From Propionibacteriales bacterium (GTDB lineage: Bacteria; Actinomycetota; Actinomycetes; Propionibacteriales; Propionibacteriaceae), in NCBI GenBank assembly GCA_021286985.1, contig JAJTBJ010000005.1, forward strand, positions 1 to 38,835: 38,835 nt of DNA, given 5' to 3'. Position 1 is the first letter of the stretch; each line of letters starts with the position of its first letter. The translations under genes and the position numbers were made by a program. Positions 1 to 38,835 of the stretch are shown in pieces. The notes under the pieces are model-generated. The model worked only from the letters and a program-made list of their open reading frames with translations, was not told the origin of the DNA and ran no database searches.

Positions 1-31
1 ATCGTGACCTTCCTTGGATGGTGATCCCGCT

Positions 32-66
32 GGTTGAGCAGCGAGCGGAGCGAGTGTGTCGAAACC
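32..66. repeat. Short imperfect-palindrome dispersed-type repeat
   Basis: A 35-base imperfect palindrome begins GGTTGAGCAGCGAGCGG and ends GTGTGTCGAAACC, so the outer GGTT and AACC arms pair and the centre is a GAGCGGAGCGAG core. I recall elements of this form recurring between genes in many high-GC actinobacterial genomes. Only one copy was noticed in this window, so its repeat status is inferred from resemblance. It lies downstream of the anfK end. Confidence 0.45.
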
Positions 67-175
67 TGTGGTGGGTGGGGGCTCGGTGCCGCCGGACTAC
101 TGGCCGAAGGACCGGCGGCACCGAGCTGGACGTGGTGGGCGGACGCCTGTTGGAAGCGTCACCCGACGGGCGACC

Positions 176-239
176 CTGCGCCCGATCGGGCCACTTTGCG
201 CCCGCAATTCCGGGCGTGCAGTGACAGCATCGGGCGCAG
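176..239 (-). terminator. Stem-loop downstream of anfK, possible terminator
   Basis: CTGCGCCCGAT at 176-186 is matched perfectly by ATCGGGCGCAG at 229-239, and a smaller GCCCG/CGGGC hairpin sits inside. It begins about 8 bases beyond the anfK stop codon in the direction of transcription. There is no T-run after it, so it may be a Rho-independent terminator without a U tract or a 3'-end stabilising structure. Confidence 0.4.
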
Positions 240-246
240 AGTGCCG

Positions 247-1671
247 CTACCACATGTTCAGAATCCACTCCTTGTTCTGCTTGTACTCCATGTCGGTGAA
301 CAAGGCGTTGGCCATCTCCTCGGCCAGCCGGATCGCGCCGGCGTAACCGACCGTGGGGTGGCGGTAAGGCCCGGCCCGGTCGTAGACCGGGAAGCTGACC
401 CGCACCATCGGGATCTTGTGATCGATCGCGATGAAGCGCCCCTTGGAGTGGCCCAGGATCAGGTCGACTTCCAGGCCGTCCTTCAGCCGTCCGTCCAGAT
501 CCCACAGGTCGGCATTGGTCACGATCTCCATCGGGTGGGTCACGTTGGCCTGGAATGCCTGAATGCGGGGATCGTCGCCGTAGGTGCTGTTGTCGTCGCC
601 CAGCAGCAGCAACACCGGCTTCATCTCCAGGTCGAGGCAGAACTCGGCCAGGCCGATGACGGTGTCGGGGTTGCCGTAGATGGCCACCTTCTTGTCGGCG
701 AAGAACATGTGGGTCAGGTCGGTCAACGCGTCGAGCGCGATGCCGCGTTCCCACACCAGGGACGGCGGGATCGGCTTACCGGTCACGTCCGACAGCTTCT
801 TGAGGAAGGTGTCGGTGTTGCGGATGCCGATCGGGGTGGGCCCGATGATCGCCGGGATCTCGAACTCCTCTTCCAGCCACTGAGCCGCCTTCGCTCCTTC
901 ATACCGGTTGAGCGCGAAGGTGGCCGAGGCGTTCGCGGTGTCGATGAGGTCTTCCACGGTGGTCTCGCCGTGGGCGACCTCATTGCCGGTGGGCATCAGC
1001 GGGGCGTCGAAGGTCTCGATCTCGAACAGGACGTTCGCCTCGATCTCCATCTCGGCCAGCAGATGCTTCAAAGCGGTGACGTCGCCGGGGTTCACCCAGC
1101 CGGTGATCAGGTTGATCTTGCCGTTGGGCTCGCTCTTCTTGGCGAAGTGCTTGACCACCTCGGTGACGGTCAGGTCGTAGCCGGTCACCATGCTGCCCAC
1201 GAAGCTCGGGGTGTGGATCGGGATCAGGTGGACGTCCCGGTCGGCGAACTTCTCCGGCAGCAGGGTGGCCTCCAGCTTGCTGATGCAGCCGTCGATGTCG
1301 TCGCCGATCACCTCGGTGGAGCAGGTGGAGATGATCGGCACGACCCGCACATGCGGGTAGCGGGTCAGCAGCACGTCGACGGCTTCCTCCACCCGGTCGA
1401 GCGCGCCGAACACGGCGCCGTCCTCGTGCAGGGAGGAGGAGGCCACCTCGAAGCTCTCCTTGAAGTGCTGGCTGAACAGCAACCGGACGAACATCGTGCA
1501 GCCCTGGCCGCCGTGGACGATCGGAATGCAGTCCTTGATGCTGACTCCGGCGTACTGAGCGCCGGCGGGCTGGCAGGTGAAGATCGGGTTGATGTTGCCG
1601 GCCCGGGTCTTCTCATGCAGATGGCAGGAATCGACGGAGATCTCGGTCGAATCGGTGGTGTCTGTGGTCAC
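247..1671 (-). CDS. anfK: Iron-only nitrogenase FeFe protein beta subunit AnfK
   Basis: This is the beta subunit of the iron-only nitrogenase dinitrogenase. With AnfD it holds the P-cluster that passes electrons to the FeFe cofactor. The 474-residue product aligns from memory along its length with Azotobacter vinelandii AnfK, including NPIFTCQPAGAQ, IVHGGQGC and the IGPTPIGIRNTD block. The P-cluster cysteines are at residues 33, 58 and 117. The first 12 or so residues are a short N-terminal extension relative to Azotobacter. The start is GTG at 1671 with AGGA seven bases upstream, 31 bases after the anfG stop. It is the last gene of anfHDGK in this window. The combination with an AnfG-type delta subunit and AnfD excludes the molybdenum enzyme, and the residue pattern fits Anf better than Vnf. 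Confidence 0.96.
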   Translation of the reverse strand: MTTDTTDSTEISVDSCHLHEKTRAGNINPIFTCQPAGAQYAGVSIKDCIPIVHGGQGCTMFVRLLFSQHFKESFEVASSSLHEDGAVFGALDRVEEAVDVLLTRYPHVRVVPIISTCSTEVIGDDIDGCISKLEATLLPEKFADRDVHLIPIHTPSFVGSMVTGYDLTVTEVVKHFAKKSEPNGKINLITGWVNPGDVTALKHLLAEMEIEANVLFEIETFDAPLMPTGNEVAHGETTVEDLIDTANASATFALNRYEGAKAAQWLEEEFEIPAIIGPTPIGIRNTDTFLKKLSDVTGKPIPPSLVWERGIALDALTDLTHMFFADKKVAIYGNPDTVIGLAEFCLDLEMKPVLLLLGDDNSTYGDDPRIQAFQANVTHPMEIVTNADLWDLDGRLKDGLEVDLILGHSKGRFIAIDHKIPMVRVSFPVYDRAGPYRHPTVGYAGAIRLAEEMANALFTDMEYKQNKEWILNMW

Positions 1672-1702
1672 GGTCAGGTCCTATCTGTGCGGTGGCCGAG
1701 GA

Positions 1703-3653
<1,951 letters not shown>

Positions 3654-3678
3654 TTACTGTCGAAGGGGTGTGAGGTGG

Positions 3679-4611
<933 letters not shown>

Positions 4612-4894
4612 TCAGAGGCGACGTGATCCATCGATCCTGCGGCGTAACCAGGCCCCGGCCAGCGGCTGGGACGAGACGCCGTCCTGCGGTGAGGGACGTC
4701 GTGAAGGGTGGCTCGGCTTCGGTGAATCACCGGGGACGCCGTGGCGTTCCCGCTGTGACCAGGGAAGTCTCGCCGTGGCCCACAGGGGGCCACTTTGTCG
4801 GGCGGGTACTGCTGGTGTGGGACCTTCGGGGTGGTGCCACTCTCCCCGAGGCCTTCGCCGGCAGGGCACTCGCCGGACCTGAACTCGACGGTCA

Positions 4895-4960
4895 GTGGGG
4901 GTTCCCCCACGAAAAACGAAACAGAAGCGACAGCCGAGAAACCCTGCGCCGTCGCTTCTG
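4895..4960 (-). terminator. Attenuator-like intrinsic terminator in the anfH leader
   Basis: Read on the minus strand, CAGAAGCGAC (4960-4951) pairs perfectly with GTCGCTTCTG (4931-4922) across a 19-base loop and is followed at once by TTTCGTTTTTCG (4921-4910), the form of a Rho-independent terminator. Immediately after comes a second hairpin, GTGGGGG-tt-CCCCCAC at 4895-4910. It points toward anfH but sits about 400 bases before it, downstream of the GlnR-type boxes. This could be an attenuator or the end of a short leader RNA. No antiterminator partner was identified by eye. Confidence 0.5.
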
Positions 4961-5022
4961 CATCAATGACCTGGTGAAAACCTACCTCACGAAATCCGGC
5001 TGGGAAGCCGCAGGGGAGGACC

Positions 5023-5038
5023 GTTACTCACGTTTAAC
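5023..5038. promoter_or_regulatory. Plausible GlnR box (GTTAC-n6-TTAAC)
   Basis: GTTAC at 5023-5027 and TTAAC at 5034-5038 keep the AC-n9-AC spacing of actinobacterial GlnR sites, with one half-site lacking its first G. It is about 32 bases, three helical turns, from the next box and about 40 bases upstream of the possible minus-strand -10 box TAGGTT, a fitting position for activation of anfH. Confidence 0.45.
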
Positions 5039-5054
5039 GCCGCACCTGCGGACC

Positions 5055-5070
5055 GAAACCCCTTGGTTAC
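5055..5070. promoter_or_regulatory. Plausible GlnR box (GAAAC-n6-GTTAC)
   Basis: GAAAC at 5055-5059 and GTTAC at 5066-5070 are separated by six bases, giving AC-n9-AC. Both half-site types occur in described GlnR sites, although the usual order is GTnAC first. Its regular 32-base offset from the box at 5023 supports it. Confidence 0.42.
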
Positions 5071-5214
5071 ACGCGGTTGCGGCGAACCGGGCGTGTCGGC
5101 GGGCGCTTTTGGCACCCGCGCGCTGCCAGGTCCCCCAGTCGGAGCCGATTTCAGATGGCGGGTTGACAGTTTTGGACACTTGCTGACGGCCCTCTTGCGG
5201 ATCAGGCCGAGCAT

Positions 5215-5230
5215 GTAACAATGGTGTTAC
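5215..5230. promoter_or_regulatory. Perfect GlnR box (GTAAC-n6-GTTAC) upstream of anfO
   Basis: GTAAC at 5215-5219 and GTTAC at 5226-5230 form an exact GTnAC-n6-GTnAC site, the consensus of GlnR, the global nitrogen regulator of actinobacteria. It is also a perfect inverted repeat (GTAACA/TGTTAC). It is 124 bases before the anfO start and could serve either divergent promoter. GlnR itself is not encoded in this window. Confidence 0.65.
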
Positions 5231-5353
5231 GGCATCCTCCGTACAGCCGTTCTGGATCACTCGCCTGTGATGACGCGGGCCCCCTGATCCGGTTCGTGGG
5301 TTGTGTTGCGATGTTGGAAACCCAACACACACCTGTCTCCAGAGGAGCGAGCA

Positions 5354-5728
5354 ATGAAGATCGCCATGCTGCTAGATGCCGCCGGACGTCCCGTCCAGCC
5401 GGAATCCGAAGGCACTGTCTACGTCTACGAGCGCCAGCACAATGAATGGGTCGTCACCCGGACCCGGGTGCACGCCCCCGCCGGCCACGACACAATCGCC
5501 GGGATGCGGGCCTACCTCACCGAGCTGTGCGAGTGGCTCGACGACTGCACCGTGCTGGCCGCCCAGGCCCCCCGCGGCTTCAGCCGAGTCGTCTTCGTCC
5601 AGCGCGGCGTCGACCTGTGGGCCATCGACGGCGAGCCGAAGAACTACCTCGACCAGATCGCTGCCGGCTACGGACGCAAGAAGGGCCTGGTGTTCACCCG
5701 GTCACGCTCTGCGGCGCACGCCCAGTAG
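5354..5728 (+). CDS. anfO: AnfO-like accessory protein of iron-only nitrogenase
   Basis: The 124-residue product resembles AnfO, a small protein encoded with iron-only nitrogenases and needed for full diazotrophic growth on that enzyme; its exact role is unsettled. The match, from memory of the family, is the beginning KIAMLLDAAGR, the GTVYVYER strand, LCEWLDDCTVLAA, and the GVDLWAIDGEPKNYLDQI block. The ATG at 5354 is chosen over an upstream in-frame ATG at 5303 because AGAGGAG lies just before it. In most anf clusters anfO follows anfK; here it is divergent from anfH. A strong terminator follows. Confidence 0.82.
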   Translation: MKIAMLLDAAGRPVQPESEGTVYVYERQHNEWVVTRTRVHAPAGHDTIAGMRAYLTELCEWLDDCTVLAAQAPRGFSRVVFVQRGVDLWAIDGEPKNYLDQIAAGYGRKKGLVFTRSRSAAHAQ

Positions 5729-5746
5729 TCAGCGCAGCACACGCGC

Positions 5747-5797
5747 AAAAACCGGCGGTCTCGCGCTCGGGGGGAACAGCGAGACCGCCGGTTTTTT
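5747..5797. terminator. Strong bidirectional intrinsic terminator after anfO
   Basis: ACCGGCGGTCTCGC at 5751-5764 pairs perfectly with GCGAGACCGCCGGT at 5779-5792, flanked by AAAA on the left and TTTTT on the right. It lies between the convergent anfO and the PxKF gene and can end transcripts from both sides. Confidence 0.92.
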
Positions 5798-5821
5798 CGA
5801 TGGGGTGGAGCTACCTCCGGC

Positions 5822-6562
5822 TCAGCGCAGCTGGAACTGCGCGCTGATGGAGGAGCCGTCGGCGGTGGTGACAGCGACCACGTAGCAGGCTGCCACGGTG
5901 GTGCGCACCTTCTTGGTGACGGTCACGGTCTTCTTGCCGTGCTTGACCTCCTTGGTGACGGTGGTGGTCACCTTGGCGGCCTTGGCGGTCTTCCAGTTCT
6001 GGTGGAAGGCGCCGTCGTAGTAGCGCAGCGTGCGGCCCTTGCCGGTGCTCGGCAACGCGACCGGCTCAGCCAGTGCGGAGAAGTCGGTGCAGGAGACCAG
6101 CTGCGAGGTGACCGAGGAGACCACGGTCTTGGACTTGGCCTTGTCGCCGCCGACGTAGACCTTGAACTTCAGCGGGACAGTGGAGCCACCCTTGACCTTG
6201 TTCACCTTGGTCATCTTGACCGGACGGAAGAAGCCCTTGATGGTCCAGCTGGTCACGGTGTAGCTGATCGTGGTCGGGCTCGTGGTGCCAGCGGCGGTCG
6301 CGGTCAGGGTGTAGGTGCCAACGGCGGTGCCGTAGCCGGCAACGTCGCACTGGACCGCAGCGGCCAGTTCGTCGACGGCGCTACAGGTCGGCGCGGCCGG
6401 AACCTGGCCATACGCATAGCTGGCGCCATCGGTGATGGTGGCGGGGGCGTCCCACGTGATGGTGGGGGCCGCTTCGGCAGCGGCCGGGGTGAGCGCGAAG
6501 GTGCTCAGTGCCAGAGCGAGCGCGGCGCCTACCGCGATCCGATTCAACTTCGACAAGCGCAT
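5822..6562 (-). CDS. Exported PxKF-domain protein
   Basis: A 246-residue exported protein of unknown function. It has a typical signal peptide (MRLSK, then an Ala/Leu-rich core, cut near AEA/APT at about residue 32). The central part, VNKVKGGSTVPLKFKVY, is the PxKF motif found in many actinobacterial secreted proteins, and the end GSSISAQFQLR is the usual closing strand of that domain. The mature part holds four cysteines, enough for two disulphides, and a lysine/threonine-rich stretch (residues about 190-220). The start has GAGG upstream. It is followed by the shared terminator and is 129 bases from the crcB gene upstream, so it may have its own promoter. No enzymatic motif is visible. Confidence 0.82.
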   Translation of the reverse strand: MRLSKLNRIAVGAALALALSTFALTPAAAEAAPTITWDAPATITDGASYAYGQVPAAPTCSAVDELAAAVQCDVAGYGTAVGTYTLTATAAGTTSPTTISYTVTSWTIKGFFRPVKMTKVNKVKGGSTVPLKFKVYVGGDKAKSKTVVSSVTSQLVSCTDFSALAEPVALPSTGKGRTLRYYDGAFHQNWKTAKAAKVTTTVTKEVKHGKKTVTVTKKVRTTVAACYVVAVTTADGSSISAQFQLR

Positions 6563-6691
6563 CAGATGCCTCTTTCGGGGTTCGACAGTGCGGAGGAGGC
6601 GCCGGGGGTCGTCTCCACTCGGGTTACCGCCGCGCAGGCCGCCAGGGTTACGCCCGATGTGAAGTGACTGTCGCCGATCGTCCGCCGGGGC

Positions 6692-7069
6692 TCACAGCGA
6701 GCCGAGCCACAGCCCCAACCAGGCCGCCGCCACCGCCGCGATCAGCATCCCCAGGGCGTGGGCGGACGCCGCCACGCTCCGTCCAGCCAGAATCAGTCGG
6801 GCCGCCTCGACGCTGGCCGTGCTGAAGGTGGTGAAGCCGCCCAGGACGCCCACGCCCAGCATCATCCGCCACGTCTCATCGCCGGAATGGAACGACCACC
6901 AGCCCGCGACGACGCCGAGCAGCAGCGAGCCGATGACGTTGATCACCACGGTGCCCACCGGTACGCCCCAGCCCGGAGCGACCTTGCGAGCGGCGGCGTT
7001 CACCCGTCCATCCAGCCAGAACCGCAGCAGGGCACCGAGCCCGCCCCCGAGTGCGACCAGGAACATCAC
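6692..7069 (-). CDS. crcB: CrcB/FluC fluoride channel subunit (second copy)
   Basis: CrcB (FluC) proteins form small dual-topology fluoride channels in the membrane that export F-. The 125-residue product has about four membrane helices and family motifs GGGLGALLRFWLDG, TVVINVIGSLLLG and GVLGGFTTFSTASVE. The start is GTG at 7069, whose bases overlap the TGA stop of the upstream crcB by four; an ATG follows at once. Paired crcB genes in one operon are common in Gram-positive bacteria, where the two products form an antiparallel heterodimer. Confidence 0.93.
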   Translation of the reverse strand: MMFLVALGGGLGALLRFWLDGRVNAAARKVAPGWGVPVGTVVINVIGSLLLGVVAGWWSFHSGDETWRMMLGVGVLGGFTTFSTASVEAARLILAGRSVAASAHALGMLIAAVAAAWLGLWLGSL

Positions 7070-7470
7070 CGCGTCCTCACCGCCCGGACACGACGCAGCA
7101 GAGCGATCGCCGCGGTCGCGACCCCAATCCCGAGCACCGCACTACCCAGCGCATAGGCGAGCCCGAAGACCCACTGGCCGCCGGCCAGCAGCCCGACGGT
7201 CTCCACCGAGAAGGTGCTGTAGGTGGTGAATCCGCCGAGGACGCCGGTGCCCACCCCCAAGCGGACCGATCGCCGCCAACCGACGTCCTCGCCGCCGGCC
7301 AGCCATTCGAGCAACACGCCCAGCAAGGCCGAGCCGGCGATATTGATCCAGAAGGTGGTCCACGGCCAGGCCCCTGGTGCTGCCGGGGCCGCTGCCTCCA
7401 GCCCAGCGCGCAGCGAGGTGCCGACCATGCCTCCGATCAGGATCAGCGCGGCGTTGGCGGCTCGACTCAC
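7066..7470 (-). CDS. crcB: CrcB/FluC fluoride channel subunit (first copy)
   Basis: Partner of the next crcB gene. The 134-residue product has motifs GGMVGTSLRAGLE, TFWINIAGSALLG and GVLGGFTTYSTFSVET, with about four membrane helices. The open frame extends much further upstream inside the universal stress protein gene, but that part is arginine-rich noise. The GTG at 7470 is chosen: it overlaps the upstream stop codon by four bases (GTGA) and gives the normal family length. Translation coupling along usp-crcB-crcB is therefore likely. Confidence 0.92.
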   Translation of the reverse strand: MSRAANAALILIGGMVGTSLRAGLEAAAPAAPGAWPWTTFWINIAGSALLGVLLEWLAGGEDVGWRRSVRLGVGTGVLGGFTTYSTFSVETVGLLAGGQWVFGLAYALGSAVLGIGVATAAIALLRRVRAVRTR

Positions 7471-7973
7471 TGCAGCTTCCAGTCCACGACCTCCAGCGGC
7501 ACCGCGATCACCGGACGATGCTGGTGACGGGCCAAGCTCTGGCCCACCGAACGGTTCATGCCGAACCGGGCCGAATGCGGACGGCGCGCGCCCACCACGA
7601 TCGCACACGCATCGACGGCGCGGGCCAGATGGGTGAGTGCCCGATCGGCGCGTCCGGCCAGGTAGCGGAACTCCCACGCCACCGGCAGGTTCAGACTCTG
7701 CAGCCAGTCTCGTAGCTCCTGCTCGGTGCGCTGCCAGTCGTCGTCGGCGTCGGGGTCGATCCCGACATGCCGGACGGTGCCGTCGGCGAACTCCTCCTCT
7801 GGCACCCGGCTGGCGTCGGCGTAGGCGAAGTAGAGCGGAGCGCCCGACGCGCGGGCCCACTCCGCGGCGGTGTGGGCGACGAGGTCGGCGCGCCGCGGCC
7901 CGATCCCGACCACCAGCGGATGCCCGGGCACCTCGACGATCCGATCGAGGCCGGGCTGGGGGACCTGTGGCAT
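7467..7973 (-). CDS. Universal stress protein (UspA family)
   Basis: A 168-residue single UspA-domain cytoplasmic protein. The beginning HPLVVGIGPRRADLVAHTAAEWA is the first strand and helix. The ATP-binding loop near the C-terminus reads GARRPHSARFGMNRSVGQSL, of the G-x2-G-x9-G(S/T) type although not all glycines are kept, followed by the final strand RPVIAVPLEV. ATG at 7973 has AAGGAGAGG upstream. It lies between phosphofructokinase (19-base gap) and crcB (4-base overlap), so it is probably part of a four-gene unit; its role there is not known. Confidence 0.85.
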   Translation of the reverse strand: MPQVPQPGLDRIVEVPGHPLVVGIGPRRADLVAHTAAEWARASGAPLYFAYADASRVPEEEFADGTVRHVGIDPDADDDWQRTEQELRDWLQSLNLPVAWEFRYLAGRADRALTHLARAVDACAIVVGARRPHSARFGMNRSVGQSLARHQHRPVIAVPLEVVDWKLQ

Positions 7974-7992
7974 TGCCTCTCCTTCGCTGTGG

Positions 7993-10227
7993 TCAGACGG
8001 TGGCGTCAGCGACAGCCTTCATCACCGGACGCAACTCCAACCACCACTGATTCTTGGGACGACGCAGGTGGGTGTCCATGTCGTCCATCATCCGCTCCAG
8101 GGGGTGGGCGGTCACCTTCGACTCGACCAATCCGAGATAGAAGCTGTCGCGGGTGCCGCTGGTGAAGCCGTCGGCCAGCAGGTCAAGCGCCCGCGACACC
8201 AGTCGGACGGCCAAGAGGCGGTCGAATGGGCTGGGGCTGCCGCCTTGCTGGATGTGGCCGAGCACGTTCTGGCGGACGTCGTAGAGCCCTTGGCTTTCTT
8301 GCTCCAGGAGCCGGGCAAGGAAGTCGGTGGTGTAGAGCGGGTTGGCCTCTTCGTTACGGACGGCCAGGAACAGCTTTCGGCCGGCGGCGAAGCTGTTGCG
8401 CAGCCAGGCGACGTCGTCGACCAGCGATTGCAGGCTGATGCCCTCCTCGTGCAGGTAGACCCGCTCGGCGCCGCCGGCGAGGGCGCTCATCAAGGCCAGG
8501 TAGCCGCAGTTGCGTCCCATGGTTTCGACCACGAAGGCGCGTTTGGACGCCGACCCGGACATCTTGATCCGGTCGATGGCTTCGGTGATCACATTCAGCG
8601 CGGTGTCGGCGCCGATCGACAACTCCGAGCCGGGCAGGTTGTTGTCGATGGTCGCCGGGATGCAGGCGATCGGTAGCCCGCAGGCGGCGAACGTCTCCCG
8701 GTAGCTGTGCATCAGGTAAGCGCCCTCGTACCCGTTGAGGCCGCCGATCATCAACAGCGCGTCGATCCGCTGGTCCTCCAGGGTGCGGCTGATCCGGTAC
8801 AGCTCATCCACCGTCGGCACCACTCGCCGAGTACCCAAGTCGGCACCGCCGACCAGCCAGCCTTCGACGTCGGCCCACTCCAACGGCACCACCTGGCCGT
8901 CCCGCAGACCGGGGAAGCCGCCTTGGACGCCGAGCATGGTGTGGCCGCGGCTGATCCCTAGCCGGACGGCGTCGGCGGCGGCGGCGTTCATGCCGGGGGC
9001 GAGGCCGCCACCGTGGACGATGGCGATGCGTCGGGATTCGGCACCTGGCTCGATTCGGCTGGGGCTGGCCATCTCGGCAAAGATCCGGGCGGCTTCGGTG
9101 AACGATCCGCCACGCAATTCCATCGCGGTCGCGTAGTCGCCGGCGGCGATCAACTCCGGTACCTGGCGGGTCTTGGCCACCGCCTCGATCAGCGGCGCGT
9201 GGTGGACGCGGTTGCCCTTGAACCCGATCACCGGCCCGACCGAGCCAGGGGTCGCGTTGAGCACTTCGAGGACGGCCTCGTGGCCCAGCCAGGTGGACGC
9301 CCAACGGTCATAGGCGCTGGGTGCACCACCGCGCTGGACGTGACCGAGGATGGTCACCCGGGCGTCCTCCTGCAGGTTCTTCTCGATCACCTCACGGACG
9401 TAGGCCGAGGTGATCGGCTGGCCCTGGCGATCGCAGGCACCCTCGGCGACGACCACCATCGAGTCGCGTCGTCCGCCTTGGCGGCCGCGGCGCAACGCGT
9501 CGCACATCTGCTCTTCCCAGCCGTCTTCGGGTGGGTACTCCGGAATCAGGACGTAGTCGCAGCCGCCGGCGATGGCGCTCATCAACGCCAGGTAGCCGCA
9601 GTGGCGTCCCATCACCTCAACAACGAAGCCGCGCTGGTGGCTGGCGGCGGTGCTGGACAGGGCGTCGATCGCGGACACGATCCGGTGCAGTGCGGTGTCG
9701 GCGCCGATGGTCATATCGGTGCCGACCAGGTCGTTGTCGATGGAACCGACCAGCCCGGCGAACATCAACGCCGGGTGGGCCTCAGCGATCTGCGGGCTGA
9801 TTCGGCCCTCGGCGACCAGTTCGCTGAGCAGCTGAGTCCACTCCCCGCGGAACTGATCCAGCCCGGACAAGGAACCGTCGCCGCCGATGACCACCAGTCG
9901 GTCGATGCCGGTGTCCAGCAGGTTGGCGGCAGCGCGTTTGCGTCCGGCGTATTCGCGGAAGTCGGCTGAGCGGAAGGTGCCGATGATGGTGCCGCCCTTG
10001 CCGAGGATGCTGCCGACGTCTTCCCAGGCGAGTTCGCGGATGCCATCGCCGCCGTCGATCATGCCTTGGTAACCCTCGTAGATGGCGTAGACCTGTGCTC
10101 CGAGGGTGAGTGCGGTGCGCACCACTGCGCGAACCGCAGCGTTCATTCCCTGGGCGTCGCCGCCGCTGGTCAGGATGCCGATGCGCTTTCCGGCCCCCGG
10201 GAGGGTGGTGGCCATCTCAGTCGTCAT
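7993..10227 (-). CDS. pfkA: Fused two-domain, eukaryote-type 6-phosphofructokinase
   Basis: Cytoplasmic enzyme that phosphorylates fructose 6-phosphate, the committed glycolytic step. At 744 residues it is twice the usual bacterial size and consists of two PFK domains, about 1-385 and 397-744. The N-terminal half carries GGDAQGMNAAVRA (22-34), GGDGS (115-119, the glycine form that fits ATP rather than pyrophosphate) and GSIDND (161-166) with the catalytic aspartate. In the C-terminal half the matching motif is TIDNN near residue 525, where Asp is replaced by Asn, as in the regulatory half of animal and fungal PFK. Blocks such as QGMIDGGD, SHQRGFVVEVMGRHCGYLAL and ILGHVQRGG closely follow animal PFK. 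The ATG lies six bases after a CAGGAT -10-like box, so the message may be leaderless. Confidence 0.93.
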   Translation of the reverse strand: MTTEMATTLPGAGKRIGILTSGGDAQGMNAAVRAVVRTALTLGAQVYAIYEGYQGMIDGGDGIRELAWEDVGSILGKGGTIIGTFRSADFREYAGRKRAAANLLDTGIDRLVVIGGDGSLSGLDQFRGEWTQLLSELVAEGRISPQIAEAHPALMFAGLVGSIDNDLVGTDMTIGADTALHRIVSAIDALSSTAASHQRGFVVEVMGRHCGYLALMSAIAGGCDYVLIPEYPPEDGWEEQMCDALRRGRQGGRRDSMVVVAEGACDRQGQPITSAYVREVIEKNLQEDARVTILGHVQRGGAPSAYDRWASTWLGHEAVLEVLNATPGSVGPVIGFKGNRVHHAPLIEAVAKTRQVPELIAAGDYATAMELRGGSFTEAARIFAEMASPSRIEPGAESRRIAIVHGGGLAPGMNAAAADAVRLGISRGHTMLGVQGGFPGLRDGQVVPLEWADVEGWLVGGADLGTRRVVPTVDELYRISRTLEDQRIDALLMIGGLNGYEGAYLMHSYRETFAACGLPIACIPATIDNNLPGSELSIGADTALNVITEAIDRIKMSGSASKRAFVVETMGRNCGYLALMSALAGGAERVYLHEEGISLQSLVDDVAWLRNSFAAGRKLFLAVRNEEANPLYTTDFLARLLEQESQGLYDVRQNVLGHIQQGGSPSPFDRLLAVRLVSRALDLLADGFTSGTRDSFYLGLVESKVTAHPLERMMDDMDTHLRRPKNQWWLELRPVMKAVADATV

Positions 10228-10233
10228 GGCTCA

Positions 10234-10239
10234 ATCCTG
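10234..10239 (-). promoter_or_regulatory. -10 box for a leaderless phosphofructokinase mRNA
   Basis: On the minus strand CAGGAT is followed by six bases and then the ATG at 10227, so transcription would begin at or next to the start codon. The same arrangement (GCGGCAGGAT-n6-start) occurs before the gene at 13419. Confidence 0.5.
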
Positions 10240-10274
10240 CCGCAACGCCGTGGGCTTGGTCGGGCTTTGGACGT

Positions 10275-10318
10275 GGGACGCCGGGCACTGGGACGCCAGG
10301 AACCGTCCCCGGCGTCCC
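10275..10318 (-). terminator. GC-rich hairpin after the M15 carboxypeptidase gene
   Basis: GGGACGCCGGG at 10275-10285 is matched exactly by CCCGGCGTCCC at 10308-10318. It lies 14 bases past the stop codon of the gene at 10332. No T-run follows, so termination is probable but unproven. Confidence 0.5.
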
Positions 10319-10331
10319 GCAGATGGATCGG

Positions 10332-11078
10332 TCAGTCGAGGCCGAGGAACTCTTCCAGAGTCAGCTTGTTGCCCTTGTCGAACTGGCGGGAGATCTCGAC
10401 CCCGACGTAGCGGAAGTGCCACGGTTCGTACGGAACGCCGGTGATCTTCTCCTTGCCCTTCGGGAAGCGCAGGATGAAGCCGTACTCGTGGGCGTGGGCG
10501 TGCAGCCACTTGCCGGCGGCCGAGTTCTCCATCGGTCGGTACCACACCTTGCCGTCCCACAGGTCCGCGGACAGGCCGGTCTGGTGCTCACTTGCGCCCG
10601 GCGGGGCGTAGAAGTTGATGTTCTGCGGTTGGGTCCGCAGCGCACGATCGTAGATCGCCTTCTGCTGGCTGTAGCTGCGGTAGCCCGACTTGACGACGAC
10701 CTTCACCCCGTCGGCCTTCGCGGCAGCGGTCATCTTCGCCAGGGCTGCGGCCATGGTCTTGTCGAGGCGGTAGGGGCCGGTGGGTGAAGCGGGACCGTAG
10801 GAGGCGGAGATGCGGTGCTTCTTCGACACCACGATCACCCCGTTGACCTGGTACGGCTCGTTCAATGCCTTACCGCGGCGGGTGTCCGGTGCCGGCGCGG
10901 TCGTCGTCGGACTAGGGGACGCGCTGGCGGACGGGCTGGGGGCGGCGGACGTTGATGCACTGCTCGGTGACGGCTGTGAGGGTGCTGAAGGCAGGTAACT
11001 GTGCGGAGGGATCACGGCACAACCCGCCAGCACCAGGGTGCTGACGAAGCCGATCAGTGCAAACCGTGAACCGACCAA
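10332..11078 (-). CDS. VanY-like D-alanyl-D-alanine carboxypeptidase lipoprotein (peptidase M15)
   Basis: Predicted surface lipoprotein that trims the terminal D-Ala of peptidoglycan stem peptides. The 248-residue protein has a lipobox LVLAGC with the lipidated cysteine at 20, a Ser/Pro/Ala/Thr-rich spacer (about 25-65) and an M15B domain. Family motifs are KSGYRSYSQQ (130-139), GASEHQTGLSADLWD with zinc ligands His165 and Asp172, and EPWHF with catalytic Glu218 and zinc ligand His221. The start is TTG at 11078, only seven bases after the preceding gene's stop, and has no clear ribosome-binding site, so it may be translated by coupling. Confidence 0.9.
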   Translation of the reverse strand: MVGSRFALIGFVSTLVLAGCAVIPPHSYLPSAPSQPSPSSASTSAAPSPSASASPSPTTTAPAPDTRRGKALNEPYQVNGVIVVSKKHRISASYGPASPTGPYRLDKTMAAALAKMTAAAKADGVKVVVKSGYRSYSQQKAIYDRALRTQPQNINFYAPPGASEHQTGLSADLWDGKVWYRPMENSAAGKWLHAHAHEYGFILRFPKGKEKITGVPYEPWHFRYVGVEISRQFDKGNKLTLEEFLGLD

Positions 11079-11085
11079 AACCGGA

Positions 11086-11883
11086 TCAGAAGCCGAAGAA
11101 CGAGCGCCGGAACTGATCGAAGGCGTCGCTCAGTCGGTGGTGATGATGCGGCCACGGCGATGCCGGAGCAGTCGGCGTGAACGTCGGAGTGGGGGTCGGC
11201 GTCGCCGGGGCGGTGATGGGCGTCGACTTGGTGGTGGTCGACTTCGCGGCGGTTGGCGTCGTGGACGTGGTCGGCACCGGCGCGATCGATCGAGCGACCC
11301 GGGTCACCGGGGCGGTGGTGGTCGTCGTCGGGGTCGGCGTGGGCGTTGCCGTCTCGGTGGCCGTCGCGGTCTCCGTCGGCGTCGGCGTCGGGCATCCGGG
11401 CGGGATGGTCACCGTCGGCGTCGGGGTCGGAGTGACGGTCGGCGTGACCGTGGGCGTCGAGGTCGGCGTGGGCGACCAGGTCGGGCAGACCACGGAGGTC
11501 GAATCGGTCGGGAACGGAAGCGTCGCGCTGGGCGAGTTCTCATTGGGATCAGGCCGCGCGCTGGTGGGCGACCCGGTGGGCGTGGTGGTCGGCTCCGGGC
11601 TCGGATTTGCCGACGAACTGGGGCGACTGGTGGGCAGCGGCACCGGATTGATCGGCTGATAGTTGTGCGTGGCCGAATCGCTCGGGTCAGTGGTCGTCGT
11701 GGACGGCTCCGGGCTGAGGCTCACCGACGGCACATTGCCGGTCTGGCCATAGCTGACGCTGACGCTGACCTGAACTTCAGGTCCGGTCGAGAGGTTCGGA
11801 ATGTCAGCACGCGGTGGCGCAACAACGACGCCTGCGACTACGCAGGCGGCCGCTGCAAGCCAAGCATTCGCAGCCCGTGCCAT
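11086..11883 (-). CDS. Exported Pro/Thr/Ser-rich protein of unknown function
   Basis: A 265-residue low-complexity protein. After a short N-terminal hydrophobic signal (AANAWLAAAACVVAGVVVA) the chain is almost wholly proline, threonine and serine, with runs such as TPTVTPTVTPTPTPTV, two widely spaced cysteines, a PHHHHR cluster and an aromatic tail DQFRRSFFGF. It looks like an extended wall-spanning or glycosylated stalk; no catalytic domain is visible. The ATG at 11883 is chosen because GGGGGG lies four bases upstream; a longer frame would overlap the HD gene. The gene is followed after seven bases by the M15 carboxypeptidase lipoprotein, so the two probably act at the cell surface together. 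Confidence 0.72.
   Translation of the reverse strand: MARAANAWLAAAACVVAGVVVAPPRADIPNLSTGPEVQVSVSVSYGQTGNVPSVSLSPEPSTTTTDPSDSATHNYQPINPVPLPTSRPSSSANPSPEPTTTPTGSPTSARPDPNENSPSATLPFPTDSTSVVCPTWSPTPTSTPTVTPTVTPTPTPTVTIPPGCPTPTPTETATATETATPTPTPTTTTTAPVTRVARSIAPVPTTSTTPTAAKSTTTKSTPITAPATPTPTPTFTPTAPASPWPHHHHRLSDAFDQFRRSFFGF
11174..11480. repeat. Degenerate short-unit repeats coding the Thr/Pro stalk
   Basis: On the plus strand, units such as GTCGGCGTCGGGGTCGG and GGCGTGACCGTGGGCGTCG recur with small changes. They encode TPTVTPT-type repeats of the exported protein. Such tracts change length readily by slippage. Confidence 0.6.
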
Positions 11884-11909
11884 TGTTCCCCCCGGAAATG
11901 CACAGTGAG

Positions 11910-12830
11910 CTAGGGTCGCTCGCTCAGGTGATCGGGTCCCATCACAGCCTGCCAACGAAGAAGTTCGTCCACCAGATTGTGCCGAGCCTGGTTGAGCCAG
12001 AGTCGTTGGCCGGTAGGAGTGCCGAACAACTTCTCCGCTCCTAATAATGCCCTAACCACACCCGCTCTGGCCAACCCGAATTGCCGATCCGACAGATTTG
12101 GGTGTTCGAGGCGGATGCCGCGCAGATACAGCTGATAGCGGCCTGGTACCTGGCCGAGGATGGCCAGGTCTGCGTCCACCAGTTGGGCGCCGGCCAGATC
12201 GCCTTCCCACGGCTGATGGGAGATGGTCAGCAGCACCAACCGTTTCACCTCGCTGACCAGGCCAGACGGTAGGCCGATTGCGCTCAGCTCGGCGACGGCC
12301 AGGTCTGCCGAGGCGCGTTCGTCCACACCGGCTGTACCGGTGTAGACCGCATCGTGGAACCACGCGGCCAGACCCACCGGCAGCGAGGGAGAGCCGTCGG
12401 TGAGCGCTTCCAGCGCGTCCAGAAGGTGGGCGAGATGGCGGACGTCGTGGTAGTGCCGATGGTCCTCCTGCCAGCGGTCCAGGAGCCGCCGACCGGTCTC
12501 GACCTGGTCGGGCAGCATCCGCGACCAGGACCGGGCCAGTCGTCGGACGGCCTGGTCGCGGCGGGGTTGGCGGTCCGTCCCGCGCACCCGCAGCCCCGCT
12601 CCGGCGACCCGCCGTACCAACTCGCGCGCCTCCACCCTGATGGCGCCCGCGGCCACCAGTTCCTCGATGCGGGCGGCGGGAATGTCGTAATGGTCGTGGT
12701 CGAACGCGCGAAAGGGCACCGCGTTGTCACGGGCAAAGCCGTGCAGTTCGGTCAGGGATTGATCCGAGGCCAGATGGGCGAACCTGGTGCCGTGAGCGGG
12801 CCAGCGCGCGGGATCGATCAGGACCGCCAT
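11910..12830 (-). CDS. DUF4031 and HD-domain protein
   Basis: A 306-residue cytoplasmic protein with two parts. Residues 1-82 (MAVLIDPARWPAHGTRFAHL, then FDHDHYDIP and ARELVRRVAGAGLR) are the DUF4031 domain, found widely in actinobacteria. Residues 100-290 are an HD-type metal-dependent phosphohydrolase-like domain, with HRHYHDVRHLAHLL and the HD pair His159-Asp160 in AWFHDAVY. The substrate is unknown; HD proteins of this kind are usually annotated only as predicted metal-dependent phosphohydrolases. ATG at 12830 is six bases after the PEBP gene's stop, and its GAGG lies across that junction, so the two are co-transcribed. Confidence 0.86.
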   Translation of the reverse strand: MAVLIDPARWPAHGTRFAHLASDQSLTELHGFARDNAVPFRAFDHDHYDIPAARIEELVAAGAIRVEARELVRRVAGAGLRVRGTDRQPRRDQAVRRLARSWSRMLPDQVETGRRLLDRWQEDHRHYHDVRHLAHLLDALEALTDGSPSLPVGLAAWFHDAVYTGTAGVDERASADLAVAELSAIGLPSGLVSEVKRLVLLTISHQPWEGDLAGAQLVDADLAILGQVPGRYQLYLRGIRLEHPNLSDRQFGLARAGVVRALLGAEKLFGTPTGQRLWLNQARHNLVDELLRWQAVMGPDHLSERP

Positions 12831-12836
12831 CGGGCC

Positions 12837-13304
12837 TCAGCTGGCCGGATTGGCGAACAGGGCGGTGAAGTCGGCGTCGTCCAGGGAGCTGAAGCTCAGC
12901 GTCAACCGCGCGGACGCGCAGCTGGCGTCGTCGTCGACATCGAGGCGCTCCACCGATACCGCCACCACCCGGAATTCGTAGTGGTGGGCGGGGCCCGGCG
13001 GTGGCCACGGGCCGCCCCAGCCGGGATAGCCGTAGTCGTTGATCCAGGTTCGTGCCCCGGACGGAAGCGCGGCACCCTCGGCCAGGCTGGTGACCTCGGC
13101 GGGGATGTCGGTGACCACCCAGTGCCACCACCCGCTGCCGGTCGGGGCATCGGGGTCGAAGCAGGTGACTGCATAACTGGCGGTGCCGTCTGGCCCTGGC
13201 GTCCAACTGAGCTGGGGGCTGATGTTCTGGCCGCCGACGCCGGGCTCGGCGTAGTCCAAGCCGATATAGCTGCCTGCGGCGATGCTGGTGCTACTCAGAT
13301 GCAT
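12837..13304 (-). CDS. YbhB/YbcL-family Raf kinase inhibitor-like (PEBP) protein
   Basis: A 155-residue cytoplasmic protein of the phosphatidylethanolamine-binding family. It has QNISPQLSWTPGP, the CFDPDAPTGSGWWHWVV ligand-site motif (DPDAP and the WHW histidine), and GARTWINDYGYPGWGGPWPPPG. The bacterial role is not established; anion binding at the DPDAP/H site is expected. ATG at 13304 is preferred over an upstream GTG because GGAGG lies seven bases before it and the family normally begins here. It is probably the first gene of the unit continuing with DUF4031-HD. Confidence 0.9.
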   Translation of the reverse strand: MHLSSTSIAAGSYIGLDYAEPGVGGQNISPQLSWTPGPDGTASYAVTCFDPDAPTGSGWWHWVVTDIPAEVTSLAEGAALPSGARTWINDYGYPGWGGPWPPPGPAHHYEFRVVAVSVERLDVDDDASCASARLTLSFSSLDDADFTALFANPAS

Positions 13305-13406
13305 GAGAGTTCCTCCGATCCGTCTTGTCCAGCTAATCACCACCCGCGGTCGGTGTCACGGTCGGAAAGTCGGTAGTTCGGCGCTCATGGTGAGCGGGTT
13401 TTGCGG

Positions 13407-13412
13407 CAGGAT
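13407..13412 (+). promoter_or_regulatory. -10 box CAGGAT for a leaderless start at 13419
   Basis: CAGGAT is followed by six bases and then GTG at 13419. The spacing is that of actinobacterial leaderless promoters and decides the start of the KDPG-aldolase-like gene. Confidence 0.45.
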
Positions 13413-13418
13413 GGCGGC

Positions 13419-14024
13419 GTGGCTGTCGAACTTCCCGCGCTGGGTGAACATCGGGTGATCGTGAATCTCCCGGCGTTCGAGGTCGAGGAGTTGCTGCCGG
13501 CCTGCGAGATTCTGTGTCAGGAGGGATTCACCACCTGGGCGCTGCCGATCGATCGGATCAGTGTGGTCGCCGGCTTGCGCGCCGCGTTCGGGCGCCGGGC
13601 GCGGATCGCCATCTCGGGAGTGACCCGACCGGCCGAGGTTCGCCGTGCTGCCGAGGCGGGCGCGGTGTTTGCAGCCAGCCAGCTGATGTCGGCGGGGCTG
13701 GTCAAGGCGGTGCCCGACTTCCCGGTGATTCTCGGCGGTCTCACTCCGAGCGAGCTGCGAGCTGCCCTGGCTACCGGGGCTGCCGGGGTGCAGGTGGTCC
13801 CCGCCGAGGCGTTCACAACCGACTACGCCAAGGCGCTGCCGGCCCTCTTGGGCTACCCGCCGCTAGTGGCCACCGGCCACCTCACTCGGACCCGGGCGTC
13901 GGCCTGGCTGGATTCCGGCGCGATCGGGGTATGGCCGCAGGCGATCTTCGCCGATCACCTCGCCGTCGATCTCTTCTTGGACGAGCTGCGCGCCGAGATT
14001 CAAACCTGGCGGCTGGCCGACTGA
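13419..14024 (+). CDS. KDPG-aldolase-like protein lacking the catalytic lysine
   Basis: A 201-residue TIM-barrel protein resembling 2-dehydro-3-deoxyphosphogluconate aldolase (Eda). It keeps the fold pattern: HRVIVNLPAFEVEELLPACEILCQEGFTTWALPI, then GAVFAASQLMS, PDFPVILGGLTPSEL and GVQVVPAEAF. In Eda the last motif is KFFPAE, with the lysine forming the Schiff base; here Gln125 takes that position. The glutamate that acts in proton transfer (EVTLR in Eda) also seems absent. It is therefore probably not a working class I aldolase of this type, although it may bind a similar sugar acid phosphate. GTG at 13419 is preferred to TTG at 13401 because of the -10 box. Confidence 0.75.
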   Translation: MAVELPALGEHRVIVNLPAFEVEELLPACEILCQEGFTTWALPIDRISVVAGLRAAFGRRARIAISGVTRPAEVRRAAEAGAVFAASQLMSAGLVKAVPDFPVILGGLTPSELRAALATGAAGVQVVPAEAFTTDYAKALPALLGYPPLVATGHLTRTRASAWLDSGAIGVWPQAIFADHLAVDLFLDELRAEIQTWRLAD

Positions 14025-14116
14025 CGCTGCGTCCGCAGAGTGGGGGACGGCTTGCCCCCAATCAAATCCTTAAGTTAGTCTGAGAATCTACTCAGGTTGT
14101 CTGCAGGAAGTAGCCC

Positions 14117-15037
14117 ATGTCGTATCAGCCGCGTCGCGTCGCCGATCTGGTCGACGCTCCCGCCGCCGAAGACACCGATCAGGTGGTGGAGCTCACTCCC
14201 CGCCGCGCTGCAACTTCCCTGGTTGACAAGCTCTTTCATCGTGGTGGCGGACTCGCCGCTGCGGTCACCGTCGCAGCCACGGCAGCCGCAGTGCTGATCG
14301 GCGCCACCGGTGGCGCGGCCTCTGCCGTGGGTGTCCCACTTGCCGCGGCTGCTCCGGTGCCCAGCCAGCAGTTGATCGCCGACGAACTCGTCCTGGTCAA
14401 GCCGAGCCGGCTGAATACTGCCTCCTCCCATGTCACCGCGATGGCGGTGAGCCGACAGTTCACCGAGGGATCGCTGAACGTCCGCTCCGAGCCGTCGCAG
14501 GATGCCAAGCTGCTGGGCCGGATCTCCTCGGCCACCCAGGTAGAGGCCACCTCCGATGTCGAAGGTGACTACCGCAAGATCGTTTTCAAGGACGGCTTCG
14601 GGTGGGTCCTGAGCGACGAACTCAGCGACGCAGCTGAGGCGGCGGTACCCGAGGGCACCAGCATGGAGCCGTGCTCCCGGGGCTCGCAGGTGGAGAACAA
14701 GCTGCGCAAGACCACGATCTTCATCTACCGGTCGGTCTGTCCGCTCTTCCCCGACATCAACTCGGTCGGTGGGTGGCGCTCCGGTGGCATGGCCTTCCAC
14801 AAGAACGGACGCGCCCTGGACCTGATGCTCACCCCCGGCGAGGAGAGCGCGTTGGGCTGGCGGATCACCAAGTACCTGATCGCACACCGTGCGGAGTTCA
14901 AGATCGACCACATCATCTTCGAGCAGAAGATCTGGACGCCCAGTAGCGGCCGGTGGAAGAAGATGGCTGATCGTGGCTCGGTCACCGCTAATCACTTCAA
15001 CCACGTCCACGTGGCCGTGGTGGCTTCTGCCCCCTGA
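14117..15037 (+). CDS. Exported SH3-domain protein with C-terminal ARB_07466-like domain
   Basis: A 306-residue protein. Residues about 1-42 are polar and probably cytoplasmic, followed by an Ala/Val/Gly-rich membrane or signal segment (about 43-80). A bacterial SH3 domain follows, with EGSLNVRSEPSQDAKLLGRI and DGFGWVLSDEL (about 110-175). The C-terminal 120 residues (GWRSGGMAFHKNGRALDLML, and NHFNHVHVAV at the end) resemble the domain found in many actinobacterial peptidoglycan-associated proteins, with conserved His and Asp reminiscent of M15-like zinc sites. A cell-wall function is likely. The gene stands alone between two promoters. Confidence 0.8.
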   Translation: MSYQPRRVADLVDAPAAEDTDQVVELTPRRAATSLVDKLFHRGGGLAAAVTVAATAAAVLIGATGGAASAVGVPLAAAAPVPSQQLIADELVLVKPSRLNTASSHVTAMAVSRQFTEGSLNVRSEPSQDAKLLGRISSATQVEATSDVEGDYRKIVFKDGFGWVLSDELSDAAEAAVPEGTSMEPCSRGSQVENKLRKTTIFIYRSVCPLFPDINSVGGWRSGGMAFHKNGRALDLMLTPGEESALGWRITKYLIAHRAEFKIDHIIFEQKIWTPSSGRWKKMADRGSVTANHFNHVHVAVVASAP

Positions 15038-15078
15038 GCATTCGATCCAGCGATGACCGCGCGGCGGTGGCGTCCGGT

Positions 15079-15084
15079 TAGGCT
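15079..15084 (+). promoter_or_regulatory. -10 box TAGGCT for a leaderless start at 15091
   Basis: TAGGCT is followed by six bases (ACGCGG) and then GTG at 15091, a leaderless arrangement. It fixes both the promoter and the start codon of the first polymerase gene. Confidence 0.6.
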
Positions 15085-15090
15085 ACGCGG

Positions 15091-16911
15091 GTGAGTCGGG
15101 GCAAATCGATCGAAAACGTCGGCCGGGCACCCGTGCCCGAGTGGGAAGAGTTGGCCCGTGCCGCGTGGCCCGGACGCGTTCCGCTGGCGCTTTCGGCCTG
15201 GTTCGGTCGCTCGAACCTCACTTTGTTCATGCTCAGCATGTTGGTGCTGTTCACCGCTGCCTGGTTCCACCTGCCCTGGGTGGCCTTTGTGGCGTGGACG
15301 ATCTCCGGCCTGTCGGAGTGGCTGTCCACCCGCTCCGACCCGCCCACCTCCCGATTGATGGATCTGGTCGGGCTGCGTCCGCAGTTGCGGGCGCTGCTGC
15401 GCAGCGTGCTGGCCGCAGCGGCGGTCTTCGCCGGCTCGGCGTCGAACTCGCCGACGGCGGGAATGGTCTATGTGACCGCGATCCTGGCGATCCAGCTCGC
15501 CTGGGTGATGCAGCCGATTCTGGCCACCTGGACGTCCCGCACCGCCCCGGTGCTGCTGTTCCATCCCGGCGCGCCACGCCAACCGGTGCCCACCCTGCGC
15601 CACCAGCGCATCTACGCTCGCGGCGCCGGCACGCCGGTGGTGCTGTTCCTGATCGAGTTGGCCGCGCTGCTCGACGCCGTGATCGCTGAGTACGTTCCCC
15701 CGCAGACGATGAGTTCGCTGTTGGGGGTGACCGTCGGAGTAGCCGCGGCCGAAACCGCGCTGCTCTACGCCGGCTGGACGACCTGGCAGGCCTACGCCGC
15801 CCGCCGCGATGTCGCCAAGATGGGTCGTCCGCTGATCGAGAAGCTGACCGAGTTGGCGCCGTCCTTCCTGGTCTACATCTCACTCGGCGCCGGCCAGTCG
15901 AAGTACATCGCCAATCAGTGGCTGCCGGCGCTGAACGCGCTGACCGAGGACGGGCTGCTGCTGGTGCGAGAGGCCAGCCAACTGGGCGGCTTGGATCGCT
16001 CCCGTCACCCGGTCGTCTATGCCCCGGCCCCTCGCGACGTGGAGCGGTTGATCCTGCCCAGCATCAAGGTCGCCTTCTACCTCGCCTTCGGCGAACGCAA
16101 CGGGCAACTGCAGCGCGATCCGCGGCTCAAGCACGTGATGCTGCTGCACGGCGATTCCGACAAGGCCACCAGCGCCAACAACCTCGCTCGCGGGGTGGAC
16201 GAGGTGTGGGTGGCCGGCCAGGCCGCGATGGATCGCTACCCGGCCGCGGGGATCGACATGCCGCCAGAGCGCTTCGCGGTGATCGGACGCCCGCAGGTGA
16301 CCGCGTTGCCGATCGGTCCGACCGGCAACGAGCATCCGATCGTGCTGTACGCGCCGACTTTCGAGGGCTACTACGACCAGACCTCCTACTCGTCGCTGGA
16401 TCGGATGGGCGTGCGCCTGGTCCGTCGCTTGCTGCGCGACTACCCCGACGCCCGAGTGTGGTTCCGTCCGCACCCGGCCAGCGGCGTGTCGCGTCCGTCG
16501 ATGCTGGCCGCCATCGCCGAGATCTCCACGATCCTGCGGCGGGCTGGAAAGGGCCATCTGGTCACCGGCGATGAGGACCTCTCGTTGACCGAGTGCCTGT
16601 CGAAGGCTGACGTGCTGATCTCCGACATCTCCAGCGTCGCCACCGACTTCCTGTACACCACCCGGCCGATCCTGGTCTGCAATCCGCGGGGGCTGTCGGC
16701 AGAGGAGTTCGTGGCGATGTTCCCCTCCCAGGCCAGTTCCTATCTGATCGCTCCCGATCTGTCCGGCCTGGACGAGGGCATGGCCGAGGCATTCGGGCCG
16801 GACCGGCTCGCTGGGGCCCGGATCGAGATGAAGAAGCACGTGTTGGGTGATACCCCTGAGGGCCCGCAAGCCGCGTTCCAGGCTCACGTCACCCGGGTGA
16901 CCCAGGACTGA
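15091..16911 (+). CDS. CDP-glycerol glycerophosphotransferase-family polymerase, membrane-anchored
   Basis: A 606-residue protein of the TagB/TagF/TarL superfamily, which transfers polyol phosphate from CDP-activated donors onto wall polymers. The first 240 residues carry about five hydrophobic helices, unlike soluble TagF, so it is likely anchored by them. The C-terminal catalytic part (about 260-600) has LLHGDSDKATSANN with His353, the RPHP motif with His461, and DISSVATDFLY. The usual first motif is WHGT; here HGDSDK replaces it, a pattern shared with the second paralogue at 21780. It opens the wall-polymer region, followed by pgi. Whether glycerol or ribitol phosphate is the substrate cannot be read from the sequence. 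Confidence 0.88.
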   Translation: MSRGKSIENVGRAPVPEWEELARAAWPGRVPLALSAWFGRSNLTLFMLSMLVLFTAAWFHLPWVAFVAWTISGLSEWLSTRSDPPTSRLMDLVGLRPQLRALLRSVLAAAAVFAGSASNSPTAGMVYVTAILAIQLAWVMQPILATWTSRTAPVLLFHPGAPRQPVPTLRHQRIYARGAGTPVVLFLIELAALLDAVIAEYVPPQTMSSLLGVTVGVAAAETALLYAGWTTWQAYAARRDVAKMGRPLIEKLTELAPSFLVYISLGAGQSKYIANQWLPALNALTEDGLLLVREASQLGGLDRSRHPVVYAPAPRDVERLILPSIKVAFYLAFGERNGQLQRDPRLKHVMLLHGDSDKATSANNLARGVDEVWVAGQAAMDRYPAAGIDMPPERFAVIGRPQVTALPIGPTGNEHPIVLYAPTFEGYYDQTSYSSLDRMGVRLVRRLLRDYPDARVWFRPHPASGVSRPSMLAAIAEISTILRRAGKGHLVTGDEDLSLTECLSKADVLISDISSVATDFLYTTRPILVCNPRGLSAEEFVAMFPSQASSYLIAPDLSGLDEGMAEAFGPDRLAGARIEMKKHVLGDTPEGPQAAFQAHVTRVTQD

Positions 16912-16970
16912 TCGCTTCGGGCCGACGGTCGCCATCTGCCGGACGGCCCGTGGGTGGTCGCGTGGCTGGT

Positions 16971-16976
16971 TAGGCT
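16971..16976 (+). promoter_or_regulatory. -10 box TAGGCT for a leaderless pgi mRNA
   Basis: TAGGCT, six bases (GTTTGC), then ATG at 16983. This shows pgi has its own promoter even though it is only 71 bases after the polymerase gene. Confidence 0.6.
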
Positions 16977-16982
16977 GTTTGC

Positions 16983-18659
16983 ATGACACCGGTTGATCCC
17001 ACCAGCACTGCCGCTTGGACGAAGCTCGCCGGGTTGGCTGCCGACCTGAACCCCGACCTGCGCGCCTGGTTCGCCAGCGACCCGGGCCGCGTCGAGCGGT
17101 TCACCTTCTCTGCAGCTGACCTCTTTGTCGATCTGTCGAAGAACCTCATCACCGATGACGTCCATGCTGCCCTGGTGGCGCTGGCCGGCGAGGTGGGCCT
17201 GGCCGAGCGCCGCGATGCGATGTTCTCCGGCGCCGCGATCAACGTCACCGAGCAACGCTCGGTGTTGCACACCGCCTTGCGTCGGCCGCGGGGTGAGGTG
17301 CTGATGGTCGATGGCGTCGACGTGGTCGCCGAGGTGCATGAAGTGCTCGACCGGGTCTACGCCTTCGCCGATTCGGTTCGCAGCGGAGCCTGGACCGGTG
17401 CCAGCGGCAAGCCGATTCGCACGGTGGTGAATATCGGTATCGGCGGCTCCGACCTCGGGCCGGTGATGGTGTACGAGGCCCTGCAGCCCTACGTCCAGCC
17501 CGGCTTGACGTGCCGTTTCGTGTCCAACATCGACCCCACCGACATCGCCACCAAGACCGCCGATCTCGACCCTGAGACCACCTTGTTCATCATCGCCTCC
17601 AAGACCTTCACCACCTTGGAGACGCTGACCAATGCGCGGCTGGCCAGGGACTGGCTGCTGGCCGGGCTGGGCGCCGCCGGGGTCACCGACGGCAGCCCGG
17701 AGGCCGACCGCGCTGCGGTGGCGCGGCATTTCGTCGCGGTCTCGACGGCGTTGGACAAGGTGGCCGAGTTCGGCATCGATCCGGCGAACGCCTTCGGCTT
17801 CTGGGACTGGGTCGGCGGGCGCTACTCGGTGGATTCGGCCGTGGGTACGGCGGTCGCGGTGGCCATCGGGCCAGCGAACTTCGCCGACTTCCTGGCCGGC
17901 TTCCACGCCGTCGACGAGCACTTCCGGACCACCCCGATGGAGCGCAATGTGCCGGCGCTGATGGGTCTGTTGAACGTCTGGTACGTCAACTTCCTGGGTG
18001 CGCACAGCCACGCGGTGCTGCCGTACGCCCAATACCTGCACCGCTTCGCCGCCTATCTGCAGCAGTTGACCATGGAGTCCAACGGCAAGGGTGTGCGCAG
18101 CGACGGTGCGCCGGTCACCACCGGCACCGGAGAGGTGTTCTGGGGCGAGCCGGGGACGAACGGGCAACACGCCTTCTATCAGCTGATTCATCAGGGCACC
18201 CAGCTGATCCCGGCCGATTTCATCGCGGTCGCCACTCCGGCTCATCCGCTGACCGATGGCGGCATCGACGTCCATGAGTTGTTCCTGGCGAACTTCTTCG
18301 CCCAGACCAAGGCGCTGGCCTTCGGCAAGACCGAGGCCGAGGTTCGCGCCGAGGGCACGGCCGAGGCGATCGTCCCGGCGCGGGTCTTCAGTGGGAATCG
18401 GCCGACCACGTCGATCATGGCGCCGGCGCTGACCCCGAGCGTGGTCGGACAGTTGATCGCCCTCTACGAACACATCACCTTCACCCAAGGGGTGGTCTGG
18501 GGTATCAACAGCTTCGACCAGTGGGGCGTGGAGCTGGGCAAGCAGTTGGCCCTGCAGATCGCGCCGGCAGTTGCCGGGGACGCCGATGCGCTCGCGGTCC
18601 AGGATCCTTCCACGCGGAGTTTGGTCAGCTACTACGCTCGGCATCGTGCCCGGGGGTGA
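16983..18659 (+). CDS. pgi: Glucose-6-phosphate isomerase
   Basis: Cytoplasmic glycolytic enzyme interconverting glucose 6-phosphate and fructose 6-phosphate. The 558-residue length is standard. Visible signatures are [27 protein letters not shown], the [11 protein letters not shown] phosphate-binding segment, [11 protein letters not shown], the catalytic-region block [31 protein letters not shown] with the catalytic His, and [18 protein letters not shown] near the end. It is flanked by wall-polymer genes; fructose 6-phosphate feeds sugar-nucleotide synthesis, but its location may be incidental since it has its own promoter. Confidence 0.97.
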
Positions 18660-18686
18660 GGTTCGGCGCTCGGCAGGGGTGTGCAC

Positions 18687-18692
18687 TAAGCT
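18687..18692 (+). promoter_or_regulatory. Probable -10 box TAAGCT for the ABC exporter
   Basis: TAAGCT lies 60 bases before the ATG of the permease gene, in an otherwise G/C-rich gap after pgi. A clear -35 box was not found. Confidence 0.35.
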
Positions 18693-18752
18693 CGCACGGG
18701 CGCCATACATCATCGTCGGCACCACAGAACGCGGATTGGAGTCCTGGCCAGG

Positions 18753-19598
18753 ATGAGTCAGACCGCTTTGGCCGAGCAGTACGGGCTGCACCGGGTCGGT
18801 GCCCGACCCGGACTGTTCTCCTACCTCAAACAGACGTGGGAGCGCCGCGACTTCATTCTTTCGATGGCCTCCTTCAAGATGGCCGCGCAAAATCAGGAGA
18901 CCCGGCTGGGCGCCGCCTGGCTGGTGCTGAAGCCGATGCTGAACGCCCTGATCTACGGCACCATCTTCGGCGTGATCCAGCAGGGCAATCGCCCGTCTGA
19001 CTACGCCGCTTTGGTCGTCATCGGAGTCTTCCTCTTCGAGTTCTTCTCCAGTTCGTTCACCCAGGGCGCCAAGGCCATCACCGGCAACCGGGCGCTGGTC
19101 CAGTCGCTGGCCTTCCCGCGGATCGCGCTGCCGCTGGCGGTGGTGGTCGAGCAGGTCTTCTCGCTGCTGCTGTCGACCGTGGTGATGCTGTTGATCGTGC
19201 TGGCCATGGGTCACTGGCCGACCTGGAACTGGCTGCTGATGATCCCGCTGCTGGCGCTGTACACGATGTTCAACACCGGGGTGGCGCTGTTCACTGCGCG
19301 GCTGACCGTTCACTTCCGCGACCTGACCCAGATCCTGCCATTCGTGTCCCGGCTGTTGTTCTACACCTCCGGCGCTCTCTTCGACGTCACCAAGATCTTC
19401 GCCCAGCACCCCTGGGTGATCGCGGTGTACGACTGGCACCCCATCTATCAGACCCTGCTGATCGCGCGTGCTTCGCTGACCGGGCAAGCCACCTACGATC
19501 CGATGTACTGGCTGTACTTGGGGATCTGGGCGGTGGTTGCCCTGGTCGTCGGCTTCACCTTCTTCTGGGTTGCGGAGGAGCGCTATGGCCGAGACTGA
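18753..19598 (+). CDS. tagG: ABC-2 type polysaccharide/teichoic acid exporter permease (TagG-like)
   Basis: A 281-residue membrane protein with about six helices, of the TagG/Wzm family that exports undecaprenyl-linked wall polymers. Characteristic features are the N-terminal amphipathic stretch LKQTWERRDFILSMASFKMA, then ETRLGAAWLVLKPMLNALIYG, and the VHFRDLTQILPFVSRLLFYTSG block. Its gene overlaps the ATPase gene by 14 bases, so the two are translated together. Length and pairing fit an exporter of the teichoic acid class; the exported polymer is inferred from the neighbouring polymerases and cytidylyltransferases. Confidence 0.9.
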   Translation: MSQTALAEQYGLHRVGARPGLFSYLKQTWERRDFILSMASFKMAAQNQETRLGAAWLVLKPMLNALIYGTIFGVIQQGNRPSDYAALVVIGVFLFEFFSSSFTQGAKAITGNRALVQSLAFPRIALPLAVVVEQVFSLLLSTVVMLLIVLAMGHWPTWNWLLMIPLLALYTMFNTGVALFTARLTVHFRDLTQILPFVSRLLFYTSGALFDVTKIFAQHPWVIAVYDWHPIYQTLLIARASLTGQATYDPMYWLYLGIWAVVALVVGFTFFWVAEERYGRD

Positions 19599-20337
19599 CC
19601 GCAAGCCGGTCGTTGTCGTCGACGAGGTTCACGTCGAGTACCGCGTCTATGCCAGTGGCAAGGCCGTCAACCCGAACGCGCGCGGCTTGCGCCGAGCTCG
19701 GCGCGGGATGCGTTCGGTGCACGCACTGAAGGGTGTCTCGTTCGTCGCCTACGAGAACGAATCGATCGGGGTGATCGGCTCCAACGGGTCCGGCAAGTCG
19801 ACTCTGATGCGCACCTTGGTCGGGCTCACCCCGCCGAGTCAGGGCGCGGTCTACGCCTCGTCGCGACCCAATCTGCTGGGCGTGGGTGCGGCGTTGTTGC
19901 CCGACCTCTCCGGCGACCACAACATCGTCCTGGGCGGCTTGGCGTTGGGTTTTCGAAAGAGCCAGATGGCCGCGCTTCGTGACGAGATCGTCAGTTTCGC
20001 TGAGCTGACCGACTTCATCGACTTGCCGATGCGCACGTACTCCTCGGGCATGCAGGCGCGGCTGAAGTTTGCGATCGCGGCTTCGCAGAAGCACGACATC
20101 CTGATCATCGATGAGGCACTGTCGGTGGGCGACAAGCGATTCCAGGGACGCAGCGAGGCCAAGATCCGCGAGATTCGCGACAACGCCGGCACGGTGTTCC
20201 TGGTGTCGCACTCGATGAAGTCGATCCTGGAGATCTGCAATCGGGTGATCTGGTTGAACAAGGGCGAGCTGATGATGGATGGCGATCCGCAAGAGGTCGT
20301 GGCCGCTTACCAGGAGTCCGTCGCCCGCCAGCTGTGA
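19585..20337 (+). CDS. tagH: Teichoic acid/polysaccharide exporter ATP-binding protein (TagH-like)
   Basis: ATPase partner of the permease just upstream. About 250 residues, with Walker A GSNGSGKST, the ABC signature YSSGMQARLKFAIA, Walker B ILIIDEALSVGD and the switch histidine in LVSHSMKS. The early segment VEYRVYASG with a charged insertion before HALKGVSFVAYENESIGVIG is typical of the TagH/Wzt class, as is LLPDLSGDHNIVLGGLALG. No extra C-terminal substrate-binding domain is present. ATG at 19585 has GGAGGAG upstream and lies inside the permease 3' end. Confidence 0.92.
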   Translation: MAETDRKPVVVVDEVHVEYRVYASGKAVNPNARGLRRARRGMRSVHALKGVSFVAYENESIGVIGSNGSGKSTLMRTLVGLTPPSQGAVYASSRPNLLGVGAALLPDLSGDHNIVLGGLALGFRKSQMAALRDEIVSFAELTDFIDLPMRTYSSGMQARLKFAIAASQKHDILIIDEALSVGDKRFQGRSEAKIREIRDNAGTVFLVSHSMKSILEICNRVIWLNKGELMMDGDPQEVVAAYQESVARQL

Positions 20338-20386
20338 GCTCGGTGTGAACCCGGGGCCTCGGCGCCGGGGGGCTGCACGAACTGGG

Positions 20387-20392
20387 TAGACT
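20387..20392 (+). promoter_or_regulatory. -10 box TAGACT for a leaderless start at 20400
   Basis: TAGACT, seven bases (GCCGCGC), then ATG at 20400. No Shine-Dalgarno is present before this ATG, which supports leaderless translation of the cytidylyltransferase message. Confidence 0.58.
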
Positions 20393-20399
20393 GCCGCGC

Positions 20400-21083
20400 A
20401 TGTACACCCTTGCCCTCCTCAATGGCGGATTGGGTACGCGGGTCGCCGCGGGACAACCCAAGCAGCTGATTCGGGTCAACCACATTCCCGCGATGGTCTA
20501 CCCGTTGGTTGCTGTCGATCCGCTCCCTGAGGTCACTCAAATCGTCCTGAACTACCCCGAAGGCTGGCGGGAGGAGATCGAGAAGCTGGTCCACGACTAC
20601 GCCATCTCGACCCCGATCACCTACGTGCCCGGTGGTGCGTCCCGGCACGAGTCGGTGCGATTGATGCTTCCGCACTGCAACAACGAGCACGTGATCGTCC
20701 ACGAGACCGCACGGCCGTTGGTGACCACCGAGGAGTTCTCCGCGCTGATCGCCTCCGAGCACGAGAACGTCTCCTACATGCTGGAGATCCCGTTCACTGT
20801 GGCACCGGTCGATCCGGAGTCCCAGCGCGTCACCGGCTATCTCGACCGCGACAAGCTGCGCAACGTCCAGCTGCCGCAGAAGTTCCGGTTGTCCACCCTG
20901 GACGCGGCCCACGAGTACGCCCGTGAGCATGATCTGCAGTTCACCGAGGACGCCACCTTGTGCGCCGTGGCCGGCGCTGAGGTGTACTTCATCCCCGGCA
21001 GCGATCGGAACTTCAAGGTGACCACCAAGACCGATGTGAAGTTGGCGGGCTACCTGCTGGGGGTCGAGGGCACCGATGACTAA
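20400..21083 (+). CDS. tarI: IspD/TarI-family cytidylyltransferase (probable CDP-polyol synthesis)
   Basis: A 227-residue nucleotidyltransferase that probably joins CTP to a polyol phosphate such as ribitol 5-phosphate. The nucleotide-binding loop is LNGGLGTRVAAGQPKQLI, and the family's second motif appears as HETARPLVT in place of HDGARP of IspD. The location with wall-polymer polymerases and the overlapping reductase gene argues for a TarI-type role rather than isoprenoid IspD. In Haemophilus influenzae Acs1 the same two activities, IspD-like and SDR, are fused in one CDP-ribitol enzyme. The next gene begins eight bases before this stop codon. Confidence 0.82.
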   Translation: MYTLALLNGGLGTRVAAGQPKQLIRVNHIPAMVYPLVAVDPLPEVTQIVLNYPEGWREEIEKLVHDYAISTPITYVPGGASRHESVRLMLPHCNNEHVIVHETARPLVTTEEFSALIASEHENVSYMLEIPFTVAPVDPESQRVTGYLDRDKLRNVQLPQKFRLSTLDAAHEYAREHDLQFTEDATLCAVAGAEVYFIPGSDRNFKVTTKTDVKLAGYLLGVEGTDD

Positions 21084-21783
21084 GACGATGTTGGTGACCG
21101 GCGCCTCCAAGGGCATCGGCCAAGCCACCGTCGAGCGTTTCTGGTCCGCCGCCAACGACTTCGACACTTTCGTGCTGCTGGCACGTCCATCGACGGAGTT
21201 CGAGGAGTTGCGGGCGCATCTGGCCGAGGAAAACCCGCACGGTAAGCGCTTCTTCTTCCACGAGATCGACCTGAACGATCTTGACGCGATTCGGGAGTTG
21301 TTGCCGACGCTGGTGACCGAGGCCGGTTCGATCGACTACCTGATCAACAACGCCGGCTTCACCGCACCAGCGCCGATCCATGAGGTGCGGTTCGACGACT
21401 TCGAGCGCACCATGAACGTCAATCTGTTCGCGCCCTTCGTCCTCACCCAGGGTCTGCTCCACGCCGGCAACCGGTTCGAGTTCATTTTGAACATCGCCTC
21501 CACTGCCGGCATCAACGGACGTTCGGGCTGGCTCACCTACTCGGCCTCCAAGGCGGCGATGATCGCCATGAGTCAGGTGATGAAGGAGGAGCTCGCGATC
21601 TACGGCACCCGCGTGGTGACGATCTCGCCCGGGCGTTGCGCCACCGCGCTGCGCCGGACGCTCGCTCCTGATGAGGATCCCAGCACGATCATGCAGCCGG
21701 AAGATGTGGCCGGCGTGATCGAACTGCTGGCCAGTGACCATGGGCGGTTCGTCGACAGCCAGAACCTGGTTGTGCGCCTGTGA
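21076..21783 (+). CDS. Short-chain dehydrogenase/reductase, probable TarJ-role partner
   Basis: A 235-residue NAD(P)-dependent short-chain dehydrogenase. It shows the cofactor motif TGASKGIG at 8-15, NNAG, a catalytic serine in NIASTAG and the catalytic pair YSASK. Coupling by an 8-base overlap to the TarI-like cytidylyltransferase suggests that it reduces the sugar phosphate (for example ribulose 5-phosphate to ribitol 5-phosphate) that the cytidylyltransferase activates. Canonical TarJ is a medium-chain dehydrogenase, so this would be the Acs1-type arrangement. The substrate is inferred from context only. Confidence 0.85.
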   Translation: MTKTMLVTGASKGIGQATVERFWSAANDFDTFVLLARPSTEFEELRAHLAEENPHGKRFFFHEIDLNDLDAIRELLPTLVTEAGSIDYLINNAGFTAPAPIHEVRFDDFERTMNVNLFAPFVLTQGLLHAGNRFEFILNIASTAGINGRSGWLTYSASKAAMIAMSQVMKEELAIYGTRVVTISPGRCATALRRTLAPDEDPSTIMQPEDVAGVIELLASDHGRFVDSQNLVVRL

Positions 21784-23441
21784 ACAACATCAGCATCGCG
21801 GCCCTGAAGAATGTGATCCGTGATGTCGTTCTGGCGACGGCCGCGACTCTGATCTTCGCCCTGGAGCTCACCGGACAGCTGGGCTTCTGGCCGCTGGTGG
21901 TCGGCCTGCTGGTGGTGCCGGTGTCCTGGCGCTTCGGTCGGTTCCAGTCGTTGCCGACCAATGCGGTGCTGGGAGCGGCGTTCGCAGTGGGCGCGCCTCG
22001 CGGCGATCAGGTCTGGTTCACCGCCGTGACCGCGGCGTTGGTCATCGGCGCCAGCCTGCTGGAGTCGGCGATGCGGTCGGAGATTCGGCTGCGCAGCGGC
22101 ACGGCGATCCAGGCGGTCCACCTGCCGGGCTTCCACTCGGTCAGTTACCTCGATCAGACCTTCACCTTCGACGTGACCACCGGCGGCTTGCTGCTGCTGG
22201 GCTTGGCGGCGCTGTTCGGCTTCCCGATGTTGCCGGTGATGCTGGCCGTGATCCTCGGCTTCTTCGGGGCCTTGGGAATCATCGGCTGGGGTTTCTGGCG
22301 GTGGCCGCCATCGCGGATCGAGGCCAGCTACCGCAAGGCGGTCGCTGCCTACCAGCCGAAGTTCATCGTGCACTTCAGCGCACCGGTGGATTCGGAATAC
22401 CAGCTGCTGATGTGGCTGCCGTACTTCCAGCGGGTGGGAATGAAGCACCTGGTGGTCATCCGTGAGCGCCAGATGTACGACATCTTCGCCAAGGCCACCA
22501 CCGCACCGGTGGTGCTGTGCCCCACCCTGCCAGCGGTGGATGCGGTCATGGAGTGCGACGCCAGCGCGGTGTTCTATGTCAACAACTCGATGAAGAACAG
22601 CCAGGCGGTGCGCTTCGGCGACAAGATTCACGTCCAGTTGCTGCATGGCGAATCGGACAAGCCGCCGAGCTACAACCCGGTGACGGCGATGTTCGACGAG
22701 ATCTACGTGGCCGGTCAGGGCGGCATCGACCGCTACGCCCAGCACGGCGTCGACATTCCGGCCGAGAAGTTCCGCATCGTTGGACGTCCGCAGGTGGAGA
22801 AGGTGCGTCCGGCCACCTCTTCGATCATCGAGGCGGCCGCCCCGCAGATCCTCTACGCCCCCACTTGGCAGGGCTTCTACGACGACACGTCGTTGACCTC
22901 GTTGCCGTATGCGACTCAGGTGGTGGAGGGACTGCTCGAGTTGGGCGTCCGGGTGATCTTCCGTCCGCATCCGTACTCGTTCAAGCACGCGCCCTCGCTG
23001 CGTCAGATCAATGAGGTCAACGCGATCCTGGCCAAGGCCAACAACGCCGGCGGGGACCACCTGTTCGGCGACAAGGCCACGGCGATGACCTTGTTCGACA
23101 CCTTCAACGCGGTGGACGGCCTGGTCACCGACGTGTCCAGCGTGGCGGCCGACTTCTTGTTCTCGGGCAAGCCGTTCGCGGTGGTCGATGTCGGTGATCC
23201 GGCCGTCGATCCGCTCGAGGAGTACCCGATGATGCGGGCCGGCTACCTGCTGCGCCCGCAGTTGGAACACCCGCGTGAACAGCTGAAGGTGATGATCCAG
23301 CAGGATCCAATGCTGGGAATACGCCAAGAGTTGCGCACGTACTACTTGGGCGACATCCCGGCCGACACGTACGCTGAAGTGTTCCTTGAGCAGGTTCGAA
23401 CGACGGTCGCCGACGGTGAGAGCAGGAGGCAGGGGTTGTGA
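21780..23441 (+). CDS. Second CDP-glycerol glycerophosphotransferase-family polymerase, membrane-anchored
   Basis: A 553-residue paralogue of the protein at 15091. Two or three N-terminal helical hairpins (about 10-65, 75-95, 135-175) precede the catalytic domain with LLHGESDKPPSYNP (His289), YVAGQGGIDRY, the RPHP motif (His397) and DVSSVAADFLFSGKP. The GTG start overlaps the reductase stop by four bases, so the cytidylyltransferase, reductase and polymerase form one tight unit: make the polyol phosphate, activate it with CTP, polymerise it. The downstream lipoprotein gene overlaps its stop in the same way. Confidence 0.88.
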   Translation: MNNISIAALKNVIRDVVLATAATLIFALELTGQLGFWPLVVGLLVVPVSWRFGRFQSLPTNAVLGAAFAVGAPRGDQVWFTAVTAALVIGASLLESAMRSEIRLRSGTAIQAVHLPGFHSVSYLDQTFTFDVTTGGLLLLGLAALFGFPMLPVMLAVILGFFGALGIIGWGFWRWPPSRIEASYRKAVAAYQPKFIVHFSAPVDSEYQLLMWLPYFQRVGMKHLVVIRERQMYDIFAKATTAPVVLCPTLPAVDAVMECDASAVFYVNNSMKNSQAVRFGDKIHVQLLHGESDKPPSYNPVTAMFDEIYVAGQGGIDRYAQHGVDIPAEKFRIVGRPQVEKVRPATSSIIEAAAPQILYAPTWQGFYDDTSLTSLPYATQVVEGLLELGVRVIFRPHPYSFKHAPSLRQINEVNAILAKANNAGGDHLFGDKATAMTLFDTFNAVDGLVTDVSSVAADFLFSGKPFAVVDVGDPAVDPLEEYPMMRAGYLLRPQLEHPREQLKVMIQQDPMLGIRQELRTYYLGDIPADTYAEVFLEQVRTTVADGESRRQGL

Positions 23442-24079
23442 ACTGGGTGCCGAAGCTGGCCGCTGTGGGATTGACCGTGCTGCTCACGGTCACCGGATGC
23501 GGGGCGGCACCGGCGCCCACCTCTTCTTCTGTCCCGTCGACACCGAACCCGACCCCGACCGTCCCGCTGGGCCCGGCGTTGACCGCCGCCCAGTTCGACA
23601 AGCTGGTGAGCTCCGGCACTCTGGGTGACCGCAAGGTGAAGCTGGTGGCGGTTGAGGCCAGTTCCAACGAGGATCCCGATCGGGAGGGTTCAGAGAACCA
23701 GGAGGCCAACCAGGCGGTCTCGTGCGTGGCGATGAACAAGCTCGCCGACTCCCGGGTCAGGGCGCAGGCTGCGGACGAAGCCGGCGGGGTGATCGTTCAG
23801 CTCTACAACGATGCGCCCACGGTCGTCGAGTTGGTGGGTCTCAATCAGAAGTGCACGGCCGAGGAGGCCAAGCTCGACGCCGGTACTGCAGTGACCACGT
23901 TGGGTGCCGGCCAGGAAGGGTCGGCGATGTGGTGGCTGACCAAGGATCCGGGCGGGTTGTACCAAGTCACGATCGGCTACGGCAACGTGCTGGCGTACTC
24001 CCTTGTCGACGGTCCGGACGTGCCGACGTCGTTGGTGGTGGCGGTCCGCGGTCAGATCGACGAGTTGGCGAAGAAGTAG
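23438..24079 (+). CDS. Lipoprotein of unknown function
   Basis: A 213-residue predicted lipoprotein with signal GLTVLLTVTGC (lipidated Cys at about 21) and a Ser/Thr/Pro spacer to about residue 48. The folded part has two cysteines (VSCVAMNK and QKCTAEE) that could form a disulphide. No enzyme motif is visible and no family was recognised. GTG at 23438 overlaps the polymerase stop by four bases, so it belongs to the polymer-synthesis operon and probably works outside the membrane with the polymer or exporter. Confidence 0.78.
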   Translation: MNWVPKLAAVGLTVLLTVTGCGAAPAPTSSSVPSTPNPTPTVPLGPALTAAQFDKLVSSGTLGDRKVKLVAVEASSNEDPDREGSENQEANQAVSCVAMNKLADSRVRAQAADEAGGVIVQLYNDAPTVVELVGLNQKCTAEEAKLDAGTAVTTLGAGQEGSAMWWLTKDPGGLYQVTIGYGNVLAYSLVDGPDVPTSLVVAVRGQIDELAKK

Positions 24080-24083
24080 GGGT

Positions 24084-24108
24084 GAGAACGAGGCTGAACA
24101 CCGTTCTC
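24084..24108 (+). terminator. Weak hairpin ending the polymerase-lipoprotein operon
   Basis: GAGAACG at 24084-24090 pairs with CGTTCTC at 24102-24108 over an 11-base loop and is followed by GTTGTTT. It begins five bases after the lipoprotein stop. It overlaps the promoter of the next gene. Confidence 0.4.
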
Positions 24109-24123
24109 GTTGTTTGGTAGGCT
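24095..24123 (+). promoter_or_regulatory. Promoter of the first phospholipase-D-like gene
   Basis: TGAACA at 24095-24100, 17 bases, then TAGGCT at 24118-24123 form a reasonable vegetative promoter. The 5' leader holds two small hairpins, GCTTCG/CGAAGC at 24121-24136 and CCCCTGG-atca-CCAGGGG at 24145-24162, the second directly before the ribosome-binding site GGGAGGGGG. Confidence 0.5.
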
Positions 24124-24175
24124 TCGGCCCCGAAGCGGTTGAGGCCCCTGGATCACCAGGGGGAGGGGGTGAGCG

Positions 24176-25756
24176 ATGAAGGTCGCGCTCAGAGTGTGTG
24201 CGGTCGTGCTTGCGATCAGCCTGCTGCCCACCGGTGCGGAGTTCGCGGTCGCTGATGACCAGCTCCCTGTGCCCAGCCCCGCGCCCAGTTCGGTTCTCCC
24301 GGATGCGTCCGACCCGACCCAGCTGACCGATCCGACTGCCACGAGCGACCCGACTGCCACGAGCGAGCCGACCACACAGGACGAGCCGACCCCCACCGAG
24401 TCGGCGACGCCGTCGACGAGTCCTTCACTCACTGCTGCTCCGCTGCAGCCGGCAGGGATGCCGGCCGATGTGGGCACCTACCGGCCCGGCTGCGACACCT
24501 TGCCGGCGCAGGGGATGGGCGACCCGGTGATGGTCGGCGCCGAGCCGGATCTGGTCGGTTGGACGCCGGTCGAGGGCGCGCTGTTCTCCAACCCGAACAA
24601 CATTCCGGGCCAGTGGGTGGTGGTGAACCAGATGATTCGCGGCCTTCAGGCCGCGCGGGCCGGTTCGACCATTCACGTCGCGATGTACTCAACGACCCGG
24701 TTGGAAGCGTCCACCGCGGCAGTGCGGGCCTTCTGTCGCGGGGTCAACATCCGGTGGGTGACCGACGATCACGGAATGACCTATAAGGCCAGCCAGACGC
24801 TGCGCGACGTGCTCAGCCTGGGATACGGCAGTTCGTTCAAGGCCTGCTACCTCAGTTGCAGCTCGAACTACACCTGGAAGACGGCTCGGCTGCGGGTGGT
24901 CACCACCATCAACCCGCTGTACCGCCCCTACATGCACGCCAAGTACTTCACCTTCGACGATCTGGCCGGCGTGCCGTACGTGAGCATGTTGTCGTCGGGG
25001 AACTTCACCACCACCCAGATGAGCGCCGGCTGGAACAACATCTACACCGCCGTCAACGATCAGGCGACCTTCGAGTTCTTGAACAACCGGTTCGACGAGA
25101 TGGTCAAAGACACTTCCGGCAACGACTACGGACGCAGGGCGTCGTCCGCGCCGCCGGCGAAGACGACCTACTTCTTCCCGTGGGGGGTGAAGAACCCCCG
25201 CAGTTCGAAGCAGACGGTGACCTCGAAGACCGACCCGTACGCACCCTTCCTGGACAAGATCAAGTGCACCGGTGCTGCGGCCGGGTACGGCACGTCCAAG
25301 CGGCGCACCCAGGTATTGGTGTCGATGTACCAGTGGACGTCGTCGCGGCTGTACCTGGCCCGGAGGCTGAAGTCGCTGAAGAACAAGGGGTGCGACGTTC
25401 GGGTGTTGATGTCGGCCGGCGAATGGGACCTGGAGGTCATGCCGATCCTGCGGTCGCGCACCGGCGGCGCGCCGATCTCGATCCGCAACGGTGATCGGCA
25501 CCACACCTTCATTCACTCCAAATACATCATCGTGAACGGACGAATGGGCTCCAATCGGCGCTACAAGGCGGTCTGGACCGGCTCGGGCAACTGGACCAAG
25601 TCGAGCCTGCGCTTCAGTAACGAGTCGTCGATCCTGGTCACCGGTGATCAGGTCTACTCCGAATTCAAGGCCAACTGGAACGAGCTGTGGAGTAGCAAGA
25701 ACTCCTCGGCGATCACCAAGCTGAAGCGGAAGAAGACGGTCAAGTTCGATCCGTAG
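24176..25756 (+). CDS. Exported phospholipase-D-like phosphodiesterase (first paralogue)
   Basis: A 526-residue secreted protein of the phospholipase D superfamily, which cleaves phosphodiester bonds through two HxK motifs. A signal peptide (to about residue 27) is followed by a 65-residue Pro/Thr/Ser/Glu/Asp linker with a short repeat (DPTATS twice). The first active-site motif is HAKYFTFD (His254, Lys256, Asp261), the second HSKYIIVNG (His447, Lys449), where the usual Asp is Asn, then WTGSGNWTKSS. Both motifs are intact, so activity is expected. The substrate could be wall teichoic acid, DNA or lipid. It is followed by a close paralogue. Confidence 0.87.
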   Translation: MKVALRVCAVVLAISLLPTGAEFAVADDQLPVPSPAPSSVLPDASDPTQLTDPTATSDPTATSEPTTQDEPTPTESATPSTSPSLTAAPLQPAGMPADVGTYRPGCDTLPAQGMGDPVMVGAEPDLVGWTPVEGALFSNPNNIPGQWVVVNQMIRGLQAARAGSTIHVAMYSTTRLEASTAAVRAFCRGVNIRWVTDDHGMTYKASQTLRDVLSLGYGSSFKACYLSCSSNYTWKTARLRVVTTINPLYRPYMHAKYFTFDDLAGVPYVSMLSSGNFTTTQMSAGWNNIYTAVNDQATFEFLNNRFDEMVKDTSGNDYGRRASSAPPAKTTYFFPWGVKNPRSSKQTVTSKTDPYAPFLDKIKCTGAAAGYGTSKRRTQVLVSMYQWTSSRLYLARRLKSLKNKGCDVRVLMSAGEWDLEVMPILRSRTGGAPISIRNGDRHHTFIHSKYIIVNGRMGSNRRYKAVWTGSGNWTKSSLRFSNESSILVTGDQVYSEFKANWNELWSSKNSSAITKLKRKKTVKFDP

Positions 25757-25802
25757 TCCGGGCCCGTTTTGCCTACCCAGGTGCCAGACCAGGGGTGGCT
25801 GG

Positions 25803-25808
25803 TACAGT
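25803..25808 (+). promoter_or_regulatory. Possible -10 box TACAGT before the second PLD-like gene
   Basis: TACAGT lies 58 bases before the GTG start, followed by a small GCCGCG/CGCGGC hairpin and then the ribosome-binding site GGGAGGCGGA. No convincing -35 box. Confidence 0.3.
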
Positions 25809-25865
25809 CTTAGCCGCGATGCCACGCGGCATGAGCGGTCGATCCTGGAAGAGGCGGGAGGCGGA

Positions 25866-27449
25866 GTGAGACTGGCAACCACGGTGGTGAGCGTCGCGCT
25901 CTCATGTGCCCTGCTCATCACGGGCGCCGAGACTGCCTTCGCTGAGACCCCCTCGCCGGCCCCGGAGCCGACGGTCACCTCGACCGAGCAGGCCAACCCG
26001 AGTCCTACTCCTGAGCCCAGCGCCACCCAGCCAGAGGCCACGCCGACCGCTGATGGTCAGGTGCAGCCCGCGGACGTGCCGTCGATGGCGGTGCCCACCT
26101 ACCGCAACGCCTATTGCGCAGATCTGTCGCAGCTGATGACGCCGGCCATCCAGAAGGCCAACGGGCTGCCGGCGGACTACCTCGGCTCGCCGGTCGCTCT
26201 GGGCCAGGCGCCGGACCTGGTCGGGTACGTCCCGAAAGAGGGCGCGCTGTTCAACAATCCGTTCACCAGTTCGAGCACGGTGGTGATTCGCCAGCTCCTG
26301 AACGGCTTCCGGGCCGCGGCGGCCGGCACGAACGTGAAGATCGCGATGTACTCGATGTCCCGCTGGGACGCGGCCAAGGCGGTCATCCGGGCGCACTGCC
26401 GTGGGGTGAACATCCAGTACCTCACCGATGACCACGCCAACGGCACCAGCGCGATCCAGGCCACCAAGACCGTGCTGACCGCCGACGCCACCGGCTCGAC
26501 GTACAAAGCGTGCTACCTGAGCTGCAGTTCTGACTACACCTGGCGCGGTGCGCGGGTGCGAGTGGTGACCACCGAAAACCCGCTGTATCGGCCGTACATG
26601 CACGCCAAATACATCACCTTCGACTCCTTGGCCGGAGTGCCGTTCGTGTCGATGGTCTCCTCGGGGAACTTCACTTCGACGCAGGTCAGCCGCGGGTGGA
26701 ACAACATCTACACCGCGGTCAAGGATCAGACGACCTACGACTTCCTCAACGGGCGCCTGGACGAGATGTGGGCCGATACCAGCGGCAACGACTACGCGGT
26801 GAAGACCTCGACCGGTTCGCCGGTGAAGACCACCTACTTCTTCCCGTGGGCGGTGGCCAACTCGGCCAGTTCGCTGCAGACCGTCGACCCGGCCACTGAC
26901 CCCTACACCTCCTTCCTGGAGAATGTGAAGTGCACGGGCGCTGCCAAGGGTTACGGCAACTCCCAGCGCAAGACCCAGGTGCTGGTGTCGATGTATCAGT
27001 GGACGTCGTCGCGGCTGTATCTGTCCCGGCGACTGAAGCGGCTGAAGAACGCCGGCTGCGAGGTCAAGGTGATCATGTCGGCCAGTGAGTGGGATCTGGA
27101 GGTCATGCCGATCCTGCGCAAGTACGAAGCCAAGAAGGCCAAGACCACCTACAAGTACGGCAACATCTCGATCCGCAACGGTGACCGCGGCAGCAAGTTC
27201 GTCCACTCGAAGTTCATCATCGTGAACGGCAAGTGGGGCAGTGACACCAAGGCCCACTACGTGTTCACCGGATCCGGAAACTGGACCAAGTCGAGCATTC
27301 GGTTCAACAACGAGGTGAACCTGTTGATCAAGGGTGGACCGGCCTACGGCCAGTTCAAGGCCAACTGGAACAAGATCTGGGGCAGCAGCAGGTACTCCCG
27401 ACCGATCACCAAACTGGAAGCGAAGAAGAAGTCGCGGGGTGACGCCTGA
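25866..27449 (+). CDS. Exported phospholipase-D-like phosphodiesterase (second paralogue)
   Basis: A 527-residue sister of the preceding protein with the same layout: signal peptide (to about residue 27), Pro/Thr/Glu-rich linker to about 70, then two HxK motifs, HAKYITFD (His246) and HSKFIIVNG (His447, again Asn in place of Asp). Shared blocks include YRPYMHAKY, VLVSMYQWTSSRLYL and EWDLEVMPILR, so the pair arose by tandem duplication. It has its own leader but is followed after only three bases by the cytidylyltransferase fusion, tying these exported enzymes to polymer biosynthesis. Confidence 0.87.
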   Translation: MRLATTVVSVALSCALLITGAETAFAETPSPAPEPTVTSTEQANPSPTPEPSATQPEATPTADGQVQPADVPSMAVPTYRNAYCADLSQLMTPAIQKANGLPADYLGSPVALGQAPDLVGYVPKEGALFNNPFTSSSTVVIRQLLNGFRAAAAGTNVKIAMYSMSRWDAAKAVIRAHCRGVNIQYLTDDHANGTSAIQATKTVLTADATGSTYKACYLSCSSDYTWRGARVRVVTTENPLYRPYMHAKYITFDSLAGVPFVSMVSSGNFTSTQVSRGWNNIYTAVKDQTTYDFLNGRLDEMWADTSGNDYAVKTSTGSPVKTTYFFPWAVANSASSLQTVDPATDPYTSFLENVKCTGAAKGYGNSQRKTQVLVSMYQWTSSRLYLSRRLKRLKNAGCEVKVIMSASEWDLEVMPILRKYEAKKAKTTYKYGNISIRNGDRGSKFVHSKFIIVNGKWGSDTKAHYVFTGSGNWTKSSIRFNNEVNLLIKGGPAYGQFKANWNKIWGSSRYSRPITKLEAKKKSRGDA

Positions 27450-27452
27450 CCC

Positions 27453-28802
27453 GTGGCTACCAAGGTCATCACCTATGGCACCTTCGACATGTTCCACGAA
27501 GGTCATCGACGCCTCTTGGAACGTGCCCGTGAGCTCGGTGATCACCTCACTGTGGCGGTCACCAGCGAGGACTACGACGCGACTCGCGGCAAGCTGAACG
27601 TCCAAGAAGGGCTGATGCAGCGCATCGAAGGGGTGCGGCGCAGCGGCCTTGCCGACGACATCATCGTCGAGGAGTACGAGGGGCAGAAGCTTCACGACAT
27701 CCAAAGCCGGGAGATCGACATCTTCGCCATCGGTTCCGATTGGCAAGGACGGTTCGACTACCTGTCTCCCTACTGTCAGGTGGTCTACCTCGACCGTACC
27801 AAGGGGATCTCCAGCACGGAGTTGCGCGCGGAACGTCACGGCACCATCCGGATGGGGGTGATCGGCTCGGGCCGAATCGCGGCCCGATTCGTGCCGGAGA
27901 GCCGTTTCGTCAGCGGGGTGAGTGTGGACGTGGTCTACAGCCCCACCCTCGAGCACGCCCAACAGTTCGCCGCGGCCCATGAGCTGGATCGCGCCTGCGG
28001 GAGTGTCGAAGAGCTGTTCGCCGCTGTCGACGCGGTGTACATCGCCAGCCCCCACGGCACCCACGCCGACTATGTGCGTGCGGCGATCGCCGCCGGCAAG
28101 CACGTCCTGTGTGAGAAACCGCTGGCGCTCACCGCAGATGAGGCGAGCGAGCTTTTCGCCTTGGCCGCGGAGGCGAAGGTCGTGCTGGCCGAGGCCATCA
28201 AGACCGCCTACGCGCCGGGCTTCCGTCGGATGCTGGCGGTGGCCCAGGGTGGCTCGATCGGTCAGGTGGTGAGCGTGGAGGCCACCTTCACCAAGCTGTT
28301 GAGGGCCGGACGCGAGCAGCAGGCGCCCGATGGTGGCGCCATCTCCGAGTTGGGCAGTTACGTGCTGCTGCCGATGGTCAAGCTGTTCGGCACCGAGCCC
28401 GCTGCGGTGCGCACCACGGTCTTCCAGCCGCAGGGCGCTGAGGTGGAGCAGTTCGCCTCCATCGAGTTGCGCTACCCGCATGGCGTCGGGACGGCCCGCG
28501 TGGGCATTGGCGTGAAGGCAGAAGGCGAGCTGGTGATTGCCGGAACCGAGGGCTATCTCTACGTGCCGGCGCCCTGGTGGCTGACCGACTACTTCGAGTT
28601 GCGGTTCGAGGATCCCGGTAAGCGGGAACGCTATTACGTGAAGTTCGCCGGCGACGGTCTGCGCTACGAGATTGGTGAATTCGCGGCGGTGATCCGTTCT
28701 GGTGCTCTGACCAGCTACATGCTGCGCCCGGAGGAATCGATCGCGCTCGCCAAAATGGTGGAGACAGCCAGGAGCCAACACGACAGTTTTGGCGTAGAGT
28801 AG
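27453..28802 (+). CDS. TagD-like cytidylyltransferase fused to a Gfo/Idh/MocA oxidoreductase
   Basis: A 449-residue two-domain cytoplasmic protein. Residues 1-130 are a glycerol-3-phosphate cytidylyltransferase-like domain, with ITYGTFDMFHEGHRRLLERA (HxGH at 15-18) and RTKGISSTELR in the place of the RTxGISTT motif. From about residue 133 a NAD(P)-dependent oxidoreductase follows, with GVIGSGRIAARF, SPHGTHADYV and CEKPLAL (Lys222). One protein would thus make and activate a polyol phosphate with CTP, parallel to the separate reductase and TarI-like pair upstream, perhaps for a second CDP-polyol. GTG at 27453 follows the PLD-like stop by three bases. Which domain acts first, and on what, is unknown. 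Confidence 0.85.
   Translation: MATKVITYGTFDMFHEGHRRLLERARELGDHLTVAVTSEDYDATRGKLNVQEGLMQRIEGVRRSGLADDIIVEEYEGQKLHDIQSREIDIFAIGSDWQGRFDYLSPYCQVVYLDRTKGISSTELRAERHGTIRMGVIGSGRIAARFVPESRFVSGVSVDVVYSPTLEHAQQFAAAHELDRACGSVEELFAAVDAVYIASPHGTHADYVRAAIAAGKHVLCEKPLALTADEASELFALAAEAKVVLAEAIKTAYAPGFRRMLAVAQGGSIGQVVSVEATFTKLLRAGREQQAPDGGAISELGSYVLLPMVKLFGTEPAAVRTTVFQPQGAEVEQFASIELRYPHGVGTARVGIGVKAEGELVIAGTEGYLYVPAPWWLTDYFELRFEDPGKRERYYVKFAGDGLRYEIGEFAAVIRSGALTSYMLRPEESIALAKMVETARSQHDSFGVE
28795..28800 (+). promoter_or_regulatory. Possible -10 box TAGAGT for the first EEP gene
   Basis: TAGAGT overlaps the end of the fusion gene, 65 bases before the ATG at 28866. The same hexamer occurs 63 bases before the next EEP paralogue (30549-30554), which supports a shared promoter type. 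Confidence 0.35.
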
Positions 28803-28865
28803 TAACGCAGTGAATTGACGCTGTGGCCAGCGGGGGGCCGGCCACTCAACGAAGAAAGGCCCCCC

Positions 28866-30497
28866 ATGCCCACGACCCATGGGCGAGTACTTCGCCGCAT
28901 GATCCTGGTCTGCAGCCTCGGCGCTGCGTTGTCCGTGAGTCTGTTGAGCCCTCCCGCTTCCGCCCAGACGGCAGCACCTGCGCGCACCCTGACACCGCTG
29001 AATCTGACGAGCGCCGCGGCCACCCCGATGCTGGCCAGTGCGTCGTCCAGCCAGTTGGCAATCGACTGGGCGGACTATGCCGGAGCCCCGCGCTACCGGG
29101 TGCGCTACTCGAAGTACTCCAGCATGAAGAAGTCGGTCTACAAGCGCACCTACGCCTCCGAGATCGTGCTCAGCAAGCTGAAGTCTTCAACGAAGTACTA
29201 CGTGCGCGTGCAGGCCATCCGCGACGATTCCAAGGGCACTGCGTTGTCTGGCTACTCGGCCAAGGCCGCGTTCAAGACCGTGAAGAAGTTGAAGTACACC
29301 GCGCCGAGCAAGTTCGTGGCCAAGGCCTCGGCGCGTGGTGCCGACGCCATCGTCGCGAACTGGGCCTTCGACAAGGCGGGACGGCGTTACGAACTGCAGT
29401 ACGCCAGCACTGCCAGCTTCTCCGACGCGGGCAGCATCGTCACCCGTGGCCCGTCCGGGGTCGTGCAGGGCTTGGCCGCCAACACCACCTATTACCTGCG
29501 CGCCCGCGCGATCAGCTTGTCGGGGACTCCGTTGAGTGCCTGGTCCTCGTTGGCCACTGCGGCCACCAAGACGCCGGCTGACCCGGGAGCCAAGCCGCTG
29601 CAGGTGGCCAGCTTCAATGTGCGCAACGCCACGGTCTCCTCCGATACGGGGAACCGCTCGTGGGCGGTGCGCCGCTACGTGGTGGCGTCCCAGTTGCGGG
29701 ACAACCACATCGACGTGGCCGGGCTTCAAGAGGCCGAGTACACCTATGTGCTGGGTGCTGATGGTGTCATGAAGCACCAGTACCAGGATCTGATCAACCT
29801 GTTGGGCAGCTCCTGGCGGATCACCTGCTCGACGCCGGAAAACCCCAACTGCGATCGTTCCAGCAACTATTCGGTGGGCACGCGCCTGATCTACAACTCC
29901 GATACCGTCACCCTGCGTGATGCTGGGTTCTTTGCGTTGAGCCTTCGCAGCGGCGATGTCCAACGCTTCATGGTGTGGGGCATCTTCACGCAGAAGTCGA
30001 CCGGCCGTGACTTCTTCTTCGCCAACGCACACCTGGACAACTCCAAGTCCACTGCGGGCTTCAATCAGCGGATCACCCAGTCCAACCAGATCGTCAACGA
30101 GATCGCCGCGCGCAACACCCGGGGCCTGCCAGTGATCCTGGTTGGCGACATGAACTCGCAGAAGTGGCGTACCCCTTACAACGCCCCCTACCGCGTCTTC
30201 TCCCAGGCGGGCTATGTCGATCCGATCGGCAACCCGGACAAGTCGAAGGTGGCGGTGAACCCGACCACGGAGTTCCGGTTGCACACCGAGTTCGACACCT
30301 GGCACAGCTCGTCGACCAAGCCGACGGCCCGCCCGTGGATCAACGGCATCAACGTCGACTACATCTGGGTGTCGAAGTCGGTGACGACCTTGGACTACGA
30401 GACTGTGGTAAACGTCAACGACGCGACCATGAAGTACTCCGGCCCGGCGGCCTCGGACCACCACATGCTGCGCGCAGCCGTCCTGATTCCTGGCTAA
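28866..30497 (+). CDS. Exported EEP-family phosphodiesterase/nuclease with two FN3 domains (paralogue 1)
   Basis: A 543-residue secreted protein. A signal peptide (cut near ASA/QTA at about 35) is followed by two fibronectin type III domains (about 55-140 and 147-238) and an endonuclease/exonuclease/phosphatase domain from about 245. Catalytic signatures: ASFNVRN (Asn251), GLQEAEY (Glu289), the YNSD turn, FFFANAHLD, LVGDMNSQ, NVDYIWVS and SDHHML (Asp531-His532). The family cleaves phosphodiesters in DNA, RNA or phosphorylated lipids. ATG at 28866 is chosen; an earlier in-frame start would add residues before the signal peptide. First of three tandem paralogues. Confidence 0.88.
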   Translation: MPTTHGRVLRRMILVCSLGAALSVSLLSPPASAQTAAPARTLTPLNLTSAAATPMLASASSSQLAIDWADYAGAPRYRVRYSKYSSMKKSVYKRTYASEIVLSKLKSSTKYYVRVQAIRDDSKGTALSGYSAKAAFKTVKKLKYTAPSKFVAKASARGADAIVANWAFDKAGRRYELQYASTASFSDAGSIVTRGPSGVVQGLAANTTYYLRARAISLSGTPLSAWSSLATAATKTPADPGAKPLQVASFNVRNATVSSDTGNRSWAVRRYVVASQLRDNHIDVAGLQEAEYTYVLGADGVMKHQYQDLINLLGSSWRITCSTPENPNCDRSSNYSVGTRLIYNSDTVTLRDAGFFALSLRSGDVQRFMVWGIFTQKSTGRDFFFANAHLDNSKSTAGFNQRITQSNQIVNEIAARNTRGLPVILVGDMNSQKWRTPYNAPYRVFSQAGYVDPIGNPDKSKVAVNPTTEFRLHTEFDTWHSSSTKPTARPWINGINVDYIWVSKSVTTLDYETVVNVNDATMKYSGPAASDHHMLRAAVLIPG

Positions 30498-30512
30498 TCG
30501 GACGGGTTGGTG

Positions 30513-30532
30513 GCCCACCACCCCTGGTGGGC
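30513..30532 (+). terminator. Hairpin after EEP paralogue 1
   Basis: GCCCACCA-cccc-TGGTGGGC, a perfect 8-base stem, starts 16 bases after the stop codon and is followed by TTCCTG. Probable terminator with a weak U tract. Confidence 0.5.
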
Positions 30533-30548
30533 TTCCTGAGAAATACCG

Positions 30549-30554
30549 TAGAGT
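30549..30554 (+). promoter_or_regulatory. Possible -10 box TAGAGT for the second EEP gene
   Basis: TAGAGT (overlapping a TACCGT) lies in the only A/T-richer stretch of the gap, 63 bases before ATG 30618 and just after the hairpin that ends the preceding gene. Confidence 0.38.
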
Positions 30555-30617
30555 TTCCCAGGAACTGTTCATGTTCGGCTCGCGGGGGCGGCCGAGTCTG
30601 GTGAGAGGGCTGCGTTG

Positions 30618-32213
30618 ATGCGCGCAAAGAGTTCTATCTCCGTCCGATCGGTGCTGGTTGCGCTGCTGATCGCGCCGGCGCTGGCGCTGGGGGCCTTGCC
30701 GGCCACAGTGGCCGCCGCGCCGGCCCTTCCGGCCGAGGCGACCGTGACCACCATGGCGGCGCCACGCCTCGCTGCGGCCACCCGCACCACCCTGACTCTG
30801 GACTGGCCGGACGTCGCTCAGGCCGCCAGCTATCGGGTGCGGTACTCCAGGTACTCCAGTCTGAAGAGCTCGCGCACGGTGACGGTCACCGCTTCCCGCG
30901 CGGTGCTGACCGGGCTGAAGGCCGTCACCCGGTACTACGTGGTCGTGCAGCCCGTGCCGGCGGCCGGTTCGGCCGTCTCCTCGATGGCTGCCTCGGCGCG
31001 GATGACCTTCAAGACGATGGCCTACGCCGCTCCCAGCGGGCTGCGGGCGCAGGCGTCGGCCCGCTCCGCGGATTCAGTCGCGGTCAACTGGCTGTTCACC
31101 ACCCCCGGACGGCACTACCAGGTGCAGTACGCCACCACCTCGGACTTCGCCGCCGCCGGCATGGTGACCACCTCGGTGGCGTCCACGTCGATCAGCGGGT
31201 TGAGCACCGGGCAGCTGTACTACTTCCGGGTGCGCAGCCTGAGTGCCAAGGGCTCGGTGACCAGTGGATGGTCAGGTGCGGTCGCCGCGATCCCGCAGGT
31301 GCCGGCCGACCCCGGTGCCGTCCCGCTCGGCGTGGGCAGCTTCAACATCCGCAACTGGAATCGCACCAGCGGTGGCAAATGGAGTGATCGTGGGCCACTG
31401 ATCGCTGCGGAAATCGACAGCCGCAATCTCGACGTCGTGGGTCTGCAGGAGGCCGACTTCCACCTGCATGGCGGGGTGACGCAGTACGGCAGCCTGATCA
31501 ACCTGCTGGGCGCCCGCGGCGCCGGCGCTTTCGCCGCCGTCGAGGTCGGAACCACGGCCGGCACCCGGATCATCTACAACACCAACACCGTCACCGTCGT
31601 CCGCGGCGGAATGCGGCAGCTGAGCACCATCGGTGGCGACGTCAAGCGTTACGTCGTCTGGGCCGAATTCGTCCAGAACGCCACCGGACGGCACTTCTTC
31701 TTCGCCACTACCCATCTGGTGCCCGAGACCCATCCGGTGGCCACGAAGAAGTGCTCGTCCAAGCAGAGCAAGCGCTACAAGATGCGCAAGACGCAGGCCG
31801 GCCAGGTGATCGCCGAAATCCAGGCGAACGCCGGCGGGCTGCCGGTCGTCCTCACCGGTGACATGAACTCCCACAAGGTGCAATGCCCCACCAATGCGCC
31901 GTACCGGGCCTATGTGGCGTCCGGACTGGTCGACCCGTTGGGTAACCCTGATCGCTCCAAGTTGCCGAAGAACCCGACCACCGAGGTGCGCATCCACAGC
32001 GAGTGGGACACCTCGAATCACTACTCGCGTAAGCCGATCCGGCACAACATCGTCAACGGGCATCACGTCGACTACGTCTTCGTCTCCCCGACGATCAAGA
32101 CGCTCACCTACGAGGTCGTGGTCAAGATCAACGACGCCACTTTGAAGTACGTCGGTCGGCATCCGTCAGACCACAACCTGGTGCGCGCGGAGATCTTGAT
32201 TCCGGCGTCCTGA
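30618..32213 (+). CDS. Exported EEP-family phosphodiesterase/nuclease with two FN3 domains (paralogue 2)
   Basis: A 531-residue secreted paralogue with a signal peptide (to about 34), two FN3 domains (about 45-135 and 142-230) and an EEP domain. Motifs: GSFNIRN, VVGLQEADFHLHGG, GTRIIYNTN, FFFATTHLV, VLTGDMNSHK, HHVDYVFVS and SDHNLVRAEIL. Relative to paralogue 1 it has an inserted KKCSSKQSKRYKMRKTQ segment after the THLV strand, shared with paralogue 3. ATG at 30618 is preferred to TTG at 30615; GAGAGGG lies upstream. Confidence 0.88.
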   Translation: MRAKSSISVRSVLVALLIAPALALGALPATVAAAPALPAEATVTTMAAPRLAAATRTTLTLDWPDVAQAASYRVRYSRYSSLKSSRTVTVTASRAVLTGLKAVTRYYVVVQPVPAAGSAVSSMAASARMTFKTMAYAAPSGLRAQASARSADSVAVNWLFTTPGRHYQVQYATTSDFAAAGMVTTSVASTSISGLSTGQLYYFRVRSLSAKGSVTSGWSGAVAAIPQVPADPGAVPLGVGSFNIRNWNRTSGGKWSDRGPLIAAEIDSRNLDVVGLQEADFHLHGGVTQYGSLINLLGARGAGAFAAVEVGTTAGTRIIYNTNTVTVVRGGMRQLSTIGGDVKRYVVWAEFVQNATGRHFFFATTHLVPETHPVATKKCSSKQSKRYKMRKTQAGQVIAEIQANAGGLPVVLTGDMNSHKVQCPTNAPYRAYVASGLVDPLGNPDRSKLPKNPTTEVRIHSEWDTSNHYSRKPIRHNIVNGHHVDYVFVSPTIKTLTYEVVVKINDATLKYVGRHPSDHNLVRAEILIPAS

Positions 32214-32234
32214 TCGTGGTCGCCAGGGGTGTGC

Positions 32235-32272
32235 CGGCGACGGCCGCGCTCCTAGACTGAGCGCCGTCGCCG
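32235..32272 (+). promoter_or_regulatory. Hairpin enclosing a -10-like box before EEP paralogue 3
   Basis: CGGCGACGGC at 32235-32244 pairs exactly with GCCGTCGCCG at 32263-32272. TAGACT, a good actinobacterial -10 box, sits in the loop at 32253-32258. The structure may be a terminator for paralogue 2, an operator, or both. Confidence 0.4.
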
Positions 32273-32314
32273 CGGCCCGGGGAGCCGCGCACGACAACGG
32301 GGGAGGGGATCTGA

Positions 32315-33619
32315 GTGCGGCGTGGACTCTGGCGTCGACTGCTTCGGTGGACCCTCCTGATCGCCGTCGTCGTTGCGTTGCCGCTGGTGCCGTCGCCGGC
32401 CCTGGCGCAACCTGCCGGGCCGACCCGGCCCGCCTACCCTTACCGCAGTCCCGATCAGTTGCGGGTGTCCGCCTCCGACGGCGGCGCGGACGTCCTGGTG
32501 GCGTCGTGGCAGTCGCGCGGCCCGGACGTGCGCTACCAGGTGCGCTTCCTCAACGGACGCACCGGTGCGTCCGAGACTCGGATCGTCGACACCCCGGCCA
32601 CCACGATCGGCGGGCTGTGGCCGAACACCCGCTACTACCTGCGCGTGCGGGTGGTGACTGCCTCGGGCAAGGCCGCCAGCGACTGGTCGCCGGTCGTCGA
32701 CGCTCGGACCGCATTGCCTCCCGACCCCGAAGCCGTCCGACTCCGAGCGGCCACGTTCAACATCCACAACCTGAAGACCGCCGGTGGGGTGAAGCCCTGG
32801 TCGGTGCGTCGCAAGATCGTCGCCCGGACGATCAGTGAGCAACGGCTCGATGTGGTCGGGTTGCAGGAGGCCGAGCAGAAGAAGAGCGCCGGTGTGGCCC
32901 AGTACCGGGATCTGCTGCGCCTGCTCGGCAAATCGTGGCGGGCCACCAATGCGGCCAACACCGCCGGCACCCGGATCATCTACAACTCCGAGGTGCTCAC
33001 CTTGGACCGCCAGGGGACGAGCAGGCTGAGCGGTGACGGAAACCCGAAGCGGTTCGTGGTCTGGGCGGTTTTCACTCAGCGCGCCAACGGTCGGTCCTTC
33101 TTCTTCGTCAACACCCACCTGATTCAGGAGCCGGGCGGAGCGGTGAAGTCATCGGGGAAGTGCTCAGGGTCGGCGAACAAGACCTACACGATTCGCAAGC
33201 GCCAAGCGTCCCAGGTGGTCGCGGCGATCCGGGCGCACGCCGGTGGCCTGCCGGTGGTGCTGACCGGCGACATGAACTCCCACAAGTTCGCCTGCCCCAA
33301 CAATGGCCCCTATCAGGTGTATCGCTCGGCGGGCCTGGTCGACCCGATCGGCAACCCCGACCGGTCGCGCTCGCCAGTCAGTGCCAGCACCGAACTTCGG
33401 ATCCACACCCAATACGACACCAGCAATCACTACAAGTCCGCCCCCAAGTCACACGGCTGGGTCAACGGATCCAACGTGGACTACGTGTGGGTGTCGAAGT
33501 CGGTGACCACGCTGGTCTACGAGACCGTAGTCGACCTCAACTCGGCCGGCCGGTTCGACGGTCCGCCGCCGTCGGACCACAACATGATCCGCGTGACCGT
33601 GCTGATCCCTGCGTCCTGA
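32315..33619 (+). CDS. Exported EEP-family phosphodiesterase/nuclease with one FN3 domain (paralogue 3)
   Basis: The shortest of the three tandem EEP proteins, 434 residues. A signal peptide ending at about ALA/QPA (residue 31) is followed by a single FN3 domain (about 45-132) and the EEP domain: ATFNIHN, VVGLQEAEQKK, GTRIIYNSE, FFFVNTHLI, VLTGDMNSHK, NVDYVWVSKS and SDHNMIRVTVL. The insertion with KCSGSANKTYTIRKRQ is shared with paralogue 2. GTG at 32315 has GGGGGAGGGG upstream. All catalytic positions look intact. Confidence 0.88.
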   Translation: MRRGLWRRLLRWTLLIAVVVALPLVPSPALAQPAGPTRPAYPYRSPDQLRVSASDGGADVLVASWQSRGPDVRYQVRFLNGRTGASETRIVDTPATTIGGLWPNTRYYLRVRVVTASGKAASDWSPVVDARTALPPDPEAVRLRAATFNIHNLKTAGGVKPWSVRRKIVARTISEQRLDVVGLQEAEQKKSAGVAQYRDLLRLLGKSWRATNAANTAGTRIIYNSEVLTLDRQGTSRLSGDGNPKRFVVWAVFTQRANGRSFFFVNTHLIQEPGGAVKSSGKCSGSANKTYTIRKRQASQVVAAIRAHAGGLPVVLTGDMNSHKFACPNNGPYQVYRSAGLVDPIGNPDRSRSPVSASTELRIHTQYDTSNHYKSAPKSHGWVNGSNVDYVWVSKSVTTLVYETVVDLNSAGRFDGPPPSDHNMIRVTVLIPAS

Positions 33620-33650
33620 GCCGACCAGTGAGCGTGGGAGAATGGGCACC

Positions 33651-35285
33651 GTGCTGTCTTTGCCCTCCTTGCTGAGTGAGCGTGTCGCTCTCGTCGCCGG
33701 TGTCGATCCGGAACTGCGCCCTGCCACCCGTCCCCAGTTCGGTCATTACCAGACCAACGTGGCGCTGCGGCTGGCCAATGCAGAGGGCCGCCCGCCGCGG
33801 GACGTCGCAGCCGACCTGGTGGCCAAGATCGCGCTGGACGATCTGTGTGAGCCGTTGGAGATCGCCGGGCCCGGCTTCATCAACCTGCGGATCCGGGCTG
33901 AGGTGCTGGCCCAGGTGGCCAACGAGGTGCTCGGCGACTCCCGCTCCGGGATCAGCCTGGCAACCCAACCACGCACCGTGGTGGTCGACTACTCCTCGCC
34001 GAACGTGGCCAAACAGATGCATGTCGGGCACCTGCGGTCCACCATCATCGGCGACTGCTTCACCCGGGTGCTGCGCGCCCAGGGCCACACCGTCATCCCG
34101 CAAAACCACATCGGCGACTGGGGACGTCAGTTCGGCATGTTGGTCGAGGAGATCCTCGACGAAGGCCTGGACGCCTCCACCCTCGACCTGGCCGGCGCCG
34201 AAGCGCTCTACCAGCGGGCCAACACCCACCTGAAGGAGTCCGAGGAGTTCGCCGACCGCGCCCGGGAGCGGGTGGTGAAGCTGCAGGCCGGCGATGCGGA
34301 GACCCGGCGGATCTGGCAGCAGTTGATCGACGTCTCGTTGGCCGGCTTCAACGCCACCTACCAGCGGATGAACGTCCTGCTCACCGACGCCGATCTGGCC
34401 GGCGAATCGATCTACAACGCCGACCTCCCCGTGGTCGCCGCCGACCTGGAGGATCGCGGCATTGCGGTGATCGACGACGGCGCCCTGGTGGTCTTCACTG
34501 AGAAGTCCGACACTCCGGCGATCATCCGGAATGCCGCCGGCGGTTACGGCTACACCTGCACCGACCTGGCCGCGATCCGGCACCGCGTCGGCACTTTGCA
34601 CGCCGACCGGCTCATCTACGTGGTGGGCACGCCCCAGGAGTTCCACTTCACCCAGGTGTTCGCCGTCGCCCGTACCGCCGGCTACCTGCCGGACGCGGTG
34701 AGCGCGGAGTTCGTCGGCTTCGGCCAGGTGCTCGGGGCGGACGGCAAGAAGTTCTCCACCCGTGAAGGCACCGCTGTCACGCTGAACTCGCTGCTGGATG
34801 CCGCAGAGGAGGAAGCGGCGCCGTCCATTGCGTTGGCCGCGATCAAGTACGCCGACCTGTCCAGCGGGCTGCAGAAGGACTACAGCTTCGACGCCGAGCG
34901 CATGGTGGCCACCACTGGCGACACCGGCCCCTACCTGCAGTACGCCCACGCTCGGGTGAATCAGATTCTGCGCAAGGCCGAAGCTGAGGACATCAGCTAC
35001 CGCCAGATCACTGTGCTGGCCGAGCCGGCCGAACATCAGGTGGCGTTGCTGCTGAGCCGCTTCGGCGAGATCGTGGGCACCGTCGGAGAGACTCTGCAGC
35101 CCCACCGGCTGTGCGGCTACCTCTACGAGCTGGCTACAGCGTTGAGCGTGTTCTACGAGCAGTGTCCGGTGCTGAAGAGCGAGGGCGAGGTGCGCTCGTC
35201 GCGGCTGGCGCTGTGCGCAGCCACCAAGAAGGTGCTCGCCACCGGCCTGGATTTGCTCGGCATCGAGGCGCCTGAGCGGATGTGA
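33651..35285 (+). CDS. argS: Arginyl-tRNA synthetase
   Basis: Class I aminoacyl-tRNA synthetase charging tRNA-Arg. About 544 residues, normal for the family. It has the N-terminal additional domain (FGHYQTNVALRLA, PGFINLRI), the HIGH motif as HVGH in SSPNVAKQMHVGHLRSTIIGD, NHIGDWGRQFGMLVEE, and KFSTREG in the KMSK position, then the anticodon-binding helical domain ending at RM. Two starts are possible: ATG at 33642 and GTG at 33651. GTG is preferred because GAGAAT, seven bases upstream, could be the -10 box of a leaderless message and GGGAG is too close to the ATG. Confidence 0.95.
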   Translation: MLSLPSLLSERVALVAGVDPELRPATRPQFGHYQTNVALRLANAEGRPPRDVAADLVAKIALDDLCEPLEIAGPGFINLRIRAEVLAQVANEVLGDSRSGISLATQPRTVVVDYSSPNVAKQMHVGHLRSTIIGDCFTRVLRAQGHTVIPQNHIGDWGRQFGMLVEEILDEGLDASTLDLAGAEALYQRANTHLKESEEFADRARERVVKLQAGDAETRRIWQQLIDVSLAGFNATYQRMNVLLTDADLAGESIYNADLPVVAADLEDRGIAVIDDGALVVFTEKSDTPAIIRNAAGGYGYTCTDLAAIRHRVGTLHADRLIYVVGTPQEFHFTQVFAVARTAGYLPDAVSAEFVGFGQVLGADGKKFSTREGTAVTLNSLLDAAEEEAAPSIALAAIKYADLSSGLQKDYSFDAERMVATTGDTGPYLQYAHARVNQILRKAEAEDISYRQITVLAEPAEHQVALLLSRFGEIVGTVGETLQPHRLCGYLYELATALSVFYEQCPVLKSEGEVRSSRLALCAATKKVLATGLDLLGIEAPERM

Positions 35286-35337
35286 CGCGGACGCCGCTGG
35301 CGCCCCCTCATCCACAGAAGCCCCGAATCGCGCAGTT

Positions 35338-35357
35338 GCCCCCGACCTGTCGGGGGC
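35338..35357 (+). terminator. Hairpin between argS and the convergent gene
   Basis: GCCCCCGAC-ct-GTCGGGGGC, a 9-base stem with at most a tiny loop, lies 53 bases after the argS stop, followed by TTCCTGCGTTT. Probably terminates argS; it is symmetric and could serve the convergent gene too. Confidence 0.55.
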
Positions 35358-35422
35358 TTCCTGCGTTTCGGCGGCGTTTGTGGGTGGGGCAGTTGACGGG
35401 TGGAATCAAGGGCGGGTGGCGT

Positions 35423-36748
35423 TCAGCGGCCCGCCAGCAGCTTCGCTTTCACCCGGCTGGCGAAGCGGCGCAGCTTGCTGCGCTTCTTCGCCTTCGTCAC
35501 CGACAGTTTGGCCTCGACCTCGCGCATCTCGCGGGCCAGGGCTGGCACGCTGCGCTGCAGTTCGTAGAAGGTCTTCAGATCGTGTCGCATGCCCATCTGC
35601 ACCGGAGGCGGGAACTCCACCGCGGCGATCTTGGCGTCGAACGCGGCAGGTGATTCACCCGGCTGGAAGACGTGCCGCAACTGGTGGGCGGCCAGGAACG
35701 ACTGCATCCGCTCCCAGCGTTCGGCATGCCCGCTGATCATCGGGCTCCAGTCGGCCTGATCGTAGAGTTCCACGGCGTCGATGTGGTCGTCCGGGGTGAG
35801 CATCCGGTACGGGATGGCGTGGTAGTCGGCGAGTTCGAGGGTGCGTGAGTCGTGGGCGAGCAGCACCGCGGGAGTGCCGGCCATCAGTGCGGCGATGGTG
35901 CCGTGAATGCGGGTGCCGAAGGCGAAGTCGAAGGTGGACAGGTAGTCCATCCAGGTCGTCGGGTCGAGGCAGAACCGCACCCGGTTGTCCCGAATGAGCG
36001 GGTGGTCCAACGTGGTCGGGGTGTCGGCCGGTGGCGTGTAGGGGGCGCGGTAGGTGCCGGTGAGCATCATGCCGAGGGTGCGCTGGTCCTGGGCGGTGTA
36101 CATCAGGTTGGGGTAGCGCAGTGCGTGATCGAGGCTGATCGGGCCGATCAACTGACGGTACGGCGACACGCTCAGCGAGATGTTGGAGTAGGCGGTCAGG
36201 CGGTCGACCTTGGGGACGATCTCCAGCTCGGGTCCGCGCTGGAACATCGAGGGGCAGCCGATGATGTCGACGTGCTCGTCTCCGAAACCGAGGGTGGCCA
36301 GGTATTTGGCGGTGAGCTCGCCGCGCACGCCCACGCTCGGGGCTCGGTTGAGCACCGCCCGCATGAACCGGACCACCTGCTCGTCCAGCGCTGAGGGCTG
36401 GAACTCGCCCGAGATCGGGCCCTGGGCGCCGACGCCGAGAATCACGATGGGGATGGTGAGCTTCTCGAACAGCATCGCCATATCGCGCACGCCATTGGCC
36501 AACGGCAGCCGGAACGCGTTCGCCAGCGGGACCACCGCGACGTCGTAGTGCTCGTTGATGTAGCCCGGATCGACGCCCTCGAACTTGCTGACGTCGACCT
36601 GGACGTCGCTGGTCGACAGCAGGCGTTCGGAGGCGTAGGAGAACATCAGGTTGCCGACATTGCTGCCGAGCAGCCGTGCGGTGATGGACTCGGCGGCCGA
36701 TGCAGAACGGAAATGGCTCTTATGAGCACGCAGCAGAATTCGGGTCAC
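35423..36748 (-). CDS. Polysaccharide pyruvyltransferase-family protein
   Basis: A 441-residue protein of the CsaB/WcaK family, which attaches pyruvate ketals to sugars of surface polymers. Visible features are NVGNLMFSYASERLL near the start, VILGVGAQGP, SVGVRGELTAKYLATLG, the IIGCPSMF segment, FAFGTRIHGTIAALMAGTPAVLLAHDSRTLELADYHAIP (the conserved GxRxHG-type motif), and a basic coiled tail (SVTKAKKRSKLRRFASRVKAK). GTG at 36748 is preferred: GAGGGC lies upstream and the family-like sequence begins there, though the frame is open further. It may modify the polymer made by the upstream cluster, but the gene is on the opposite strand. Confidence 0.82.
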   Translation of the reverse strand: MTRILLRAHKSHFRSASAAESITARLLGSNVGNLMFSYASERLLSTSDVQVDVSKFEGVDPGYINEHYDVAVVPLANAFRLPLANGVRDMAMLFEKLTIPIVILGVGAQGPISGEFQPSALDEQVVRFMRAVLNRAPSVGVRGELTAKYLATLGFGDEHVDIIGCPSMFQRGPELEIVPKVDRLTAYSNISLSVSPYRQLIGPISLDHALRYPNLMYTAQDQRTLGMMLTGTYRAPYTPPADTPTTLDHPLIRDNRVRFCLDPTTWMDYLSTFDFAFGTRIHGTIAALMAGTPAVLLAHDSRTLELADYHAIPYRMLTPDDHIDAVELYDQADWSPMISGHAERWERMQSFLAAHQLRHVFQPGESPAAFDAKIAAVEFPPPVQMGMRHDLKTFYELQRSVPALAREMREVEAKLSVTKAKKRSKLRRFASRVKAKLLAGR

Positions 36749-36922
36749 GCCGCCCTCGCCGGTTGGGGGTCTCGGAGCCGAGATCATAACACCGCGCGCG
36801 ACCGCGGCCCCGGGTGGGCTGCGCCGCGAAGGTCCGCAGTAAGTCGGGTCAAGGTGCCGATCGGGAGCCACCACCGAGCTGCCCGACTCGCTGGGGCCAC
36901 CAACAGCGCCCGTCCCTGATCG

Positions 36923-38329
36923 TCAGCGGCTGGACAACGCTGTGTAGAAGCCGGACTTCAGCGCGAGGCTGTGTTGGCTCAAGACAAGCAGCGAGCCTTC
37001 TCGTGAGCTGTCACCGGCGAAGAGTCCCGGTGAGCCGATTGCCAGATGCGCTACCGGGTCACCCTTGTCGGAGACGACTCCGAGGCTGGAGCCGAAACGG
37101 TAGAAACTCGCGTTGGTGACGAACCCGTGGCCCTCGTAGAGTTGGCGGGCCTTGCAGCCGGCCTTCTTGGCGAGCGGAATCACATTGACCGCACCTGAGC
37201 GGCGATCGTAGACACCGAAGCTCTTTCCGGGGGCTCCCACGATCAGGCCGGTGACCGACGCGCACACCCGTCCGATCGCCACGGCGGTGCCGAAGGCGTC
37301 CTTGAACCCGGACTTGCCGGGGATGCCCTTGGTCTCCTGGGTGTACCGCTTCACCGGTTTCAGCGTGGTGGCGCCGATCTTGAAAAGCTGCACAGCCCCT
37401 GCGCCGTAGACCTTGCCACTGTTGGCGCCGGGAACACCAACGGCGAGGTAGCCGCCCCAGGCGGCAAGGCTGTCGCCGAAGAGCGCCTGACTTGTTGGCT
37501 TTCCCGGCACTCTCGCCGTGTTCGCGGTGATCACCTTGTGCGCCGTCACTCCGGTGGCGCCAAAGGTTAGCGGCAGCACAGCGCCGGCCCCGGAAGCCCC
37601 ACCGACTCTGGCAGCGGGCGCGCCGACGAAGAGCTGATTGCCTGAGCTGGCGAGGGAAGCGGTACGAAAGCGGCCCTTCAAGTGGGGAATCCCAGCCACC
37701 CCAGGGACGATCCTGGTCGGGTCTCCGGTCGGACGCCCGTCTGTGCCGAGCGAGTAAGCCACCAGGCTGAAATGGTCTTCGACCTGAAGACCGGGGATTT
37801 CGACCGTGGCCACGAGCCGCGGGATTGGTGAGGTGACCAGAGCCAGCGCACCGGTGCCGTCGTCGGAATCGGTCTGAAAGCTGAGACCTGAAGGCGACTC
37901 GATGGTAGTCACCGACGCGGGGCTCAGCCCGGCCTTCGAACCTTTGATCAGGAAGAGCTTCGCGGTGCCCGATGTCGGTGCGCCGACGACGACCAGGTCG
38001 GTGAAGCCGTCGCCGTCGAAATCGCGAGCCAGCAGGGGCCCAGACAAGGTGCCGGTCGTGCCGGTCAGGTCGGCATAGCGCAGGGTCCCGCTCTTGACGT
38101 TGTCGCCGTAGGTGACTCGAACTTCGCTCTCGGTCGTCGAGACGCGTGCGATGCCGGCAACGTCGCCGAGTCCGTCACCGTCCATGTCGGGGGCGGCGGC
38201 AGTGCTGGTCACCTGGGTTGGTACGGCCTGTTGAGTGATGATCGGCGTGGCCGCTGCGGGGGCGGTGGCGCCACCGAGCAGCAATGCCAGGCTGCTGGCG
38301 CAGGAAACGAAAAGGGCCAATGGCTTCAT
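36923..38329 (-). CDS. Exported FG-GAP/VCBS-repeat protein
   Basis: A 468-residue secreted protein with signal peptide (MKPLALFVSC, cut after about residue 28) and FG-GAP-type repeats that form a beta-propeller like integrin alpha heads. Calcium-loop motifs are DMDGDGLGDVAGIA and DFDGDGFTDLVVVGAP; further blades end in LFVGAPAARV, LAVGVPGANSGKVYGAGAV, LIVGAPGKSFG and LAIGSPGLFAG. Two cysteines lie in the C-terminal third. Likely a surface-binding or adhesion protein; no enzyme domain is fused. ATG at 38329 has GGGAG seven bases upstream and precedes the signal peptide directly, so the longer frame is rejected. Confidence 0.85.
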   Translation of the reverse strand: MKPLALFVSCASSLALLLGGATAPAAATPIITQQAVPTQVTSTAAAPDMDGDGLGDVAGIARVSTTESEVRVTYGDNVKSGTLRYADLTGTTGTLSGPLLARDFDGDGFTDLVVVGAPTSGTAKLFLIKGSKAGLSPASVTTIESPSGLSFQTDSDDGTGALALVTSPIPRLVATVEIPGLQVEDHFSLVAYSLGTDGRPTGDPTRIVPGVAGIPHLKGRFRTASLASSGNQLFVGAPAARVGGASGAGAVLPLTFGATGVTAHKVITANTARVPGKPTSQALFGDSLAAWGGYLAVGVPGANSGKVYGAGAVQLFKIGATTLKPVKRYTQETKGIPGKSGFKDAFGTAVAIGRVCASVTGLIVGAPGKSFGVYDRRSGAVNVIPLAKKAGCKARQLYEGHGFVTNASFYRFGSSLGVVSDKGDPVAHLAIGSPGLFAGDSSREGSLLVLSQHSLALKSGFYTALSSR

Positions 38330-38656
38330 CGAGGATCTCCCGGGGTGGGTGCTTTCCTCGACCCTAGCCGGGGCAGGCAAGCCAGCGCGGAGGCGAGGCA
38401 TGGGTCAGTCGGTCGTCCGGCGCGCGAGGTTGCCGCCGACCAGAAAGCCGGGCTATCGGGGTACTGGCGAGGGCTGAGACGGAAGGTTCCGCCAAGATTT
38501 GGGTTATGAGTCCTTCGACGGGCCGGTATTTCTGACCTTCTGCGGAGTCTCGTCGGCGGGTCGCGGGGGACGCTGCGGTATCCCGACCCTGTGCGGGGTC
38601 TTCTGGCCAGACCGGGGTCGGATGTCGTGGCGGGCATCCGACCCCGGCTCTCGACG
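38330..38656. other. Intergenic stretch between the FG-GAP gene and cydB
   Basis: No gene is supported in these 327 bases. It should hold the promoter of the FG-GAP gene on the minus strand, but no clear -35/-10 pair was found. The only structure noticed is the hairpin near its right end, after the cydB stop. Confidence 0.5.
38612..38647 (-). terminator. Strong hairpin after cydB, probable terminator
   Basis: CCGGGGTCGGATG at 38612-38624 pairs perfectly with CATCCGACCCCGG at 38635-38647 over a 10-base loop. It starts nine bases after the cydB stop in the direction of transcription. No T-run follows. Confidence 0.6.
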
Positions 38657-38835
38657 CTAGGCCGCCGTCTCCAGACGACGGCTGAACGTGCGATAGACCA
38701 GCGACTGGTACACGATCACCATCGGCATCGCGATGCAGGCGACGATCAGCATCACCGTGAGGGTGGGTGCTGAGGACGACCCCAGGGCGATGGTGGTGTT
38801 GAACGCCGCAGAGATGTCGGCCCCGTCCAGCCGGA
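38657..38835 (-). CDS. cydB: Cytochrome bd oxidase subunit II, C-terminal end only (partial)
   Basis: The last 59 codons of a membrane protein whose 5' part lies beyond the window edge. The translation reads SSSAPTLTVMLIVACIAMP, then a hydrophobic helix, then VYQSLVYRTFSRR and a short tail ending in a TAG stop. This matches the last transmembrane helix and tail of CydB, a subunit of the high-affinity quinol oxidase. The short length limits certainty. A bd oxidase would suit a diazotroph that must keep oxygen low, but that link is an inference. Confidence 0.68.
   Translation of the reverse strand, partial: RLDGADISAAFNTTIALGSSSAPTLTVMLIVACIAMPMVIVYQSLVYRTFSRRLETAA

Follow-up and report, generated by a model that had tools for sequence, protein, structure and literature searches.

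A perfect GlnR-type box, GTAACAATGGTGTTAC (GTAAC-n6-GTTAC), is found at positions 5215-5230 of the window, by which we mean the complete 38,835 nucleotide stretch of Propionibacteriales DNA considered here (contig JAJTBJ010000005.1 of assembly GCA_021286985.1). Probably this is a genuine GlnR box that serves a short anfO gene, with GlnR running glnA, the nif genes, the short anfO and the anfHDGK operon in a sigma-54-free manner, unlike the systems of proteobacteria, and with control by molybdenum probably added.

The anf Locus

The window contains the operon anfHDGK on its minus strand, and profile searches score every subunit above the curated threshold of the Fe-only enzyme or of the iron protein: anfK (247-1671, beta subunit; TIGR02931, 883 bits, cut-off 854), anfG (1703-2125, delta subunit, start codon uncertain; TIGR02929, 147 bits, cut-off 125), anfD (2058-3644, alpha subunit; TIGR01861, 1022 bits, cut-off 874) and anfH (3679-4506, iron protein; TIGR01287, 459 bits, above cut-off), the GTG start of the latter at 4506 having been assigned by comparison with relatives. 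This is a genuine Fe-only nitrogenase. Its host is placed in the Propionibacteriaceae. Nitrogenase-type genes occur in 12 of 198 genomes of this family and AnfD in 3 of them; AnfD is 91% identical in the relative G138 and 86% in G051, and the closest named copy is that of Propionibacteriaceae bacterium UBA5174 (90%). A second cluster, on contig C12, comprises nifH and four further nitrogenase-type genes. In G051 there is also a third gene resembling that of a nitrogenase iron protein (C1:2016460, locus L277), 63% identical to AnfH over its N-terminal part.

Divergent from the operon, on the plus strand, is a short anfO (5354-5728), referred to in what follows as anfO2, whose 124-residue product corresponds to the N-terminal half of AnfO. 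It scores 69 bits with PF09582 (cut-off 30.3) and 47.8 bits with the AnfO equivalog TIGR02940, under the cut-off of 129, and its orthologues in G138 and G051 are 71% and 58% identical. Three open reading frames, 4608-4910, 4623-5186 and 5024-5332, are without Pfam match and have been taken as non-coding. Farther along, 24176-27449 and 28815-33619 hold tandem duplicated genes, first a pair for similar PLD-like proteins and next a trio for secreted proteins that resemble endonucleases/exonucleases and one another and whose N-terminal domains are repeated, identities that were judged from sequence, with the domain scan covering the first PLD protein.

An Exact GlnR-type Box at 5215-5230

The box at 5215-5230 is the sole exact copy of GTAAC-n6-GTTAC in the 2,627,666-base (2.63 Mb) assembly, so that the perfect match claimed in the initial annotation is borne out. 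Given its base composition, the genome as a whole should hold 0.63 exact copies by chance, and the 847-bp intergenic region 4507-5353 should hold 0.0002; the count alone is unremarkable and it is the location that is noteworthy. When this region is shuffled with dinucleotide frequencies preserved GTWAC-n6-GTWAC is produced in 0 of 1000 cases, and the matrix score of the 5215 pair is reached in 10 of 1000. The match is exact with respect to the Streptomyces venezuelae consensus GTnAC-n6-GTnAC (PMC3087709), whereas of the S. coelicolor consensus gTnAc-n6-GaAAc it reproduces the a-site alone, the second half being GTTAC and not GaAAC; GTTAC is also the fourth half-site at glnA in the same genome.

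The pattern GTWAC-n6-GTWAC occurs at three loci in the genome, the nif intergenic region, the anf intergenic region and the region between a permease and a glycosidase gene, and the chance of two of the three falling within the 1352 bp of nif and anf intergenic DNA is ∼2e-6 after correction for local AT content. The looser pattern GTNAC-n6-GWWAC is not enriched genome-wide over a reversed control. The third locus, GTTACTCAGCTGTTAC (L057 1282-1297, contig C136), is flanked by an ethanolamine/amino-acid permease-like gene, judged from sequence, and by a glycosyl hydrolase family 1 gene, and is likely a further GlnR target.

GlnR and Its Other Predicted Targets

The search for glnR suggested in the initial annotation yields an actinobacterial GlnR orthologue on contig C263, with matches to PF21695 (GlnR_1st, 114.8 bits) and to the OmpR DNA-binding domain PF00486 (101 bits). 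The closest solved relative is M. tuberculosis GlnR 8hih (1.7e-69), followed by entries 8hig and 8hml, all three of which we take to be GlnR. There is little to suggest an anf promoter dependent on sigma-54 and AnfA, as no match to PF04552 (sigma-54) is present in the assembly and, in agreement with the initial annotation, no -24/-12 site with two or fewer mismatches is found in 4507-5353. Because the assembly is 89.9% complete, the absence of rpoN from the genome is probable rather than certain. A scan for -10/-35 elements found no promoter and an Rfam scan of the leaders no RNA element.

In order to rank sites we have used a half-site matrix trained solely on the glnA and amtB promoters of relatives, scanning 789 kb or 30% of the genome. 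At glnA the array GTAAC-n6-GAAAC-n6-GCAAC-n6-GTTAC is kept in G138 and G142 with spacers that vary, and comparable arrays with 10-11-bp steps are found in the amtB promoters of relatives; amtB was not found in the assembly, and its promoter can therefore be read only in the relatives. The array GTAAC-n16-GTTAC-n6-GTAAC, ∼190 bp upstream of the nifH start, is kept in the source genome (G000), G138 and G142, again with varying spacers, and with one changed base, leaving one degenerate half-site, in G146 and also in G052, which belongs to a different genus. No clear copy is seen in the nif promoters of G051, G169 and G120. In the four-slot array scan glnA ranks 1, nifH 2-3 and an anf array at 5023-5070 6-7 among the 250 matches listed, while in the pair scan the 5215 box has the same score as the nifH box (ranks 6-9). 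In the matrix ranking that the initial annotation had recommended, the anf region is therefore one of the highest-placed loci of the part scanned. A conserved hairpin-like sequence, ACGGCGAGGACGCC (L055 about 6990-7010), follows the nifH array downstream at a distance of some 30 bp and is present in the nif leaders of relatives as well.

Sites of this type need not be read by GlnR alone. The genome encodes an orthologue of the OmpR-family regulator MtrA (2gwr, 1.8e-94) and, according to PMC13189361 and a paper that it cites, Streptomyces MtrA binds GTnAC repeats whose spacing is almost that of GlnR sites, and acts at GlnR boxes as a repressor of nitrogen genes. The 5215 box could then be mainly an MtrA target, either alone or in competition with GlnR, and its conservation would reflect MtrA control. 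We regard this as unlikely, since the boxes gather at glnA, amtB, nifH and anfO2, the first two of which are classical GlnR targets, and since GlnR itself is encoded. As MtrA recognizes nearly the same repeats, it may nevertheless share the GlnR-type sites, with GlnR remaining the preferred regulator of the 5215 box.

Which Gene Does the Box Serve?

The 5215 box is located 709 bp from anfH and 124 bp upstream of the start codon of the divergent anfO2. In both G138 and G051 anfO2 is distant from anfHDGK, and the operon is followed downstream by a long anfO. The GTAAC half-site is kept in the anfO2 promoters of G051 (GTAACattcttGTTAA then GCATCCCCCGT) and G138 (GTAACccgtgtGTAAC), to be compared with GTAACaatggtGTTAC then GCATCCTCCGTA in the source genome; a GTAAC half-site with a partner at 11 bp is found in all three anfO2 promoters, the pair in G138 being shifted by one repeat (11 bp). 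Because the half-site stays with anfO2 even where this gene is away from anfHDGK, we assign the 5215 box as an anfO2 promoter element. Directly downstream of it on the plus strand is a conserved block, GGCATCCTCCGTA (5231-5243), that is identical in G138 and near-identical in G051, and a second block in the anfO2 leader, TTCGTGGGTTGTGTTGCGATG (5293-5313, plus strand), has one mismatch in G138 and two in G051, and nothing of like quality turned up in the rest of ∼800 kb. Folding of the anfO2 leader gave no consistently stable structure, and the conserved blocks are not in Rfam.

The initial annotation had the box driving anfHDGK as part of a GlnR-controlled alternative nitrogenase. Part of that picture stands, as GlnR is encoded, the enzyme is of the Fe-only type and GlnR-type boxes are present at glnA, at nifH and in the anf region; the role given to the 5215 box is not supported as stated, since comparison ties the box to anfO2. 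The box does lie in an intergenic region common to anfH and anfO2, from which long-range action is conceivable, but an activator site for anfHDGK working over 709 bp is improbable, slightly more so than the MtrA alternative, given the 124 bp to anfO2, a half-site that remains with anfO2 where the two loci are apart, and anfH regions in G138 and G051 that are without a 5215-type box and have a box of their own instead. As judged from these comparisons the 5215 box belongs to the promoter of the short anfO.

The corresponding anfH-side element in the window, overlooked in the initial annotation, is a nif-type box, GTTAAacgtgaGTAAC (5023-5038, minus strand), with one mismatch to the nif box GTTAC-n6-GTAAC; read on the plus strand it is GTTAC-n6-TTAAC. 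One-mismatch boxes are also found in G138 (GTTACggttcaGTAAA, at -383) and G051 (GTTACggatgtGTAAG, at -487), so that each of the three anf genomes carries such a box, with its orientation unchanged, at 383-532 bp upstream of anfH. Shuffled versions of the 600-bp regions upstream of anfH reach a one-mismatch box in 3, 15 and 0 of 1000 cases for the source genome, G138 and G051, respectively. In the G138 assembly a break has left the anfH promoter on a separate contig, C47. A further half-site pair that had escaped attention, GAAAC-n6-GTTAC with one mismatch (5055-5070, plus strand), forms part of the 5023-5070 array, whose score was reached 7 times when the anf intergenic region was shuffled 1000 times. 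By these sequence criteria anfHDGK has its own, weaker GlnR-type box at 5023-5038. Since the anfH-side boxes are ∼380-530 bp from anfH, a long leader would be required. A palindrome near anfH, at 4559-4574, was discarded on account of its poor score.

That the 5215 motif is a chance match is very improbable: it is short, with the expected number of exact copies per genome quoted above, yet it has nitrogen-fixation genes as neighbors, is conserved in two relatives and has a sister box at nifH.

A Candidate Molybdenum Operator

Interleaved with the anfH-side GlnR half-sites, and abutting the 5023-5038 box, is an array of CCGCA-n2-TGCGG palindromes (5008-5082) that is absent from the initial annotation. 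Its core, CCGCACCTGCGG (5040-5051), is found at the anfH genes of relatives and at the mod operon as well, and is accompanied by degenerate copies 32 bp (CCGCAGGGGAGG, 5008-5019) and 31 bp away (ACGCGGTTGCGG, 5071-5082). Tandem palindromes with the same 31-32-bp spacing precede anfH in G138 and G051, and a tandem palindrome is located between nifH and the molybdate-transport operon in the source genome, G138, G142 and G146, and in more degenerate form in G144. Single CCGCA-n2-TGCGG palindromes show no genome-wide enrichment, and the signal therefore resides in the tandem spacing. In a comparison of 20 half-site permutations CCGCA gives 10 tandem pairs, 4 in the genome and 6 in relatives' loci that had been chosen for holding nif or anf, while the 19 permuted palindromes give at most 2 in the genome and 0 in those loci. 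Of the CCGCA pairs, all 6 in the relatives' loci and 3 of the 4 in the source genome are at anf or mod/nif.

The first gene of the mod operon encodes an HTH_17-TOBE protein (PF12728, PF03459) that is a plausible molybdenum sensor, and the tandem array is likely a molybdenum operator, which we infer to be paired with this protein. The mod promoter (L055 7231-7320) has two palindromes 32 bp apart together with a GCAAC-n6-GAAAC box that is kept in G142 and appears as GAAAC-n6-GAAAC in G052, and because a GlnR-type box is conserved there GlnR may act at this promoter too. A tandem pair in G051, 31 bp apart (C1:2250447-2250489; L278 6448-6490), was considered as a marker of a mod operon and rejected, as it lies upstream of a methyltransferase-domain gene; the link between the palindrome and mod genes is therefore not universal.

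Proposed Circuit

In the circuit that we propose, for which GlnR binding, the direction of its effect and the molybdenum step are deduced from the sites described above, nitrogen shortage would render GlnR active. GlnR would then turn on glnA together with three further targets: the Mo-nitrogenase operon, through the array ∼190 bp ahead of nifH; the short anfO, from the box at 5215-5230; and anfHDGK, from the weaker box at 5023-5038. In view of the missing sigma-54, transcription of all GlnR targets would be by housekeeping-type sigma factors. Expression of anfHDGK would be blocked by a repressor that carries molybdenum and sits at 5008-5082, where its sites overlap the GlnR half-sites. It is tempting to extend this scheme to Propionibacteriaceae more generally, with both nitrogenases controlled without NifA, AnfA or sigma-54, GlnR acting at glnA, nifH, anfO2 and anfH, and a non-ModE sensor of the HTH_17-TOBE type using the tandem CCGCA-n2-TGCGG operators with 31-32-bp spacing both directly at anfHDGK, where they overlap the GlnR half-sites, and at the mod operon to which it belongs, such that molybdenum blocks GlnR, although we put forward the generalization tentatively, as a little short of an even proposition.

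Little has been documented about how nitrogen fixation is regulated in actinobacteria, and what is known of the control of alternative nitrogenases comes mainly from sigma-54 organisms. Should the circuit be correct, it would show that nitrogenase clusters can come under a global regulator already resident in the cell, a change that Paenibacillus has undergone independently with an unrelated GlnR, and a sigma-54-free promoter set would be available for engineering.

Comparison with Known Systems

Complete nif sets have been reported in a survey for Frankia, one Propionibacterium and two unclassified actinobacteria (PMC8399215). Our literature search, with most subscription journals outside its reach, returned no report of nif or anf being under GlnR in an actinobacterium, a result that is no proof of novelty. 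Taken singly, both GlnR boxes and anf operons are known. Relative to the GlnR regulons of Streptomyces and Mycobacterium (PMC10704036, PMC3087709), the regulator family, the half-sites with their 11-bp period and the core targets glnA and amtB are alike, while the nitrogenase genes (nif, anf and anfO) as targets are different. In Azotobacter vinelandii AnfO guards maturation of the FeFe protein (PMC9310841); PF09582 is common to that protein and to the product of the window gene, but the latter is a short version, and the relatives have a separate long anfO in addition.

Control of nif by GlnR without NifA has been described in Paenibacillus (PMC6191146). The likeness extends to a Gram-positive nif system under a protein named GlnR. 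The Paenibacillus GlnR is a member of the MerR family with a different box and is unrelated to the actinobacterial OmpR-family GlnR, only the name being common to the two.

Finally, the anf genes of Rhodobacter capsulatus are controlled by NtrC, by AnfA with RpoN (sigma-54) and by MopA/MopB at Mo-boxes (PMC6925177). Both systems would combine nitrogen and molybdenum inputs, with a molybdenum regulator, putative in the present case, that acts on its own mod operon and on anf. Here, however, no sigma-54 was found and GlnR-type boxes would replace NtrC and AnfA, the putative molybdenum regulator is of the HTH_17-TOBE type with CCGCA-n2-TGCGG repeats, and the candidate operator is at anfH itself, whereas in R. 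capsulatus it is at the activator gene. With respect to ModE, which combines a LysR-type HTH with TOBE, the HTH_17-TOBE product of the first gene of the mod operon is another type of protein.
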